A stretch of DNA of 64,000 bases from an uncultured Thalassolituus sp. (GTDB lineage: Bacteria; Pseudomonadota; Gammaproteobacteria; Pseudomonadales; Oceanobacteraceae): NCBI RefSeq assembly GCF_950066645.1, contig NZ_CATMFB010000010.1, positions 1-64,000 of the forward strand, read 5' to 3'. This document shows, piece after piece, positions 1-64,000 of this stretch. Every line of letters starts with the position of its first letter. Positions within the stretch are counted from its first letter, which is position 1. The translations under genes were made by a program, and so were the position numbers. The notes under the pieces are model-generated. The model did not search any database, was not told the origin of the DNA, and saw only the letters and a list, made by a program, of their open reading frames with translations.

Positions 1-1
1 T

Positions 2-87
2 TGGTGCGGATGGCGAGACTCGAACTCGCACGAGCGTTGCTCACCACCCCCTCAAGATGGCGTGTCTACCAATTCCACCACATCCGC
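2..87 (-). tRNA. tRNA-Leu (anticodon GAG)
   Basis: The minus strand folds as a class II tRNA. The 7-bp acceptor stem GCGGATG/CATCCGC is followed by A and an encoded CCA. The D-arm TGGTGGAATTGGTAGACAC is typical of tRNA-Leu, there is a long variable arm (GAGCAACGCTC), and the T-arm carries GTTCGAGTC. The anticodon stem CCATC/GGTGG encloses the loop TTGAGGG, giving anticodon GAG. It lies 14 bp downstream of secG on the same strand, the usual secG-tRNA-Leu arrangement ahead of rimP-nusA. Confidence 0.95.
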
Positions 88-101
88 ACACAGGGCGAGT
101 C

Positions 102-500
102 TTATTCAGACTCTTCAGAAGTCTCCAGCACTGGTTCTTCACCAGAGACTGATGCATCCAGTTCGGGTGCATCTGAGGACGGCGCGTATTCTTCCACAAC
201 TGGGGTGTCCTGCTCAAGTGTTTCTGTCACTTCTTCAACAGGAATTCCGAAATTTTCGATCACAGACGCCTGACGCTTAGCAAAAACCGCCAGCCCCAGA
301 GAGGTTACGAAAAAAGCAGTTGCCAGAATGGCGGTGGTACGGCTCATAAAATTTGCAGAGCCACCTGAACCGAACACAGTCTGAGAGGCACCAGCGCCAA
401 AAGAAGCACCCGCATCAGCGCCTTTCCCCTGCTGCATCAGGACGAATGCCACGATGCCTACCGCAAGGATGATATGAACGATCAGAATAATTTGTTCCAT
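102..500 (-). CDS. secG: Protein-export membrane protein SecG
   Basis: SecG is the small SecYEG translocon subunit in the inner membrane and assists preprotein export. The 132-aa product has two hydrophobic helices, near residues 4-21 and 52-74. Between them is the conserved [20 protein letters not shown] loop, which identifies the family. The tail after residue 80 is long, Glu/Ser/Thr-rich and acidic, a variable extension common in gammaproteobacterial SecG. It lies 18 bp downstream of tpiA and 14 bp upstream of tRNA-Leu, so probably in the glmM-tpiA-secG transcription unit. Confidence 0.95.
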
Positions 501-518
501 AATTTACAACCCGAGCCC

Positions 519-1259
519 TTACGCCCTACAGATTCCAAGAAATTCAGCGACATCGAGAGACGCGCCCCCGACCAGTCCGCCATCAATGTCTGGCTGTGAA
601 AACAATTCCACAGCGTTCGCAGCCTTTACGCTGCCCCCGTAAAGTACGCGGGTGTCCTGCGCTATCTCTGCAGATCGTCCGGCCAGCAGACGACGGATAT
701 ATGCATGCATTGCCTGAGCCTGTTCAGGCGTAGCAGTTTCGCCAGTACCAATGGCCCAGACGGGCTCATAGGCAATAACAATATTTTTCCAGTCTGCGTC
801 ACTCAACTCCTGCAGCAGAAGATTAAGCTGACGACCGACGACGACTTCCTCTTCCCCTTTCTGCCGTTCGTTCAGAGTTTCTCCGACACATACCACAGCA
901 ATCAGACCAGAAGTCAGCGCTTTTTTAGTTTTTTCCAGTACTACCGCATCGGTCTCGCCATACAGACTACGGCGCTCAGAATGTCCAAGAATCACCATTG
1001 AAGCACCGATGTCGCTCAGCATCGCTGCAGACACTTCACCAGTAAACGCACCGCTGTCCTGATCTGCACAATTCTGTGCACCGACCTGGATGGCAGACCC
1101 GGCAGTCAGTTCAACCGCCAGGGTCAGGTAAGGAAATGGGGGAAACACAGCGATCTCGCAAGACTGTTCACCTGCATCCCGGATCCCGGCCAACAACGCC
1201 CGGGTGTCTTCCACCGAAGCATTCATTTTCCAGTTACCGGCTACCAGTGTACGTCGCAT
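519..1259 (-). CDS. tpiA: Triosephosphate isomerase
   Basis: Interconverts dihydroxyacetone phosphate and glyceraldehyde-3-phosphate in glycolysis and gluconeogenesis (cytosolic homodimer). The 246-aa length is normal. All catalytic residues are visible: Asn9 and Lys11 in GNWKMN, the electrophilic His93 in GHSERR, and base Glu165 in AYEPVWAIGTG. Loop 6 and the phosphate-binding YGGSV and GLVGGASL segments are intact. It sits between glmM (74 bp upstream) and secG (18 bp downstream), a gene order conserved with Pseudomonas. The ATG start directly precedes the RRTLVAGNWKMN beta strand, as in homologues. Confidence 0.98.
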   Translation of the reverse strand: MRRTLVAGNWKMNASVEDTRALLAGIRDAGEQSCEIAVFPPFPYLTLAVELTAGSAIQVGAQNCADQDSGAFTGEVSAAMLSDIGASMVILGHSERRSLYGETDAVVLEKTKKALTSGLIAVVCVGETLNERQKGEEEVVVGRQLNLLLQELSDADWKNIVIAYEPVWAIGTGETATPEQAQAMHAYIRRLLAGRSAEIAQDTRVLYGGSVKAANAVELFSQPDIDGGLVGGASLDVAEFLGICRA

Positions 1260-1333
1260 GTGTTACCCCGAAATTCAAAGAGCGCAGATACTAGCCGAGA
1301 TACCCCCCGGAGACAAGCAGGAGGCTTCCCGGA

Positions 1334-2668
1334 TCAGGCCAGCGCCTTTTCTACAACTTCTGCCAGCTCCTGTGCCAGCAATTGAGTGACCGCCGGATCT
1401 TCAGCCTCGACCATCACACGCACAAGGGGTTCCGTACCGGACGGCCGCAGCAGAACACGGCCGCGATCTGCCAGTTTATTCTCTGTCGCTTTCACCGCGG
1501 CAATCACTTCCGGCTGGGCCATAACATCAACGTTCTTCTGACGACGCACATTAATCATGGTCTGCGGCATTTTGCTCATCCGCTTCTGCCACTCGTGCAA
1601 ACCCACACCGGTGTCACGCAACGCAAGCAGCACCTGAAGGGCCGACACAATGCCGTCGCCGGTTGAGTTCGCATCCAGACAAAGAAGGTGCCCCGACGAT
1701 TCACCACCAAAACGCCAACCATGCTCTGCCAGCATCTGCATGACGTGACGGTCACCGACTTTAGCTCGGCGGAAATCAATCCCTTTGTCTTTCAGGGCCA
1801 GCTCCAGTCCCAGATTACTCATCTGGGTACCAACAACCCCTCCCTGTAGCCGCCCCTGATCGAAGGCATGACTGGCGATAATAAATAACAGCTGATCGCC
1901 GTCGACCAGTTCGCCGTTATGATCAACCATCATTACCCGGTCACCATCGCCATCAAAAGCAATGCCCAGGTCGGCCTTCTCTTCAAGCACTCTCGCCTTC
2001 AACGCGGCTGGTGAGGTCGAACCACACTCGTGGTTAATGTTCAGACCATCAGGCTGATTACCAATCGTGACGACCGTCGCACCTAACTCACTGAATACAG
2101 ACGGCGCGATCTGATAGGTAGCACCGTGACTGCAGTCCAGAACCACTTTCAGGCCACGCAGATTCAGCGAATTCACGGTGCCCTTACAGAATTCAATATA
2201 CCGGCCCGCAGCATCGTTAATACGTACCGCTTTCCCAAGCTTGTCAGATTCGACACAGGTCATCGGCTGATCAAGATAAGACTCAATTTCCAGCTCAACT
2301 TCGTCTGGCAGTTTTGTCCCATCTCCAGAGAAGAATTTAATTCCATTGTCGTAATACGGATTGTGAGAGGCGCTGATCACGATGCCTGCCTGAGCCCGGA
2401 AGGTGCGGGTCAGATAAGCAATGCCTGGTGTAGGAATAGGGCCCAGCAGGCCGATATCCACACCTGCAGCCGACAGACCGGCTTCCAGTGCCGATTCAAA
2501 CATATAGCCGGAAATCCGGGTGTCTTTACCAATCAGAATGCGGCTTTTGCCGCGCTGAGCGAAGACCTTACCGGCCGCCCAACCAAGATGCATAATAAAC
2601 TGAGGGGTAATAGGTGCTTCACCGACCCGACCACGGATACCATCGGTTCCAAAATACTTTCTAGACAT
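1334..2668 (-). CDS. glmM: Phosphoglucosamine mutase
   Basis: Converts glucosamine-6-phosphate to glucosamine-1-phosphate for UDP-GlcNAc, peptidoglycan and LPS synthesis. The 444-aa protein starts [13 protein letters not shown], the usual GlmM N-terminus; an in-frame start 84 bp further upstream lies inside folP and is not used. The phosphorylated serine is Ser101 in [12 protein letters not shown]. The Mg-binding DGDGDR loop (near residue 240), the sugar-binding GGESSGH and the C-terminal phosphate-binding [12 protein letters not shown] are all present. Its ATG overlaps the folP stop by 8 bases, indicating translational coupling in folP-glmM. Confidence 0.97.
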
Positions 2669-3503
2669 GTCCTTCCTCGAGAGTCGCCCTGACAACCTGC
2701 ATCGCTTCCCAGGTTGCTCTGACATTGTGCGCCCTGATGATACGGGCGCCATTCATTGCACAGATCACAGCCGCGGCAGCACTGCCTCCATCGCGGTCCA
2801 CTGCATCTGTACCTTCTTCTAATACGCCTGCAATCATACGCTTCCGGGAGAGGCCGGTCAGCACCGGGTAGCCGAGATCGAGAATCTGGCGAAGACGGTT
2901 AAGCAGGGTGTAGTTATGAACCAGATTTTTTCCGAACCCGAATCCTGGATCGAGAATGATCTGATCTGCGGATACGCCTGCTGCCGTAACAACGTCGATA
3001 CGCTCCTGCAGAAAATGACGGACATCCTGCATCAGGTCATCGTAGTAAGGCTTATCCTGCATATGGCCTGGCTCGCCACGCATATGCATCAGGCAGACCG
3101 GCAAACCTGTTTCAACCACTGCCTCGACCGCCCCGTTACGGCGTAACGCCCTGACATCATTTATCAGGTGTGCGCCTGCGGCAGCGGCCTCGCGGATGAC
3201 CTGCGGATTACTGGTATCTACCGACACAGCCACATCGAGACAGGCTGAAATCCGCTCGACCACAGGCACCACGCGCTCCAGCTCTTCTTCCGTGCTGACA
3301 GGGCTGGCGCCAGGCCGGGTTGATTCGCCACCGACATCAATAATCACAGCCCCATCACGGATCATCTGCTCACAATGACGCAAGGCTCTCTCTGGCCGGT
3401 CAAAGAGACCACCATCAGAAAATGAATCGGGAGTCACATTGAGAATGCCCATGATATTGGGCTGGGACAGATCTAACGTACGGTTACGTAAACGGAGGTT
3501 CAC
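2661..3503 (-). CDS. folP: Dihydropteroate synthase
   Basis: Condenses p-aminobenzoate with 6-hydroxymethyl-dihydropterin pyrophosphate to give dihydropteroate (folate pathway; sulfonamide target). The 280-aa TIM-barrel protein shows [14 protein letters not shown] near residue 19, the [11 protein letters not shown] loop near residue 57, and LDPGFGFGK plus GLSRK near residues 185 and 220. Translation starts at GTG, with GAGGA about 7 bases upstream. The ftsH terminator separates it from ftsH, so folP-glmM may depend on read-through or its own promoter. The gene overlaps glmM by 8 bases. Confidence 0.97.
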
Positions 3504-3522
3504 GGGTATTCCTCAGACAAAC

Positions 3523-3549
3523 AAAAAAGGCGGCCTGAGCCGCCTTTGA
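3523..3549 (-). terminator. Intrinsic terminator after ftsH
   Basis: Inverted repeat AAAGGCGGC-CTGA-GCCGCCTTT. On the minus strand it ends in a run of six T. It lies between the ftsH stop and the folP start. Confidence 0.8.
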
Positions 3550-3563
3550 CCTGCAGACAGAAC

Positions 3564-5480
3564 TTAGTTCTGGCCACCAGCGGGTTCACCAACGACATCG
3601 TCATCGTCACCCGCCATATCGCGGGTCGTCTGCGCTGGCGCAGACGGGCCGGAACCATCCGACCAGCCCTTAGGCGGACGTGGCTTACGGCCTGACATAA
3701 TGTCATCGATCTGATCAGCGTCGATAGTTTCGTACTCCATCAGAGCGTCTTTCATCATTTCCAGCTTGTCACGGTGTTCAACCAGAATCTGGGTCGCGCG
3801 CTGATAACAATTATCCAGCAGGCTCTTCACTTCGGCATCAATGGTCTTAGCCGTATCGTCCGACAGGTGCGCCATCTGGCCGCCACCGGAACTGCCCAGG
3901 TAGCTGTTCTGTTCATCTTCTGAATACAGCTGAGCGCCGAGTTTTTCAGACAGACCCCACTTGGTGACATAGTTGCGCGCATACTTAGTTGCCCGCTCGA
4001 TGTCATTGGAGGCACCGGTGGTCACACCGTCTTTGCCCAGAGTCAGCTCTTCGGCGATACGACCGCCGTACAGAGAGCAGATATTGCTTTCAATGCCGCG
4101 TTTGCTGATCGAATGGCGATCTTCCTCCGGGAGGAACATGGTCACACCGAGGGCGCGACCACGAGGAATGATAGAGACCTTGTACACAGGATCATGCTCA
4201 GGCACCAGACGACCAACGATTGCGTGGCCAGCCTCATGGTACGCTGTGTTCTCTTTCTCTTTCTCAGACATGACCATGGTTTTGCGTTCAGCACCCATCA
4301 GAATCTTGTCTTTCGCTTTTTCAAACTCTTCCATGGTTACTTCTGAGCGGTTCGCCCGGGCTGCGAATAAGGCAGCTTCATTCACCAGGTTGGCAAGGTC
4401 TGCACCGGAGAAGCCTGGTGTCCCCCGCGCAATCAGAGACGCGTTCACGTCTTCCGCGACCGGTGCCTTTTTCATATGAACATGAAGAATCTGTTCACGA
4501 CCACGGATATCTGGCAGCCCGACCACAACCTGGCGGTCAAAACGGCCAGGGCGCAACAGTGCAGGGTCGAGTACATCAGGTCGGTTAGTCGCAGCAATCA
4601 CGATGATGCCGTCGTTGACTTCAAAGCCGTCCATTTCAACCAGCAGCTGGTTCAGGGTCTGTTCGCGCTCGTCATTACCGCCACCGATACCCACACCACG
4701 TGAGCGGCCAACGGCGTCAATTTCATCAATAAAGATGATACATGGGGCCTGCTTTTTCGCCTGTTCGAACATGTCACGGACACGGGATGCACCCACACCG
4801 ACGAACATTTCAACGAAATCTGAGCCAGAGATTGAGAAGAAAGGCACACGGGCTTCACCCGCGATGGCTTTGGCCAGCAGTGTTTTACCTGTCCCTGGCT
4901 GACCCACCATCAGCACACCACGAGGAATCTTACCGCCGAGACGCTGGTACTTACCTGGCTCGCGCAGAAACTCCACCAGTTCTTTTACGTCTTCTTTGGC
5001 TTCATCACAGCCCGCTACGTCTTCGAATGTGGTTTTGATCTGATCTTCGCTCAGAAGTTTGGCCTTACTCTTGCCAAACGCCATCGGGCCGCCGCGCCCA
5101 GAGCCACCGCCCTGCATCTGTCGCATGAAGATCATAAAGACAGCGATAATGATCAGAATCGGCAGAGATGCCAGCAGTAGCTGCGACAGGAAGCTCTGCT
5201 TCTCAGGTTTCTCACCAACCACCTGGACCTTACGTTCCAGCAGCGTGTCCATCAGCTTGTCATCAAACGCTGGCAGCACAGTTTCGAAGCGCTCACCATT
5301 GAGCTGCTCACCTGTAATGCTCTGCCCTGCGATCGTCACAGATTTCACCTGTCCGTTCTGCACCGCACTCATGAAGTCGGAATACGACATTTCATTACCA
5401 CGGGTAGACGGATTGAAACTGTTAAACACCATCATCAGGACGGCAGCGATAACAGCCCATAACACGAAATTCTTTGCCAT
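3564..5480 (-). CDS. ftsH: ATP-dependent zinc metalloprotease FtsH
   Basis: Membrane-anchored AAA+ protease that degrades LpxC, sigma-32 and unassembled membrane proteins as a hexamer. The start chosen is ATG (MAKNFVLW, 638 aa); an in-frame GTG 12 bp upstream falls within the likely ribosome-binding stretch AAGGTGGTG. TM1 is at about 4-20, a periplasmic domain at 21-100 and TM2 at 101-119. Walker A GQPGTGKT is at 193-200, Walker B IIFIDEID near 248, the SRH arginines lie in LLRPGRFDR, and the zinc site HEAGH is at 415-419. It lies 71 bp downstream of rlmE, the standard rlmE-ftsH pair. Confidence 0.98.
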
Positions 5481-5551
5481 GTGAGGCACCACCTTCTTCA
5501 GCTGGCCAGTTCTCTGACCGATTACACTCTGCTTAGCTTAGCAGCCATTCC

Positions 5552-6172
5552 TCAGGGACGGAAACCTTTACCGACCACGTAGACTTCGCGGGAGCGCGGG
5601 CGCGATGCCTTGGGCTTACGGACCACGACTTTCGAGAAAGACGTCCGCAAGTCCGCCACATAGGCGTCAAAGCCCTCTCCCTGAAACACTTTGGCAACAA
5701 ACGCGCCGTTTGGTTTCAGAACCTGGCGGGCCATATCCAGAGCAAGTTCAACCAGATACATCGCACCTGGCTGGTCAATGGAGGCTACTCCAGACATATT
5801 GGGGGCCATATCCGAAATTACAAGGTCCACGGGCGCACCATTCACAACTCCCATCAGCTCATCGAAGACTTCATCGGTGGTAAAGTCACCCTGAATGAAG
5901 GTGACATCTTCGATCGGATCCATCGCCAGAATGTCTGAAGCAATGATATTGCCCTTACTTCCCACCCGACGTGCGACCACCTGAGACCAGCCGCCCGGCG
6001 CCGACCCCAGGTCCAGAACGGTCATGCCTGGGCGCATCAGAGCGTCTTTTTCATCCAGTTCAATCAACTTATAGCTGGCACGGGTGCGATAACCATCCTG
6101 CTGGGCTTTCTGAACCCAGACATCATCGACATGTTCTTTCAGCCAGTCAGCACTCGATTTTGAACGTGCCAT
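5552..6172 (-). CDS. rlmE: 23S rRNA (uridine-2'-O)-methyltransferase RlmE (FtsJ/RrmJ)
   Basis: SAM-dependent 2'-O-methylation of U2552 in the 23S rRNA A-loop; a heat-shock gene in E. coli. The 206-aa protein has the K-D-K-E tetrad region: [12 protein letters not shown], the SAM-binding [14 protein letters not shown] (residues 52-65), the catalytic-Asp segment [11 protein letters not shown], and KVFQGEGFD with its lysine. It is divergent from yhbY across 73 bp and upstream of ftsH. Length and motifs are canonical. Confidence 0.97.
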
Positions 6173-6198
6173 ATGCAGTCTTTACTCCACTGGTAGGG

Positions 6199-6204
6199 TA
6201 TAAT
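6199..6204 (+). promoter_or_regulatory. Probable -10 element for yhbY
   Basis: A perfect TATAAT lies 42 bases upstream of the yhbY ATG in the 73-bp gap divergent to rlmE. No good -35 is seen at 17-bp spacing (CAGTCT), so this rests on the -10 hexamer alone. Confidence 0.4.
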
Positions 6205-6245
6205 GATCCACCATTTTACACCTTACTTCCGAGCGACCCCACCCT

Positions 6246-6548
6246 ATGGCACTGAGCAACGAACAGAAAAAGGCCTACCGCGCCATTGGCCACACCCTGA
6301 ACCCAATCGTGACAATCGCCTCCAAGGGCCTGACCGAGGCCGTCCTTGAAGAAATAGGCCGGGCACTCGATGACCATGAACTGATCAAGATAAAAGTCGC
6401 TGTCGGTGACCGCGAAGTTAAGAAAGTTGTCATCAAAGCTCTGGTAGAACAGACCGGGGCAGAGCTTGTTCAGCAGATCGGCAACACCGCCCTGCTTCTG
6501 CGCCGCAATCCGAAAGCCAAAGCTAACCTGTCGAATCTGCAACGCTGA
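6246..6548 (+). CDS. yhbY: YhbY family ribosome-assembly RNA-binding protein
   Basis: Small CRS1/YhbY (CRM) domain protein that associates with pre-50S particles. The 100-aa product has the family pattern: an N-terminal helix followed by HTLNPIVTIASKGLTEAVLEEIGRAL, then DHELIKIKV and a central segment ending in G.TALLLRRNP. The typical GxxG motif appears as SKGL here. It is divergent from rlmE, as in many gammaproteobacteria, where it usually lies close to greA and carAB; here four lipid and regulator genes have been inserted in between. Confidence 0.93.
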   Translation: MALSNEQKKAYRAIGHTLNPIVTIASKGLTEAVLEEIGRALDDHELIKIKVAVGDREVKKVVIKALVEQTGAELVQQIGNTALLLRRNPKAKANLSNLQR

Positions 6549-6648
6549 AGCGTCGTACATATCAGGTCAAGTTACCCCGGCAGACATCCCGGGGTTGGAA
6601 CCCCGGCCCGGAGCGGGGATAATGCAAAATAAAAAAAGGTTAAGCAGT

Positions 6649-7773
6649 ATGTCTAACATTGTTATTTCAGGCTCCGGTCTGTTTATTCCACCGCACAGCA
6701 TCTCCAACGACGAACTGATCGCCGCTTACAATGCGTATGTTGAGAAGTTCAATGCCGAACACGCCGCCGCGATCGAAGCGGGTGAAACTGAAGCACTCCC
6801 CAGCTCAAGCAGCGAATTCGTAGAAAAAGCGTCCGGCATTAAGTCACGCTATGTGATGTACAAAGACGGCATGCTGGACCCTGAGCGCATGGCGCCTGTT
6901 TTCAAGCCTGCGCTGGAAGGTGACGAACCAGAGACAGTCACTATGGCCGTTGCCGCCGCGAAAGAAGCAATGGCCCAGGCCGGAAAAACTGCCGATGACA
7001 TCGACCTTGTCATCATGGGCACCACCAATCACCAGCGTCCATATCCATCCGCCGCTGTTGAAGTTCAGAAGAAGCTGGGTATTTCAGGCTTTGCCTACGA
7101 CATGGGCATCGCCTGCTCGACGATGACGTTTGCCATGATTAACGCTTACACCGCACTGAAAGCCGGCACGGCTAAATGCGCATTGGTGGTTAATCCTGAA
7201 TTCGCCTCGCCTCAGCTGAACCTGAAGTCCCGCGACAGCCACTTCATCTTTGGCGATGTCGCAACGGCGGTGGTGATGGAAAAAGAAGAAAACTGCACCT
7301 CTGAGTATGCGTTCCGCATCCTGAATACCAAGCAGATGACAACCTTCTCTGACAATATCCGTTGCGATGGCAATTACACTGATCACAACTTCTCAGCCGG
7401 ACAGCTGCCAGACGATCGCCCGTACTTCCGTCAGAACGGTCGCAAGGTATTTAAAGAGCTTCTGCCTCTGGTAACAGGCTTTATTACGGAGCAGCTGACA
7501 GAAAACCAGCTTCAGCCTACTGACCTGAAGCGCATGTGGCTGCATCAGGCTAACCTGACGATGAATATGTTTGCTGCGAAAAAGCTGCTCGGACGCGAGC
7601 CCGCTGCAGATGATACGCCCATCGTTCTGGATGAATTCGCAAACACAGCATCTGCTGGTTCGCTGATTGCGTTCCATCGGCACAAAGATGGTTTCGCACC
7701 TGGCGACAAGGGCCTGATCTGCTCGTTTGGTGCCGGTTACTCGGTCGGCAGCCTGCTGGTCGAAAAACTCTGA
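6649..7773 (+). CDS. Beta-ketoacyl-ACP synthase III-like enzyme (FabH-like, PA3286 type)
   Basis: Thiolase-fold condensing enzyme. The 374-aa protein has the full KAS III triad: Cys156 in GIACSTMTF, His299 in WLHQAN and Asn332 in EFANTASAGS. Its N-terminus carries the insertion GLFIPPHSISNDEL..YN..VE.FN that separates the P. aeruginosa PA3286 group from housekeeping FabH. PA3286 is described as using medium-chain acyl-CoA to feed beta-oxidation intermediates into fatty-acid synthesis; that activity is inferred here. The start chosen is the ATG after AAAAAGG; an in-frame ATG at 6622 is possible. It is probably expressed separately from yhbY and ends in its own terminator. Confidence 0.88.
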   Translation: MSNIVISGSGLFIPPHSISNDELIAAYNAYVEKFNAEHAAAIEAGETEALPSSSSEFVEKASGIKSRYVMYKDGMLDPERMAPVFKPALEGDEPETVTMAVAAAKEAMAQAGKTADDIDLVIMGTTNHQRPYPSAAVEVQKKLGISGFAYDMGIACSTMTFAMINAYTALKAGTAKCALVVNPEFASPQLNLKSRDSHFIFGDVATAVVMEKEENCTSEYAFRILNTKQMTTFSDNIRCDGNYTDHNFSAGQLPDDRPYFRQNGRKVFKELLPLVTGFITEQLTENQLQPTDLKRMWLHQANLTMNMFAAKKLLGREPAADDTPIVLDEFANTASAGSLIAFHRHKDGFAPGDKGLICSFGAGYSVGSLLVEKL

Positions 7774-7787
7774 TCTGACGCTACACG

Positions 7788-7824
7788 AAAAGGCCGCATT
7801 GCCCGACAGCATGCGGCCTTTTTC
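7788..7824 (+). terminator. Intrinsic terminator after the KAS III gene
   Basis: Stem AAAAGGCCGCAT...ATGCGGCCTTTTT with a 10-base loop. It lies about 15 bases behind the stop codon. Confidence 0.85.
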
Positions 7825-7918
7825 GTATCTGACAATTATGACAGACCAGTTAAGCCGCTGATTTACACAGAAAAAAGTGACAAAATGCACACCTGTTTAA
7901 GAATTACAGGTTTTCCGC

Positions 7919-8440
7919 GTGGCACAGATTATTCAGACCGAGATGACCGAGCTGGTCACTCCTGGCATGGCAAACTTCTCCGGTAATATGCACGGTGGTG
8001 AGCTACTCAAACTCCTCGATAAAGTTGCTTACACCTGCGCCATGCGCTACAGCGGCAATTATGCCGTGACTCTCTCGGTGGATAACGTACTGTTCAAGCA
8101 GCCCATCCACATCGGCGAACTGGTGACCTGCCTGGCAACCGTAAACTACGTGGGTCGCACTTCCATGGAAATCGGCATCAAGGTTATTGCAGAAGATATT
8201 AAGCAGAAGACCGTCCGACATACCCACACCTGTTACTTCACCATGGTAGCCATGGATGAGACGAACAAGCCAACCCCACTGCCACAGCTTGAACTGAAAG
8301 ATGAAATTCAGGAACGTCGCTGGAACAAGGCGCTGAAACGTCGCGAGGCCCGTCAGCGACTGCAGAAAATGATGAAAGCAATTGAGCTGGACGATGGCTC
8401 AGATGAGCTGAACGACATCCCTCAGGTGAGCTGCCCTTAA
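7919..8440 (+). CDS. Acyl-CoA thioesterase, hotdog fold (YciA/BACH type)
   Basis: Predicted to hydrolyse acyl-CoA to free fatty acid and CoA. The 173-aa protein begins at GTG. It carries the acyl-CoA hydrolase signature SGNMHGGELLKLLDKVAY (residues 21-38), DNVLFKQPIHIGELV and the strand VGRTSMEIGIKV. The Asn/Asp-containing hotdog helix is intact. The C-terminal 50 residues are charged and helical, beyond the domain. It converges with the PaaX-like gene so closely that the two stop codons share TTAA. The lipid theme of its neighbours suggests acyl-CoA pool control. Confidence 0.88.
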   Translation: MAQIIQTEMTELVTPGMANFSGNMHGGELLKLLDKVAYTCAMRYSGNYAVTLSVDNVLFKQPIHIGELVTCLATVNYVGRTSMEIGIKVIAEDIKQKTVRHTHTCYFTMVAMDETNKPTPLPQLELKDEIQERRWNKALKRREARQRLQKMMKAIELDDGSDELNDIPQVSCP

Positions 8441-9234
8441 GCCTCAAGCTGGCCGATAAGCTCAGACCAGATAGCATTACCGACGTCATCAAACAGCATC
8501 ATGGTTTCGACCATGGTGCGGCGCGCTTCAGTGTCTACCATAGAGTCGGGCAATCTCGGATCGAAGGCTATCGCCCTGAGCACCCTGTCACCAATCAGGA
8601 AGCACTCACGGGCGGCATCCTCCAGGCTGTTTTCAGGGTAATCTTCTAACCAGACCGACATCTGCTCGGTCAGGGTACGATAAGCCTGCGTCAGTTCATC
8701 CACCGGCCACAGAGATGCGTCCGGCACACGCTCACCGACAAACCCGGCCGGGTAAATCAGTACCGCGTTATCTTCGAGGCCGAGCTGGCACAGATTCTCA
8801 AGCAGATCATCAGGAGAAATCGCCAGATTGGCCGGCCTGACAAGAAGCCCCTGCTCGAAGCTCCGGAAGCCCCACAGTTCTGTCGCCCGCTCACGTTGAC
8901 GCAGCTGTTTCCGGTCGCGGCGACCAAGATGTGCGACATACAGCGCGAGCCAGCGTCCATCCCAGACAGTGAGTTCATCTTCGAGCAGACGCCACCTGTC
9001 CTGCAGATCCGCCAGCTTTCTGGCCGCGGGACCCAGGTCGTACACCCCTCGCTCACTGACCACGAGTAACTCTTCCGAGACCAGGCGGTTCAGAGAGACC
9101 CGCACATTATTCGCTTCAATGCCGAAGATTTCGGCCAGACGCACCAGCGTCGCTGAAGGCATAGGTCCTTCGGCTTCTTTTACCAGATTGAGAAGCAGCT
9201 TTTTGGCTGGGTAAGTGACGGGCGCTGAGGACAT
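8437..9234 (-). CDS. PaaX family transcriptional repressor
   Basis: The 265-aa protein has an N-terminal winged helix (residues 1-65, with ATLVRLAEIFGIEANNVRVSLNRLVSEELL as the recognition region). A PaaX-like middle domain follows (DRWRLLEDELTVWDGRWLALYV, residues 78-150), then a C-terminal helical domain. PaaX proteins bind acyl-CoA-type ligands such as phenylacetyl-CoA and repress neighbouring genes. No phenylacetate genes are present here. The divergent partner is a fatty-acid desaturase, so a fatty-acyl-CoA responsive repressor of that gene is plausible (inference). Its stop codon overlaps that of the converging thioesterase gene. Confidence 0.8.
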   Translation of the reverse strand: MSSAPVTYPAKKLLLNLVKEAEGPMPSATLVRLAEIFGIEANNVRVSLNRLVSEELLVVSERGVYDLGPAARKLADLQDRWRLLEDELTVWDGRWLALYVAHLGRRDRKQLRQRERATELWGFRSFEQGLLVRPANLAISPDDLLENLCQLGLEDNAVLIYPAGFVGERVPDASLWPVDELTQAYRTLTEQMSVWLEDYPENSLEDAARECFLIGDRVLRAIAFDPRLPDSMVDTEARRTMVETMMLFDDVGNAIWSELIGQLEA

Positions 9235-9316
9235 AGAAACGAGTAGTTGACCGTATTACTCCGATATTAGCACAGTCGCACCGCACCCAACTTATTACTA
9301 AATTTGACTCATTGAT

Positions 9317-9329
9317 ACACAAAGTGTAA
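9317..9329. promoter_or_regulatory. Possible operator in the PaaX-like/desaturase divergent region
   Basis: Inverted repeat TACAC-AAA-GTGTA, 29 bases upstream of the desaturase ATG in the 124-bp divergent spacer. Position and symmetry suit a repressor site, but five-base arms occur easily by chance. Confidence 0.3.
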
Positions 9330-9358
9330 TTATCGCTGAAAATTACTGGAGCAGACCC

Positions 9359-10378
9359 ATGAGTGATATGCGCATCCTGTTTGAAGAAGGACTGGAAAGA
9401 CGTTCCGCACGTGAAAGGCTGACCGCCATACTCGGCGAGAAAACCGTTGCCGATCTGCATGAACGCTCAGACTGGCGCGGCGCCTTCGCCGTGGCATCAT
9501 GCTGGTGCGCAATTGCGCTGCTGCTGACGATTATCAGCGGCAGTCTGTCCCTCCTTGGCTGGGCGGGGCTGCTGATTGCTGTTCCAGCGCTCTTCCTGCT
9601 TGGCGGCAGGCTTCTGGGCCTGGCAATCCTCGCCCACGAGGCCTCTCACCGGACGCTCTTCCGCAATGCAAACCTGAACGATCTCGTGGGAGACTGGCTG
9701 TGTGCTGCCCCCGTCTACCTTGACCTTGAAAAGTACCGCCGCCATCACGCGCAACATCACGTTCACACCGGAACGGAAAGAGACGTTGATCTGCCACTTA
9801 TTGAAGGATTTCCTACAAGCCGTAGTTCTATGTTGCGGAAGTTTCTGCGAGATATCTCAGGACAAACCGGGATCAAATCCCTGATCGGCTTCGCGATGAT
9901 GAATGCCGAAATGATCAAATGGAATGTGACAGGGGTTGTTGAGTGGCTGCCATCAGCCAAGAATAAAGCACCAGAAAAATTGCGGTTATGGCTGATAAAC
10001 AGTCGCCGGACCTTGCTGTTTCACGGTCTGTTTGCCGCGCTGGTCAGCCTTGCTGGCCATCCCGAACTTTATGCTATCTGGTGGGCGGGCTACCTGTTCG
10101 CTTACCCCTTCTGCCTGAGAGTGCGGGCCATCGCGGAACACGCCGTGACAGAAAGAACTGGTGATATGCTGAAAAATACCCGCACAACACGTGCCGGACT
10201 GATCAGCCGGGCGTTATTCGCACCATTCAACGTCAACTATCATATCGAACATCACGCTCTGGTTTCGGTACCGTTCTGGCAACTACCAGCTCTCCATGCA
10301 CTGCTCCAGCAGCACCGGGTTCTGCCACCGCCGCCGGGGTATCTCGATGTCCTGAAACTGGCTTCCGCACAGAAATAA
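9359..10378 (+). CDS. Membrane fatty acid desaturase
   Basis: Di-iron integral-membrane desaturase/hydroxylase, 339 aa. Three histidine clusters are visible: HEASH (93-97), HHAQHH (129-134) and HIEHH near 296. Two hydrophobic segments precede the first box (about 44-85), and another pair lies between the second and third (about 215-255), as expected for this fold. It probably introduces a double bond into membrane acyl chains. It starts with ATG after GGAGCAG and ends in a strong terminator. It is divergent from the PaaX-like regulator, its most likely controller. Confidence 0.88.
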   Translation: MSDMRILFEEGLERRSARERLTAILGEKTVADLHERSDWRGAFAVASCWCAIALLLTIISGSLSLLGWAGLLIAVPALFLLGGRLLGLAILAHEASHRTLFRNANLNDLVGDWLCAAPVYLDLEKYRRHHAQHHVHTGTERDVDLPLIEGFPTSRSSMLRKFLRDISGQTGIKSLIGFAMMNAEMIKWNVTGVVEWLPSAKNKAPEKLRLWLINSRRTLLFHGLFAALVSLAGHPELYAIWWAGYLFAYPFCLRVRAIAEHAVTERTGDMLKNTRTTRAGLISRALFAPFNVNYHIEHHALVSVPFWQLPALHALLQQHRVLPPPPGYLDVLKLASAQK

Positions 10379-10408
10379 AAAAGGCCGCTGAATCAGCGGC
10401 CTTTTTCG
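10376..10408. terminator. Bidirectional terminator between desaturase and greA
   Basis: AAAAAAGGCCGCTG-AAT-CAGCGGCCTTTTT, with a T-run on the plus strand and an A-run before the stem, so it can serve both converging genes. Confidence 0.88.
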
Positions 10409-10419
10409 TCGTGGGCAGA

Positions 10420-10896
10420 TCAGACGTGTTTTACTTCATCAATCTCATATTCCACAGTACCGCTTGGTACCTGAACGACAACGACATCACCTTCTTCTTT
10501 GCCGATCAGCGCACGGGCAATCGGGGAAGAAATAGAGATACGGTTGTTTTTGATATCCGCTTCATCTTCACCAACAATGCGGTAAACCACGGTCGCATCG
10601 GTATCCAGATTAATGATCGTCACCGTGGTGCCAAACAGAACCTTACCGGAATGCGGAATGGTTTTGATATCAATCACCTGAGCGTTTGAAAGCTTGCCTT
10701 CAATCTCCTGAATACGGCCTTCGATAAAGCCCTGCTGTTCGCGTGCAGCGTGGTATTCAGCGTTTTCTTTCAGATCACCGTGTTCGCGTGCTTCAGCAAT
10801 CGCCTGGATCACCTGAGGACGCTCAACTGTTTTCAGGTGCTGCAGCTCATCGCGCAGAGCCTTTTCACCTTCCACAGTCATGGGAAACTTCTGCAT
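10420..10896 (-). CDS. greA: Transcription elongation factor GreA
   Basis: Stimulates transcript cleavage by backtracked RNA polymerase. The 158-aa protein has the antiparallel coiled coil (residues 1-75), with the tip acidic residues in the [12 protein letters not shown] segment. The globular FKBP-like C-domain includes GTTVTI and the terminal pattern [27 protein letters not shown]. It lies 83 bp behind carB on the same strand, the usual carAB-greA order, with a terminator in the gap. Confidence 0.98.
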
Positions 10897-10915
10897 TTGC
10901 TATGACTCCCTTTGT

Positions 10916-10949
10916 TATAAAAGAAGCCCGGAGCAGAGCTTCCGGGCAT
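10916..10949 (-). terminator. Terminator between carB and greA
   Basis: On the minus strand, GCCCGGA-AGCTCTGC-TCCGGGC is followed by TTCTTTT. It lies about 30 bases behind the carB stop codon and about 20 bases ahead of the greA ATG, so it may only partly separate the two genes. Confidence 0.65.
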
Positions 10950-10979
10950 CCATGTTTTTCAGCGGGCGTAACCCTGGCT

Positions 10980-13900
10980 TCAGATCGAGGCGTGCAGTTC
11001 CTGCAGGCGACGCACTTCTTTCAGGCCCTCTGAACGCAGCGCTTCTACAACAGCTTCAGCGCCAGCGAGGGTCGTCGTGTAGTACACCTTGTGCTGCAGA
11101 GCACTGCGACGGATATCTGCAGAGTCAGAAATCGCCTGAGGACCATCCGTCGTGTTCACGATCAGAGCGATTTCATCGTTCTTAATCATATCTACGATGT
11201 GCGGACGACCTTCGTTCACCTTGTTGACACGGGCACTGTCTACACCAGCTTCACGCAGCACGCGACAGGTACCGTCGGTTGAAATCAGCTTGAAACCACG
11301 GTCTATGAGGCCTTTGGCCACTTCAACCACACCAGCCTTATCGGCATCACGCACAGACAGGAACGCCAGTCCTTCGCTCGGCAGGAACGCACCAGCACCC
11401 AACTGCGCCTTGAAGAAGGCTTCACCGAAGGTACGGCCAGCACCCATGACTTCACCGGTCGACTTCATCTCAGGGCCGAGAATCGGATCAACACCCTGGA
11501 ATTTGTTGAACGGGAATACCGCTTCTTTGACCGAGAAGTAAGAAGGTACGACTTCACTGGTAAAACCGAGTTCCGCCAGCGTTTTACCTGTCATTACTTT
11601 TGCAGCGATGGCGGCCAGAGACGTTCCGATGCACTTGGATACGAACGGCACGGTACGTGATGCACGAGGGTTCACCTCGATGACATAGATCTCGCCGTCC
11701 TGATACGCCAGCTGAGTATTCATCAGGCCAACAACGCCCAGTTCCATGGCCATCGCAGCCACTTGCTCACGCATTTTGTCCTGGATGTCTTTAGACAGAC
11801 TGTAAGGCGGCAGCGAACATGCCGAGTCACCGGAGTGAATACCGGCCTGCTCAATGTGCTGCATAATTCCACCAATCACGACCTGCTCGCCGTCACAGAC
11901 TGCATCGATATCAACTTCGATAGCACGATCAAGGAAGTGATCCAGAAGTACCGGAGAGTCGTTAGATACTTTCACGGCTTCAGTCATGTAGCGACGCAGT
12001 GCTTTCTCGTTGTTCACGATCTCCATCGCACGGCCACCCAGAACGTAAGATGGACGTACCACCAGCGGATAACCGATGTCATTCGCCTTCGCCACGGCTT
12101 CTTCCGCAGAGGTTACCGTCGCATTCACTGGCTGCTTCAGACCCAGACGCTGGATCATCTGCTGGAAACGCTCGCGGTCTTCAGCGCGGTCGATGGCTTC
12201 AGGCGAAGTACCAATGATTGGCACACCTGCCGCTTCCAGCTCGTCAGCCAGCTTCAGAGGCGTCTGGCCACCGTACTGAACGATGACGCCTTTCGGCTTC
12301 TCTTTCTCTACGATTTCCAGTACGTCTTCGAGAGTCACTGGTTCGAAGTACAGACGATCGGACGTGTCATAGTCGGTTGATACTGTCTCAGGGTTACAGT
12401 TAACCATGATGGCTTCGTAACCTTCTTCTTTCGCTGCCAGTGCCGCGTGTACACAGCAGTAATCGAACTCAATGCCCTGACCGATACGGTTCGGGCCACC
12501 GCCCAGAACGATGATCTTTTCACGATCGGACGGGTTCGCTTCACACTCTTCTTCGTACGTGGAATACATGTACGCCGTGTCTGTCGCAAATTCTGCCGCA
12601 CAGGTATCAACACGCTTGTATACCGGGTGAATGTTCAGCTTGTGACGGTGCTTACGTACGGTCTTCTCAGTCACACCCAGCAGTTGCGCCAGACGTGCAT
12701 CGGAGAAGCCCTTACGCTTCAGGCGGAACATGCGGCCTGCGTCCAGTGCCTGCAGACCGCTTTGAGCAACAGCACTCTCTTCCTTAATCAGATCTTCGAT
12801 CTGAACCAGGAACCACGGGTCAATGGCTGAGTGCTCGTACACTTCTTCAACCGACATGCCCAGGCGGAAAGCATCACCCACGTACCAGACGCGCTCAGCG
12901 CCAGGTGTACGCAGCTCAGAAATCACTTTGTCGCGGGACATAGGATCTTTCGCGTCGACTTTCGGATCGAAACCGACTGAACCTACTTCCAGGCCACGCA
13001 GAGCCTTCTGGAAAGACTCCTGCTGAGTACGGCCAATCGCCATCACTTCGCCCACAGATTTCATCTGAGTGGTCAGGCGACCATCCGCCTGCGGGAATTT
13101 TTCGAAGGTGAAGCGAGGGATTTTGGTCACGACGTAGTCGATAGATGGCTCGAACGAGGCTGGGGTTGCACCACCAGTAATGTCGTTCTGCAGCTCATCC
13201 AGGGTGTAACCCACAGCAAGCTTGGCAGCTACTTTGGCAATCGGGAAACCAGTGGCTTTCGATGCCAGTGCCGATGAACGGGATACACGTGGGTTCATTT
13301 CAATCACGACCATGCGGCCGTCTTTCGGGTTAATACCGAACTGAACGTTGGAACCACCCGTTTCAACACCAATCTCGCGCAGAACCGCCAGAGAGGCGTC
13401 ACGCATGATCTGATATTCTTTATCGGTCAACGTCTGAGCAGGTGCAACGGTAATAGAGTCACCCGTGTGAACACCCATTGCGTCGAAGTTTTCGATAGAA
13501 CAGATAATGATACAGTTGTCGTTCTTATCCCGAACCACTTCCATCTCATACTCTTTCCAACCAATCAGAGATTCGTCGATAAGAAGTTCATTGGTCGGGG
13601 ACAGGTCCAGACCACGGCTACAGATTTCTTCAAATTCTTCTTTGTTGTAAGCAATACCACCACCGGTACCACCCATAGTGAAAGAAGGACGGATAATACA
13701 TGGGAAACCCAGACCTTTCTGAACTTCGCGGGCTTCTTCCATGCTGTGTGCAATGCCAGCACGTGGGCACTCGAGGCCAATCGCCTTCATCGCCTTATCG
13801 AAGCGGTCACGGTCTTCTGCTTTGTCGATGGTATCTGCGTTTGCGCCGATCATCTCAACGCCGAACTTTTCCAGTACACCAGCAGCCTCAAGGCCCAGTG

Positions 13901-14195
13901 CACAGTTCAGCGCCGTCTGACCGCCCATGGTAGGCAGCAGCGCATCAGGGCGTTCTTTTTCAATGATCTTAGCCACCGCTTCAACCGTGATCGGCTCGAT
14001 GTAAGTGGCATCGGCCATGGAAGGGTCGGTCATGATGGTGGCTGGGTTAGAGTTCACCAGGATGACCCGGAAACCCTCTTCACGCAGGGCCTTACAGGCC
14101 TGTGCACCGGAGTAGTCAAATTCACACGCCTGGCCAATAACAATTGGGCCGGCGCCGATGATCAGAATGCTTTTCAGGTCAGTACGTTTTGGCAT
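10980..14195 (-). CDS. carB: Carbamoyl-phosphate synthase large subunit
   Basis: Makes carbamoyl phosphate for arginine and pyrimidine synthesis. The 1071-aa protein shows the internal duplication of two ATP-grasp halves: the first near 1-400 ([34 protein letters not shown]), the second near 555-935 ([32 protein letters not shown]). An oligomerisation domain lies between them. The C-terminal MGS-like allosteric domain (940-1071) binds UMP and ornithine in the family. It lies 17 bp behind carA. All parts are full length. Confidence 0.99.
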
Positions 14196-14212
14196 GACTT
14201 AGTCCTGTTCTC

Positions 14213-15355
14213 TTACGCCTTGGCTTTTTCAATGAGTTCGATGAAGTGGTCAAACAGCGGCTGTACGTCGCGTGGACCCGGGCTGGCTTCAGGGTGGCCC
14301 TGGAAGCTGAACGCTGGCTTATCAGTACGGGCAATGCCCTGCAGCGTGCCGTCGAACAGAGACTTATGTGTAGCTTTCAGGTTCGCAGGAAGAGACGCTT
14401 CGTCTACCGCAAAGCCGTGGTTCTGAGCAGTGATCATCACCTTACCGGACTCAAGGTCCTGTACCGGGTGGTTACCACCGTGATGGCCGTGTGGCATTTT
14501 CACCGTCTGTGCACCAGACGCCAGAGCCAGCAGCTGGTGACCCAGACAGATACCAAACACAGGAATGTCGGTAGTCAGAATTTCTTTAATCGCGCTGATG
14601 GCGTAGTCACAAGGCTCAGGGTCACCCGGGCCGTTGGACAGGAAGATACCGTCTGGATTCATCGCGAGAACCTCAGAGGCCGGAGTCTGCGCCGGTACCA
14701 CCGTCAGATCACAACCGCGCTCGGCTAACAGGCGCAGAATATTGCGCTTCACGCCGAAGTCGTATGCAACGACTTTATATTTGGGTGCAGAAACTTCGCC
14801 ATAACCCTGACCCAGAACCCAGTCAGACTGAGTCCACTTGTATGACTCAGTCACGGTCACTTCTTTGGCCAGATCCATACCTTTCAGACCCGGAAAGCCC
14901 TTGGCCGCTTCGATAGCCTCAGCCACTGACGCTTCAGAGTGAGCATCCGCACGGGCGATCATACAACCGTTCAGAGAGCCCTTCTCACGCAGGATACGCG
15001 TCAGGCGACGGGTGTCGATATCGGCAATACCGAGTACCTTGTTGTCTTTAAGATACACATCCAGAGCCTTCTCATTACGGAAGCTGGATGCAATCAGAGG
15101 CAGATCCCGGATGATCAGACCTTTGGCATGAACTGCTGAAGACTCAGCATCTTCGTCATTGGTACCGTAGTTCCCAATGTGCGGATACGTCAGAGTAACC
15201 ATCTGGTTGGAGTAAGACGGATCCGTCAGGATCTCCTGGTAACCGGTCATAGAGGTGTTGAACACGACCTCTCCCACTGACAGACCTTCAGCACCGATGC
15301 TGGTGCCTTTGAAGATGCTGCCGTCCTCAAGAGCTAGAATCGCTGGCGTAGACAA
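14213..15355 (-). CDS. carA: Carbamoyl-phosphate synthase small subunit (glutamine amidotransferase)
   Basis: Class I glutaminase subunit that supplies ammonia to CarB. N-terminal CPSase_sm domain about 1-150; C-terminal GATase with nucleophile Cys in [10 protein letters not shown] and the His-Glu pair in [10 protein letters not shown]. The start chosen is TTG (reading [14 protein letters not shown], 380 aa), because GGGGA sits at the right distance upstream and homologues begin there. An in-frame TTG 18 bp further up remains possible. A terminator-like hairpin 87 bases upstream suggests attenuation. Confidence 0.96.
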
Positions 15356-15441
15356 GACTCGTTCCCCGAACAATAAGAAAAATCTGGCGTGCGTGTGATG
15401 CGGGCCGGCCGGATAACAACCACCCTGTAGGTTTCAGCCGT

Positions 15442-15481
15442 AAAAAAGCGGGATGGTGACTCTAGGACTCCATCCCGCTTT
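15442..15481 (-). terminator. Terminator hairpin in the carA leader (possible attenuator)
   Basis: On the minus strand a 12-bp perfect stem, AAAGCGGGATGG/CCATCCCGCTTT with a 13-base loop, runs straight into six T. It lies 87 bases upstream of carA. The nearest upstream gene on this strand ends about 1.9 kb away, behind two genes on the other strand, so the hairpin can hardly serve an upstream operon. The 5' arm core AAAGCGGG is repeated at 15510-15517. The rest of the 15374-15764 gap holds no gene that I can support. Confidence 0.7.
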
Positions 15482-15599
15482 CGCTGAATTTGCTGATGTG
15501 CGGCAGGCGCCCGCTTTACACACGTTAATTGGCCGGGATGATACAGAATTCACCCCCCTATGTCCACGCGCGAAAGCCGCCTGAAACGGAAGGTACTTT

Positions 15600-15615
15600 A
15601 TGAGACAAATCTCAT
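15600..15615. promoter_or_regulatory. Inverted repeat, possible autoregulatory site of the LuxR/HapR-like gene
   Basis: Perfect ATGAGA-CAAA-TCTCAT. Its TGA-N8-TCA core has the same half-sites and spacing as LuxR/HapR boxes. It lies 149 bases upstream of the regulator ATG. Confidence 0.45.
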
Positions 15616-15764
15616 GCTTATGTATAAGTTTTGTAACATCCCTCTTCCAATCAGGAACAATTATGGAGACTCTATGTCCCAGAAGGAAAACCAATAATTC
15701 CACCTCCGGAAGATGATCAGCAGTCGCGAAATGGATGTCAGGAATACAGATGAGAGGATGCACA

Positions 15765-16379
15765 ATGACCGTAGCTCATGAAACCCGCAGGCGCCTCGCA
15801 CCGGAAGACAGAAAGCGCCAGTTACTTGATTACGCCCTTAATGTTTTCGCACTCAGAGGTCTGGGGCGCGCCGGCCATACAGAAATCGCCCAACTTGCGG
15901 GCGTATCTGTTGCCACCGTATTCAATTACTTCAATACCCGCGAAACCCTCGTCAACGAAGTCCTGTGTGAAGTCGAGGATGTACTCGGCTCTCTTGCGGT
16001 GAAAGCCGCCGGGGGCTCTAACGACCCCGAAACAATGCTTGAGTACTATATTGATGCTTTCCTGAGCGCATGTGAGGAACGCCCCGATCATATTAAGATC
16101 TGGCTGGAATGGAGTTCTTCGATCCGCGAAGATACCTGGCCGCGCTACCTTGAGTTCCAGCAGCACTTTCTTGAGCTGCTGGCCAGCCAGATTGAACGCG
16201 GTATTCAGTCCGGACAACTGGCCACCGGACTATCGGCAGAAGAACGCGCCCGCTGGGTGTTGGGTAATGCGCATATGCTGGTATCCATGGCCTTCAATCC
16301 CGGTGACAGTGATCCGGCCGATCTTCGCGATATGGTGCGCCGTGGCTTTCGTCACATCATCGGTATTCAGACGCCATAG
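15765..16379 (+). CDS. TetR-fold regulator of the LuxR/HapR/SmcR quorum-sensing master-regulator type
   Basis: The 204-aa protein has an N-terminal TetR HTH (about residues 20-65). That region (RRLAPEDRKRQLL, FALRGLGRAGHTEIAQLAGV, SVATVFNYFNTRETLVNEVL) resembles Vibrio LuxR/HapR far more than generic TetR proteins. The similarity extends into the ligand domain, where IKIWLEWSSSIREDTWP matches the Vibrio (W/F)EWSASTRDEVWP segment. In Vibrio these proteins are the density-dependent master regulators. The start chosen is the ATG preceded by AGAGGA at 7-base spacing; an upstream in-frame ATG at 15735 lacks that. It diverges from carA and is followed by a terminator. The regulon is unknown. Confidence 0.85.
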   Translation: MTVAHETRRRLAPEDRKRQLLDYALNVFALRGLGRAGHTEIAQLAGVSVATVFNYFNTRETLVNEVLCEVEDVLGSLAVKAAGGSNDPETMLEYYIDAFLSACEERPDHIKIWLEWSSSIREDTWPRYLEFQQHFLELLASQIERGIQSGQLATGLSAEERARWVLGNAHMLVSMAFNPGDSDPADLRDMVRRGFRHIIGIQTP

Positions 16380-16442
16380 GCGGTCCCAACGGGCCAACTT
16401 CTTGGCGGATTCGCAGCTTTACCCCTCAGGCTCTCTTGGCTA

Positions 16443-16490
16443 GGATGACGCATCGGGCATAACACCCTGCCCGCGCGTCATCCGCTTTTA
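16443..16490 (+). terminator. Hairpin/terminator after the LuxR/HapR-like gene
   Basis: Long stem GGATGACGC...GCGTCATCC with inner CGGGC/GCCCG, followed by GCTTTTA. The T-run is short but the stem is strong. Confidence 0.6.
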
Positions 16491-16518
16491 CAGTAAAGAT
16501 AATAAGAGAGAGCCAACA

Positions 16519-17289
16519 GTGCCTAATTTCCTTTTCCTGCGAGCACTCGCTGTGTTCGCGTTAGTGACAGCAGCTTCAGCATTTGCAGAAGACGTCCAGA
16601 CCACAGAAATCGACGACTCTATCCCCTGGGAAGAAGTGAAGACCGGCAAAGAGATCGGTGAGATTTCTACCTGGCGCCGTGCCATCCCCGATGCTGACGT
16701 CAAGCAATTCCGCGGAGAAGTCATTATCCGTCACCCGGCGCTGCATGTACTCCTGACAATTGATAACCCGGACGATCTCGAAAAGTGGGTGTACTTCTGT
16801 CGCTCCAGTAAAGGGGTTCCCCCGGAATACAGCTACATGGAATACAAAGGTGTATGGCCAGTCGCCTCCCGCTACGTCACTCTGAAAAGTAAAAGCTGGA
16901 TCGATGACGATGTGATTTACATCAACAGCCGCAATATCGATAACATCGGCCCTGAGCCACGTAACATGGTGAAGATTCAGGAGTTTAATAACCTGTTTGA
17001 AATCACCCCACTGGGGCCTGAGCTGACTAAAATCCGTTTCACCACCTTTGTTGACCTCGCCGGGCGCCTGCCTTCCTGGCTGGCCAATGCAGTTTCGAGC
17101 CGCGCGCCTGATGTAACTCTGTCCGGCCTGCGCGATCTTCTCGATAAAGGCGAGTGGGATTACAGCACTGCCACTGTCGGCGATCTCTCCAGCGTCGCCA
17201 AAGACAAAGCCGGGTTACAGAAACTGCTCGATAAAGTGGCCGAAAAAGCAGCGGATGACAGCGACCCGCTTGATCCTGACGACGACTGA
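16519..17289 (+). CDS. START-domain (lipid-binding-like) exported protein
   Basis: The 256-aa protein starts at GTG with a signal peptide (LFLRALAVFALVTAASAFAED; cleavage near residue 24). The mature part matches the bacterial START/polyketide-cyclase-like fold: a WRRAIPDADVKQFRGEVII strand, then VYFCRS, VWPVASRYVTLKSK, IKIRFTTFVDLAGRLPSWLANAV. START domains hold hydrophobic ligands, so a periplasmic lipid or sterol carrier is possible. The tail is acidic (DDSDPLDPDDD). It directly follows the HapR-like gene but a hairpin separates them. Confidence 0.75.
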   Translation: MPNFLFLRALAVFALVTAASAFAEDVQTTEIDDSIPWEEVKTGKEIGEISTWRRAIPDADVKQFRGEVIIRHPALHVLLTIDNPDDLEKWVYFCRSSKGVPPEYSYMEYKGVWPVASRYVTLKSKSWIDDDVIYINSRNIDNIGPEPRNMVKIQEFNNLFEITPLGPELTKIRFTTFVDLAGRLPSWLANAVSSRAPDVTLSGLRDLLDKGEWDYSTATVGDLSSVAKDKAGLQKLLDKVAEKAADDSDPLDPDDD

Positions 17290-17346
17290 TTTTAAGACTT
17301 ATTCTGCCCTCGCATAACCATGCGGGGGCAAAGAAATCTCCTCCGG

Positions 17347-17988
17347 TTACAACGTCAGATAGTTACCCGCCTTCCCCTGCACGACTAATATCAGTGGTTT
17401 AAACGTTTCTTTAAACTCAGTATGAGACAGAGCCACAGCTCCGAGTGCGGGGTCTTCAATATACGCATAGTGCGCATCCGCTCCCATAAATAAAAAGAAA
17501 CGCGCGTACGGATCTTCCGGCACCAGAAGGTAAGGCCCATCGTTCATTTTTTCCTGCTGCTCGCGCAGCTCAGCCACAATATTATCTGACTCGCTACGAA
17601 GCGCGATGGTGCGGTAACCCAGCGACTCTACTGAACGCTTTACATCAAGTAAGGAATAAGACGCTGTGGTCGAGATTCTGTGGTTTCCGCCACCGGAGCG
17701 AAAGACATCTTCGAGATAAGAGACCGGATACTCTTCATTGAAGCGGATATCCATCAGGCGGGAGATCAGTATGCTGAGGCCACTGCGATCTCGCTGGCGA
17801 ACAAGACCTGAACTGGCAGGGATGTTCTCGGGCAGATGCTTAATAAATGCATACCCTGTTTTCGGCGCGACGTTTCCTTCATCGCTCACATCGGCGCTCG
17901 CTGTGGCGACAACAAAGGAAACACCGAAAATGAACGCCAGAAACAACACTGGCACTTTACTCTTTTTATGACGCAGCTCTGCCAACAT
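17347..17988 (-). CDS. C39-like domain protein lacking the catalytic cysteine
   Basis: The 213-aa exported or anchored protein (hydrophobic segment 12-31) has the layout of C39-family peptidase domains. It shows VRQRDRSGLSILISRLM (residues 63-79) where the family has Q..S-C-G, then the YSLLDVKRSVESLGYRTIAL segment, and the final strand pair FFLFMGADAHYAYIEDPALG. No cysteine occurs anywhere in the protein, and Arg163-Phe occupies the usual catalytic His-Phe position. It should therefore be inactive as a peptidase and may be a binding module, as proposed for inactive C39-like domains. It is alone on its strand between convergent neighbours. Confidence 0.65.
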   Translation of the reverse strand: MLAELRHKKSKVPVLFLAFIFGVSFVVATASADVSDEGNVAPKTGYAFIKHLPENIPASSGLVRQRDRSGLSILISRLMDIRFNEEYPVSYLEDVFRSGGGNHRISTTASYSLLDVKRSVESLGYRTIALRSESDNIVAELREQQEKMNDGPYLLVPEDPYARFFLFMGADAHYAYIEDPALGAVALSHTEFKETFKPLILVVQGKAGNYLTL

Positions 17989-18103
17989 CTGACGTTACCT
18001 CTGATCAATCCATTGGGGTAACGCAAGAGTATTTAACGCAACAGGCTCTCAATAGTGACAGATGTCAGCACCACCTGATGCAACGACTCGCTGATTGTCT
18101 GGG

Positions 18104-18139
18104 CAAAAAAATACCCGCATGAAACCACGCGGGTATTTT
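18104..18139 (-). terminator. Intrinsic terminator after dapB
   Basis: On the minus strand, AAAATACCCGC-GTGGTTTCAT-GCGGGTATTTT extends into a run of seven T. It starts 37 bases behind the dapB stop codon. Confidence 0.88.
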
Positions 18140-18175
18140 CAACAGAGCGAACACAGGGTCGGCTCACAAAGGAGT

Positions 18176-19015
<840 letters not shown>

Positions 19016-19058
19016 TTAAGGATACCGAAGGCTTCAGATCAGGGAAAGCGCGGGAAAG

Positions 19059-19160
19059 GCCAGACCGTCGCCGAGGCAGGCGGAGCGTACTTCAGTACGG
19101 GATCACTTTGTCGGTTAACAGCGAAGTCATCGAAGCTCCAGACCGTGGACGAAACGATAA
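19059..19160. repeat. Degenerate partial copy of the dnaJ/dnaK-flanking repeat
   Basis: GACCGTCGCCGAGGCAGGCG resembles the outer part of the 20538-20670 repeat. It is followed by an inner palindrome CGTACTTCAGTACG in the place of the GTAC..GTAC core of the intact copies. It fills most of the dapB-dnaJ gap together with the copy at 19165. No gene is seen in 18980-19287. Confidence 0.4.
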
Positions 19161-19164
19161 ATAC

Positions 19165-19287
19165 GGTGCCAAGGCCGTTAGCGAGGCCGCGAGTACAAGG
19201 CAAAAAAATTCCCTGAAGCGCAGTGTACAAGGAGTACATGAGCATTCAGGGAATGTTTTAAAGCAGTAATCGCAACGCAGCTAGGCC
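19165..19287 (+). repeat. Structured dispersed repeat, copy A (behind dnaJ stop)
   Basis: Shares GAAGCGCAGTGTACAA..AGTACATGAGCATTC and ..GCAACGCAGC.AGG.C.TATA with copy B at 20538-20670. The stem ATTCCCTGAA (19208-19217)/TTCAGGGAAT (19245-19254) encloses the conserved core. It starts directly behind the dnaJ stop codon when read on the minus strand. Confidence 0.8.
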
Positions 19288-20421
19288 TTATATATCCTCA
19301 AAAAAGCGTTTCACACCTTCAAACCAGGACTTCTTTTGCGGCGAATGTTTTTCACCGGTCAGCGACTCCTGAAACTTCATCAGCAGGTCTTTCTGCTCTG
19401 AGGTCAGGTTCACTGGAGTCTCTACCTGTACGCGACACAACAGATCACCGGCAGCACCACCGCGCACTGGTGTGACACCTTTACCGCGCAAGCGGAAGAG
19501 TTTGCCAGACTGAGTCTCGGCTGGAATCTTCAGCTTCACGCGACCATCAAGGGTCGGTACTTCGAGTTCACCACCGAGAGCTGCATCAACAATGCTGATC
19601 GGCACATCACAGTAAAGGTTACGACCATCGCGGTGGAACAGCTCATGCTCACGCACACTGACCTGAACATAGAGATCACCGGCTGGACCACCCATAGCGC
19701 CGGCTTCGCCTTCGCCAGAGAGGCGGATTCTGTCTCCGGTATCCACACCTGCAGGAATCTTCACTGACAGGGTTTTGGTCTCTTCTTTTACACCACGGCC
19801 ATGACAGCTGGTGCAGGGGTCATCAATGGTGGTTCCCTGCCCGCGACAGCTTGGACAGGTCTGTTGTACCGAGAAGAACCCTTGTTGCATCCGGATCTGT
19901 CCCTGTCCCTGACAGGTGCCACAGGTTTTCGGAGATGTTCCTGGCTTGGCACCGCTGCCATCACAGGTGGTACAGGACGTCAGAGTCGGAACACGGATTT
20001 TCTTTTCTACGCCGCGAACTGCTTCTTCAAGCGTCAGATCCATGGTGTAGCGCAGATCCGATCCACGCTGCGGACCACCACGGCCTCCACGACCGCCGCC
20101 ACCTCCGCCGAAAATGTCACCGAATACATCGCCGAAGATATCGCTGAAGTTGGCGCCGCCGCCACCTCCACCGAATCCGCCGCCTGCGGCATTGGGGTCA
20201 ACGCCGGCATGACCGTAACGATCGTAGGCGCCACGTTTCTGTTCATCACCCAGGATCTCGTAAGCTTCGGTGGCTTCCTTAAACTTGGCTTCTGCTTCTT
20301 TATCGTCTGGATTACGGTCCGGATGATATTTCATTGCCAGCTTACGATAAGCTTTCTTCAGCTCCTTCGCGTCGACATCCCGGCTGACACCGAGAACTTC
20401 GTAATAATCCCGCTTGGACAT
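19288..20421 (-). CDS. dnaJ: Co-chaperone DnaJ (Hsp40)
   Basis: Stimulates DnaK ATPase and delivers substrates. The 377-aa protein has the J-domain 1-70 with the HPD motif in [10 protein letters not shown] Gly/Phe-rich linker spans about 75-130 and includes [28 protein letters not shown]. Four zinc-finger CxxCxGxG repeats lie at about 150-215, followed by the two C-terminal beta domains. The Gly/Phe linker has unusually long glycine runs. It is 249 bp behind dnaK, separated by a structured repeat rather than the usual short gap. Confidence 0.98.
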
Positions 20422-20515
20422 GATTCACCTGTTATTTGTTACCGCTCCGTAGCCTCCGCTACGAAGTAAAACGCGGCAAACTGGTTGCCGCGTCCATTTA
20501 TTCTCTTAAGGCTTC

Positions 20516-20544
20516 CGAAGCACCGCCTTCAAACTACGGTGCTT
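20516..20544. repeat. Hairpin GAAGCACCG/CGGTGCTTC upstream of dnaJ
   Basis: A 9-bp perfect inverted repeat with an 11-base loop, adjacent to repeat copy B in the dnaK-dnaJ gap. On the minus strand it lies about 95 bases upstream of the dnaJ ATG. No T-run follows, so it is not a standard terminator. Confidence 0.55.
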
Positions 20545-20670
20545 CAGGACCGTCGGCGAGGCCGCTGGCGCAAGGCGGAAAAGAGTGAGGAAGCGCAGTG
20601 TACAAATAGTACATGAGCATTCCGAACTCTTTTCCAACACCGCGATAGCAACGCAGCCAGGTCTATAACC
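20538..20670 (+). repeat. Structured dispersed repeat, copy B (behind dnaK stop)
   Basis: Same core as copy A (GAAGCGCAGTGTACAA..AGTACATGAGCATTC; AT.GCAACGCAGC). The enclosing stem is different in sequence but equally complementary: GGAAAAGAGT (20577-20586) with ACTCTTTTCC (20626-20635), plus GGAA/TTCC. It abuts the dnaK stop codon. Confidence 0.8.
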
Positions 20671-22587
20671 TTATTTGTCTTTGACTTCTTCGAACTCGGC
20701 GTCCACCACATCATCGTCCTGGGAAGCGTTATCCGCTTTTTCAGCACCGCCCGCAGCTTCTGCCTGAGCAGCCTGCTCTGCGTAGAGCTTCTGAGCCAGT
20801 GACGCGGACGCTTCAGTCAGAGCGTTGGTCTTAGCTTCGATCTCGTCTTTGTTGTCGCTCTTAAGAACGCCTTCCAGATCAGTGACCGCTGCTTCAATAG
20901 CTGTTTTCTCTTCGTCAGTTGCCTTGTCACCGGCTTCTTCCAGAGTCTTACGAGTCGCGTGAATCAGGCCATCCGCCGTATTACGCGCCTGCACCAGCTC
21001 TTCGAACTTCTTGTCTGCATCAGCGTTGGCTGCTGCATCATTTACCATCTTCTCGATTTCGTCGTCACTCAGACCTGAGTTCGCTTTAATCACGATGGAC
21101 TGTTCTTTACCGGTCGCCTTGTCTTTCGCACTGACGTTCAGAATACCGTTCGCGTCGATGTCGAAGGTCACTTCGATCTGTGGCATGCCGCGTGGCGCTG
21201 GCGGAATATCTGCCAGGTCAAAACGACCCAGAGATTTATTCTGTGATGCCTGCTTACGCTCACCCTGAACAACGTGAATGGTCACTGCTGTCTGGTTATC
21301 TTCTGCCGTCGAGAACGTCTGGGACTTCTTCGTCGGGATGGTGGTGTTCTTGTCGATCACCGGAGTAGCAACGCCACCCATAGTTTCGATACCCAGAGTC
21401 AGAGGCGTAACGTCCAGCAGGAGAACGTCTTTTACGTCACCTGACAGTACGGCCCCCTGAATCGCAGCACCGACGGCTACGGCTTCGTCCGGGTTCACAT
21501 CTTTACGAGGCTCTTTACCGAAGAACTCTGCAACGCTCTTCTGAACCATTGGCATACGGGTCTGACCGCCTACCAGGATAACTTCGTCGATCTCAGAAGC
21601 GCTCAGGCCTGCGTCCTGCAGTGCAAGGCGGCATGGCTCAAGAGAACGCTTAACCAGCTCTTCTACCAGAGATTCCAGCTTAGCGCGGGTCACTTTCACG
21701 TTAAGGTGCTTAGGACCGGTGGCATCCGCTGTGATGTATGGCAGATTGACATCAGTCTGCTGGCTGGAAGACAGCTCAACTTTCGCTTTTTCTGCGGCTT
21801 CTTTCAGGCGCTGCAGTGCCAGCGGATCATTGTGCAGATCAATGCCACTTTCTTTCTTGAATTCTGACGCCAGGTATTCAATCAGACGCAGGTCAAAGTC
21901 TTCACCACCGAGGAAGGTGTCACCGTTGGTTGCGAGTACTTCGAACTGCTTCTCACCGTCAACGTCAGCCACTTCAATGATGGAAATATCAAACGTACCA
22001 CCACCCAGGTCGTATACCGCGATAGTACGATCACCACCTTCTTTATCCATGCCGTAGGCCAGAGCCGCTGCGGTTGGTTCGTTGATGATACGCTTAACGT
22101 CCAGACCCGCGATCTTACCTGCGTCTTTGGTTGCCTGACGCTGAGCGTCGTTAAAGTAGGCAGGCACAGTGATCACAGCTTCGGTTACTTTTTCGCCCAG
22201 GTAATCTTCTGCAGTTTTCTTCATCTTCTTCAGAACTTCTGCAGACACCTGTGGAGGCGCGAACTTATTGTCTTTTACCTGAACCCAGGCATCACCGTTG
22301 TCAGCCTGGACAATTTTGTACGGCACCATGCTGATGTCTTTCTGCACGACATCGTCAGTAAAACGACGACCAATCAGACGCTTCACTGCGAACAGGGTGT
22401 TCTGTGGGTTAGTCACTGCCTGACGTTTTGCAGACTGACCAACCAGCGTTTCGTCATCGGTGTACGCAATAATGGAAGGCGTAGTGCGATCGCCTTCAGA
22501 GTTCTCAATAACCTTGGTTTTTTCGCCGTCGAGGATCGCCACACAAGAGTTGGTGGTGCCGAGGTCGATACCGATGATTTTACCCAT
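20671..22587 (-). CDS. dnaK: Chaperone DnaK (Hsp70)
   Basis: ATP-driven folding chaperone. The 638-aa protein begins [18 protein letters not shown]. Nucleotide-binding motifs include [45 protein letters not shown] and [10 protein letters not shown]. The linker [13 protein letters not shown] (about 388-400) leads to the substrate domain. The tail is Ala/Glu-rich and ends in the acidic EEVKDK. A sigma-32-type promoter lies in the 143-bp gap to grpE, so dnaK can be transcribed without grpE. Confidence 0.99.
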
Positions 22588-22667
22588 AACTGTAATCTCC
22601 GCTCATGCCGGCCGTGCCGGGCTATGTAACTTGTAAATCAAACCGCGTTTCTGCGTTGTTGCTTTCT

Positions 22668-22695
22668 ATATGAGGCCTGTGATCCGCGTTTCAAG
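22668..22695 (-). promoter_or_regulatory. Sigma-32 (heat-shock) promoter of dnaK
   Basis: Minus-strand CTTGAAA, 13-base spacer, CCTCATAT; consensus is CTTGAAA-N13-CCCCATNT. It begins 81 bases upstream of the dnaK ATG. Confidence 0.85.
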
Positions 22696-22730
22696 CCTCA
22701 ATCCCGTATTTAATTCCGGGGCTTTATTTC

Positions 22731-23285
22731 TCAGGCCTGCTCGTCGATCTGCGCGCCGCCTTTGCTGACTACTACCATCGCCGGACGCAACAGACGTCCA
22801 TTAAGGGTGTAGCCCTTCTGCATGACGTCCATCACTGTATTGGGGGCCAGTGACGGGTTTTCAATCATAGTAATGGCCTGATGCAGCTCAGGATTAAAGG
22901 TCTGACCCGCCGGATCTACTGCTTCAACATTAAACCGCTGAAGCGACGCAAGCAGCGCCGTCAAAGTCATTTCCATACCTTCACGAATTGCCTGCGTGGC
23001 TTCTTCTTCGGGCGCCGCCGCCAGACCGCGCTCGAGGTTGTCGACGGTGGTGAGCATCTCATTGGCAAATTTCTCAAGTGCGAACTTATGTGCTTTCTCG
23101 ACATCCAGCTCCGCCCGGCGACGTACATTCTGCATCTCAGCCTGAATGCGCAGCATCTGATCTTTCAGTTCTGCGACCTCTGCCTGAGCCTGTTCCAGAG
23201 CATCATCTGCACCCTGCTCTTCGGCGGTGTCCTGTCCGGTGGCCTGCTCCAGGGTTTCGTCCTGTACTTTCTGCTCTTCTGACAT
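22731..23285 (-). CDS. grpE: Nucleotide exchange factor GrpE
   Basis: Exchanges ADP on DnaK and acts as a thermosensor dimer. The 184-aa protein has an acidic, Glu/Gln-rich N-terminus and a long coiled coil (about 25-90, [31 protein letters not shown]). The C-terminal beta domain carries [15 protein letters not shown] and [17 protein letters not shown]. It is divergent from recN. It has a sigma-32 promoter 41-67 bases upstream. Confidence 0.97.
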
Positions 23286-23325
23286 CTGTGCTACCTCAAA
23301 ATCGGTTGTTCCTGAACTTCCGCAT

Positions 23326-23352
23326 ATATGGGGCCATCGACCGGGCTTTCAA
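23326..23352 (-). promoter_or_regulatory. Sigma-32 (heat-shock) promoter of grpE
   Basis: Minus-strand TTGAAA (23347-23352), 13-base spacer and CCCCATAT (23326-23333): an essentially perfect heat-shock promoter. Confidence 0.9.
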
Positions 23353-23385
23353 CCCTTTATCAAAAAGCCGCTTGACAGAACGCGA

Positions 23386-23419
23386 TACTGTATATAAAAA
23401 CACTGTATATACATTCATG
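23386..23419 (+). promoter_or_regulatory. Two abutting LexA (SOS) boxes upstream of recN
   Basis: TACTGTATATAAAAACAC and CACTGTATATACATTCAT each fit CTG-N10-CAG with one or two mismatches in the right half. A -35 TTGACA at 23372-23377 with a TAAAAA -10 at 17-bp spacing places the promoter beneath the boxes. This matches the multi-box SOS control of recN in E. coli. Confidence 0.85.
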
Positions 23420-23433
23420 CTTTGAGGTGTCAT

Positions 23434-25110
23434 ATGTTGACGTCGCTGTCCGTTCACCAGTTTGCACTGGTCGATCACATGGAACTTGAGTTTGACCGGG
23501 GTATGACAGTGATTACTGGCGAGACCGGAGCGGGTAAGTCCATCCTGCTCGACGCGCTGGGACTGGCACTCGGGAACCGGGCTGACGCAGGATGTGTACG
23601 CCACGGCGAAGATAAAGCAGATATCTCAGCTTCATTTATGAGCAACGCGGCCGCAGCGGCCTGGCTTGAATCGCGGGATATCCCTGCAGAATCTGAAGTA
23701 ATACTGCGCAGGGTTGTCTCGTCAGAAGGGCGCTCACGCGGTTACATCAATAACCGGCCTGTGTCTGCTGCAGACCTTCGCGAACTGGCGACCCGCCTGA
23801 TTGATGTCCACTCACAGCACGCTCATCAACACCTGCTGAGTAAAGAGACACCTCGGGAGATCCTGGACGCATATGCCGGTCTTCGCCCGCTTGCTGAAGA
23901 GACCTCAGGCCTGTACCGCGCCTGGCAGAAACATGCGCGACAGCTGAAGACGCTCCGCGAAAACAGCAGTGAGCTGCTGGCCCAACGGCAGTTACTCGAA
24001 TATCAGGTGGAAGAACTGCGGCAGCTGGCTCCGTCAGAAAACGAGCTTGAAGAACTTGAAACTGAACACAAACGTCTGGCAAACGCTGAACACACGCTGC
24101 TCAGCGGGCAGCATGCACTGGTCGCCTGCAGTGGCGATGACAACTCTGACGGCGCAGCCAGCCAGCTGGTCTATCGGGCGTTGCAGGAACTAGAGAACAT
24201 CGACGATGCGCATCCGTTGCTGGCAGAGACCCGCGATCTGCTGACCCAGGCACAGATTCAGCTCGACGAAGCGTCGCGTTCACTGCAGCATTATCTCGAT
24301 CATATTGATATCAACCCGCATCGGTTACAGCAGGTTGAGAGCCGCCTGAGCGATATCTACAGCACGGCCCGCAAGCATCAGATCTCACCGGCGGAGCTTC
24401 ATAACTACTGGCAGTCTCAGGAAGAGGCTCTGGCCGGCATGGCCCTGTCGGATGAAGATATCGAAGCCATGGCCGCTGAAACTGAACGCCTGAAACAAGC
24501 CTATCTTAAGCAGGCTGGGGTTCTCTCACAGCAACGCAGCATCGCGGCGCAGACAATGGACAGCGCCATCGAATCGCATTTTGCTTCGCTTGCACTGGGT
24601 AAAGCGCGCTTTGCTACCCGGGTCACGCGCCTGCCTGACGAAGATGCCGCAGCGCACGGCCTGGATGAAATTGTGTTCGAAGTTCAGACAAACCCGGGAA
24701 TGCCCTGGGGAACCCTGGCGAAAGTTGCCTCAGGCGGAGAATTGTCGCGCATCAGTCTGGCGATTCAGGTCGTCACCGCAGCAACCTGTGGCGTGCCATC
24801 CCTGATATTCGACGAAGTTGATGTCGGGATCGGTGGCGGAACGGCAGAGCGCGTCGGGCGCCTGATGAGAAGTCTGGGAGAACATACGCAGATCATGTGT
24901 GTGACTCACCAGCCGCAGGTTGCAGCCCAGGCACACCAGCACTATCAGGTCAGCAAAGTCAGTGGCGATACCGCAACGCATACTCGGATTCGCGAACTGC
25001 AGGATAAACAGCGCCAGGAAGAGCTGGCGCGCATGCTTGGTGGTGTAGAAATCACGTCTCAGACACTGGCCCATGCCGAAGAAATGTTAGCGCTCGCCGG
25101 AAACAAATAA
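23434..25110 (+). CDS. recN: DNA repair protein RecN
   Basis: SMC-like ATPase of double-strand-break repair. The 558-aa protein begins at ATG (MLTSLSVHQFALVDHMEL); an upstream in-frame TTG is ignored because GAGGTG is well placed for the ATG. Walker A is GETGAGKSIL near 30. Coiled-coil arms run from about 155 to 370, interrupted by a short apex. The ABC signature ASGGELSRISLAI and Walker B SLIFDEVDVGIGG follow near 430-470. It is divergent from grpE and under LexA-like boxes. Confidence 0.98.
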   Translation: MLTSLSVHQFALVDHMELEFDRGMTVITGETGAGKSILLDALGLALGNRADAGCVRHGEDKADISASFMSNAAAAAWLESRDIPAESEVILRRVVSSEGRSRGYINNRPVSAADLRELATRLIDVHSQHAHQHLLSKETPREILDAYAGLRPLAEETSGLYRAWQKHARQLKTLRENSSELLAQRQLLEYQVEELRQLAPSENELEELETEHKRLANAEHTLLSGQHALVACSGDDNSDGAASQLVYRALQELENIDDAHPLLAETRDLLTQAQIQLDEASRSLQHYLDHIDINPHRLQQVESRLSDIYSTARKHQISPAELHNYWQSQEEALAGMALSDEDIEAMAAETERLKQAYLKQAGVLSQQRSIAAQTMDSAIESHFASLALGKARFATRVTRLPDEDAAAHGLDEIVFEVQTNPGMPWGTLAKVASGGELSRISLAIQVVTAATCGVPSLIFDEVDVGIGGGTAERVGRLMRSLGEHTQIMCVTHQPQVAAQAHQHYQVSKVSGDTATHTRIRELQDKQRQEELARMLGGVEITSQTLAHAEEMLALAGNK

Positions 25111-25132
25111 GGCAGCCACTGGCTGCCTTATT
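25106..25132. terminator. Bidirectional terminator between recN and fur
   Basis: AATAAGGCAGCC-ACT-GGCTGCCTTATT spans the recN stop region in the convergent gap to fur. The T-run is short in both directions. Confidence 0.65.
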
Positions 25133-25151
25133 CATCAGACACGCAAAGTCG

Positions 25152-25559
25152 TTACTTCTTCTTGCGTACGTAAAGCACCAGGTTGTGCTCGACCAGATCA
25201 AAACCGTGGCTTTCAGCAATTTCATGCTGCAGGCGTTCAATCTCTTCATTGGTGAACTCAATCACCTCGCCTGTGTCTACGTTCACCATGTGATCATGAT
25301 GCTCGCCACGGGCAAGTTCAAATACTGAGTGACCACCATCAAAGTTATGACGACAGACCAGACCCGCAGTCTCAAACTGAGTCAGTACACGGTATACGGT
25401 CGCCAGACCAACATCTTCACCGGCTTCAATCAGTGCTTTATAAACGTCTTCAGCACTGAGGTGTGCATCCGGATCAGCTTCCAGGATGCTGAGAATTTTC
25501 ACGCGTGGCAGCGTAACTTTGAGACCCGCTTTACGCAGTTCCACGTTCTGATCGGACAT
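25152..25559 (-). CDS. fur: Ferric uptake regulator Fur
   Basis: Fe(II)-dependent repressor. The 135-aa protein has the winged helix 1-80 with recognition segment EDVGLATVYRVLTQFETAGL. The metal-site cluster is GEHHDHMVNVDTGEVIEF. The CxxC zinc motif after the HHDH cluster is absent (VNVDTG in its place), as in Pseudomonas-type Fur. It is divergent from bamE. It is the likely regulator of the iron block at 38773-51510. Confidence 0.97.
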   Translation of the reverse strand: MSDQNVELRKAGLKVTLPRVKILSILEADPDAHLSAEDVYKALIEAGEDVGLATVYRVLTQFETAGLVCRHNFDGGHSVFELARGEHHDHMVNVDTGEVIEFTNEEIERLQHEIAESHGFDLVEHNLVLYVRKKK

Positions 25560-25648
25560 GGTTTTCCTCTATCATTTCACAGCGGACAGGTAGATCAGGT
25601 ATGATCCTGCCCCATCGATGTAACTATTGCCCGGATTTGACCCTGACT

Positions 25649-26044
25649 ATGCGAGCTCTAATTCTGACCGGTTTACTGGGTTTTGCAACCCTTTCTGGAT
25701 GTACTTTCCCTGGTGTCTATAAACTCAATGTCCAGCAGGGCAATATCGTCACTCAGGACATGCTGGCCGAGCTCAAACCCGGAATGACCGACCGCCAGGT
25801 CATCTATCTGATGGGTAACCCCGTCGCCCGCAACCCGTTCTCAGAACAGGAGTGGGAATATCTCTACACGCTGGAGAAACGCGACGAGATCGTTAAACGC
25901 TATCACGTCACCCTGCACTTTGATGCTCAGGGCCTGTACAGCCACTACACAGGTTCGGTGCCGGATGACGAGTTCTCTGAAGATGATCAGAGCAAAGACA
26001 TCCCGGAAGAAGAAAAACCCGTCAGTCTGCTCCCCAGCGAGTAA
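25649..26044 (+). CDS. bamE: Outer membrane assembly lipoprotein BamE (OmlA/SmpA)
   Basis: Lipoprotein of the BAM complex. The 131-aa product has a signal peptide with lipobox LSGC (Cys near residue 17). The SmpA/OmlA fold is seen in LKPGMTDRQVIYLMGNPVARNPF and EWEYLYTLEK. The tail is acidic and disordered-looking (DDEFSEDDQSKDIPEEEK). The start chosen is the ATG directly before the signal peptide; upstream in-frame codons would add a hydrophilic lead. It is divergent from fur, as in Pseudomonas. Confidence 0.95.
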   Translation: MRALILTGLLGFATLSGCTFPGVYKLNVQQGNIVTQDMLAELKPGMTDRQVIYLMGNPVARNPFSEQEWEYLYTLEKRDEIVKRYHVTLHFDAQGLYSHYTGSVPDDEFSEDDQSKDIPEEEKPVSLLPSE

Positions 26045-26053
26045 ACCAGAAGG

Positions 26054-26359
26054 TTAGTTACCTTCTTTGGCGGCCGCTTTCGCAGCGCGGTTCGCCCGGG
26101 CCTGCTTAGGATCGATGATCAGCGGGCGATAAATCTCTACCCGATCTCCTTCGCGCAGTACTTCGGTATCCGGTGTGCGCACCGCTTTACCGAAAATGCC
26201 GTATTTGGCTTCTTCCAGATTGAGTTCAGGAAACTCACCTGTGACTCCGGACAGCTTTACCGCTTCAAGCATGGTTGTGCCCTGCTCGACCTGAAGTTTG
26301 AAAATCTTCTGTTTCTGAGGCAACGCATACGCCACCTCTACTGCAATTTTCTCAGCCAT
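26054..26359 (-). CDS. rnfH: RnfH family ubiquitin-like protein
   Basis: The 101-aa protein has the beta-grasp pattern IAVEVAYALPQKQKIFKLQVEQGTT with KYGIFGKAVRTPDTEVLREGDRVEIYRPL. Its function is unsettled; it is the usual partner of ratA. It overlaps ratA by 8 bases. Residues after IYRPLIIDPKQARANRAAKAA are a basic tail typical of the family. Confidence 0.93.
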   Translation of the reverse strand: MAEKIAVEVAYALPQKQKIFKLQVEQGTTMLEAVKLSGVTGEFPELNLEEAKYGIFGKAVRTPDTEVLREGDRVEIYRPLIIDPKQARANRAAKAAAKEGN

Positions 26360-26783
26360 ATATCTCTTTCGCGCGTTTAACGAATGCGTCTACCATCATG
26401 CCGGCCACCTGTTTAAAGAGAGCGCCCATCGCGGCCCCTGCTATCCGGTTAGCCATATCAAATTCTAATTCGAGCGTTACCTTGCAGGCCGAATCGGACA
26501 ATGGCTGAAATAGCCAGACGCCACTGAATCTGCTGAAAGGACCTTCGACCAGACGGATTTCCATCCGCTGCGGACGCTCCAGAGCATTGCGGGTTGTGAA
26601 ACTCTGCTGAAAGCCTGCTTTTGCGAGTGTCAGCTCAGCCTCTATAAAGGTGTCGCTTTCATCCACAACACGGGTGGCCTGACAGCCTTGCAGAAACTCC
26701 GGATAACGACGTACATCGTTTACCAGATCAAACATCTGTTCTGCGGAGTACATTACCAATGCACTGCGGGTTATCTGGGTCAT
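26352..26783 (-). CDS. ratA: RatA/PasT START-like protein (type II toxin / CoQ10-type lipid-binding family)
   Basis: The 143-aa SRPBCC/START-fold protein has ITRSALVMYSAEQMFDLVNDVRRYPEFL at the N-terminus and the helix AGMMVDAFVKRAKEIYG at the end. RatA of E. coli binds 50S subunits and blocks subunit association, while the family is also related to the ubiquinone-binding Coq10. Which role applies here cannot be told from sequence. It is coupled to rnfH by overlap. Confidence 0.92.
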   Translation of the reverse strand: MTQITRSALVMYSAEQMFDLVNDVRRYPEFLQGCQATRVVDESDTFIEAELTLAKAGFQQSFTTRNALERPQRMEIRLVEGPFSRFSGVWLFQPLSDSACKVTLELEFDMANRIAGAAMGALFKQVAGMMVDAFVKRAKEIYG

Positions 26784-26804
26784 TCTTGTACCTGATTCAG
26801 AGGC

Positions 26805-28280
26805 TCAGGACAGCCCCTGATAAAACACGAATAATACCGCCAGTGGCGACACCACCCTGATCATAAACCGCCATGTCCGGAACAATTGCGGATTACGGAA
26901 ACGGGCTTCGTCAGCCACGGCTCTGCGGGTCATAAACCAACCGACAAACAGGGAAATCAAAACGCCCCCTAGTGGCAGCATGATGTTGGTCGTCAGAAAG
27001 TCGAGTACATCAAAGAAGGTCTTGCCTGCGACATTGTACTGCAAACCACCCGTTTCTCCGAGATCGGTTTTCAGCTCAGCTACATCGGCATACAGCAGGA
27101 AGTCTTCGTATACCTGCTCAGAGGTTTCACTTGACCCAGTCACCGAGACGAAAAACTGCTTATCCGACCAGTGATTGAACGAAAGCACCGTACCCAGCCC
27201 CAGCACCCAGGCCAGCAGACAGACAAATACGGTTGCCCGGACACGGCTGAAGCCCTTCTCAACCGCCCAGGCGACAGCGGGTTCAGCGAGGGAAATGGCT
27301 GAACTCCAGGCGGCAATCAACACCAGAACAAAAAAGATGGTGCCAATAAACACACCGCCCGGAAGGCTGCCAAAAGCAATCGGCAAGGTCTGGAACATAA
27401 GACCTGGTCCGGCACCTGGCTCCAGACCATTCGAGAACACAATCGGAAATATCACCAGCCCCGCCGCCAGCGCAACGAGAGTGTCCATCACGCCAACGGT
27501 GACAATCGTCTTACCCAGAGGCGAGTCGGCAGGCATATAAGCGCCATACGCCATGATCGCGCCCATACCCAGCGAGAGTGTGAAGAACGAATGCCCCAGA
27601 GCAACAAGAATGGCTTCGGTGCCGAGCTTCTCCGGCTCGAAATGGAAAAGGAAGTCGAACCCCTGAGCAAACCCGGGAAGCGTCAGGCTGTAACCAAGCA
27701 ATATAAGGAGCATGACAAAGAGCGCTGGCATCAGCATTCTCAGCGAGCTTTCAAGGCCCCGATGGACACCACGGGCAATCACAGCCCCCACCAGAATCAT
27801 AAAGATCGAATGGAAAACCATCAGCACCCAAGGGTCAGAAAGCAGTGCACCGAACGTCTCTCCCGCCTGTTCCGCCTCGATACCAACAAAATATCCCGTC
27901 ATCATTTCGAGAGAGTAATAGACTGTCCAGCCCGCGATGACGCTATAAAAGGAAAGTATAAAGAAGCCGGCGACCGCACCGATCCAGCCGATACCAGCAA
28001 AGAACTTAGGGGCCTTATAGGTTCGGGTCAGCTGATGCATGGTATTGATGGGGCTCATCCGGGCTTTTCGCCCCAGCAGAACCTCAGCCATCATGACCGG
28101 AATACCCACACTGAAAATACACAGCAGGTACACAAGCACAAACGCACCACCGCCGTATTCACCTGTAATGTAGGGGAACTTCCAGATGTTTCCTAAACCG
28201 ACAGCGGACCCAACCGCCGCCAGAACAAACGTCCAGCGGCTTGCCCAGATGCCGTGCATCCCGCGCTTTTCAGAGCTCAT
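26805..28280 (-). CDS. Neurotransmitter:sodium symporter (NSS) family transporter
   Basis: Sodium-coupled amino-acid-type transporter of the LeuT fold, 491 aa. The signature AVGSAVGLGNIWKFPYITGEYGGGAF (TM1) is clear. About 12 hydrophobic segments follow, including unwound-helix glycines in LGHSFFTLSLGMGAIMAYGAYMP (TM6-like). The start chosen is ATG (MSSEKRGMHGIW), since the 22 residues upstream are hydrophilic and homologues start here. It is inserted between ratA and smpB, which are adjacent in Pseudomonas. The substrate is not predictable. Confidence 0.93.
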   Translation of the reverse strand: MSSEKRGMHGIWASRWTFVLAAVGSAVGLGNIWKFPYITGEYGGGAFVLVYLLCIFSVGIPVMMAEVLLGRKARMSPINTMHQLTRTYKAPKFFAGIGWIGAVAGFFILSFYSVIAGWTVYYSLEMMTGYFVGIEAEQAGETFGALLSDPWVLMVFHSIFMILVGAVIARGVHRGLESSLRMLMPALFVMLLILLGYSLTLPGFAQGFDFLFHFEPEKLGTEAILVALGHSFFTLSLGMGAIMAYGAYMPADSPLGKTIVTVGVMDTLVALAAGLVIFPIVFSNGLEPGAGPGLMFQTLPIAFGSLPGGVFIGTIFFVLVLIAAWSSAISLAEPAVAWAVEKGFSRVRATVFVCLLAWVLGLGTVLSFNHWSDKQFFVSVTGSSETSEQVYEDFLLYADVAELKTDLGETGGLQYNVAGKTFFDVLDFLTTNIMLPLGGVLISLFVGWFMTRRAVADEARFRNPQLFRTWRFMIRVVSPLAVLFVFYQGLS

Positions 28281-28405
28281 TGGCTTATTCCTTCTCAAAT
28301 CTGCGGGTATTGTCGGAGATTTCCACTCCGGCCTCAAGCACAGCACCGGCCAAGGGCTGCCCTGGCTAGTGCCTTTTCGACAAAGTGTCAGTTATACTCA
28401 CCGGC

Positions 28406-28888
28406 ATGAATGCAAAGAAAAAAGCTAAACAAAGCTCCTCCACGATCGCCCTCAATAAAAAGGCCAGGCACGACTACTTCCTCGAGGACAAAACCGAGGC
28501 AGGACTAGAGCTGCTGGGCTGGGAAGTAAAATCCCTGAGACAAGGCAAAGTACAGCTGCTGGATTCCTTTATTGAATTCCACCGCGGCGAAGCGTGGCTG
28601 CACGGCGCACTGATTACCCCACTGCATCAGGCTTCGACTCATGTAGTTGCCGCACCGCGCCGTGAGCGCAAGCTGCTGCTGCACAAGCGCGAGATCGAAC
28701 GCTACATGCAGAAAGTACAGGCAAAGGGTTACACCTGCGTATGTACCGCACTGTATTGGAAAGGCCCGTACGTCAAAGCCGAAATCGCCCTGGCGAAAGG
28801 TAAACAGTCTCACGATAAGCGCAACAGCGCCAAAGATCGCGACTGGGCCAAGCAGAAAGAAAGAATCATGAAGCACAACGTACGCTGA
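28406..28888 (+). CDS. smpB: SsrA-binding protein SmpB
   Basis: Partner of tmRNA in trans-translation. The 160-aa protein starts MNAKKK; an upstream in-frame ATG is seven codons away. It has the OB-fold motifs IALNKKARHDYFLEDKTEAGLELLGWEVKSLR and GYTCVCTALYWKGPYVKAEIALAKGK. The C-terminal basic helix DRDWAKQKERIMKHNVR inserts in the mRNA channel. It lies directly upstream of ssrA. Confidence 0.98.
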   Translation: MNAKKKAKQSSSTIALNKKARHDYFLEDKTEAGLELLGWEVKSLRQGKVQLLDSFIEFHRGEAWLHGALITPLHQASTHVVAAPRRERKLLLHKREIERYMQKVQAKGYTCVCTALYWKGPYVKAEIALAKGKQSHDKRNSAKDRDWAKQKERIMKHNVR

Positions 28889-28931
28889 CAGAAAGGCCGC
28901 GTTGTGTTAGATTGAAACGTGTTCCGGGGTT

Positions 28932-28958
28932 GAACTTCCACTAGCCGACCCCATTTAA
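28932..28958 (+). promoter_or_regulatory. Heat-shock (sigma-32-like) promoter of ssrA
   Basis: TTGAAC (28932-28937), a 13-base spacer and CCCCATTT (28951-28958). The spacing is the same as at grpE and dnaK, with one mismatch in the -35. Transcription would begin about 45 bases before the mature tmRNA end. Confidence 0.65.
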
Positions 28959-29009
28959 GGAACATGGGTCAGAAATGACCTGGCTCCTGGCTGAGAGCAA
29001 CCAGAATTC

Positions 29010-29367
29010 GGGGATGATCTGGATTCGACGTTGATTACAAAGCTACAGGTGCATGCCGAGAGGGTATGACGATCTCGTAAATCCCCGCCATACAATTTAT
29101 ATTCGCAAACGACGAATCATACGCACTGGCGGCTTAATAGCCCCGCCTACCTCTGAACCCGGGTTCCTGTAACCGGGGGACGAGGGCGCAGCCCTACAGG
29201 ATCGTCCGGAGGCTTAGCTGGGAGCCAAACGACTAAACTTAAACCAGCTCGTTCCGAACGGCCTGTCTCTCGGCCCGTGACGAACTAAATTAATAGAGAA
29301 GACTAAGCATGTAGATCCTCTAGTGGAGGATTGGCGGACGCGGGTTCAAATCCCGCCATCTCCACCA
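29010..29367 (+). ncRNA. ssrA: Transfer-messenger RNA (tmRNA)
   Basis: The tRNA-like domain is formed by GGGGATG at the 5' end and CATCTCC plus encoded ACCA at the 3' end, with T-arm GGGTTCAAATCCC. The mRNA part at 29105-29137 reads ANDESYALAA then TAA TAG, one residue away from the E. coli tag ANDENYALAA. Pseudoknot-rich sequence follows. The 358-nt length is normal. It lies 121 bp behind smpB. Confidence 0.98.
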
Positions 29368-29370
29368 AAC

Positions 29371-29417
29371 AAATAAAAAGGCCTCACCTGTTTTTCAGGT
29401 GGGGCCTTTTTATTTGT
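29371..29417 (+). terminator. Intrinsic terminator of ssrA
   Basis: AATAAAAAGGCC.CACCTG-TTTTT-CAGGTG.GGCCTTTTTATT, directly behind the tmRNA 3' end. Confidence 0.88.
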
Positions 29418-29453
29418 CTGAAGATCACGATTCTGAACTCATCACAGTCCCGG
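29402..29453 (+). repeat. Direct repeat behind ssrA, copy 1
   Basis: 52 bases starting at the 3' arm of the ssrA terminator (GGGCCTTTTTATTTGTCTGA). The second copy lies exactly 150 bp downstream at 29552-29603, with six differences by my comparison. Confidence 0.85.
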
Positions 29454-29489
29454 GTTCTTCTGATTGCCGGGAGCAGTCAGTACCGCCGC

Positions 29490-29538
29490 AGGCGCCCGAA
29501 GGGGCTGGGCCATGGATGGCCCAGAGTACAATCCCGCC
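29490..29538 (+). repeat. Repeat with CATGGATG hairpin, copy 1
   Basis: GCCCGAAGG..., a hairpin TGGGCCATGGATGGCCCA, then GAGTACAATCCCGCC. A second copy with a different but self-complementary stem (GGCACATGGATGTGCC) lies at 29713-29758. The last part resembles the ssrA T-arm (TTCAAATCCCGCC). Confidence 0.7.
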
Positions 29539-29551
29539 TCTGTCTCCAGCC

Positions 29552-29603
29552 GGGCCTTTTTATTTGTCTGACGATCATGATTCTGAACCGATCATAGTTC
29601 CGG
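29552..29603 (+). repeat. Direct repeat behind ssrA, copy 2
   Basis: Second copy of 29402-29453. It is preceded by AATCCCGCCTCTGTCTCCA, a degenerate image of the ssrA 3' end. It carries the 3' but not the 5' arm of the ssrA terminator. Confidence 0.85.
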
Positions 29604-29652
29604 AGCTATGACAGCCATCCCTGGCTTTCACCAAAGGCTCGCTTCGCTCGTG

Positions 29653-29675
29653 CAAAAATATTCCCGATATTTTTG
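29653..29675. repeat. A/T hairpin in the post-ssrA scar
   Basis: AAAAATAT-TCCCG-ATATTTTT is a short self-complementary element. Otherwise the 29604-29899 stretch holds no gene that I can support. Confidence 0.5.
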
Positions 29676-29712
29676 TCACAAAACGGCAGGATAGCCATTT
29701 TGCACAGCTCCG

Positions 29713-29758
29713 CTGCCCGAAGGGCGAGGCACATGGATGTGCCGAGTACAATCCCGCC
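29713..29758 (+). repeat. Repeat with CATGGATG hairpin, copy 2
   Basis: GCCCGAAGGGCGA, hairpin GGCACATGGATGTGCC, then GAGTACAATCCCGCC, matching 29490-29538 outside the stem. The stem bases changed in a compensatory way. Confidence 0.7.
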
Positions 29759-29899
29759 ACAATGATCTTACTCTGCACCCCGCTCCGCCATCCCTTTACA
29801 CCAAACAGATCCGGCTAGAACCAACGACCACGAAGCCGCTGATACAACAAACCAGTATCTATAGTGGGAATCCCCACCAGCCCCCTCAACCATTCACCA

Positions 29900-30667
29900 T
29901 CAAACCGCCACGCTCTCTTCCTCCACCCTGGGCGAAAATTCGAATACATCCGAGTAGCACTGACTTTCCTGCAATCCAATGACTGCTAACTGATCCAGCG
30001 TCCCATATACCATCTGCGGCGATCCACACAGATAGCCGTAGGTCTGATGCAGTGACACATGATCTGCTTTTATGACGTCGGACAAATACCCCGTGCGCCC
30101 CGACCAGTGCGTTGCGGGAGATTCAAGAACTGGGGTGAATCTGAAATTTCTGTGGTCCTGTTGCCAGCGGCTGAATTCTTCGAGCAGGTAAAAATCTTCA
30201 GAGTCCCTGTTCGACCAATACACCCGGACGTCAGCCTTCGGATGCCTGCTCAGTATTTCTGCGGCGATGCAGCGGATTTTAGAGATGCCCGACCCTGAGG
30301 CCACCAGCAAATGTGGCTGCTTGAGATCAGTCTGCAGAAATGCCTGCCCCAGTGGTAAGGTCACTGACAGAGGGCGACCATTCAGACAAAGCTCATTCAG
30401 ACGCTCCAGCAGTGCCCGACTGAAGTTACTGGCGCACTGGATAATCAGCTCCAGTCGGTTGGGGTTCCGCGTGTCAGGACGATTGGCAATCGAATAAAAC
30501 AGAGTATGTGTTTGCCCATGTACTTCGACTCTCATCTGCAGGTACTGACCAGGCCGGTACTCTGGTGCATCGCGAGCTTCCAGTTCAATCAGGAACGTAC
30601 TTCGGGTCAACGGGCTGACGGCCACAACACGACATGGATTTTCTATCGGCGGTACCAACTGACACAT
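29900..30667 (-). CDS. FAD/NAD(P)H oxidoreductase of the ferredoxin-reductase (Fre/LuxG-like) type
   Basis: The 255-aa cytosolic protein has an FAD-binding beta barrel (YRPGQYLQMRV, LFYSIANRP, residues 38-65), an NAD-binding GSGSGISKIRCIAAEI near 123-137, and the C-terminal YLCGSPQMVYGTL. There is no 2Fe-2S cysteine set, so it resembles flavin reductases. The family Arg of RxYS is Leu here (LFYS). It diverges from the MetR-like gene. A plausible role is to supply reduced flavin to the oxygen-requiring MesD/MesX system (inference). Confidence 0.82.
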   Translation of the reverse strand: MCQLVPPIENPCRVVAVSPLTRSTFLIELEARDAPEYRPGQYLQMRVEVHGQTHTLFYSIANRPDTRNPNRLELIIQCASNFSRALLERLNELCLNGRPLSVTLPLGQAFLQTDLKQPHLLVASGSGISKIRCIAAEILSRHPKADVRVYWSNRDSEDFYLLEEFSRWQQDHRNFRFTPVLESPATHWSGRTGYLSDVIKADHVSLHQTYGYLCGSPQMVYGTLDQLAVIGLQESQCYSDVFEFSPRVEEESVAV

Positions 30668-30757
30668 AGGCAGACCCTTCTCTTATTTCTGTTTCAGGAA
30701 CGGGATAAGCCTAAGCAACTTCTGAAATGAACAAAAATGGTATATTTTCACCAATCA

Positions 30758-30772
30758 ATTAATTTTTCTCAT
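30758..30772. promoter_or_regulatory. Candidate MetR-like operator, copy 1
   Basis: ATTAATTTTTCTCAT, 18 bases upstream of the LysR gene ATG in the divergent region to the flavoenzyme gene. It recurs with one change (ATTAACTTTTCTCAT) upstream of mesX. Confidence 0.55.
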
Positions 30773-30790
30773 CCTACCCTTGGGTAAACC

Positions 30791-31684
30791 ATGATCGAAC
30801 GAACTCACCTGAAGATTATTCAGGCCGTTGAACAACACGGATCTCTGACCGCAGCGGCGAAGGAGCTTTGTGTGACTCAGTCTGCCCTGAGTCATACGAT
30901 ACGTAAGCTTGAAGATAATCTGGGCACCCCGGTCTGGCTGCGTGAAGGCAGGAGCCTTCGCCTGACTCAGGCCGGAAGATATCTGCTGAATATCGCCAAC
31001 CGCGTGTTGCCACTCCTGTTTCATGCCGAAGACAAGCTCAAGCAGATGGCGCAGGGCGAGCGGGGTACACTGCGCATTGGGATGGAGTGCCACCCCTGCT
31101 ATCAATGGCTACTGAAGGTGGTGGCACCGTTTCTGGACAGCTGGCCTGACGTCGATGTGGATGTAAAACAGAAGTTTCAGTTCGGCGGCGTCGGAGCCCT
31201 GCTGGATTATGAAATCGATCTGCTGGTGACGCCCGACCCATTCTACAAAAGCAACCTGAGCTTTACGCCGGTGTTTGACTATGAGCAGGTGCTGGTCGTC
31301 CCTCGTGGTCATGCACTGACTACTCAACCGTATGCACTGCCTGAAGATCTGCGCGATCAGGTGCTGCTGACCTACCCGGTGGCACCGGACCGTCTGGATA
31401 TCTACTCCCAGTTTCTGACGCCTGCCGCGGTGGTGCCGAAACAGCATAAAACCAGTGAAACCACTGAGATCATGCTGCAGATGGTGGCTTGTCAGCGAGG
31501 CGTGGCTGCCCTTCCCCGCTGGCTGGCGGAGGAGTATTGCCAGAAACTGCCACTCGACGTGGTGCGTCTTGGTGAGCAAGGCATCGCCAAGCAGATCTAT
31601 CTCGGCACCCGTGAGGGTGAGGAGCATATGGGCTATCTGAACGCCTTTATTGAGCTTGCCCGCAGCTACCAGCCGCCGGCATAA
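30791..31684 (+). CDS. MetR-like LysR family regulator
   Basis: The 297-aa LysR protein has HTH residues 1-60 (HLKIIQAVEQHGSLTAAAKELCVTQSALSHTIRKLE). The effector domain shows RGTLRIGMECHPCYQWLLKVV, the hallmark of MetR, which senses homocysteine. Its genomic partners are methionine-synthesis genes, so it is likely a homocysteine-responsive activator of mesXD. It is divergent from the flavoenzyme gene, with mesX 158 bp downstream. Confidence 0.9.
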   Translation: MIERTHLKIIQAVEQHGSLTAAAKELCVTQSALSHTIRKLEDNLGTPVWLREGRSLRLTQAGRYLLNIANRVLPLLFHAEDKLKQMAQGERGTLRIGMECHPCYQWLLKVVAPFLDSWPDVDVDVKQKFQFGGVGALLDYEIDLLVTPDPFYKSNLSFTPVFDYEQVLVVPRGHALTTQPYALPEDLRDQVLLTYPVAPDRLDIYSQFLTPAAVVPKQHKTSETTEIMLQMVACQRGVAALPRWLAEEYCQKLPLDVVRLGEQGIAKQIYLGTREGEEHMGYLNAFIELARSYQPPA

Positions 31685-31685
31685 G

Positions 31686-31700
31686 ATTAACTTTTCTCAT
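31686..31700. promoter_or_regulatory. Candidate MetR-like operator, copy 2
   Basis: ATTAACTTTTCTCAT directly behind the LysR stop codon, 142 bases upstream of mesX. 14 of 15 bases match copy 1 at 30758. Confidence 0.55.
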
Positions 31701-31775
31701 ACATCAATTAGATAATATCAATTTTATTCATACCTGACTGACGGTACAAATAGCTCCCAGACATGACAGCTGCTG

Positions 31776-31801
31776 AGTGGTCGCCCATACCAACGACCAC
31801 T
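31776..31801 (+). promoter_or_regulatory. Hairpin in the mesX leader
   Basis: Perfect 8-bp stem AGTGGTCG/CGACCACT with a 10-base loop, 41 bases upstream of the mesX ATG. No T-run follows. It does not resemble any SAM riboswitch I know. Confidence 0.45.
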
Positions 31802-31842
31802 GGCGGAGTCGCAACCTACGTTTTCTATGGGAGGCCAGGCAG

Positions 31843-32817
31843 ATGAGTAACGTATTTTCATACGCCATTAAACGCGTAATTTTTGACGAAGATTATCAAC
31901 CGTCAGACAGTACCCGCATCACCACAAATTTCGCTAACCTGGCACGTGGTGACCACCGCCAGGAGAATCTGCGCAATGCTCTGCGTATGATTGACCGTCG
32001 CTTCAACGCACTCGCGCACTGGGACAACTCTCGTGGGGATCGCTATGCGCTGGAGCTGGAAATTATCTCAGTCGATATGGATATCGAGGGTAAGGGCCAG
32101 AGCTTTCCTTCCATCGAAATTCTCAAGACGAATATCCTTGACCGGAAAACAGACAAACGCATCGAAGGAATCGTAGGTAACAATTTTTCATCGTACGTGC
32201 GCGACTATGACTTCAGTGTGTTACTGCGCGAATACAATGCCGGCCAGGCACAATTCAGTATTCCGGAAGGGTTTGGTGAGCTGCACGGGAAACTGTTCAA
32301 AGATTTTCTTAACTCCCGTACCTACAAAGAGAACTTCAGTAAACCACCGGTCATCTGCCTGAGCGTTTCTGACAATAAAATCTATCACCGTACTGAGAAT
32401 CAACATCCTGTCCTTGGCGTTGAATACACTCCGAATGAGACGTCACTGACCGAGCAGTACTTCCGCAAGATGGGCTTCGACGTACGTTATTTTATGCCGC
32501 AGAACAGCGTCGCTCCGCTGGCGTTTTATTTCTTCGGAGACTTGCTGACGGATTACACCAATCTGGAATTGATCAGCACCATCAGCACGATGGAAACGTT
32601 TCAGAAAATCTACCGACCTGAAATTTACAACGCCAATTCCGTGGCCGGGTACGAGTACCAGCCGGATCTCAAGCACACCGATCACTCACTGACTCAGGTT
32701 GTCTACGATCGGGTTGAGCGTAGCCAGCTGGCCATCCGGCAAGGCAAATTTGCAGAAGAACATTTCATCAAACCGTACCAGGAAATTCTCGCAAAGTGGT
32801 CAGCAGATTTTGCCTGA
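31843..32817 (+). CDS. mesX: MesX, DUF1852 accessory protein of methionine synthase MesD
   Basis: The 324-aa protein belongs to DUF1852. Work on folate-independent methionine synthases (Price, Deutschbauer and Arkin) showed that MesD needs this family and oxygen for activity in vivo. Its biochemical role is not established. The start chosen is the ATG after GGGAGG (MSNVFSYAIKRVIFDEDY); the longer in-frame lead from 31777 overlaps the leader hairpin. No signal peptide or membrane helix is visible. It is followed by mesD after 31 bp and preceded by a MetR-like regulator. Confidence 0.88.
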   Translation: MSNVFSYAIKRVIFDEDYQPSDSTRITTNFANLARGDHRQENLRNALRMIDRRFNALAHWDNSRGDRYALELEIISVDMDIEGKGQSFPSIEILKTNILDRKTDKRIEGIVGNNFSSYVRDYDFSVLLREYNAGQAQFSIPEGFGELHGKLFKDFLNSRTYKENFSKPPVICLSVSDNKIYHRTENQHPVLGVEYTPNETSLTEQYFRKMGFDVRYFMPQNSVAPLAFYFFGDLLTDYTNLELISTISTMETFQKIYRPEIYNANSVAGYEYQPDLKHTDHSLTQVVYDRVERSQLAIRQGKFAEEHFIKPYQEILAKWSADFA

Positions 32818-32848
32818 TCCCCGTGACATTATTGAAGTAGAGCTGAAC

Positions 32849-33883
32849 ATGAAAACATTATTTCCTACCTCAACCGCAGGCAGCCTGCCAAAACCTGTGT
32901 GGCTGGCGGAACCTGAGACACTCTGGTCACCCTGGAAACTGGAAGGTGATGGACTCACATCGGGTAAACAGGATGCGCTGCGTATCTCACTCCAGGAGCA
33001 ACAGTCAGCGGGCGTGGATATTCTCAGCGACGGCGAGCAGACCCGCCAACATTTTGTGACAACTTTTATTGAGAATCTCAGTGGAGTTGATTTTGAAAAT
33101 AAAAAAACGGTGCGGATCCGCAATCGCTATGACGCCAGTGTGCCTGGAATTATTGGTCCGGTAAGTCGCCAGAAACCTGTCTTTGTTGAGGATGCAAAGT
33201 TTCTCCGTTCCCAGACTGATCAGCCCATTAAATGGGCATTGCCGGGCCCGATGACCATGGTCGATACCCTGTATGACGATTATTACCGGGACAGAAAAAC
33301 CCTAGCCTTTGAGTTCGCAAAAGCACTGAATGAAGAAGCAAAAGAACTCGAAGCAGCCGGTGTGAACATTATTCAGTTTGACGAGCCCGCATTTAACGTT
33401 TTTCTGGATGACGTGAATGACTGGGGGATTGAAGCTCTGGAAAGGGCGACACAGGGACTGCAGTGTGAAACCGCAGTGCACATCTGCTATGGCTATGGCA
33501 TTAAGGCGAACACAGACTGGAAACTGTCTCTTGGCGAAGAGTGGCGTCATTACGAAAAAACCTTTCCGGCCATCCAGAAATCGAGCATCGACATCATCTC
33601 GCTCGAATGCCATAACGGTCGAGTTCCGATGGAGGTCCTGGCACTGCTGAAAGGAAAGAAAATCATGGTCGGTGCCATTGATGTGGCAACGGATGTGATA
33701 GAAACGCCCGAAGAAGTTGCGGCCACCCTACGCGAGGCACTCAAGTACGCCGATGCCGATAAAATTTATCCCTGCACCAACTGCGGCATGGCCCCTCTTT
33801 CCCGGGACGTCGCGCGGCAGAAACTGAAAGCCCTGGCGGCAGGCGCAGAGATAGTCCGCAACGAATGGGCCCGTAAGAAATGA
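32849..33883 (+). CDS. mesD: MesD, core (folate-independent) methionine synthase
   Basis: Transfers a methyl group to homocysteine. The 344-aa protein corresponds only to the C-terminal catalytic barrel of MetE, without the N-terminal folate domain. Zinc ligands are visible: His and Cys in AVHICYGYG, Glu in SLECHNG, and Cys in CTNCGMAPLSRDVA. The N-terminus LFPTSTAGSLPKPVWL is the expected barrel entry. MesD is reported to work without 5-methyl-tetrahydrofolate or cobalamin but to need MesX and O2; the methyl donor is unknown. It is coupled to the permease gene by an ATGA overlap. Confidence 0.9.
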   Translation: MKTLFPTSTAGSLPKPVWLAEPETLWSPWKLEGDGLTSGKQDALRISLQEQQSAGVDILSDGEQTRQHFVTTFIENLSGVDFENKKTVRIRNRYDASVPGIIGPVSRQKPVFVEDAKFLRSQTDQPIKWALPGPMTMVDTLYDDYYRDRKTLAFEFAKALNEEAKELEAAGVNIIQFDEPAFNVFLDDVNDWGIEALERATQGLQCETAVHICYGYGIKANTDWKLSLGEEWRHYEKTFPAIQKSSIDIISLECHNGRVPMEVLALLKGKKIMVGAIDVATDVIETPEEVAATLREALKYADADKIYPCTNCGMAPLSRDVARQKLKALAAGAEIVRNEWARKK

Positions 33884-34710
33884 GCATGACTGAGTTATTT
33901 TCCGATCACCTCCTGACCATTCTGGCATTAGCCATCACAGGGGTCGTCGCGGGCATCCTTGCCGGGTTATTGGGTGTGGGCGGTGGCATTGTGATTGTGC
34001 CTGTCCTGTACTTTCTGTTTCAGGGGTTCGGGGTATCTCCTGAGTCTGCCATGGTGATCGCCACAGCGACGTCTCTGGCCACCATAGTCCCAACCTCGCT
34101 GAGTTCTATACGCACGCACCATCGGCTGGGTAATGTGGATATCGGGCTGTTAAAGCGCTGGGGGCTTTTTATTCTCGCCGGTGTTCTGGTCGCCAGCTGG
34201 CTCGTGACCCGGATCGATGGTCACTGGCTGACGGTACTGTTTGGGGTTATTGCTACGCTGGCCGCTCTGAATATGCTGTTCAGAGCAGGAAAGCCCGGTC
34301 TGTTTCCGCACTTACCCGGGCCCGCCGGTCAGGCCACAATGGCAACCTCTGTAGGTTTTTTCAGTGCGATGGTGGGAATTGGAGGCGGCACGCTTTCTGT
34401 GCCGTTACTGACGCTCTGTAATTATCCTGCCCACAAAGCCGTCGGCACCGCTGCGGCGATCGGCCTGATGATCGCTCTGCCCGGCGCGTTGGTGATGCTC
34501 ACGGTCGGCACCACGCCTGCGGACGCGCCCATCTCAACCCTCGGACTGATCAATCTCGCTGGTTTTATCTGTATTGTGCCATTGACCGTGCTGTTCGCCC
34601 CCGTAGGAGCCAGGCTTGCCGCGACACTCGATGCGGCCAGACTGAAGAAGGTGTTTGCCGTTGTGTTACTGGTTACCGGTGTGAGAATGCTCGGCCAGGT
34701 GATGATGTAA
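33880..34710 (+). CDS. TauE/SafE family permease
   Basis: The 276-aa membrane protein has eight hydrophobic segments and two TauE repeats: GVVAGILAGLLGVGGGIVIVPVL near 18-40 and VGFFSAMVGIGGGTLSVPLLT near 158-178. The family exports sulfite, sulfoacetate and other anions. Its 4-base overlap with mesD makes it part of the mes operon. It could carry a by-product or the unknown methyl source of MesD (inference). Confidence 0.85.
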   Translation: MSMTELFSDHLLTILALAITGVVAGILAGLLGVGGGIVIVPVLYFLFQGFGVSPESAMVIATATSLATIVPTSLSSIRTHHRLGNVDIGLLKRWGLFILAGVLVASWLVTRIDGHWLTVLFGVIATLAALNMLFRAGKPGLFPHLPGPAGQATMATSVGFFSAMVGIGGGTLSVPLLTLCNYPAHKAVGTAAAIGLMIALPGALVMLTVGTTPADAPISTLGLINLAGFICIVPLTVLFAPVGARLAATLDAARLKKVFAVVLLVTGVRMLGQVMM

Positions 34711-34781
34711 CTCGTGCAGGAATCTGATCGCCCTTTTCTTTCGTTCTTTGCTTAAGCGCTTTTCTGACGCCTCTCTGAAAC

Positions 34782-34810
34782 GCCCGGCCTGTGCCGGGCT
34801 TTTCTTTTTC
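34782..34810 (+). terminator. Intrinsic terminator of the mesXD-permease operon
   Basis: GCCCGGC-CTGT-GCCGGGC followed by TTTTCTTTTT. The 264-bp gap to the next gene otherwise shows no feature that I can support. Confidence 0.88.
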
Positions 34811-34974
34811 ATCCCGTCAATATCACGTAAAGCTTCACATTGTGTTACAGCAGTGTGATCTGTTTAACCACGATATCTGATCGTTTCAGCTAGATTATTT
34901 CTGTCGGCATTATCGTATGTTGGACACTCCCACAAAGGCGTGGGTCATCTAATTTAAGGCAGGCAGATCACTGA

Positions 34975-36819
34975 GTGATAAAAATAACAACCGCAGCCAC
35001 CCGCCAGCATCTTTTCACTACCTTGTTTGTGGTTGCCGCCCTGCTGTTGTCTTTTACCCTACAGGCCGCACCACTCAAACTTTCAGAGATTGACGGAGCT
35101 GTATCCCTCGGGGGTAAAGCTGAATATCTGAAGAGCCTTGAAGCGGTTGATCTGCACAGCATCATGCATACCCCAGACAGCCTGTGGCAGCCGACCCCGG
35201 AAGAAAGCCGGAGCCTGGGGCGCGATCATAACCTGGTCTGGTTCCGGCAGTCGGTCAGAGGCAGTGACCTGCTCAGCGATGATTTTCTGCTGAAGCTGGA
35301 CTACCCACATTATGATTACGTCGATCTTTACCTCGTCTCGGACGGTGAATTAATCGAAAGTTTTCACACCGGCGATCAGACGCCTTTCACTACACGCCCC
35401 CTGCCCGAGCGGATTTTCCTGTTCCCACTTGAGTCGATCCAGCATTCCGCTGACGCCACCATTTATCTGCGTATCCGCACAGAAGGCCCTCTGCTGATCC
35501 CGTTTTCACTGGTGACCGGCAAAACCGCTGTCGCCCAGGAACGTTCTGTGGTGATGTGGCTGGGGGTCTATTTCGGCATTCTCGGTATCATGCTGGCCTA
35601 CAACCTGTTCATTTTTCTGTCGCTGCGCGACACCACGTACGCCTATTATCTGTTCTATATCGCTACGGTATTTCTTCAGCAGGTCACCTTGCAGGGCATT
35701 GGTTTTCAGTATCTGTGGCCCGACGGTGAACCAATCAATAACAATCTGGCGGTTGCCCTCTCCACCGCTCTGATGCAGGCCTCGGCCGTCGGATTTGTCA
35801 TCAGTTTCATTGGACTCTATGAGCGCTTCCCCCGCTTTGAGCGGGTCACAGGAACAGTGCTGCTGCTGTACTCCTGGCTTCTGGTGGCTGGCGCCCCTGT
35901 CATGGATTACGCCAGCTTTCTCGCGGTCGTTAACGTGACCGGTTTTCTGAGTGTGCTGGCCGGAATCTATATCGGGATCAAAGGTTGGTGGCTGGGCGAA
36001 AAGGCCGCGCGGCTGTTTGTGCTGGCCTGGTTTGTATATCTGTTCTTTATCTCCTGGTTCCTGGCCGAGCTGGCAAGTCTCATTCCCGCATCCGATCTGG
36101 GTGGATATGCACTGGCCATAGGCTCGGTGCTGGAGCTTGCGCTGCTCTCTATCGCTTTTGCAGATAAGGTGAACCAGGAGAAAGAATTGCGCCTGAGCAG
36201 TCAGTCGCAGCTGATGGACGTGCAGATCGCCATGAATGCTGAACTGGAAGAGCAGGTCCGTAAACGTACCCGCGAGCTGGAAGAAGCCAACCAGCGCCTG
36301 GAGATTCTGAGCACCACAGATGGACTGACCGGATTACTGAACCGCCGCCGCTTCGACGAGTGCTATGCAGAGGCCTACTTCGACGCCTGCCGCACCGGCA
36401 GCCCCCTGGCGGTCCTTATGATCGACATCGATCACTTTAAGCTGCTTAACGACGAATATGGCCACCGCTTCGGTGACGCCTGTCTGGTAGACGCAGGGCG
36501 CCTTATTCACGAAGTGACCGAAAATCACAATGCCATCTGCGCCCGCTATGGCGGCGAAGAGTTCGTGGTGATTCTACCCGGGGCGGATGCTCGTGAAGCC
36601 CAGGCTCTGGCGGAGTCTCTGAGACAGGCCTTTGCTGCCCACGAAGTGAGTGCTTACGGTATGTCGCGCAGAATGACTGTGAGCATCGGTCTGACAGTCA
36701 ACTCACCCGTCGACAGCGACGCCTGGGAGAAGCTGCTTCAGGCCGCAGATTCACTGCTTTATCGCGCGAAGCGCAATGGTCGGAACCAGGTCGCATTTCT
36801 GATGGAAAGCAGTGCCTGA
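34975..36819 (+). CDS. 7TMR-DISM diguanylate cyclase, paralogue 1
   Basis: Makes cyclic di-GMP in response to an external signal. The 614-aa protein starts at GTG with a signal peptide (1-33). A 7TMR-DISMED2 sensor domain follows (about 40-165, LDYPHYDYVDLYLVSDGELI), then seven TM helices (about 190-400), a coiled coil (415-450) and GGDEF (455-610). The active site is ARYGGEEF, and DIDHFKLLNDEYGH is present. The inhibitory RxxD site is absent (NHNA at its position). It is a tandem paralogue of the next gene, 68 bp apart. Confidence 0.9.
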   Translation: MIKITTAATRQHLFTTLFVVAALLLSFTLQAAPLKLSEIDGAVSLGGKAEYLKSLEAVDLHSIMHTPDSLWQPTPEESRSLGRDHNLVWFRQSVRGSDLLSDDFLLKLDYPHYDYVDLYLVSDGELIESFHTGDQTPFTTRPLPERIFLFPLESIQHSADATIYLRIRTEGPLLIPFSLVTGKTAVAQERSVVMWLGVYFGILGIMLAYNLFIFLSLRDTTYAYYLFYIATVFLQQVTLQGIGFQYLWPDGEPINNNLAVALSTALMQASAVGFVISFIGLYERFPRFERVTGTVLLLYSWLLVAGAPVMDYASFLAVVNVTGFLSVLAGIYIGIKGWWLGEKAARLFVLAWFVYLFFISWFLAELASLIPASDLGGYALAIGSVLELALLSIAFADKVNQEKELRLSSQSQLMDVQIAMNAELEEQVRKRTRELEEANQRLEILSTTDGLTGLLNRRRFDECYAEAYFDACRTGSPLAVLMIDIDHFKLLNDEYGHRFGDACLVDAGRLIHEVTENHNAICARYGGEEFVVILPGADAREAQALAESLRQAFAAHEVSAYGMSRRMTVSIGLTVNSPVDSDAWEKLLQAADSLLYRAKRNGRNQVAFLMESSA

Positions 36820-36887
36820 CGCTTTGACAGATGACCATTCTGAACTAGGTTTAAAGTACTCATTTCACTGGAGTTTCAGGTCCCAGG

Positions 36888-38762
36888 ATGACGGTTCCAA
36901 AACGAATTCACGGGGATAGTTTTCCCACCCCCGCACTCTCTGTGCATATCCGTCAGGCCTTTCTGTCCTGCTGCCTGCTGCTGATGGCATTGCTGGCCCA
37001 GCACGCCAAAGCCATTGAGACGGCTCACTTCAGTAGTGAAAAAGTCAGCCTGCTGCCCCTGCTGGAGTTCGTTCACGAACGCCCGGGAGAAACTCTGGAG
37101 CAGATCCTCGTCCGGCCGGAATCCGACTGGCAACGCCGCGACACCATAAACAGTAACTTCGGTCAGATTGATCGCCCTATCTGGGCACGGGTGCGTATCA
37201 GCGGCGTCAGTTCTGCGTTCACACAGCCGCTGATCCGCCTGAATTATCCACATCATGATTACGTGGATCTCTACCTCTTTGAGCACGGTCGTCTGCTGCG
37301 CCACTTCGAAGCCGGCGACCTGCGCCCGTTCAATGTGCGTCCGATTCCTCAACGTACGCCTTGGTTCCCCCTCGATGCTGCCACTGCGGAAGAGCAGGAA
37401 ATCTATCTGCGTATCGCCACCGAAGGGCCGCTGGTCATACCGCTGGATCTGCTGACGTACACGGATGCCGCAGAAGAAGAGAAACTTCTCTACCTGTGGG
37501 CGGGTGCGTTTCTCGGCATCATCATGATTATGATGATCTACAACAGCTTCCTGTACCTGTCACTGCGTGAGACTTCGTACCTGCTTTACGTCATCTATCT
37601 GGCCACCGCTGGGTTTATGCAGATGGCCATGTTCGGATTTGGGGAACAGTATTTCTGGAGCGATTATCCGGGAGTGAACAATCAGGTGATCGCCTTCCTG
37701 TCTCCCTTTGTGCAGGTCACCGCCATTGCCTTCGTACTCAACTTCGTTGATCTGCAGAAATTCGGATCAGCCATGGACCGGGGTGTCGCCTATCTGATGC
37801 TGTTTGTCCTCACGGTGATGAGTATTGCCAGCTTTACCGTGCCGTACAGCCTCATTATTTCGATGGCGTACAGTATCGCGCTGATCGGTGTCGCCTGCGG
37901 TCTCTATGTCGGTATCAAAGGTTGGGTGCTGGGCATGAAATCAGCGCGCCTCTTTACCATCGCGTGGTTCGTGCATCTGGTATTCATTGCCTGGTACCTG
38001 CTGGATACGACCGGACGGATTCCGAGTACTGAACTCGGGAATCAGGCATTCGCGATCGGCTTTATTGCTGAACTGTCTCTGCTGTCGATCGCCTTTGCCG
38101 ACAAAATGAACCAGGAGCGCGAGCTGCGGGTGAATTCGCAGACCAAGCTGCTGGACATGCAGATGGCCATGAATAAAGAACTGGATAACAAAGTTAAAGA
38201 GCGCACCGCCGCCCTCGAAAAAGCTAACCGTCGCCTGGAAGAACTGAGCGTCACCGATGGTCTGACCAAGCTGTTTAACCGGCGCTATTTTGATCAGGTT
38301 TTCCGCGACCATTACGAGCAGTCCTACAAAGATCAGCACCCGATCAGTGTCATGATGGTCGATATCGACTTCTTCAAGAAGCTCAACGATGAGCATGGCC
38401 ATGCCTTTGGTGACCTCTGTCTCGTCCGCGCAGCGCAGCTGATCCGCAAGGTGGTGACCATGCCGGGCGCGTTTGCCGCACGGTACGGCGGTGAAGAATT
38501 TGTGGTTGTCTTACCAAAGACCACAGAAGAGCGTGCAGCTCAGGTGGGCGAAGTGCTGCGCAAGGCCTTTGCTCAGTCAAAAGTGACTCAGGGGGAGCAC
38601 GAAAAGATCATGACGGTAAGTATCGGTGTTGCCGCCGAGATTCCAACTTACCCCGGACAGCAGGAAAAACTGCTGGGTGTCGCGGATGCCTGCCTTTATC
38701 AATCGAAAGAAAACGGCAGAAACCAGGTCACGCGTTCTGAAACGCTGGGCCCCGCCGCTTAA
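36888..38762 (+). CDS. 7TMR-DISM diguanylate cyclase, paralogue 2
   Basis: The 624-aa protein has the same architecture as its upstream neighbour: signal segment (about 24-44), DISMED2 domain (LNYPHHDYVDLYLFEHGRLL), seven TM helices, a coiled coil with KVKERTAALEKANRRLEEL, and a GGDEF domain with ARYGGEEF and VDIDFFKKLNDEHGH. No RxxD I-site is seen (MPGA at its place). The two genes probably arose by tandem duplication and may sense related ligands. It converges with the flavoprotein gene, 10 bp away. Confidence 0.9.
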   Translation: MTVPKRIHGDSFPTPALSVHIRQAFLSCCLLLMALLAQHAKAIETAHFSSEKVSLLPLLEFVHERPGETLEQILVRPESDWQRRDTINSNFGQIDRPIWARVRISGVSSAFTQPLIRLNYPHHDYVDLYLFEHGRLLRHFEAGDLRPFNVRPIPQRTPWFPLDAATAEEQEIYLRIATEGPLVIPLDLLTYTDAAEEEKLLYLWAGAFLGIIMIMMIYNSFLYLSLRETSYLLYVIYLATAGFMQMAMFGFGEQYFWSDYPGVNNQVIAFLSPFVQVTAIAFVLNFVDLQKFGSAMDRGVAYLMLFVLTVMSIASFTVPYSLIISMAYSIALIGVACGLYVGIKGWVLGMKSARLFTIAWFVHLVFIAWYLLDTTGRIPSTELGNQAFAIGFIAELSLLSIAFADKMNQERELRVNSQTKLLDMQMAMNKELDNKVKERTAALEKANRRLEELSVTDGLTKLFNRRYFDQVFRDHYEQSYKDQHPISVMMVDIDFFKKLNDEHGHAFGDLCLVRAAQLIRKVVTMPGAFAARYGGEEFVVVLPKTTEERAAQVGEVLRKAFAQSKVTQGEHEKIMTVSIGVAAEIPTYPGQQEKLLGVADACLYQSKENGRNQVTRSETLGPAA

Positions 38763-38772
38763 CAGACTTCAC

Positions 38773-40149
38773 TCAATACACATCCCGACGGTAGCGACCT
38801 GCTGCCGTCAGTTCTGTCACCGCTTCTTCACCGAAGAGTCTGCAAAGCAGGTGATCTACATCCTGAGCCATGCCGTTGCGGCTACCGCACACCATAATTG
38901 TTGCCCCTTCGCGGATCCAACGCATAAGACGCTCATTTCTGACCATCACAACATCCTGAACATACCCGCAGCTGGCCGAGCCTCCGAGGTCATTCAGGTC
39001 GTCGTCGCCCGCGCGCGAGAAGCTTCTGTCGAGATAAGCCAGATGACCTGATTCGTACCAACGTAACAGCTCGTCGTCCCAGTGCCGGTCGGTCTCCGGA
39101 GAACGTTCTCCAAAAATCAGCCAGTTGTCGTGTTTACCAGTCAGTTCACGGGCTTTAAGATGCGCGCGCAGGCCCGCCAGACCAGAGCCATTGCCAATCA
39201 GAATTAACTTCCCGGTCGAAGCAGGACAATGAAACGAAGGATTACTGCGCAACGATAATGAAGACACCGAGCCCAGCTCTGCCAGCCGGCATAACCAGCC
39301 CGACCCCAGTCCCAGACGGCCGTCTGGATGCTTCTGTTCACGAACCAGTAATCTGAGCGCGCCTTCCTGCGGAACACTCGCAATACTGTATTCACGTACC
39401 TGTCCGTTCAGGTGCAGCTGGACAATATCACCGGCGTTCCAGTCGAGGGGCTCCTGCACGGCAAACTGTATCTCGTATAACGGTGCTCCCGGACTGCCGC
39501 GATTTAAATACCGACGCTCACTGAGGGTCAGCTCGTACAGATGATTCTGCCCGTCAGGCGACACCTTGTCCGTTTGATGAAGACCGCCATAATCAATCAT
39601 GCCCAGCTCATCCAACTGCCAGAACCATGAGGCGATGGCCTCCGGGTCGTTCCGGTCTACAGCCACTAACGGCGCCAGAGTGCTGGCAGCAGCATCCAGC
39701 AGGCTGGAATTAATGGCATCAGCAAATCCGCAGAAATGCTCATAATTCGTATCGCCGAGCCCCAGTACAGAAAACTTCAGTCTCGGAAACTGGCCTGCGG
39801 CTTTTTTCAGTGCGGGAATAAAAAAGCGCCCGTTGTCAGGAGCATCCCCTTCACCATAGGTACTGGCAATAATCAGTAGTGTTTTCAGGCTCCGGAGCCG
39901 GTCAGGCGTCACCTGATTCAGAGAAAGGTGCTGAACGCTGGCGCCCTGGGCTCGCAGACAATCAGCAAGTTGGGTCGAGAGCGCTTCTGCAGAACCGCTC
40001 TCGCTGGCGTAGGCCACAATTAGATCAGAATCTGAGTGCTTCCGGGCCTCGCTGAAGCGCGCTATGACACCGCGGTAACTCCACAGCGAAAAGAGAATCC
40101 AGACCAGTATCAGTAACCCGGTCTGGAAATATGGAACAGCACTCAGCAT
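38773..40149 (-). CDS. Membrane-anchored flavodoxin/ferredoxin-reductase fusion (sulfite reductase flavoprotein-like)
   Basis: The 458-aa protein has an N-terminal TM helix (about 8-26), a flavodoxin domain (about 42-180; IVAYASESGSAEALS, ASTYGEGDAPDNG, VLGLGDTNYEHFC), then FAD-binding (REYSIASVP) and NADPH-binding (LILIGNGSGLAGLRAHLKAR) parts. It is an electron carrier from NADPH through FAD and FMN. It is the last gene of the PepSY-DUF2271-DUF4198 operon, where such proteins are thought to power reduction of ferric-siderophore iron. Confidence 0.85.
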   Translation of the reverse strand: MLSAVPYFQTGLLILVWILFSLWSYRGVIARFSEARKHSDSDLIVAYASESGSAEALSTQLADCLRAQGASVQHLSLNQVTPDRLRSLKTLLIIASTYGEGDAPDNGRFFIPALKKAAGQFPRLKFSVLGLGDTNYEHFCGFADAINSSLLDAAASTLAPLVAVDRNDPEAIASWFWQLDELGMIDYGGLHQTDKVSPDGQNHLYELTLSERRYLNRGSPGAPLYEIQFAVQEPLDWNAGDIVQLHLNGQVREYSIASVPQEGALRLLVREQKHPDGRLGLGSGWLCRLAELGSVSSLSLRSNPSFHCPASTGKLILIGNGSGLAGLRAHLKARELTGKHDNWLIFGERSPETDRHWDDELLRWYESGHLAYLDRSFSRAGDDDLNDLGGSASCGYVQDVVMVRNERLMRWIREGATIMVCGSRNGMAQDVDHLLCRLFGEEAVTELTAAGRYRRDVY

Positions 40150-40152
40150 AAC

Positions 40153-40977
40153 TCAGTCCGGAAGAACCTCGAGCACTGTGATGTAAGTGCCACGACGCTC
40201 AGTTGCCGGTTTCCTGGCTTTATCGTCCTGATATTCCACTTCAACGAAGTAGCGACCGGCACCGTTCCAGCTGATACTGACGTCACCTTTTTTATCGGCG
40301 ACGGCCGTGATCTCATCCTGGCTGTTACGGTAACGGGTACCTTCACGGATAGCGGTCAACTCGGCGCCCTTAGCGGGCTTACCGTCGATCAGGAACCTGA
40401 AGGTCGCTTTCTCGCCTGCATACAAGTCATTCGGGTGTGTCACCGGCACCATTTCCAGACCTTCGCCGGTAGGTTTGAGCGTACCGTCAGTTGTTGCTCC
40501 CAGCGTAACGAAGGTTTCCATACGACGGGACGCCTGAATAACACTCAGTTTGTCTGCCTTTGCCGGAACGTTCTCAGCGAATCCCTCAGCCGTGTACTGT
40601 TCGCCACGCCCTGGATACATACGACGCTTACCATCTTCTTCCCACATTGCGCGCAGGCCGGTGCTGGCGACAAAAATCTTATATGTCCCCTCTTTATCCA
40701 GCTCTACGTCAAACACAGTCCGGTTTTTACCTTTATGCAGATTGTCGATTTTTCCAGTGTTACCGTCAGGCTTAAGGACAACCAGATCATCAAAACGACC
40801 GGCAGCGTGATTAGCGACAAAAATATCGTTTGATACTGCCGCATCGAAAGCCACCCAGCGTCCTTCACCGGCCAGCTGAGTCTCCTGAGGAACCACCCAG
40901 GCACGGTGCGCTTCAACCGACAGAGTTCCGACGAGTAATGCACCCATTACCAGGGGCTTGAATAGATTCTTTTTCAT
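40153..40977 (-). CDS. DUF4198 exported protein
   Basis: The 274-aa protein has a signal peptide (MKKNLFKPLVMGALLVGTLSV) with cleavage probably after VEA, which would leave His as the mature N-terminus (HRAWVVPQETQL). A two-domain beta-sandwich-like body follows, with a C-terminal Ig-like segment. DUF4198 is related to NikM-type periplasmic metal-binding proteins. The terminal His plus NHAAGR could form a metal site. It lies 3 bp upstream of the flavoprotein gene and 10 bp behind DUF2271. Confidence 0.8.
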   Translation of the reverse strand: MKKNLFKPLVMGALLVGTLSVEAHRAWVVPQETQLAGEGRWVAFDAAVSNDIFVANHAAGRFDDLVVLKPDGNTGKIDNLHKGKNRTVFDVELDKEGTYKIFVASTGLRAMWEEDGKRRMYPGRGEQYTAEGFAENVPAKADKLSVIQASRRMETFVTLGATTDGTLKPTGEGLEMVPVTHPNDLYAGEKATFRFLIDGKPAKGAELTAIREGTRYRNSQDEITAVADKKGDVSISWNGAGRYFVEVEYQDDKARKPATERRGTYITVLEVLPD

Positions 40978-40987
40978 CTGGTTTTCC

Positions 40988-41506
40988 TTATGGTTTGATG
41001 GTCAGTTCAATGGTGCCCAGTTCAGAGCTACCCTGCTTTTTAAAGGTCACTGGATTATTCTGTGGCCAGTTAAAAGGCACATTAATCAACTCACGTCCGC
41101 CTACCTCGCGGGCGGCTTCTACACGTAGGCGGTATTTTCCGGGCTGAAGTTCAGAGAGCGGCGCTTTACCTGCAGTAAATTCCATGTCGTAGGAACCGGG
41201 TCCGTAAGTAGCACCACTGACACCATCGACTGGCATTTCCATGGCGCGCCCTGCTCGACGCCACCACTGACGCATGTCTTTAAGCCACTTTTCACCGCCA
41301 CCATTACGCATGTCTACGTCGTACCAGACGGCCAGGTTACTCACGACTTTATTGCTGCTGTCTTCGATCCAGACAGCAACATAAGGCTTGTGATACTCGG
41401 CAACCTCCAGCTCAGGAATTTCAACAGATACTTTCAGATCTGCAGCGTTAACCTGCGCACATGTGGCAAGTACAGCCATCATGAGTCCGGTTTTATAAAA
41501 TTTCAT
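40988..41506 (-). CDS. DUF2271 exported protein
   Basis: The 172-aa protein starts at ATG behind AAGGAG and has a signal peptide (YKTGLMMAVLATCAQVNAA). The body carries YVAVWIEDSSNKVVSNLAVWYDVD, KWLKDMRQWWRR and GKYRLRVEAAREVGGRELINVPF, the DUF2271 pattern. It is periplasmic and of unknown function, usually next to PepSY and DUF4198 genes. The longer in-frame lead overlaps pepSY and is rejected. Confidence 0.85.
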   Translation of the reverse strand: MKFYKTGLMMAVLATCAQVNAADLKVSVEIPELEVAEYHKPYVAVWIEDSSNKVVSNLAVWYDVDMRNGGGEKWLKDMRQWWRRAGRAMEMPVDGVSGATYGPGSYDMEFTAGKAPLSELQPGKYRLRVEAAREVGGRELINVPFNWPQNNPVTFKKQGSSELGTIELTIKP

Positions 41507-41516
41507 TGGCGTCTCC

Positions 41517-42113
41517 TTAATGCGCAGCCAGAACAAGTAAGATGAGAGGAGCGACAACGCCCAGGGTGACCAGAGGCCAGGTACCCGGACGCTGCTTCGC
41601 ATAACGTGCAAGCAGCCAGAGACCACTCAACGAAAAAACCAGACACAACACCGAAAAAATATCGATAAACCACGACCATGCAGCGTTTGTATTGCGCCCC
41701 TTATGCAGGTCGTTCAGATAAGAAATTATCCCGCGATCGGTGTTTTCATAAATAAAGCTGCCACTTTCAAGATCGATGCTGAGCCAGGCATCGCCTCCGG
41801 GTTTTGGCATTCCCAGATAGATTTCTGCGCCGTCCCACTCGGCCTCGCTGTCGGGGGCCAGAATACCGTGCTGATCTGCCAGCCAACGCCTGACCGCAAG
41901 TGGCAGCGCCCCCTCGCTTCGCCCTTCTAACACGCTGAGTATTCCGGGAGAGACATCGTCTTCGATCGTGTTACGTACTGGCTCTGCCGGTATGTCCGCC
42001 GCGTGGTTCAATGTAATGCCGGTAAACGCAAATAAGATCATGCCTACGAGGCACACCGCCGAGCTGATCCAGTGCCACTGACGCACCGTTCCCAGCATGG
42101 AAGTCAACTTCAT
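41517..42113 (-). CDS. PepSY-associated membrane protein
   Basis: The 198-aa protein has TM1 near 12-37 (ISSAVCLVGMILFAFTGITLNHA), a periplasmic PepSY-like part, then TM helices near 147-168 and 175-196. Histidines in WHWIS, LNHAA and NDLHKGR suit haem-type coordination seen in PepSY-TM reductases. It is the first gene of the four-gene operon and is preceded by a Fur-like site. Probable role: transmembrane electron transfer to periplasmic ferric iron (inference). Confidence 0.82.
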   Translation of the reverse strand: MKLTSMLGTVRQWHWISSAVCLVGMILFAFTGITLNHAADIPAEPVRNTIEDDVSPGILSVLEGRSEGALPLAVRRWLADQHGILAPDSEAEWDGAEIYLGMPKPGGDAWLSIDLESGSFIYENTDRGIISYLNDLHKGRNTNAAWSWFIDIFSVLCLVFSLSGLWLLARYAKQRPGTWPLVTLGVVAPLILLVLAAH

Positions 42114-42191
42114 GAGAGCCCTGTCACTGAATAACTTATGGCGCCCCGTGCGCCTGAAAATGCGGTCCAGATACTAACAGACTAACATTAA

Positions 42192-42206
42192 TGCGACTAA
42201 TTATTA
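42192..42206. promoter_or_regulatory. Fur-like site in the pepSY / alpha-hydroxy-acid oxidase divergent region
   Basis: TGCGACTAATTATTA inside an A/T-rich palindromic stretch (42187-42214). About 10 of 14 informative positions fit TGATAATNATTATCA. It lies between the two divergent starts. Confidence 0.4.
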
Positions 42207-42284
42207 TTTGCACTATTACAATTCTATGCATTAACCGGATACGAACGTACAATCCCTGCTGAAGACCACAACCAGAGCAGACAG

Positions 42285-43379
42285 ATGCAGGCAACGACTA
42301 TTCCCGGCGACATCGCCAGCCTGAGTGACTACGAACGCTATGCCCAGGAGGCGCTGAACGATCAGGCCTGGGCATATATCTCCGGGGCGTCCGCGGACGA
42401 ATACAGCGCACGTAGAAATGAGAGGACTTACGGGGACATTTGTCTGCTCAACCGGACATTGGTTGATGTCAGCCGCGGCACAACGTCACTGACCCTTCTG
42501 AATGAAACACTGGCTCACCCGATTCTGTTAGCACCAGTCGCGTATCAGAAACTGGCTCATCCGGATGGTGAATTAGCCAGTGCTGCCGCAGCGGCGGCTC
42601 AGGATGCGCTGTTTGTGTTGAGCACTCTCGCAAGTAGCACTATCGAAGACGTGGCCTCGATATCGAAAGGCCCCAAATGGTTCCAACTGTATTTTCAGGC
42701 GGATCACGAGCAGACTCTGGCATTAATCAGACGCGCCGAAGCTCACGGTTATAGTGCCATCGTCGTGACCGTCGATGCTCCGGTAAACGGCCTGAGAAAT
42801 CGTGAACAGCGCAGCGGCTTCCGGTTACCGGACAACGTCAGAGCCGTGAACTGTCAACCTGAACAGAATGGTAAGGTACAGGCGGGGGAAAGCATGATTT
42901 TTCAGGGTCTGATGAGTCGGGCTCCGACCTGGAAAGATGTCCGTTGGCTGAAGGCACAGACACGCCTGCCGGTGATTATTAAGGGCGTGATAAATCCTGC
43001 TGATGTCGGCATCGCATTAGATGAAGGCGTTGATGGTCTGATTATTTCTAACCACGGCGGCAGAACATTAGATACGCTGCCCTCTCCTGTCGAAGTTCTG
43101 CCCACGATCGCTGCGCTGGTCGATAAAAAAATCCCACTGATTGTGGACAGCGGTATCCGCCGCGGAACCGATATATTCAAAGCCATCGCACTGGGTGCTG
43201 ATGCCGTGATGATCGGGCGACCCGTGATGTACGGGCTGGCCACCGCTGGAGCAATGGGCGTTGCCCACACCCTTCGCCTGTTACGCGACGAGCTTGAGCT
43301 GACGATGGCGCTCTGTGGGTGTGAAACACTGGGAGATATCAGCCCCGCCTGCTTATGGCAGCCAGCGAGGCAGGTATGA
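42285..43379 (+). CDS. FMN-dependent alpha-hydroxy-acid oxidase/dehydrogenase (LldD family)
   Basis: Oxidises an alpha-hydroxy acid such as lactate. The 364-aa TIM barrel has APVAYQKLAHPDGE, WFQLYFQ, TVDAPVNGLRNREQRSGF, the catalytic lysine in IIKGVI, and the active-site SNHGGRTLD. FMN phosphate motifs VDSGIRRGTDIFKAIALGADAVMIGRP follow. The substrate is unknown. It shares its promoter region with pepSY, so iron control is possible. It converges with piuC. Confidence 0.88.
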   Translation: MQATTIPGDIASLSDYERYAQEALNDQAWAYISGASADEYSARRNERTYGDICLLNRTLVDVSRGTTSLTLLNETLAHPILLAPVAYQKLAHPDGELASAAAAAAQDALFVLSTLASSTIEDVASISKGPKWFQLYFQADHEQTLALIRRAEAHGYSAIVVTVDAPVNGLRNREQRSGFRLPDNVRAVNCQPEQNGKVQAGESMIFQGLMSRAPTWKDVRWLKAQTRLPVIIKGVINPADVGIALDEGVDGLIISNHGGRTLDTLPSPVEVLPTIAALVDKKIPLIVDSGIRRGTDIFKAIALGADAVMIGRPVMYGLATAGAMGVAHTLRLLRDELELTMALCGCETLGDISPACLWQPARQV

Positions 43380-43384
43380 AGGGC

Positions 43385-44065
43385 TCAGGTGTCAGACCAC
43401 TGCCTGAGCAGATTATGGTAAACCCCGGCGAGACGAACCAACTCAGGATTGTTCGGGTTTTCCCGGGTGAGGGCCTGAATACTTTTATCAAGGTCGTATA
43501 ACATTCGGCGCTGTTCAGCGCTGCGAACGAGACTCTGCATCCAGAAGAATGAGGCCAGTCGCCGCCCTTCCGTGACAGGAGTCACCCTGTGCAGGCTCGT
43601 TGAGGGGTAGAGAACCATGTCACCGGCGGCAAATTTCACCCGCTGCTCACCGTAAGTATCCTGAATAATCAGTTCACCGCCTTCATATTCTTCAGGCTCC
43701 GAGAGGAACAATGTCATCGAGATATCGGTGCGGATTTTAACGGCCGTTCCGGCGACACGACGGATCGTGTTATCAACGTGATAATTAAACTCGCCGCCAC
43801 CCTGATAGCAATTAAACATGGGCGGGTATATTTTGTTCGGCAGGCCTGCGGCCAGTACTTCCTGAGACTGCCCGATGACAGAGAGAATAAAATCGCCGAG
43901 CTTTCGCGCGACAGGTGAGGCTTCCGGAAGCTGCAAGTTATTCTTTGCCATGGCCGCCAGAGGACCGGCAGTCACACTGCCATTTACCCAATCTGCATTT
44001 TCCAGCAGTGTACGACACTCGGCGACCTGTTCTTTACTGATAAATTCAGGAACCCGGATCAGCAT
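43385..44065 (-). CDS. piuC: Fe(II)/2-oxoglutarate dioxygenase PiuC/YbiX
   Basis: The 226-aa PKHD-type hydroxylase has the iron facial triad in YHVDNTIRRVAG (HxD) and TSLHRVTPVTEGRRLASFFW (His, then the 2-oxoglutarate Arg). It is the typical downstream partner of Fiu/PiuA catecholate receptors, and indeed follows such a receptor gene on the same strand, though a terminator lies between. The protein substrate is unknown. Confidence 0.94.
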   Translation of the reverse strand: MLIRVPEFISKEQVAECRTLLENADWVNGSVTAGPLAAMAKNNLQLPEASPVARKLGDFILSVIGQSQEVLAAGLPNKIYPPMFNCYQGGGEFNYHVDNTIRRVAGTAVKIRTDISMTLFLSEPEEYEGGELIIQDTYGEQRVKFAAGDMVLYPSTSLHRVTPVTEGRRLASFFWMQSLVRSAEQRRMLYDLDKSIQALTRENPNNPELVRLAGVYHNLLRQWSDT

Positions 44066-44102
44066 GACAAGCTACTCTGATTAACAATTCGGACGGAAGT
44101 AT

Positions 44103-44133
44103 AAAAAAAACCGGGCACAAAGGCCCGGTTTTT
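44103..44133 (-). terminator. Terminator between the siderophore receptor gene and piuC
   Basis: AAAAACCGGGC-CTTTGT-GCCCGGTTTTT on the minus strand, ending in a long T-run. It follows the receptor stop codon. Confidence 0.87.
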
Positions 44134-44151
44134 GTCACGACATTTTCGGAA

Positions 44152-46365
44152 TCAGAAGTCGTATTTTACGTTCAGTGCGAAGCTGCGAGGAGCACCCGGC
44201 AGGAAGTGACCTTTAGCGCTGTAGTCAGTGACATATTCTTTGTCAGTGACATTATCAACGTTCAGCTGCACCTTCAGATCTTCCGTTGCCTGATAAGACG
44301 CCATCAGGTACGCAGTGGTGTAGGCGTCAACTTCGTAGTACGCCATGTTACGGCGCCAGAAGGTTTCACCAGAGTTGTAGTTAAGGCCACCACCGACATT
44401 CAGTTTGTCTTCCAGTGCGGCGTAGCTCACCCACAGGTTAGCTGTTTTATCAGGAGAGCCCTGCAGGCCGTTACCTTCTGACTCTTCATCGATGTCCTGA
44501 GTAACTTCAGTATCCAGCTTAACGAAGTTGGCGGACAGTGACAGGTTGTCAGTGATCTGACCTACCGCGCCCAGTTCAAAGCCTTTCGCTTTCTGCTCAC
44601 CGGTCAGGTAATAGTTGGTAACATTATTACCTTCGCTGTCAGTGACACGTTCGGAATCAACGACATCTTTTGTCGTCTGGAAAATCGCTGCGCTCAGCAA
44701 CAGGTTCTGATCAAACAGTTCCCATTTTGTACCCAGTTCGATAGTTTTGGCTGACTCTGGCTCCATTCCGTTTGCATCTTCGCTGGTGCTCAGTGCCAGG
44801 TCGGTACCCGGAGGCTGCTGCGCATTGCTGTAACCCAGATAAACGTTACCGTTCTGAGTAACGAAGTAGCTCACAGCAGCACCGTAGCTGAAGTAGCTTT
44901 CCTGAGCATCCAGGCCTTCAGTACAACCACTACGACGGCTACATGCATCACCAGTCAGCTCGTAATCGTCGTAACGCGCGTTAAGGTCGATCTGGAAAGT
45001 ATCTGCAATTTTGATGGTATCCAGAACATAGAATGCGAGAGTTTTGCCTTCACCTGTTGCATCATCACCTGTACGGGTCAGACCACCGGTGGAGGTAAGG
45101 TCATTACTGTAATTCACAGGGTCAATTGCTGGGTTTTCCAGTTCGTTTCCAGCCGCATCGTAGTAGGTGAAGTCTGCTGAAACGCCGTATGAGGTTTTTT
45201 TCTCTTTGGCGTATTCAACACCCACAACGATGTCCTGGGACAGATCATCACCACCGATATTGAAAATCGCGTCCAGCTGAGTAACAAACAGCTCGTTTTT
45301 CTCATCGATATTCTGGGTGCGGGTAGCATTCAGCAGGCTGTTGTCGCCATCAGAACCCCACCATGGGCGCCCCAGTACCGATTCTTTTTCATTGGAGCCG
45401 ATGCGCGTCTGGCTGCGCAGTGCAAAACCGTCAGCCACCTGGTGGTCTACAACCAGCGTGTACATACGGGTGCTGATTTCTTCGTAATCACGCCCTTTAA
45501 CGGTATACACTTTGTCCCAACCATCAGAATCAATCGGGCCTTCTGCCAGGCCAGTTGCTTCAGCAGCGGCTTCGGTCACAAAAGGCAGACCCAGAACAGG
45601 AACGTTGTCCTGTTCCATCATCAGCACGTCGAAGGTAATACCTGTCGCGTCCGTTGGCTTGAACAGAATGGAACCTGCAGCAGCCTTGGTCTGGTAGTTT
45701 TCTTCGCCATTATCGAAGATGTCACCACCATCGGTATAAAGCAGGTTAGCGCGGCCGGAAACGGTGTCAGAGAACTGTTCGTTCACGTCAGCTGAAATAC
45801 GCTTGGTATCGAATGTGTTGTAACCCGCAGACACAGAACCAAATGAATCCTGCTGAGCACGCTTGGTTGAGAGGTTAACGCTACCGCCACCAGTAGAGCG
45901 GCCATCAAGGCTGCCACTCGCACCTTTTACCACTTCAACCTGTTCATAGTTGAACATATCGCGGCTGTAGCCAGCGACATCGCGGATGCCGTCAACATAA
46001 ATGCTTGAGCGCGCATCGAAACCGCGGATGGTGACTTTATCGTTAGCGGAAATAACACCGCCACCGCCTTCACCACCACCGAACGTAGATACACCAGCAA
46101 CGTTGCGCAAAGCATCGTTCAGGCTGGTGACACCCTGATCTTCCAGCACGTCGCCGGAGATAATGTTAATTGTTTTAGGTGTATCAGCCACTGACTGAGT
46201 CAGTTTTGGAGAAGAGGCCTTGTCGACCTTATAGCCTTGCTCTTCTGCGGCGGCGGCTTCAGTAACAGGCAGTTCGCGTGGCTCTTCTGCAGCATTCGCT
46301 ACCATTGGCAGGGCTGCAGTGACAGCCAGTGCCAGTGCACTTCGTTTGAATGTGTTGTTTTTCAT
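44152..46365 (-). CDS. TonB-dependent catecholate siderophore receptor (Fiu/PiuA-like)
   Basis: The 737-aa outer-membrane protein has a signal peptide (KRSALALAVTAALPMVANAA). The plug domain begins VADTPKTINIISGDVLEDQGVTSLNDALRNVAGV and continues with IRGFDARSSIYVDGIRDVAGYSRDMFNYEQVEVVKGASG. The 22-strand barrel ends in a C-terminal Phe (YDF). The plug signature and the piuC gene behind it indicate a catecholate/siderophore receptor of the Fiu/PiuA group. The start chosen is MKNN. It is divergent from the TonB2-type cluster, with Fur-like boxes between. Confidence 0.93.
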   Translation of the reverse strand: MKNNTFKRSALALAVTAALPMVANAAEEPRELPVTEAAAAEEQGYKVDKASSPKLTQSVADTPKTINIISGDVLEDQGVTSLNDALRNVAGVSTFGGGEGGGGVISANDKVTIRGFDARSSIYVDGIRDVAGYSRDMFNYEQVEVVKGASGSLDGRSTGGGSVNLSTKRAQQDSFGSVSAGYNTFDTKRISADVNEQFSDTVSGRANLLYTDGGDIFDNGEENYQTKAAAGSILFKPTDATGITFDVLMMEQDNVPVLGLPFVTEAAAEATGLAEGPIDSDGWDKVYTVKGRDYEEISTRMYTLVVDHQVADGFALRSQTRIGSNEKESVLGRPWWGSDGDNSLLNATRTQNIDEKNELFVTQLDAIFNIGGDDLSQDIVVGVEYAKEKKTSYGVSADFTYYDAAGNELENPAIDPVNYSNDLTSTGGLTRTGDDATGEGKTLAFYVLDTIKIADTFQIDLNARYDDYELTGDACSRRSGCTEGLDAQESYFSYGAAVSYFVTQNGNVYLGYSNAQQPPGTDLALSTSEDANGMEPESAKTIELGTKWELFDQNLLLSAAIFQTTKDVVDSERVTDSEGNNVTNYYLTGEQKAKGFELGAVGQITDNLSLSANFVKLDTEVTQDIDEESEGNGLQGSPDKTANLWVSYAALEDKLNVGGGLNYNSGETFWRRNMAYYEVDAYTTAYLMASYQATEDLKVQLNVDNVTDKEYVTDYSAKGHFLPGAPRSFALNVKYDF

Positions 46366-46458
46366 GATCTCGTTTCCCCAAAACGTTGAGTCAAGTGGTG
46401 TAAACCTGTGCTGTCTCATGGACAGTGGGGCGGCATCCTAAGTGTAAATATTCGTAAT

Positions 46459-46473
46459 TGCAAATCTTTCTCA
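46459..46473. promoter_or_regulatory. Fur-like box near the siderophore receptor promoter
   Basis: TGCAAATCTTTCTCA in an A/T-rich stretch; about 10 of 14 positions fit the 7-1-7 Fur box. It lies 94 bases upstream of the receptor ATG. Confidence 0.55.
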
Positions 46474-46537
46474 TTTGTATTTTCTCTGTCATTAGTTTTT
46501 GTTTTGGTGCAGAATACGCCGCATCTACATTCGTAGC

Positions 46538-46552
46538 TGATAAACATTCTCA
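46538..46552. promoter_or_regulatory. Fur box upstream of the DUF3450-ttpC-exbBD-tonB cluster
   Basis: TGATAAACATTCTCA matches TGATAATNATTATCA at 12 of 14 informative positions. It lies just upstream of the DUF3450 start. Confidence 0.7.
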
Positions 46553-46566
46553 CTTGAGGAGCTTTT

Positions 46567-47364
46567 GTGAACCGACCTGTTCTTCACGCTCTAAAGCAGT
46601 TCTCCTTCCCTTGCCGGGTCTTGTTAGCATCTGCCATCTGCCTCACGCCGTCAGTGTCTCTGGCAGCGGATACCACCGCGCATCAGATAGACGATCTGAC
46701 GCGACAGTGGTTACAGACCGAGCAACAGACGACACGCCTGATCACTCGTTGGCAGGAAGAAAAACCCCTGGCCGAGCAACGCCTTGAATTGCTCAGAGCT
46801 GAAAAAGAGCAGCTGACAAACATGCTCGAAAGACGGGATCAGAAAGGCGATGAAGTTGATCAGAAACGCGAAGAGTTGCTGCAACAGCAGTCTGAACTGG
46901 AAGCCGAACAGGCTGGAACTGAAGCGTTAATTTCAGCATTAGCTGCCCGCCTCGATGCATTCAAACCCATGCTGCCACCGCCGCTACAATCCACCTGGGA
47001 CAGCGCAGCCGGCGAAGACAGCAGCAATCAACTTCGCCTTCAACTGGCGCGTCTAAGCAGCCTGAAGGAATTTAATGAACGGGTAACGCTTCACAGCATG
47101 CGCCTGACTCCCGACGAAGCCACTGACAGTGTCCTGGTCCGGCAGGTGTATCTGGGCGCGTCACAAGCCTGGTTCAGTAGTGCTGATGGTACTTACACGG
47201 GTACGGGTTCTGTTGAAGATGGCCAGTGGGTATGGAGATTCCGCGATGATATCGACAGTGATGCTGTCCTGCGCGCCATTGCCGTCGCGGAGAAGCAGGT
47301 TCCCGCCACCATCGTTCCATTACCTTTTACCTCCGTCAGTGCTAAAGGAGCGGTACAACCATGA
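46567..47364 (+). CDS. DUF3450 periplasmic coiled-coil protein of the TonB2-type system
   Basis: The 265-aa protein starts at GTG and has a signal peptide (cleavage near residue 34). A long coiled coil spans about 38-120 (QIDDLTRQWLQTEQQ, LELLRAEKEQL). The C-terminal domain includes VRQVYLGASQAWFSSADG and WVWRFRDD, typical of DUF3450. In Vibrio TonB2 loci a gene of this family precedes ttpC. It overlaps ttpC by 4 bases. Confidence 0.88.
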   Translation: MNRPVLHALKQFSFPCRVLLASAICLTPSVSLAADTTAHQIDDLTRQWLQTEQQTTRLITRWQEEKPLAEQRLELLRAEKEQLTNMLERRDQKGDEVDQKREELLQQQSELEAEQAGTEALISALAARLDAFKPMLPPPLQSTWDSAAGEDSSNQLRLQLARLSSLKEFNERVTLHSMRLTPDEATDSVLVRQVYLGASQAWFSSADGTYTGTGSVEDGQWVWRFRDDIDSDAVLRAIAVAEKQVPATIVPLPFTSVSAKGAVQP

Positions 47365-48692
47365 AACGCTTTTCTCCATCTGGCTTCCTTCGGGGAGCAG
47401 CGTTCAGCACGCTGATACTTTCAGTAGCCGCCCCAGCGTTCGCTCAGGTAGACGCCGACTTACAGAAGCGCATCTCAAGTGCGCAGAGTTCGCTCAACAC
47501 GACCGAGCAGAAGATCAGTCGCGAACGTGCCAGCTTCGCGCGTGAGATTAACGCCCTGGAACGTGATGTGCGTGGCCTGGAGAAGCAGACTGCGGCAGCA
47601 CGTCGGCTTGAAGACGAGAAAAATCTCAGTCTGACGAAATTACAGGAGCGTCTCAACGGCTGGATCAGCCAACGGAATTATCAGAACAATCTGATTCAGC
47701 AGTTCCTGCGCCAGCAAAGCGGTTCTGCGACCGCCATTGCCGGTGAAACCGTTTCGACCGAGCAGCGTTTACGACAGATTGCTGACATTGCGTCAGCAAG
47801 TGAGGGTTGGTTAGAGCCAACCTTCAGACCAGTAGAACTTGCCCTCGACAATGGTGATATCGTGAGCTCTGAGCTGCTCAGTCTCGGACCAGTTCACTGG
47901 GCAATCGCCGATGGTCAGGCCTACTCAGTCACGAGTAAAGAGGGTGAATGGCAGTCGATAAAACACCTGCCATCAGACGCCGCATCCGCATTAACAGCTC
48001 TGCAAGAGGGACAGGAAGCGGTCCTGTATTTCGATCCGAGCCTGAGCCAGTTTGATCAGATTCCTGACGAAAGCATCCTTGATCACCTCGAGAAAGGGGG
48101 CGTCTGGGCACTGCCAATTCTGTTGTTTGCACTCATTGCACTGGTAATCGGCGTACTCAAGGCCTTCCAGTTACTGCGTCTGCCTCAGGTCGTAAGCTTC
48201 ACCCCTGCTGCTCTGCGCAACGCGGTTGAAACCGGCAAAAGTGTGTTCTCTGCGGGCAGCATGCAACAGGGACTGTTTGATATCGCCCGTGAAATCCGTC
48301 AGCCGCGCGAACGCGATGACCAGTTGTTCCTGCAGCTTCAGGAGTACCGTGTGAAACTGGAACAGCGTCTGACCGCTATCGCTATCACAGCCTCAGTGGC
48401 GCCTCTGCTGGGTCTCCTCGGTACGGTCAGCGGCATGATTGAAACATTCCGGATGATGACACTGTTCGGCTCCGGGAACCCTGAAGTCGTTTCCGGCGGT
48501 ATTTCTCAGGCCCTGATCACCACAGAGCTGGGGCTTGTCGTCGCGATTCCGGCGCTCGTTGTGCACTCGTTACTGTCACGTCGCGCCCGTGCTTACTATC
48601 TGTCCCTGGAGAACTTTGCGGTTCTCCTCAGCCAGGATTCCGAACCACAGAAAGAGCATTCTCAGAATACTCAGGAGGCTGTACCAGCATGA
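47361..48692 (+). CDS. ttpC: TtpC, large ExbB/TolQ-like proton channel protein
   Basis: The 443-aa protein has a signal peptide (about 1-28), a periplasmic coiled coil (30-120), a TM helix near 248-270 (GGVWALPILLFALIALVIGVL), and the MotA/TolQ/ExbB domain with TM helices near 330-360 and 375-400 (SVAPLLGLLGTVSGMIETF, ALITTELGLVVAIPALVVHSLL). This extended form is the TtpC protein that Vibrio TonB2 systems require in addition to ExbB2-ExbD2. It overlaps both neighbours by 4 bases. Confidence 0.9.
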   Translation: MKRFSPSGFLRGAAFSTLILSVAAPAFAQVDADLQKRISSAQSSLNTTEQKISRERASFAREINALERDVRGLEKQTAAARRLEDEKNLSLTKLQERLNGWISQRNYQNNLIQQFLRQQSGSATAIAGETVSTEQRLRQIADIASASEGWLEPTFRPVELALDNGDIVSSELLSLGPVHWAIADGQAYSVTSKEGEWQSIKHLPSDAASALTALQEGQEAVLYFDPSLSQFDQIPDESILDHLEKGGVWALPILLFALIALVIGVLKAFQLLRLPQVVSFTPAALRNAVETGKSVFSAGSMQQGLFDIAREIRQPRERDDQLFLQLQEYRVKLEQRLTAIAITASVAPLLGLLGTVSGMIETFRMMTLFGSGNPEVVSGGISQALITTELGLVVAIPALVVHSLLSRRARAYYLSLENFAVLLSQDSEPQKEHSQNTQEAVPA

Positions 48693-49042
48693 TTACAGAA
48701 TTTATTTCGGACATTACCAGTAGCTCAGTGAGCTGGATTATTCTGCTGGTTGCACTCGTGTGCTATCAGCGCCTGGCGACGCACTGGCTTTCCCCCGAGA
48801 AAGATTGCGAAGACTCTGTCAGCCCGGTACTGATCAGTATTCTGCCGCTGCTCGGTCTGCTCGGGACCATCATTGGATTACTCGACAGCTTCACGGCAAT
48901 GCAATACGGATTATCGGGCATGGAACTGTTCAGTTCCGGTATCGGCGATGCTCTCCTGACCACCCAGCTCGGCCTGCTCTGTGCTGTGCCTGCCTGGCTG
49001 GTATACAGCGCGCTGCAAAGCCGCCAGCGTCGGGAGGCCTGA
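48689..49042 (+). CDS. exbB: Short ExbB proton channel subunit
   Basis: The 117-aa protein is much shorter than E. coli ExbB. TM1 is near 14-30, then only about 20 cytoplasmic residues (HWLSPEKDCED) precede TM2 (SVSPVLISILPLLGLLGTIIGLL) and TM3 (LLTTQLGLLCAVPAWLVYSAL). The conserved pore residues are in the GLLGTIIG and TTQLGL helices. The reading frame is bounded by an ATGA overlap with ttpC, so a frameshift is unlikely. It pairs with ExbD, 5 bp downstream. Confidence 0.9.
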   Translation: MITEFISDITSSSVSWIILLVALVCYQRLATHWLSPEKDCEDSVSPVLISILPLLGLLGTIIGLLDSFTAMQYGLSGMELFSSGIGDALLTTQLGLLCAVPAWLVYSALQSRQRREA

Positions 49043-49047
49043 GCACC

Positions 49048-49455
49048 GTGCAAAGTCGTCTTCAGCAACGTCTGGAGCAGCAGGAAACTCAGGGGATCGA
49101 CATGTCGCCCCTGATCGACGTGGTATTTATTCTGCTGATCTTTTTTATCGTAACCACAGTGTTCGTTCGCGAAACCGGTGTTGAAGTAGATAAGCCTCAG
49201 GCGGTGTCTGCAACCACACTGGATCAGAACGTTATTCTTATCGCTGTCACGGATACCGGTGATGTCGTCTATGACGGCAGTAATATCGGTGTCGCCGGTG
49301 TCCGCGGTGTTGTCTCGCAGGGGCAGGATAAGGGCGGACGCCCGGTAGTTATTCAGGCAGACCGGCTTGTTGAAGCCGAGCGCCTTCTGGCGGTGATTGA
49401 CGAAGCCAAACTGGCAGGCGCAGAACACGTCAGTATTGCTGCGCTCAAGCCATGA
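49048..49455 (+). CDS. exbD: ExbD biopolymer transport protein
   Basis: The 135-aa protein starts at GTG with GGGAGG upstream. It has one TM helix with the essential proton-carrying Asp in DMSPLIDVVFILLIFFIV (about 18-35). A periplasmic domain ends in PVVIQADRLVEAERLLAVIDEAKLAG. It is the partner of ExbB and TonB. A longer in-frame lead from 48760 overlaps exbB and is rejected. Confidence 0.93.
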   Translation: MQSRLQQRLEQQETQGIDMSPLIDVVFILLIFFIVTTVFVRETGVEVDKPQAVSATTLDQNVILIAVTDTGDVVYDGSNIGVAGVRGVVSQGQDKGGRPVVIQADRLVEAERLLAVIDEAKLAGAEHVSIAALKP

Positions 49456-49468
49456 GGGTGATCTGTTT

Positions 49469-50131
49469 ATGAGTCTGCGAGCGAATGCCAATGACCTTGT
49501 GCGCAAAGTAAACTGGCGTAAGCAGAGTATTGCCTCGGCGGCGGCCGCAGGTGTGCTGCTGCTTACCCTCGCTATACTGTTGGTAGGTCAGAGGCTTCCG
49601 GAAATGGCCGAGCCAGTACTGGAAGTACGGACCATCAGTGTTGCACTGCCTCCGCCTCCGCCACCACCACCGCAGCCTGTAACACAACCTCAGGTAGACG
49701 TGCCTATTGATGTCTCGGCACCGGGTCAGGGAGCCATCGTTCCTGAAATAGATGTGCCCAAAGAAATCGTTCTGAATCAGCCCGAGGCACCTAAGATCAC
49801 TACCATTCAACCGGTGTTTGATAACCTCGCACCCGATCTGGATGTGTTCAATCTTGATCAGCTTGATGGGTTGCCGAAACTTCTGACTCAGGCAAGCATT
49901 ACTATGCCCAACAGTCTGCTCAGACGTGGAATTAAAGAGGTATCACTGCGGCTGGAGGTCACCATCGATGAGACAGGCAGACTTACCCTGAATCGCATCA
50001 TTGAAAACCCCTACCCTGAATTAAATAAAGAAATTCATCGACTGATTAAACTCAGCCGGTTCACTCCCCCTGAGAAAGAGGGGCGGCCAGTCCGGGCACG
50101 GTTTATCTGGCCAATAGAAATTAAATCCTGA
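49469..50131 (+). CDS. tonB: TonB energy-transducing protein (TonB2-like)
   Basis: The 220-aa protein has an N-terminal cytoplasmic stretch of about 23 residues, a TM helix near 24-42 (SAAAAGVLLLTLAILLVG), a proline run of eight with further Pro/Val repeats, and a short TonB_C domain (RGIKEVSLRLEVTIDETGRL, LIKLSRFTPPEKEGRPVRARFIWPIEI). The Pro-rich span is short, as in the TonB2 class. It follows exbD by 13 bp. Confidence 0.93.
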   Translation: MSLRANANDLVRKVNWRKQSIASAAAAGVLLLTLAILLVGQRLPEMAEPVLEVRTISVALPPPPPPPPQPVTQPQVDVPIDVSAPGQGAIVPEIDVPKEIVLNQPEAPKITTIQPVFDNLAPDLDVFNLDQLDGLPKLLTQASITMPNSLLRRGIKEVSLRLEVTIDETGRLTLNRIIENPYPELNKEIHRLIKLSRFTPPEKEGRPVRARFIWPIEIKS

Positions 50132-50142
50132 GATTCACTGTT

Positions 50143-51510
50143 ATGTTTAATTCTTTAAAAAAATATCTCGCGGCGCCTTGTCTCCTGATAGTCAGCCTGT
50201 CAACTCAGGCGGCGAATCTGGAACTTTCTCTGGCCGAACCTTCCTGGTCGTTTCTGATAGATAACCAGGTACTGCAAACCATCGAACTGACCTCTGAAGA
50301 GCGGACATTTCTTCGGGAAATTCAACCCTTGCTGAAAGCCGCCGATTACGAAGCAGCAGAACGCGCCTTCGACAACTGGGAGTCAGAACAGTCAGAAAAA
50401 GAGACCATCAGTGCTTCTATGGCGCTGATGCGCGGCCAGATCTATCTGGCCAACAATAAAGATAAAAAAGCGATCGAGTATCTGGCGAAGGCCGTTAAAT
50501 CGCGTCCGGATTTTGCACCCTCGCAACGCAGCCTGGGCCTGGCATATCTGCGTAGCGACCAGGGCGATCAAGCCCGGCCGCATCTGCAACGTGCCATTGA
50601 GCTTGGCGACCAGAGCGCTCAACTCTACGGTCAGCTCGCCTATCTGAATCTGCAGTCTGGCTATGCCGCAAGTGCGGTTGCGGGTTACCAGCAAGCCCTG
50701 TTTCTTGATGCGGATAATGAAGAATGGTCAAAGGGCCTGCTTTACGCCCTGACCCGTGCCCAGGCGTTGCCACAGGCACAGGCCATGGTCGAGCAGATGC
50801 TCGAAAAGCGCAGTGATGACCCTGAACTCTGGTTGCTCCGCAGTCAGATTGCCCTGCAGCAGGACAATCCGCTGGTCGCACTGAGCAGCCTGGAAAGCGC
50901 GTTGTCACTGGGTAACAACAAGCCAGCAAATATGATTACGGCAGCGCAACTGCATCTGACGTCGGGCAGCCCAGAGCGCGCGGTCGAGCTGATGACTTCA
51001 GACCAGAACATCGGCAAAGGCGTGACAGACGCCCACGAAAACACCCTGGTTCAGGCAGCGGCATGGCTCGCACAACAACAGCAGTGGAAGACTCTGCAGA
51101 CGCTGTTGAGCCGCACCGAAAAAGCAAAACTTTCGGCACCTGCGAAGGCCCAGCTGGCCGTCAGCCGGGCAAGAATGGCGATGTTCAGAAATGATTTCGC
51201 AGGGGCGGAAAAGTCGCTGAAACATGCCATCGGCCAGGACCCGACCCAGGGCGAGGCGATCATGACGTTAGCCGACTTACTGCGCGGCCAGAAACGATAT
51301 CAGCAGGCCATTATGTACTATCAGCGCGCAGAACCCCTGCCCGGGCTCGAAGAGCGTGCCCTGCTTGGTCAGGCTCAGGCTGAAATAGAACAGAGTAACT
51401 ACGACAGCGCTCTGAAAATTCTGGGCGAAGTCGTACGTAACAACCCGGACCGCACCGATCTGCGGGCGAGTATGCATTCACTTCGTAACCTGGTCAGAAA
51501 CCGCCCCTGA
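50143..51510 (+). CDS. TPR-repeat periplasmic protein of the TonB2-type system
   Basis: The 455-aa protein has a signal peptide (1-23, ending TQAA). About eleven tetratricopeptide repeats follow, including ASMALMRGQIYLANNKDKKAIEYLAKAV, AQLYGQLAYLNLQSGYAASAVAGYQQALFLD and MYYQRAEPLPG. It occupies the end of the cluster, as the TPR gene does in Vibrio tonB2 loci. It may organise the complex or contact receptors (inference). Confidence 0.88.
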   Translation: MFNSLKKYLAAPCLLIVSLSTQAANLELSLAEPSWSFLIDNQVLQTIELTSEERTFLREIQPLLKAADYEAAERAFDNWESEQSEKETISASMALMRGQIYLANNKDKKAIEYLAKAVKSRPDFAPSQRSLGLAYLRSDQGDQARPHLQRAIELGDQSAQLYGQLAYLNLQSGYAASAVAGYQQALFLDADNEEWSKGLLYALTRAQALPQAQAMVEQMLEKRSDDPELWLLRSQIALQQDNPLVALSSLESALSLGNNKPANMITAAQLHLTSGSPERAVELMTSDQNIGKGVTDAHENTLVQAAAWLAQQQQWKTLQTLLSRTEKAKLSAPAKAQLAVSRARMAMFRNDFAGAEKSLKHAIGQDPTQGEAIMTLADLLRGQKRYQQAIMYYQRAEPLPGLEERALLGQAQAEIEQSNYDSALKILGEVVRNNPDRTDLRASMHSLRNLVRNRP

Positions 51511-51534
51511 GGTGGTTTCCCCGACCGGGGCTGA

Positions 51535-52554
51535 TTATTCCGTCGCGCGCGGCACCCCGCTACGGAACTGACTGGGTGCCACTCCATACCATTTTTTAAA
51601 GGCCCGGCTGAATGCGCTGACGTCTGAAAACCCTAACAGAAACGCAAGTTGTGTGACTGTCATTCCGGGTTGATGAAGGTGCCTTTCGACCAGCGTACGC
51701 CGGGTATTTTCCAGTAATTGCTTCCATGTCATGCCTTCATCGCTCAGACGACGCTGCAGGCTTCGCACACTCATATGAAAACGCTCTGCCGCATCTCCCA
51801 GTGAGGGTTCTCCCTCAGGTAAACGTCCTTCCAGCCAGAGCGACAGCTGAATCAGTAATGACCCCCGTTCCTGCTCAGCCAGACGCTCATTCAGCGAGGC
51901 TTCCATCATCGCGGCCAGTTGCGGTTCACTGGAGTGCAGCTCGGCTTCCGCATCGTTGCGGGAAAAGACAATCTGATATAAATCGCCTTGCTGGGGTGGC
52001 ACCCGGAAATAACGACCGATACATTGCAGGTAATCTGGCGCGCCATACGCGACCCAGACCTCCGCCGGATTCAGTGCCGGATCTATCCGGATTCGGACCA
52101 GTCTGACCAGACTGGCCATGACATACAGCATCCCCTGATGATGTGGCGTGTGGCCGGCGTCGGCGTAAAACCGGACAATGACTCTGTCTTCTTCACTGAT
52201 CAGCTCTGTGCGCACTGCATTAGAAATCAGGCGATGAAAACGCACCATCCGTTGCAGTACGCTGAGTAAGCTCCCGCCTGCAGACAATGCCAGCCCCAGC
52301 CCACCAAACGCCGAATACTCGCTATGCCGGGCCATGTTGATGCCAAGCGATGGATCATCCAGCAGGTGTTCTGCCTCTGTCAGCAGCTCGGAAGTGTGAG
52401 CAACACTGACCCTGGCTTCAGGCTGGCGGGTATCCTCAACGGAGATTCCATGCTGCGCGAACAGAGGCTCAGGTGCGATACCGTGCTGGCGCAGCAGTGT
52501 CGCCAGGGGGCGCAGGAACATCGCCACAGCACGGGCTTCATGGGTCATTGGCAT
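51535..52554 (-). CDS. AraC family transcriptional regulator (OruR/arabinose-binding-like N-domain)
   Basis: The 339-aa protein has an N-terminal arabinose-binding-type domain (PF12625-like, 20-210). The C-terminal double HTH is near 240-335 (LSLGDAAERFHMSVRSLQRRLSDEGMTWKQLLE..., MTVTQLAFLLGFSDVSAFSRAFKKWYGVAPSQFR). It diverges from a membrane desaturase gene across 116 bp and likely controls it. The ligand is unknown. Confidence 0.9.
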   Translation of the reverse strand: MPMTHEARAVAMFLRPLATLLRQHGIAPEPLFAQHGISVEDTRQPEARVSVAHTSELLTEAEHLLDDPSLGINMARHSEYSAFGGLGLALSAGGSLLSVLQRMVRFHRLISNAVRTELISEEDRVIVRFYADAGHTPHHQGMLYVMASLVRLVRIRIDPALNPAEVWVAYGAPDYLQCIGRYFRVPPQQGDLYQIVFSRNDAEAELHSSEPQLAAMMEASLNERLAEQERGSLLIQLSLWLEGRLPEGEPSLGDAAERFHMSVRSLQRRLSDEGMTWKQLLENTRRTLVERHLHQPGMTVTQLAFLLGFSDVSAFSRAFKKWYGVAPSQFRSGVPRATE

Positions 52555-52670
52555 CTCCGGTCAACAGGTTGGCAGCGACGGCAAGGCATCTTCCAACTGT
52601 TTTATGTACTTTATTATTGTCTGGTCGCGCCTGTGTTCCGGTGCTGACCATGTTAACTGGAGTATATTGT

Positions 52671-53768
52671 ATGACAGCGACAACCGATAAAAACAATGAG
52701 CGCTTTCAGGCGCTGCGCGCAAAAGACCGTGAAATTCAGCGCGATCTGATGGCGGTGAGTGATCAGGTGCGTGCCCGACATCCATGGCTGATGAAACATC
52801 AGGATGGCATCGGCATGGCCATCTTCCTCGTCAGCCTTGCCGGTATGGCTCTTAACGGCTGGCTCTGGCTGGAAGGCCTGATGCCTGCATGGGTAGTGAT
52901 CGTACTGAGTGCCTTCTGGACGTCTCTGCTGCATGAACTTGAGCATGACCTGATTCACTACATGTATTTCCGCAAGCAGCCGTTCTGGCACCACCTGATG
53001 ATGGCGGGCGTTTACCTGGCCCGGCCTCTGACGCAGAATCCATGGGTGCGGCGCCATGTTCACCTGCACCACCACAAAGTGTCCGGCACCGAAACAGATC
53101 TGGAAGAGCGTGGAATCACGAATGGCGAAAAATGGGACTGGAAACGGTTTCTGATGGTCGGCGATAACATGCTTGCGTTTTACCTGCGCGCAGGAAAGTA
53201 CTTCGTCGTTCCTAAAAAGCTGATGAAACAGGGAAAAATTAACCGCAACGATCTGAAAAATCTGCGCATTATCGGTGCCCTCAGCTTTAATCCCATCGGC
53301 TATATTGCCTACACCCTGTGGCACGGTTTTGTGTTGTTCCACCTGGCAAATGGAGTCGCATGGATGTTGGGTACTCACATTGCGTGGCCTGAGTGGCTTC
53401 TGGCTCAGGAAGCCTGGGTAACAGCGACCGTTGTGATTCTGATTGCGCCCAATGTGTTACGCACCTTCTGCCTGCATTTTATTTCGTCAAATATGCACTA
53501 CTATGGCGATAACACTCCCGGCATTATTCACGAGCAATGCCAGGTCATGGATAAATGGTATCTGCTGCCATTACACCTGTTCTGCTTCAAGTTCGGCAGC
53601 ACGCATGCCATTCATCACTTTGTCGTCCGCGACCCATTCTATATCCGTCATCTCGGTGAAAAAGAGAGCCATGAAGTACTGCGTCGCCACGGTATCCGCT
53701 TTAACGATATGGGCACCTTCCGCCGTGCAAACCGTATGAATGAGCGGGCAGAAAAAGCCGCTGCCTGA
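52671..53768 (+). CDS. Membrane fatty acid desaturase/hydroxylase family protein
   Basis: The 365-aa di-iron protein has histidine boxes HELEHD (near 86), HVHLHHHK (near 128) and HAIHH (near 315), with further NMHYYGD and TM helices between. The start chosen is ATG (MTATTDKNNERF) after GGAG; the in-frame lead from 52473 overlaps the AraC gene and is rejected. It belongs to the FA_desaturase clan but is clearly different from the enzyme at 9359. It is divergent from an AraC regulator. Confidence 0.86.
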   Translation: MTATTDKNNERFQALRAKDREIQRDLMAVSDQVRARHPWLMKHQDGIGMAIFLVSLAGMALNGWLWLEGLMPAWVVIVLSAFWTSLLHELEHDLIHYMYFRKQPFWHHLMMAGVYLARPLTQNPWVRRHVHLHHHKVSGTETDLEERGITNGEKWDWKRFLMVGDNMLAFYLRAGKYFVVPKKLMKQGKINRNDLKNLRIIGALSFNPIGYIAYTLWHGFVLFHLANGVAWMLGTHIAWPEWLLAQEAWVTATVVILIAPNVLRTFCLHFISSNMHYYGDNTPGIIHEQCQVMDKWYLLPLHLFCFKFGSTHAIHHFVVRDPFYIRHLGEKESHEVLRRHGIRFNDMGTFRRANRMNERAEKAAA

Positions 53769-53777
53769 TAAACAGGC

Positions 53778-53810
53778 AATAAAAAACCCGGCATCGCCGG
53801 GTTTTTTATT
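53778..53810. terminator. Bidirectional terminator between desaturase and nadE
   Basis: AATAAAAAACCCGGC-ATC-GCCGGGTTTTTTATT, strong in both directions. Confidence 0.9.
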
Positions 53811-53812
53811 GC

Positions 53813-55447
53813 TCAGATTCCGGCCTTCCAGCCGTTGGTTATCGGGTAGCGTCGGTCACGTCCAAAGCCACGGCGGGTAACTCTCACTCCCACCGGTGCC
53901 TGACGACGTTTGTATTCGTTGATGTCAACGAGGCGAACAACACGCATCACATCTTCCCGCACATGCCCCGCGGCTATAATCTGTTCGGCGCTTTCATCAT
54001 GCTCAATGTAGCGCTCGAGAATATCGTCCAGCACAGGGTAAGGTGGCAGACTGTCTTCATCGACCTGATCCGGAGCCAGTTCGGCAGAGGGCGGACGGTC
54101 GATAACGCGTTGTGGAATCACCGGCGATAACGTGTTGCGATACTCTGCCAGTGCAAATACCCGGGTTTTATACACGTCCTTCAACGCGCCATAACCACCA
54201 GCCATATCGCCATACAAGGTGGCGTATCCCACCGCCATTTCGCTTTTGTTTCCGGTGGTCAGCACCATGTATCCGGTTTTGTTAGACAGCGCCATAAGTA
54301 AAACGCCACGACAACGCGACTGCAGGTTTTCTTCTGTGGTATCGACTCTGAGCCCATCAAAATCTGCGGCGAGGGCTGACATAAATTCAGAGTACATTGG
54401 TTCAATCGATATCGACTGATAACGAACACCCATGGCATCCGCCTGCAGGGCGGCATCCTCTTTACTCATACCTGAGGTATATGTGAAAGGCATCATCACA
54501 GCCCTGACCCGCTCCGGGCCAAGAGCATCAACGGCAATAGCAAGGGTCAGTGCTGAGTCAATCCCCCCAGACAGCCCCAGCACGACACCTGGAAACCGGT
54601 TTTTATTAACATAATCCCGGACTCCCAGAACTAACGCCTGATAGAGAGCCGCAAGATCGTCTTCCCGCGCAGGCACTGATGCTGAGACCGCGCTCAGACG
54701 CCCTGCGTGATACTCCACCATCGCCACGGCTTCGTTCCACGACGGCAGCTGCAAAACGCAGTCACCTTTGCGGTCTGTGGCAAATGAGCTGCCATCAAAT
54801 ACCAGTTCGTCCTGCCCCCCGACCTGATTCACATAGAGGAATGACATCGCATGCTGACGGGCATGACGACTGATGAGCTGCAGACGCTCTTCCTGTTTGC
54901 CCATATGAAACGGCGAGGCATTCAGATTAAGCATCAGCTCAGCCCCTGTGTCCGCGGCCTGAGCAACCGGAGCATCAAACCATACGTCCTCGCAGACAGT
55001 CAGGCCGATCCGAACGCCCGCCAGTTCAAAGACGCAGGCCTGATCACCCGCACTGAAATACCGCTTTTCATCAAAGACCTGATAATTCGGTAATTCCTGC
55101 TTGCAGTACTGGGCAATGCATTCTCCCCTGTTCCAGACACCGGCGCAGTTATACAGACGGTCGTCGATCCACATCGGATAGCCAACAGCGACGGCAATCG
55201 TCTCACTGATACGCGCAACCTGTTCCAGAGCTTCCTGCACGCGTAACGCCAGACTTGGACGCAGCAACAGATCTTCGGGTGGGTAACCGGTGATAGCCAG
55301 CTCACTGAAGACAATCAGCCAAGCGCCGGACTCCGCCGCCCGCTGTGCTGCCGTGGCGATCCGTTCGGTATTTCCGGGGATATCTCCAACATGAAAGTTA
55401 CATTGTGCAAGAGCAATCTTGAGTGGCTGAATCAGTGACTTGGACAT
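53813..55447 (-). CDS. nadE: Glutamine-dependent NAD+ synthetase
   Basis: Last step of NAD biosynthesis. The 544-aa protein has an N-terminal nitrilase-type amidase domain with Glu in SELAITGYPPEDLL, Lys in CKQELPNYQVFDEKRYF and nucleophile Cys in LTVCEDVWF. The C-terminal synthetase domain has the PP-loop LGLSGGIDSALTLAIAVDALG. The start chosen is MSKSLIQPLKIALAQ; the 30-residue in-frame lead is rejected. The 5' end is 74 bp from the divergent pilS ATG. Confidence 0.97.
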   Translation of the reverse strand: MSKSLIQPLKIALAQCNFHVGDIPGNTERIATAAQRAAESGAWLIVFSELAITGYPPEDLLLRPSLALRVQEALEQVARISETIAVAVGYPMWIDDRLYNCAGVWNRGECIAQYCKQELPNYQVFDEKRYFSAGDQACVFELAGVRIGLTVCEDVWFDAPVAQAADTGAELMLNLNASPFHMGKQEERLQLISRHARQHAMSFLYVNQVGGQDELVFDGSSFATDRKGDCVLQLPSWNEAVAMVEYHAGRLSAVSASVPAREDDLAALYQALVLGVRDYVNKNRFPGVVLGLSGGIDSALTLAIAVDALGPERVRAVMMPFTYTSGMSKEDAALQADAMGVRYQSISIEPMYSEFMSALAADFDGLRVDTTEENLQSRCRGVLLMALSNKTGYMVLTTGNKSEMAVGYATLYGDMAGGYGALKDVYKTRVFALAEYRNTLSPVIPQRVIDRPPSAELAPDQVDEDSLPPYPVLDDILERYIEHDESAEQIIAAGHVREDVMRVVRLVDINEYKRRQAPVGVRVTRRGFGRDRRYPITNGWKAGI

Positions 55448-55521
55448 GGACTGCGGGTACTCTTTAAAAATCACGCGTATTGTCTGGAAATACGCTCCTG
55501 GACGCAAACCGGAAACACAGG

Positions 55522-57039
55522 ATGCAACTCTCTCCAACTTCCAAAGCCGGCAGTGGCAACCGCCTTCTGCGTCTCTACGGATACTACTCTCTGTTTCTCG
55601 CCCTGCTGATCATCGTCGTCGACAGCATTGATAAGCAGGACAGACTACTCGGTGAACGCGCACCTCAGCTCTTCCTGATACTGTCGTCTGTGTACGTTAT
55701 CAGCGCTGCGACCTTTGTCGCTATCGCTAACCGGCGGCCGGATTCTCAGGCCACCACCAGCTATATGTTCATCGAAACTGCGCTTCTGACCGGCATGATG
55801 TACGCATCGGGAGGGCTGGCAGCAGGCTTCTCCAGCCTGTTGCTGATCCCGGTGATTATGGCGAACCTGCTCGCGCCCGGAGTATTGGGCTACGGCGTAG
55901 CCGCCTGGCTCAGTCTGGCGGTGTTTTATACGCAGCATATTCTGCATGGGGAATTCGGGTTGTCTGATACCGCCAATACCGGGGTGTATGGAGCGATCAC
56001 CTTCGCTATCGCGACCATTACCCAGCTATTGTCACGTCGTATCCGCACCGCAATCGACCTTGCGCAGGATCAGGCGTATAACGCGCGTCGCCTGCAACGA
56101 CTCAGTCAACAGGCGCTGATGACACTGCCCGACGGTATCATTGCCTGTACCCGCTACCAGCAGATCCTGTTTTTCAACCAGCAGGCGGCAGACTGGTTTC
56201 CTCTGCGAGCGGGAGAAAAACTTCCCCCTGCGCTTGAACATATCTTCCGTTCAGAAAAGTTATCAGGCGCACAGCCGCTGACGGTGTCCCGTATCTCCAT
56301 TCCTGATACCGACGGCGATTTTCTTCTGGTGATTGAAGACGACACCCGGGTAGCGGCTGAGGCCCAGCAGATCAAACTGGCGTCACTCGGGCGCCTGACC
56401 GCCAGTATTGCTCACGAGATCCGTAACCCGCTGTCAGCACTGCAACAGGCTTCGCAACTTCTGAGCGAAACACCCGGCCTGAGCCCGGAAAACCAACGTC
56501 TCACACGAATGATTGAAGACAACAGTCAGCGAATTAACCGTACCATTGCCGATATTCTGCAACTGTCCCGGGGGCGACAGGCGAGATGTGAACCGCTTGA
56601 GCTGGCGGCGTTTCTTGATCGTTTTAAGCGTCAGTTTCTGGAGTTGCATCCGCAGAACGATTTCGATCTTGTCATCCACAGTGAGGATTCGCCCCAGGTC
56701 AGGTTTGATGCTGACCATCTTGTCCAGGTACTTAACAACCTTTGCAACAACGGCCTGCGATACGCACGCAGACTTCATACGGATAAACCCCAACTGACCC
56801 TGACGGTGATGCGTGGCGATCATTCCCACACTATCCTTGATGTCAGCGACAATGGCGGGGGTGTTTGCCCTGAACAGCAGGAGCGTCTGTTCGAGCCATT
56901 CCACACAACGGAACCAGAAGGGACTGGTCTGGGTCTGTATCTCTGCCGGGAGCTGTGTCAGGCCAATGAAGCAGACATCAGCTACGCCGGACATCCGGGA
57001 GGCGCTCTCTTTCGTATACGGATGAAAGATGCAGAATAA
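55522..57039 (+). CDS. pilS: Type IV pilus sensor histidine kinase PilS
   Basis: The 505-aa protein has six N-terminal TM helices (about 15-190), a PAS-like domain (about 205-285), the H-box LGRLTASIAHEIRNPLSALQQA, and the HATPase domain with N-box NNLCNNGLRYA and GTGLGLYL. It controls pilA with PilR in Pseudomonas. The start chosen is the ATG (MQLSPTSKAG); a TTG 42 bp upstream is possible. The catalytic motifs look intact, unlike those of its partner regulator. Confidence 0.9.
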   Translation: MQLSPTSKAGSGNRLLRLYGYYSLFLALLIIVVDSIDKQDRLLGERAPQLFLILSSVYVISAATFVAIANRRPDSQATTSYMFIETALLTGMMYASGGLAAGFSSLLLIPVIMANLLAPGVLGYGVAAWLSLAVFYTQHILHGEFGLSDTANTGVYGAITFAIATITQLLSRRIRTAIDLAQDQAYNARRLQRLSQQALMTLPDGIIACTRYQQILFFNQQAADWFPLRAGEKLPPALEHIFRSEKLSGAQPLTVSRISIPDTDGDFLLVIEDDTRVAAEAQQIKLASLGRLTASIAHEIRNPLSALQQASQLLSETPGLSPENQRLTRMIEDNSQRINRTIADILQLSRGRQARCEPLELAAFLDRFKRQFLELHPQNDFDLVIHSEDSPQVRFDADHLVQVLNNLCNNGLRYARRLHTDKPQLTLTVMRGDHSHTILDVSDNGGGVCPEQQERLFEPFHTTEPEGTGLGLYLCRELCQANEADISYAGHPGGALFRIRMKDAE

Positions 57040-57091
57040 TTCTGTGCGACGATTCACACCCGCACGGCAAAACAGCCGACAGCAGACACAT

Positions 57092-57108
57092 ACTGACTTA
57101 TAGTCAGT
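57092..57108. promoter_or_regulatory. Inverted repeat in the pilS-pilR gap
   Basis: ACTGAC-TTATA-GTCAGT, 25 bases upstream of the pilR ATG in the 94-bp gap. It could be an operator; no known consensus matches. Confidence 0.35.
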
Positions 57109-57133
57109 GATGACATTTTAAGGAACAGGAAAT

Positions 57134-58447
57134 ATGGCACCGGAATTATCAGCCCTGATCGTCGATGATGAAGCAGACATCCGCGAGCTGGTAACAATGA
57201 CGCTGGAGCGCATGGGGCTTAAATGTACGGGTGCTGCCAATGTCCGGGAGGCCATGGAGGCACTTGAAGACACCACCTTCCATTTCTGCATCACCGATAT
57301 GAAAATGCCCGACGGCGATGGAATACAGCTGATACATCATTGTGCACGGCAGTATCCCGATATGCCCCTGGCGATGATTACCGCCTTCGGGAATATGGAA
57401 ACCGGTGTCGCGGCACTGAAAGCCGGCGCTTTCGATGTGGTCGCGAAGCCCATCGACACCAACCGCCTGCGCGACCTGGCAACGGCAGCTCTGCGGCTAT
57501 CCCGGGTTCCGGGAGTATTGCCGCCACAGTGTCTGAATATCCTCAGTGGAGGTTCAGCCACAATGAGCCGGTTACGCGCTGACCTCCACAAAATTGCACG
57601 GACACAGGCACCCGTGGTCATCAGAGGACCGGCGGGTTCTGGCAAAGAAGACTTCGCACAGGCCATTCATCTTCTCGGGAGTCGCCACGACGCTCCCTTT
57701 ATATTTATCAACTGCGCTTCTGTGGGCGTCGATGAAATCGAGCAGGAAATTTTTGGCAGTAACAGCCACACCGGGGCGGTGACCGAAGCCAATGGTGGCA
57801 CTCTGTTTATCAACGCGATTGAGCACCTCAACCATGACCTGCAGGGGCGTATACTGCGCCTGATTCAGGAGCGACGTTTCCGCCGCCCCGGCTATCTGAG
57901 CGATGATGACTCCGATGTCCGGATCATCACAGGCACCACGGCTGACCCTGAAACTCTGGTCGCCAACGGATCATTAAGACAGGACCTGTATTATCGCCTG
58001 AACGTGGTCAACCTCGCGGTACCTGCTCTCGCGAATCGCCCGGAAGACCTTCCGACCATAGTACAGTCCTACCTTCATACCTATGCGCTGGCCTGGGATA
58101 TGCCTGACGTTTCTATGTCCTCTGAGGCACTGGCTCTGCTGACGTCACACCCCTTTCCGGGCAACGTCCGTGAACTTGAAAACGTGCTGCAGCGCGCCTT
58201 CACCATGATGGAGGGCGAGGTGATTCAGGCATCCGATCTGCAATTGACGTCCATGCCGCCCACCGCACCTGACCTTCCTCCTGGCGGCACGGTAACTGAC
58301 CTGGAAGGCTACCTGGAACGCCTTGAACGTCAGGCCATCGAAGGAGCGCTTCAGGCCACCCGCTGGAACAAAACTGCAGCAGCCGAAAAGCTGGGGATCA
58401 GCTTCAGGGCTCTGAGATACAGATGTAAGAAATTAGGCATAGATTAA
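57134..58447 (+). CDS. pilR: PilR-type response regulator with degenerate AAA+ domain
   Basis: The 437-aa protein has an intact receiver (Asp11-Asp12, phospho-acceptor Asp55, Lys106). The AAA+ domain (about 137-360) has Walker A GPAGSGKE (165-172), Arg-finger region RQDLYYRLN (282-290) and FPGNVRELENVLQRA. The FIS-type HTH is at 409-437 (WNKTAAAEKLGISFRALRYRCKKLG). The sigma-54 contact loop is lost: residues 207-220 read FGSNSHTGAVTEAN in place of FGH..GAFTGA.., with a deletion. The Walker B acidic pair is Asn227-Ala228. Pairing with pilS and the minor pilin genes supports PilR, but sigma-54 activation is doubtful. Confidence 0.85.
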   Translation: MAPELSALIVDDEADIRELVTMTLERMGLKCTGAANVREAMEALEDTTFHFCITDMKMPDGDGIQLIHHCARQYPDMPLAMITAFGNMETGVAALKAGAFDVVAKPIDTNRLRDLATAALRLSRVPGVLPPQCLNILSGGSATMSRLRADLHKIARTQAPVVIRGPAGSGKEDFAQAIHLLGSRHDAPFIFINCASVGVDEIEQEIFGSNSHTGAVTEANGGTLFINAIEHLNHDLQGRILRLIQERRFRRPGYLSDDDSDVRIITGTTADPETLVANGSLRQDLYYRLNVVNLAVPALANRPEDLPTIVQSYLHTYALAWDMPDVSMSSEALALLTSHPFPGNVRELENVLQRAFTMMEGEVIQASDLQLTSMPPTAPDLPPGGTVTDLEGYLERLERQAIEGALQATRWNKTAAAEKLGISFRALRYRCKKLGID

Positions 58448-58501
58448 CCGCCTGCAAATCAGCCTCTTCACCGAGTGACCTGACTGTCACGGCTGCTATG
58501 T

Positions 58502-58529
58502 TGTTTCCTCGCTTTCCAGGGAGGAAACA
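58502..58529 (+). promoter_or_regulatory. Hairpin that sequesters the ribosome-binding site of the first minor-pilin gene
   Basis: 9-bp stem TGTTTCCTC/GAGGAAACA with a 10-base loop. The 3' arm contains the GGGAGGA Shine-Dalgarno sequence, and the ATG follows two bases further on. Confidence 0.6.
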
Positions 58530-58531
58530 GT

Positions 58532-59047
58532 ATGCAGACCGGACATGTCAGCAAAGGCTTCACCCTCACCGAACTACTCATCAGTCTCGCGATCGTTCTT
58601 CTGATCGCCTCAGCCGGGTTGCCCGCCCTGCAGCGGCTGCTCGAAAATCAGCGGGCAAGCAACGATGTGCGTGTGTTGTACGCCTTGTTTTCAGATGCAC
58701 ACAGTCATGCGGTTCTGCACGACCGCGCGGTATCTCTGTGTCCCCTTGATGACAGTAACGAATGTTGCCCTGAGTGGATGGATGAAATTTCCGTTTTTGA
58801 AGACAGCAACGACAACCGGATTCTCGACGACAATGAACGGGTACTACGACGAATACCAGCGGTCAGCGATGACCGGATTTCACGTCAGTACCCCGGCAGA
58901 AGAGCTGTCACATTCAGCCCTGCAGGTGACTCTTTGGGGTTCAATGGCACCCTGAGATATAAGCTGGAAGGTCTTTCCACACATAGCGCCAGCATCGTCA
59001 TTCATGGCACAGGAAGAGTAAGAATGGGAGCGAGAGAGCGCTATTGA
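58532..59047 (+). CDS. FimT/GspH-type minor pseudopilin, first copy
   Basis: The 171-aa protein has a prepilin leader cut by PilD: SKG/FTLTELLISLAIVLLIASAGLPALQ, with Glu5. The C-terminal GspH/FimT domain is rich in aspartate and arginine and has three cysteines (VSLCPLDDSNECC). It initiates pilus assembly as part of the minor-pilin tip (family role). It lies 84 bp behind pilR, and the second FimT-like gene is 124 bp downstream. Confidence 0.87.
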   Translation: MQTGHVSKGFTLTELLISLAIVLLIASAGLPALQRLLENQRASNDVRVLYALFSDAHSHAVLHDRAVSLCPLDDSNECCPEWMDEISVFEDSNDNRILDDNERVLRRIPAVSDDRISRQYPGRRAVTFSPAGDSLGFNGTLRYKLEGLSTHSASIVIHGTGRVRMGARERY

Positions 59048-59079
59048 TTTCCGTCTGTAGTCGCTCTTATGCCGCTGGT

Positions 59080-59094
59080 CGGCAATCAATCTGC
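59080..59094 (+). promoter_or_regulatory. Weak sigma-54-like sequence upstream of the second fimT/fimU gene
   Basis: CGGCAATCAATCTGC has the GG-N10-GC core but only 7 of 11 consensus positions of TGGCACG-N4-TTGC. It lies 77 bases upstream of the ATG. Confidence 0.25.
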
Positions 59095-59171
59095 GTAACT
59101 GTGAAGCCGCGCTAATATAAAGTTTGAGAGATAAGGCAAGATACAGGCTGATCAATGTACGCGGATGCAAC

Positions 59172-59654
59172 ATGAAACAAAGTTCAGGGTTTACGTTAAT
59201 TGAATTAATGGTGGTGCTGGTCGTCATGGGCGTGATGGCAGTCGTCGCGATTCCGCGGATGACCTCTACCACTTCTAACAGTGCGGCGGAGGCGTCTGGG
59301 CGTCTGCTGACTCTGGACCTGGGGTACGCCCGGAATCATGCCCAGACGACAGGTCTGACGGTACGCATGATTCCCGTCAGCGATGAGTATGAACTGGGCT
59401 GGACACTGCAGGAATTCGATAATGCTGGCAATGCCGGAAACGTGGTGCGCAGTCGCAACCGCCTGGATGACAGGGTGAACGTTGAAAGTGCTGAGTTTTC
59501 CACCGCTGCCCCCATCGGATTTACCCGGGACGGCGTTCTTGAAAGCGCTGGTACCCTGGCAATTACGACCACTGACTGCTCAGGCAACCGGAACCGGAAT
59601 CTGCAGTTATTTGTATCTGGTCAGATAGTGACAACGGAGGTTGCATGTCAATGA
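59172..59654 (+). CDS. fimU: FimT/FimU-type minor pilin, second copy
   Basis: The 160-aa protein has the prepilin motif SSG/FTLIELMVVLVVMGVMAVVAIP with Glu5 and a globular GspH domain ending in two cysteines (TTDCSGN, VACQ). Start MKQSSG; the in-frame lead from 59124 is rejected. It overlaps pilV by 10 bases, so it starts the fimU-pilVWXY1 unit. Confidence 0.87.
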   Translation: MKQSSGFTLIELMVVLVVMGVMAVVAIPRMTSTTSNSAAEASGRLLTLDLGYARNHAQTTGLTVRMIPVSDEYELGWTLQEFDNAGNAGNVVRSRNRLDDRVNVESAEFSTAAPIGFTRDGVLESAGTLAITTTDCSGNRNRNLQLFVSGQIVTTEVACQ

Positions 59655-60223
59655 AGTATCAACAAGGAATAACGATCTGGGAAGTGATGGTTACAATCGT
59701 CATCACCACCATAGGCCTGCTGGGGTTATCAGCCCTGCAGATGCAGTCTGTGCGTTCTGCCGAAGACAGTGGCAACCGCTCTCATGCGATCTGGATGGCA
59801 AACGATCTGATTAACCGCATGCGCGCTAACGAGGTCGAAAACTACAGTTTCAACGGCACAATGAGCTGCGCTAACTTTCCTGAAAATATTACTGTGTGCG
59901 GTGCCTACCACAACGGTGGTCAGCAGGTTGCACCTGTCGCTTGTAACAGCACAGAGCAGGCGACGTTTGACCGCTGGGAAGTGCTTTGTGGTATGCCGGC
60001 CGATATCAACGGCAACACCAATGTAATGCGTGGCTCTGCGTCTTTTATTACTAACCCCGGTCTTCAGATCACGACACTGGCCAACGGTGATGTACAGATG
60101 ACCATCGACTGGGACTCAAGAACATCAGGTGTTGATGCCGATGGCACCCAGCGCTTTATGATTGATGAGAACACTGCTTCGACAGTTCAACGGGAAAGCT
60201 TTGTAACGGTATTCCGCCCATGA
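59645..60223 (+). CDS. pilV: Minor pilin PilV
   Basis: The 192-aa protein has a prepilin motif with an unusual mature start, QQG/ITIWEVMVTIVITTIGLLGLSALQMQS (Ile1, Trp4, Glu5 present). The type IV pilus modification protein PilV pattern follows (AWMANDLINRMRANE). Four cysteines lie in the C-domain. It overlaps both neighbouring genes. Confidence 0.9.
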   Translation: MSMKYQQGITIWEVMVTIVITTIGLLGLSALQMQSVRSAEDSGNRSHAIWMANDLINRMRANEVENYSFNGTMSCANFPENITVCGAYHNGGQQVAPVACNSTEQATFDRWEVLCGMPADINGNTNVMRGSASFITNPGLQITTLANGDVQMTIDWDSRTSGVDADGTQRFMIDENTASTVQRESFVTVFRP

Positions 60224-61047
60224 AAATGTTAAGACACCAACAGGGCATGTCCCTGATCGAACTGATGATTGCCATGGCGCTCAGCCTGGTGGTTGTGTAT
60301 TTCGTCATGCAGATTCTGATCGGTAGCAACCAGACCGCTTCTCTGGCGGACACTCTGACGCAATCTCAGGAAACCGGCCGTTTCTCTATCAGCTACCTGA
60401 ACCGTAGCGCGCTGCGCGCAGGCTACGACCCCGAAGGTGAAGACCTGCAACCATTTGCCAACCTTTGTACTGCGGACAATCCAACAGCCGGCACTGGTAT
60501 GTGCACACAGGATACCGACAACACCGTCGATGGCGAGACCACAGGCGACCGTCTGGCAATAGTGCGTACTGCAGAAGCAGGTAATGCCACCAGCTGCTGG
60601 GGCAGCAATATGGTACTTGCGACAAATACACAGATTGCTGACGTATTCTGGGTTGAAGTCAATGACGACGGTCTCAGCAGCCTGATGTGCCGGACCTACA
60701 ATTTTGGTACCGGCGTCGCCATGGTTGACTCTCAACCTCTGGCGGCGGGTGTTATTGCCATGCATGTGTTGTATGGCCAGAGCGCAGCTGACTCAGCAAC
60801 CGGTGAAAGAAATGTCACCACGTATGTGCCAGCAGATGATCTGACCAACAATACCGGCCTGGATTACAGTCGCGACTGGGAGCGGGTGTATTCCGTTCGA
60901 GTGGCCTTGTTAACCCAGGCATTCGACGATACTTCAGGTCTGAGTGGTACGCGCAACTACATTTTATTTGATGCGGCGCCGTATCAATACGATGACAGGT
61001 TTGCCCGTCAGGTATTTACCACAACAGTGGCTCGCGCCAATTTCTGA
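60220..61047 (+). CDS. pilW: Minor pilin PilW
   Basis: The 275-aa protein has QQG/MSLIELMIAMALSLVVVYFVMQIL with Glu5, then the PilW domain (SQETGRFSISYLNRSALRAGYDPEG). It overlaps pilV by 4 bases. It ends with FARQVFTTTVARANF, as is usual in the family. Confidence 0.92.
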   Translation: MKMLRHQQGMSLIELMIAMALSLVVVYFVMQILIGSNQTASLADTLTQSQETGRFSISYLNRSALRAGYDPEGEDLQPFANLCTADNPTAGTGMCTQDTDNTVDGETTGDRLAIVRTAEAGNATSCWGSNMVLATNTQIADVFWVEVNDDGLSSLMCRTYNFGTGVAMVDSQPLAAGVIAMHVLYGQSAADSATGERNVTTYVPADDLTNNTGLDYSRDWERVYSVRVALLTQAFDDTSGLSGTRNYILFDAAPYQYDDRFARQVFTTTVARANF

Positions 61048-61059
61048 GCAGGAGGACAT

Positions 61060-61593
61060 ATGAATTATTCTGCCAATAAAGGGGCTGCACTGATCGTCAG
61101 TCTGATCATGCTGACGGCCGTAACGTTTCTCGCAGTCATCAGCCTGCAGAACTCGTCGACTCAGGTGAAAATGGTGGGTAACACCCAGACCCGGGAAAGT
61201 GTCTTTCAGGCGGGGATGAGCGCTCTTGAAACGCTGGTCTCAGATTTTTCCGCAGAAAAAGATGGCACTACGATCCTGTCTGATGCCATGACAAACACTG
61301 TGCAGGTGAACGGTGAAGCGGTAATTAACCAGGACACACTCAACCCCATGTTCGACAAGGCCACTCCTGGCAAGCGTTACTCGTACAATGATCAAGCGCT
61401 GAAGCCTGTTTCAGTTTCCGTCAGCTATCAAGGTCCCGGCGGCAGTCTGAATTTTTCTCTGTCTGGCGACAGTAGCGTACAGAAATTTAATAAACATCCT
61501 TTCCTGGCTGAAGCCGGGGCAGAAGATCGCTCTGAGCGTTTCGCATCGGACCAGAATCTTGGCTTTACCTTTATGTCCACTACAGGGCGTTAA
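61060..61593 (+). CDS. pilX: Minor pilin PilX
   Basis: The 177-aa protein has NKG/AALIVSLIMLTAVTFLAVISLQNSS. Position 5 of the mature protein is Val, not Glu, as in PilX/GspK-type tip pilins. A PilX pattern follows (VGNTQTRESVFQAGMSALE). It lies 12 bp behind pilW. Confidence 0.88.
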   Translation: MNYSANKGAALIVSLIMLTAVTFLAVISLQNSSTQVKMVGNTQTRESVFQAGMSALETLVSDFSAEKDGTTILSDAMTNTVQVNGEAVINQDTLNPMFDKATPGKRYSYNDQALKPVSVSVSYQGPGGSLNFSLSGDSSVQKFNKHPFLAEAGAEDRSERFASDQNLGFTFMSTTGR

Positions 61594-61606
61594 GCTGGAG
61601 GTATAT

Positions 61607-64000
61607 ATGAAAAAGTTACTTATCACACTGACCGCTGCTTCCATCGCTCTGGCTTCACAAGCGGATGATATCGAGATCTACACAGGCTCCGCCGGGGGCG
61701 CGCAAAGCAATGTTCTTATGGTCCTGGATACATCCGGGAGTATGGGGACCACAGCAGTGGAAGCAGATGAAGTCCGCTATGACCCGGACGTCATTTATGA
61801 CAACAGCATCTACGGTTTCGACCCCAATGCACTCTATCTGTTCCGGTTTGACCAGTCGCGTCGATCACGCACAGACCTCGGCAATCTGAGTGATGATGTT
61901 GTTAGTCTTATTAAAAATTATCAGGTCTCCCCTGATGCAGTAGCCTGCCCTGGAGCGCTGGATGTTGTCGCCAGCCGTGGTGAGCTGACCGCGTCTCTGA
62001 TGTTCTGGGAATCTGGTCGTGGCTGGAGTGGCCCTGATCAGGCGATCGAAAACATGCGTGCCCGCGAACGCCCGGTAGTATCAATGAACAGCAATGCCAT
62101 CATTGAGTGTCAGAGGGGTTGGTTCCAGACGTATTCTTATAATGGCAATAATTACTGGTATATCCGCGACAGCTCCAGCAACCCTTATACAAACTGGTTT
62201 TTCTCCAGCTACTCATGGAGCGATGCATATTCTGTTCTCTGGAGCGGTAACTACCTTAACTACCGTGCAGTAGCAGAGCAGGCCAGTGGCCCTAAAACGC
62301 GTCTGGATGTTGTAAAAGAAGCAGCGATCGATGTAGTTAACAGTATTACCGGTATTTCCGTCGGCCTGGCGCGTTTCAGTGCGGACAGTGATGGTGGCTT
62401 TATAGATATCCCGATCACACCCGTCGAGGATATGCGTGCTGATTTTGTCACCAGAATCAATAGCTATCACGATCAGGGGGGCACCCCACTTGAAGAGTCA
62501 ATGTACGAGTCGTATCTCTATCTTGCGGGTAAATCCGTAAAATACGGCCTGGATTCAGTATCTGGTAACAGCAGCAACGGTAACGGCACTTCGTCTACTC
62601 CCAGTGTGTCCGGCTCGCGCGTCAGTGGCAACCAGAGTCAATATCAAGCCCCCACTGCACTCGAATGTACCCCGACAAAAATCATTCTCTTCAGTGATGG
62701 GGAGCCGACTAACGACGACAACGCCAATGGCCTGATCAAGAGCCTGGCCTCTGACACCATATTTGATAACTCATCGTACCTTTCGCACTATTGTTCAGGT
62801 AGCGGTGCATGTGCCGAAGAACTGGCGTACCACATCAACCGGAACGATCACCGTACTGATGTTGATGGTACCCAGAATATTACTGTAGATACTATCGGTG
62901 GCTTTATTGATGAAGCCAGTTATGCCCGGGATAAACTGAGGAATATTGCTAGTGCTGGCGGCGGTAAGTTCTACGAGGTGAATGATTATCAGAGTCTGTA
63001 TGACAGCCTCAAAGACTCGCTTACCGAAGTGATTGTCACTCCCACAACCTTCACCTCTCCGACCGTAGCCGTTAACTCATTCAACAGCCTGGAAAACAGT
63101 GATGAGCTCTATTTTTCAGTTTTCGAACCGAGTGGCAAACCAGACTGGAAAGGTAATCTCAAGCGCTACCGTATCAGCTCTGAAGGTAAAGTCATGGACG
63201 CCAATAAACGCGAAGCCGTTGACGATACCGGGTTTTTCTCTATCACTTCGCAAAGCTACTGGAGCCCCGAGGTCGATGGCCCGAATGTTGGCCAGGGCGG
63301 AGCGTCAAGTCGCCTTACTGTGCCACGTACGATCTTTACCTCAACCACATCAGGCATAAAGGAACTCGATGCGCCCTCTGGTACTATCGAGAATATCGTT
63401 GGTGCGATACCTGTTTCGACAAAGAGTATTCTTACGGATGACCTGCTCGGGCTGGATGCCTTTGCAGATATTACCGACTCCTATCGTGATCAGCTTATCG
63501 GCTGGATTCTGGGCTATACCGACGAAGGTGAACCCCGTCTTGAAATTGAAGATCCACTCCACAGCCAGCCGGTAGTCATCAATTATGGTGAGGATGACAG
63601 CGTAGTCTTCCTGTCAACAAATAGTGGCTATCTGCACGCGTTCGACACCGATGAAAATAATCCTCAGGAATTTTTCTCATTCATTCCCCGGGAACTGCTG
63701 CGTAACCCTTACTACTACTTCAGCTCTCAGGTATCGACGTCAGATAAAAAACGTTACGGTCTGGATGGTGCTCTGACCTACTGGCACGATGATAAAAACT
63801 ACGATGGTGTTGTAAACAACAACGACCGTCTGATTATCTTTGTGGGTATGCGCCGTGGCGGGCACTCCTACTACGCCCTGGATGTGACTGATCGCCATAA
63901 TCCTGTATTACTGTGGCAGAAACATGGCCAGTACGTAGACAGCCTGGCAAACATTCCATCCGTATCCACCGGATATGAAAGAATGGGTCAGAGCTGGTCG
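61607..64000 (+). CDS. pilY1: PilY1 tip adhesin, partial (runs off the window)
   Basis: 798 codons are open to the window end without a stop. A signal peptide (MKKLLITLTAASIALASQA) is followed by a von Willebrand A domain with MIDAS VLDTSGSMGTT near residue 45. The PilY1 beta-propeller starts near residue 640 (NYGEDDSVVFLSTNSGYLHAFDT). The calcium-binding-type loop DDKNYDGVVNNND is near 728-740. The protein is the pilus tip adhesin and mechanosensor and needs PilVWX. The 3' end and any pilE lie beyond the window. Confidence 0.93.
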   Translation, partial: MKKLLITLTAASIALASQADDIEIYTGSAGGAQSNVLMVLDTSGSMGTTAVEADEVRYDPDVIYDNSIYGFDPNALYLFRFDQSRRSRTDLGNLSDDVVSLIKNYQVSPDAVACPGALDVVASRGELTASLMFWESGRGWSGPDQAIENMRARERPVVSMNSNAIIECQRGWFQTYSYNGNNYWYIRDSSSNPYTNWFFSSYSWSDAYSVLWSGNYLNYRAVAEQASGPKTRLDVVKEAAIDVVNSITGISVGLARFSADSDGGFIDIPITPVEDMRADFVTRINSYHDQGGTPLEESMYESYLYLAGKSVKYGLDSVSGNSSNGNGTSSTPSVSGSRVSGNQSQYQAPTALECTPTKIILFSDGEPTNDDNANGLIKSLASDTIFDNSSYLSHYCSGSGACAEELAYHINRNDHRTDVDGTQNITVDTIGGFIDEASYARDKLRNIASAGGGKFYEVNDYQSLYDSLKDSLTEVIVTPTTFTSPTVAVNSFNSLENSDELYFSVFEPSGKPDWKGNLKRYRISSEGKVMDANKREAVDDTGFFSITSQSYWSPEVDGPNVGQGGASSRLTVPRTIFTSTTSGIKELDAPSGTIENIVGAIPVSTKSILTDDLLGLDAFADITDSYRDQLIGWILGYTDEGEPRLEIEDPLHSQPVVINYGEDDSVVFLSTNSGYLHAFDTDENNPQEFFSFIPRELLRNPYYYFSSQVSTSDKKRYGLDGALTYWHDDKNYDGVVNNNDRLIIFVGMRRGGHSYYALDVTDRHNPVLLWQKHGQYVDSLANIPSVSTGYERMGQSWS

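Follow-up and report, generated by a model that had tools for sequence, protein, structure and literature searches.

We consider it likely that the PilR encoded in the window (the whole 64-kb stretch of DNA that was analysed, from an uncultured Thalassolituus sp.) has stayed intact as a regulator under selection, has lost its coupling to sigma-54 and acts at the pilin gene pilA without it, probably with the sigma-70 polymerase. Regulator and target promoter seem to have been rewired, not broken. Judged from the genomes compared, the pilA promoter changes together with the state of PilR, a point new with respect to the preliminary description of this DNA, and the PilR loop and the pilA −12 element appear to have been lost jointly in about five lineages. 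The features of the locus are as follows.

55480..57039, + strand: pilS, partner histidine kinase (PilS 6TM, HisKA and HATPase domains)
57134..58447, + strand: pilR, 437 aa, NtrC-type response regulator without the GAFTGA loop and the Walker B acids
57149..57484, + strand: receiver domain, residues 6-117, phospho-acceptor D55; D11, D12, T83 and K105 kept
57626..57649, + strand: Walker A GPAGSGKE, residues 165-172, kept
57752..57793, + strand: loop 1 with GAFTGA deleted, FGSNSHTGAVTEAN, residues 207-220
57794..57823, + strand: degenerate Walker B GGTLFINAIE, residues 221-230
57977..58000, + strand: arginine fingers RQDLYYRL, residues 282-289, kept
58160..58177, + strand: sensor II GNVREL, residues 343-348, kept
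58310..58444, + strand: Fis-type HTH, residues 393-437, mean 84% identity to 14 intact family PilRs

The pilS gene, with its 6TM PilS domain, lies directly 5′ of pilR, and the ORFs on the 3′ side resemble what we take to be fimT, pilV, pilW, pilX and pilY1. Pfam detected Sigma54_activat, Response_reg, AAA lid and Fis HTH domains above cut-off, and a tree built without the loop columns placed the protein within the PilRs of the family (support for the 32-row family group, 100/100). Aligned with the GSFTGA-bearing PilR of the congener G006, the loop 1 stretch was 9 residues shorter and the Walker B acids, LDE in G006, were replaced by N227 and A228. Walker A (G165, G168, G170 and K171), both arginine fingers (R282 and R288) and sensor II (R346) were present. 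The preliminary description had reported a shortened loop and GGTLFINAIE at residues 207-230 (57752-57823), with receiver, arginine finger and HTH preserved; the ORF, the alignment, the receiver residues and the Pfam domains bore this out, coordinates included. Having kept Walker A and the arginine fingers and lost Walker B, the window PilR fits the pattern of an AAA+ protein that would bind ATP and not hydrolyse it. The GAFTGA loop, the Walker B acids and a −24/−12 site at pilA, the criteria for a sigma-54 activator (bEBP), were all absent, and the receiver-AAA+-HTH layout without the loop is that of the GAFTGA-less NtrC-type regulators of sigma-70 genes. A structural model (mean pLDDT 87.3) placed the AAA+ domain close to FlrC (target TM 0.89), while its whole-chain PDB matches, which include NtrX, NtrC1, LuxO and VpsR (7v2b), reached a TM near 0.5 with the domains differently placed.

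The loss was shared by relatives. A close PilR was found in 7 of the 9 genomes of the genus, and six of these seven proteins lacked both the loop and the Walker B acids, which G006 had retained; the deletions spanned 4, 7 or 9 residues. Through identical PilRs, the proteins without the loop include those of Thalassolituus maritimus DSM 24913 (the same protein as in G003) and of an Oleibacter marinus MAG, and the loop-bearing ones include that of Bacterioplanes sanyensis KCTC 32220 (the same as in G014). In an alignment of 94 distinct relatives, the window PilR included, 82 matched the GAFTGA pattern and 12 failed it; one of the twelve (L135) carries GSYTGA and was not scored as a loss, leaving 11 loop-less proteins. 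These are the six of the genus, L021 (G015), L027 (G011), L055 (G054) and two from Microbulbifer (L127 and L130). The Walker B acids were also lost in eight of them (the six of the genus, G015 and G011), and both D and E were retained in L055 and the two Microbulbifer proteins. In L055 the GSFTGA-type loop is replaced by GGMIPD at unchanged length with Walker B intact; this is probably the youngest loss, and no compensated frameshift was evident behind it in a comparison made by eye. Within the family, matches were obtained in 39 of 44 genomes, and the 33 that were read comprised 9 loop-less and 24 loop-bearing PilRs. A search of 38 genomes around M. elongatus gave matches in 34, and the 30 read comprised 8 loop-less and 22 loop-bearing proteins. 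Two of these loop-less relatives, L300 (G087) and L293 (G069), read FFDNV and YFDDV at Walker B, which is apparently changing there too. With five further genomes of the genus in the same state, the loop-less PilR is neither a product of chance nor an error of sequencing or assembly.

In order to compare the promoters, the pilin gene near pilB was taken in the 9 loop-less and in 12 of the 24 loop-bearing genomes of the family, and in G007; at the pilB step G004 gave no match, and G051, which matched part of PilB, was left out. The 400 bp upstream of the pilin gene were scanned for GG-N10-GC and scored against a sigma-54 consensus. A near-consensus −24/−12 site preceded pilA in 12 of 12 loop-bearing genomes and in none of the 9 loop-less ones. 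The former scored 0.94 (for example, TGGCACACTCTTCGCA), while no site in the latter exceeded 0.84; G016 and G020 carry two pilin genes each, and in both the 0.94 site precedes the first. When the nine loop-less promoters were aligned, all nine had retained the −24 TTGGCA and none had kept the −12 GC at the correct distance. The promoter of the window genome, TTGGCAAACTGCCCTCA, shows this state, and in G015 the GC is present one base too far away. Outside the family, where 11 genomes were searched and a twelfth locus (L095) was left out, a pilin gene with a leader motif was found in eight and none in G062, G063 and G065. There, the −24/−12 site preceded pilA in 4 of 6 loop-bearing genomes (score 0.92-0.94) and in neither of the two loop-less ones, both from Microbulbifer, in which the −24 was lost as well as the −12. 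The other two loop-bearing genomes, G061 and G066, one a Dasania and one a Spongiibacteraceae MAG, kept TTGGCA and had GA or GT at −12; their pilA promoters (L231 in G061, L236 in G066) read TTGA and TTGT there, against TTGC.

Counted strictly, the site was thus present in 16 of 18 loop-bearing genomes and in 0 of 11 loop-less genomes, an association whose Fisher p values ignore kinship. Four independent pairs could be drawn on starred branches: with the −13 G alone as criterion all four were concordant, and under strict coding of the −12 GC 3.7 agreed on average and none was discordant. With four pairs the sign test comes to 0.125, and a value of 0.05 is out of its reach. The tree of PilR (56 rows, loop and Walker B columns removed) needed five changes, at least four of them on starred branches; taken alone, it did not reject a single origin of the three groups without Walker B acids (p-AU 0.143). 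The pilB tree needed four changes within the family, only one of which was forced by starred branches alone, and it rejected one clade of loop-less genomes (p-AU 0.0023 with 8 rows, 0.0007 with the 9 of the family). The loop-less relatives of M. elongatus formed, with L130, one clade (100/99) nested among loop-bearing ones. From these trees we put the losses at about five: some four took place within the family, and one close to Microbulbifer. The genomes can be arranged as a series from intact (G006), through loss of the loop only (G054, Microbulbifer) and loss of loop and Walker B (the window genome), to a genome in which no PilS or PilR was found (G007). Going by G054 and Microbulbifer, we infer that the loop and the −12 element were lost earlier than Walker B.

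Upstream of pilA, a 17-bp dyad, [GC]TGAC-N7-GTCA[CGT], was found in all 29 genomes with PilR that were examined (11 loop-less, 18 loop-bearing). Its pattern was written after the sequences had been seen, and it matched shuffled 350-bp upstream regions at a rate of 0.0012. Its co-conservation makes the dyad a candidate PilR site. No copy occurs within the 64-kb window. G007, a genome of the same genus, has pilB and a pilin gene in an assembly that is 95% complete, and no PilR or PilS was found in it. Upstream of its pilA (L198) neither the dyad nor the −12 element is left, and G007 is likely the end point of the series. In G004 (80% complete) neither PilR nor PilS was matched, yet the dyad and an intact −24/−12 site are present, so that in the assemblies examined the dyad can occur where no PilR is matched; we assume that its PilR is probably unsampled in the assembly. 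The distance from the dyad to TTGG was 107-110 bp in the 9 loop-less genomes of the family (108 in seven) versus 80-135 bp in 12 loop-bearing ones, a difference in variance (Levene p 0.005) that is not corrected for kinship. The spacing is suggestive only, since four nearby loop-bearing genomes also lie at 109-110 bp; a rigid spacing would suit contact with a sigma-70 polymerase better than looping. A search for an IHF site between dyad and promoter was uninformative in loop-less and loop-bearing genomes alike. A second inverted repeat, GTCAT..ATGAC, was seen by eye just 3′ of the old −12, close to where pilA transcription likely begins, in seven of the nine loop-less genomes of the family (L180 to L189), and it also occurs in the loop-bearing G006, G017 and G056.

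The loop-less proteins have been kept under selection. Among three close ones dN/dS was 0.022-0.027 (dS 1.3-1.6) and the HTH was identical, while seven loop-bearing pairs gave 0.023-0.094. In the eight PilRs without Walker B acids, mean identity to the loop-bearing PilRs of the family fell most in the AAA+ core (0.41-0.51 versus 0.77 among loop-bearing proteins) and less in the receiver (0.61-0.71 versus 0.74) and the HTH (0.80-0.93 versus 0.92). All 11 loop-less PilRs retained D11, D12, D55, T83 and K105 together with the Walker A glycines and lysine, and PilS was found in 14 of the 16 genomes searched, that of the window included. R282 was kept in 11, R288 in 10 and the sensor II R346 in 9 of the 11; G011 lacks R288 and sensor II and G015 lacks sensor II, so nucleotide use may differ in these two. 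Residue 230 (57821-57823) is A, G or S in 82 loop-bearing PilRs and D or E in all eight proteins without Walker B acids, which belong to three lineages, a change that reads as convergent.

Sigma-54 itself has not been given up. All nine genomes of the genus, to which this search was confined, contain rpoN, and loss of RpoN was on this ground rejected as the cause there. Region I and the RpoN box were present in the eight sequences read, five of them from genomes with a loop-less PilR. Five other activators with GAFTGA-like loops are encoded in the window genome, and sigma-54 sites remain before what we read as glnA (G000 and G003), fliL (G000) and flgB (G015). Across whole genomes, a strict sigma-54 pattern gave hits in only 5 of 15. 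A looser pattern gave, against a reversed control, 12 versus 5 hits in G011, 6 versus 0 in G015 and 6 versus 6 in both G000 and G003; as it did not exceed the control in these last two, only ten single sites were read.

In all nine loop-less pilA promoters of the family the retained bases extend past the −24 (TTGGCAnACT), and a TTGC or TTGT lies 19 bp before TTGG and 17 bp from the CAnACT behind TG. This element was also present in eight loop-bearing genomes of the family and, as read from the promoter alignment, not in G013, G016, G018 and G020; together with CAnACT it may represent a latent promoter of the extended −10 type. In a matrix scan, the best sigma-70 match of each loop-less promoter showed no gain over shuffles (shuffle fraction 0.10-0.75). 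The earlier suggestion of a phospho-dependent DNA-binding regulator of sigma-70 genes, comparable to Rhodobacter NtrC, therefore stands in part: working free of sigma-54 is supported, because the pilA −12 is lost, the dyad, the phospho-relay residues, Walker A and the HTH are kept and dN/dS is low, while sigma-70 stays a proposed partner, whose promoter matches did not beat shuffles. In the scheme that we propose, PilS would phosphorylate the loop-less PilR, whose receiver residues are kept, and PilR would still bind the dyad upstream of pilA. Its oligomeric state may be governed by ATP that is bound but not hydrolysed, given the kept Walker A and arginine fingers and the lost Walker B. Sigma-54 polymerase would no longer be remodelled, as both the loop and the pilA −12 are gone from the sequences, and pilA would be read by another form of polymerase, most likely the sigma-70 one. 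Transcription would then start from a weak promoter that overlaps the former −24, and PilR, bound about 108 bp upstream, would activate or modulate it. This change would have taken place about five times, loop and −12 going first and Walker B probably later.

Other explanations were weighed against this scheme. PilR could now repress or block a pilA promoter that is constitutive, with the GTCAT..ATGAC repeat near the start as a possible site. Caulobacter NtrC, which lacks GAFTGA, represses some sigma-70 promoters according to the available passages of PMC10274813, and the repeat stands just 3′ of the old −12 in most loop-less genomes of the family. The repeat also occurs in three loop-bearing genomes, however, and so does not follow the loss, and all 11 loop-less genomes conserve the far dyad; we regard repression as unlikely. 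A natural sigma-54 bypass, in which RpoN polymerase sits on the kept −24 and opens the promoter without an AAA+ activator once the −12 GC is lost, PilR being a modulator, appears rather unlikely. The kept TTGGCA and the missing −12 GC in the nine promoters of the family agree with it, and so does an E. coli study which, in the excerpts available, reports that bypass increases when the −12 GC is changed and that promoters showing it have no strict −12 C (PMC4551910). That study, however, used sigma-54 without region I and describes bypass as rare in vivo (PMC4551910, same excerpts), whereas the RpoN of the five loop-less genomes read does have region I; moreover, the two Microbulbifer genomes have lost the −24 too, and the bases kept in the family reach past the −24 and include the TTGC 19 bp upstream. 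We find it quite improbable, likewise, that the loop-less genomes of the family carry natural sigma-54 promoters active with no AAA+ activator at all, the −12 lock having gone with the PilR loop and the −24 having stayed, and that PilR now tunes such an unlocked promoter like any common DNA-binding protein. Decay of PilR into a pseudogene after pilA had turned constitutive, for which G007 with its missing PilR, PilS, dyad and −12 could speak, is very unlikely in view of the low dN/dS and identical HTH of the three close loop-less PilRs at that depth of divergence and of the absence of stops inside PilR among the matches listed. An error of sequencing or assembly that hides GAFTGA, or the dominant-negative role beside a second PilR that was once proposed for this protein, is scarcely credible: six genomes of the genus are loop-less, the window genome holds a single PilR match at E <= 1e-75 and no second canonical pilR at that threshold, its next-best matches being 32-36% identical among the matches listed, and the dominant-negative role is further unsupported because no −24/−12 site is left at pilA to activate.

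We thus favour the reading of a selected PilR uncoupled from sigma-54. It bears on how a two-part sigma-54 circuit changes its sigma factor and yet keeps its regulator: RpoN, in the genus, and the upstream dyad stay while the loop and the −12 vanish, and closely related species differ in the state of PilR and promoter. Among the open-licence papers listed, no title, abstract opening or available passage reported a loop-less PilR, and the passages available of an Acinetobacter pilus paper name sigma-70 only as a loading control (PMC8088505). A survey of 2025 calls GAFTGA invariant in sigma-54 activators and uses it as a filter, according to the part available (PMC12316311), so that loop-less PilRs would escape such a survey. 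Single cases of NtrC-type regulators lacking GAFTGA are already known. As a practical warning, annotation as PilR does not imply that pili are under the control of RpoN.

The canonical PilR of Pseudomonas aeruginosa shares with the window PilR the PilS partner and the receiver-AAA+-Fis layout; unlike it, the Pseudomonas protein retains GAFTGA and drives pilA with RpoN. A closer likeness is NtrC of Rhodobacter capsulatus, an NtrC-type regulator with a loop deletion, for which the passages available report activation with sigma-70 that requires phosphorylation and ATP binding, not hydrolysis (PMC10274813). The window protein differs in being a PilR, and the comparison is confined to the loop and the reported mode of activation. 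In Caulobacter, the same passages describe an NtrC with an eight-residue deletion over the GAFTGA loop that acts at sigma-70 promoters, while another activator still uses sigma-54 (PMC10274813). That NtrC requires its Walker A and Walker B residues for growth on ammonium (PMC10274813, same passages), whereas the window PilR has lost Walker B. VpsR of Vibrio cholerae, whose structure (7v2b) is among the matches of our model, is an NtrC-type protein without GAFTGA at sigma-70 promoters and is said there to require neither phosphorylation nor ATP (PMC10274813). For the pilin gene, the likeness is with Neisseria pilE, which in the excerpts available is transcribed by RpoN with Nps/Npa in commensals and by RpoD in pathogens, where rpoN is broken and, in N. 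meningitidis, Npa is truncated (PMC6528607, PMC6755734). There the main pilin gene has left sigma-54 and its PilSR-like pair for the housekeeping sigma factor, much as we propose that pilA has left sigma-54. Unlike in Neisseria, rpoN is whole in the genus of the window, and PilR has been kept under selection without its loop.
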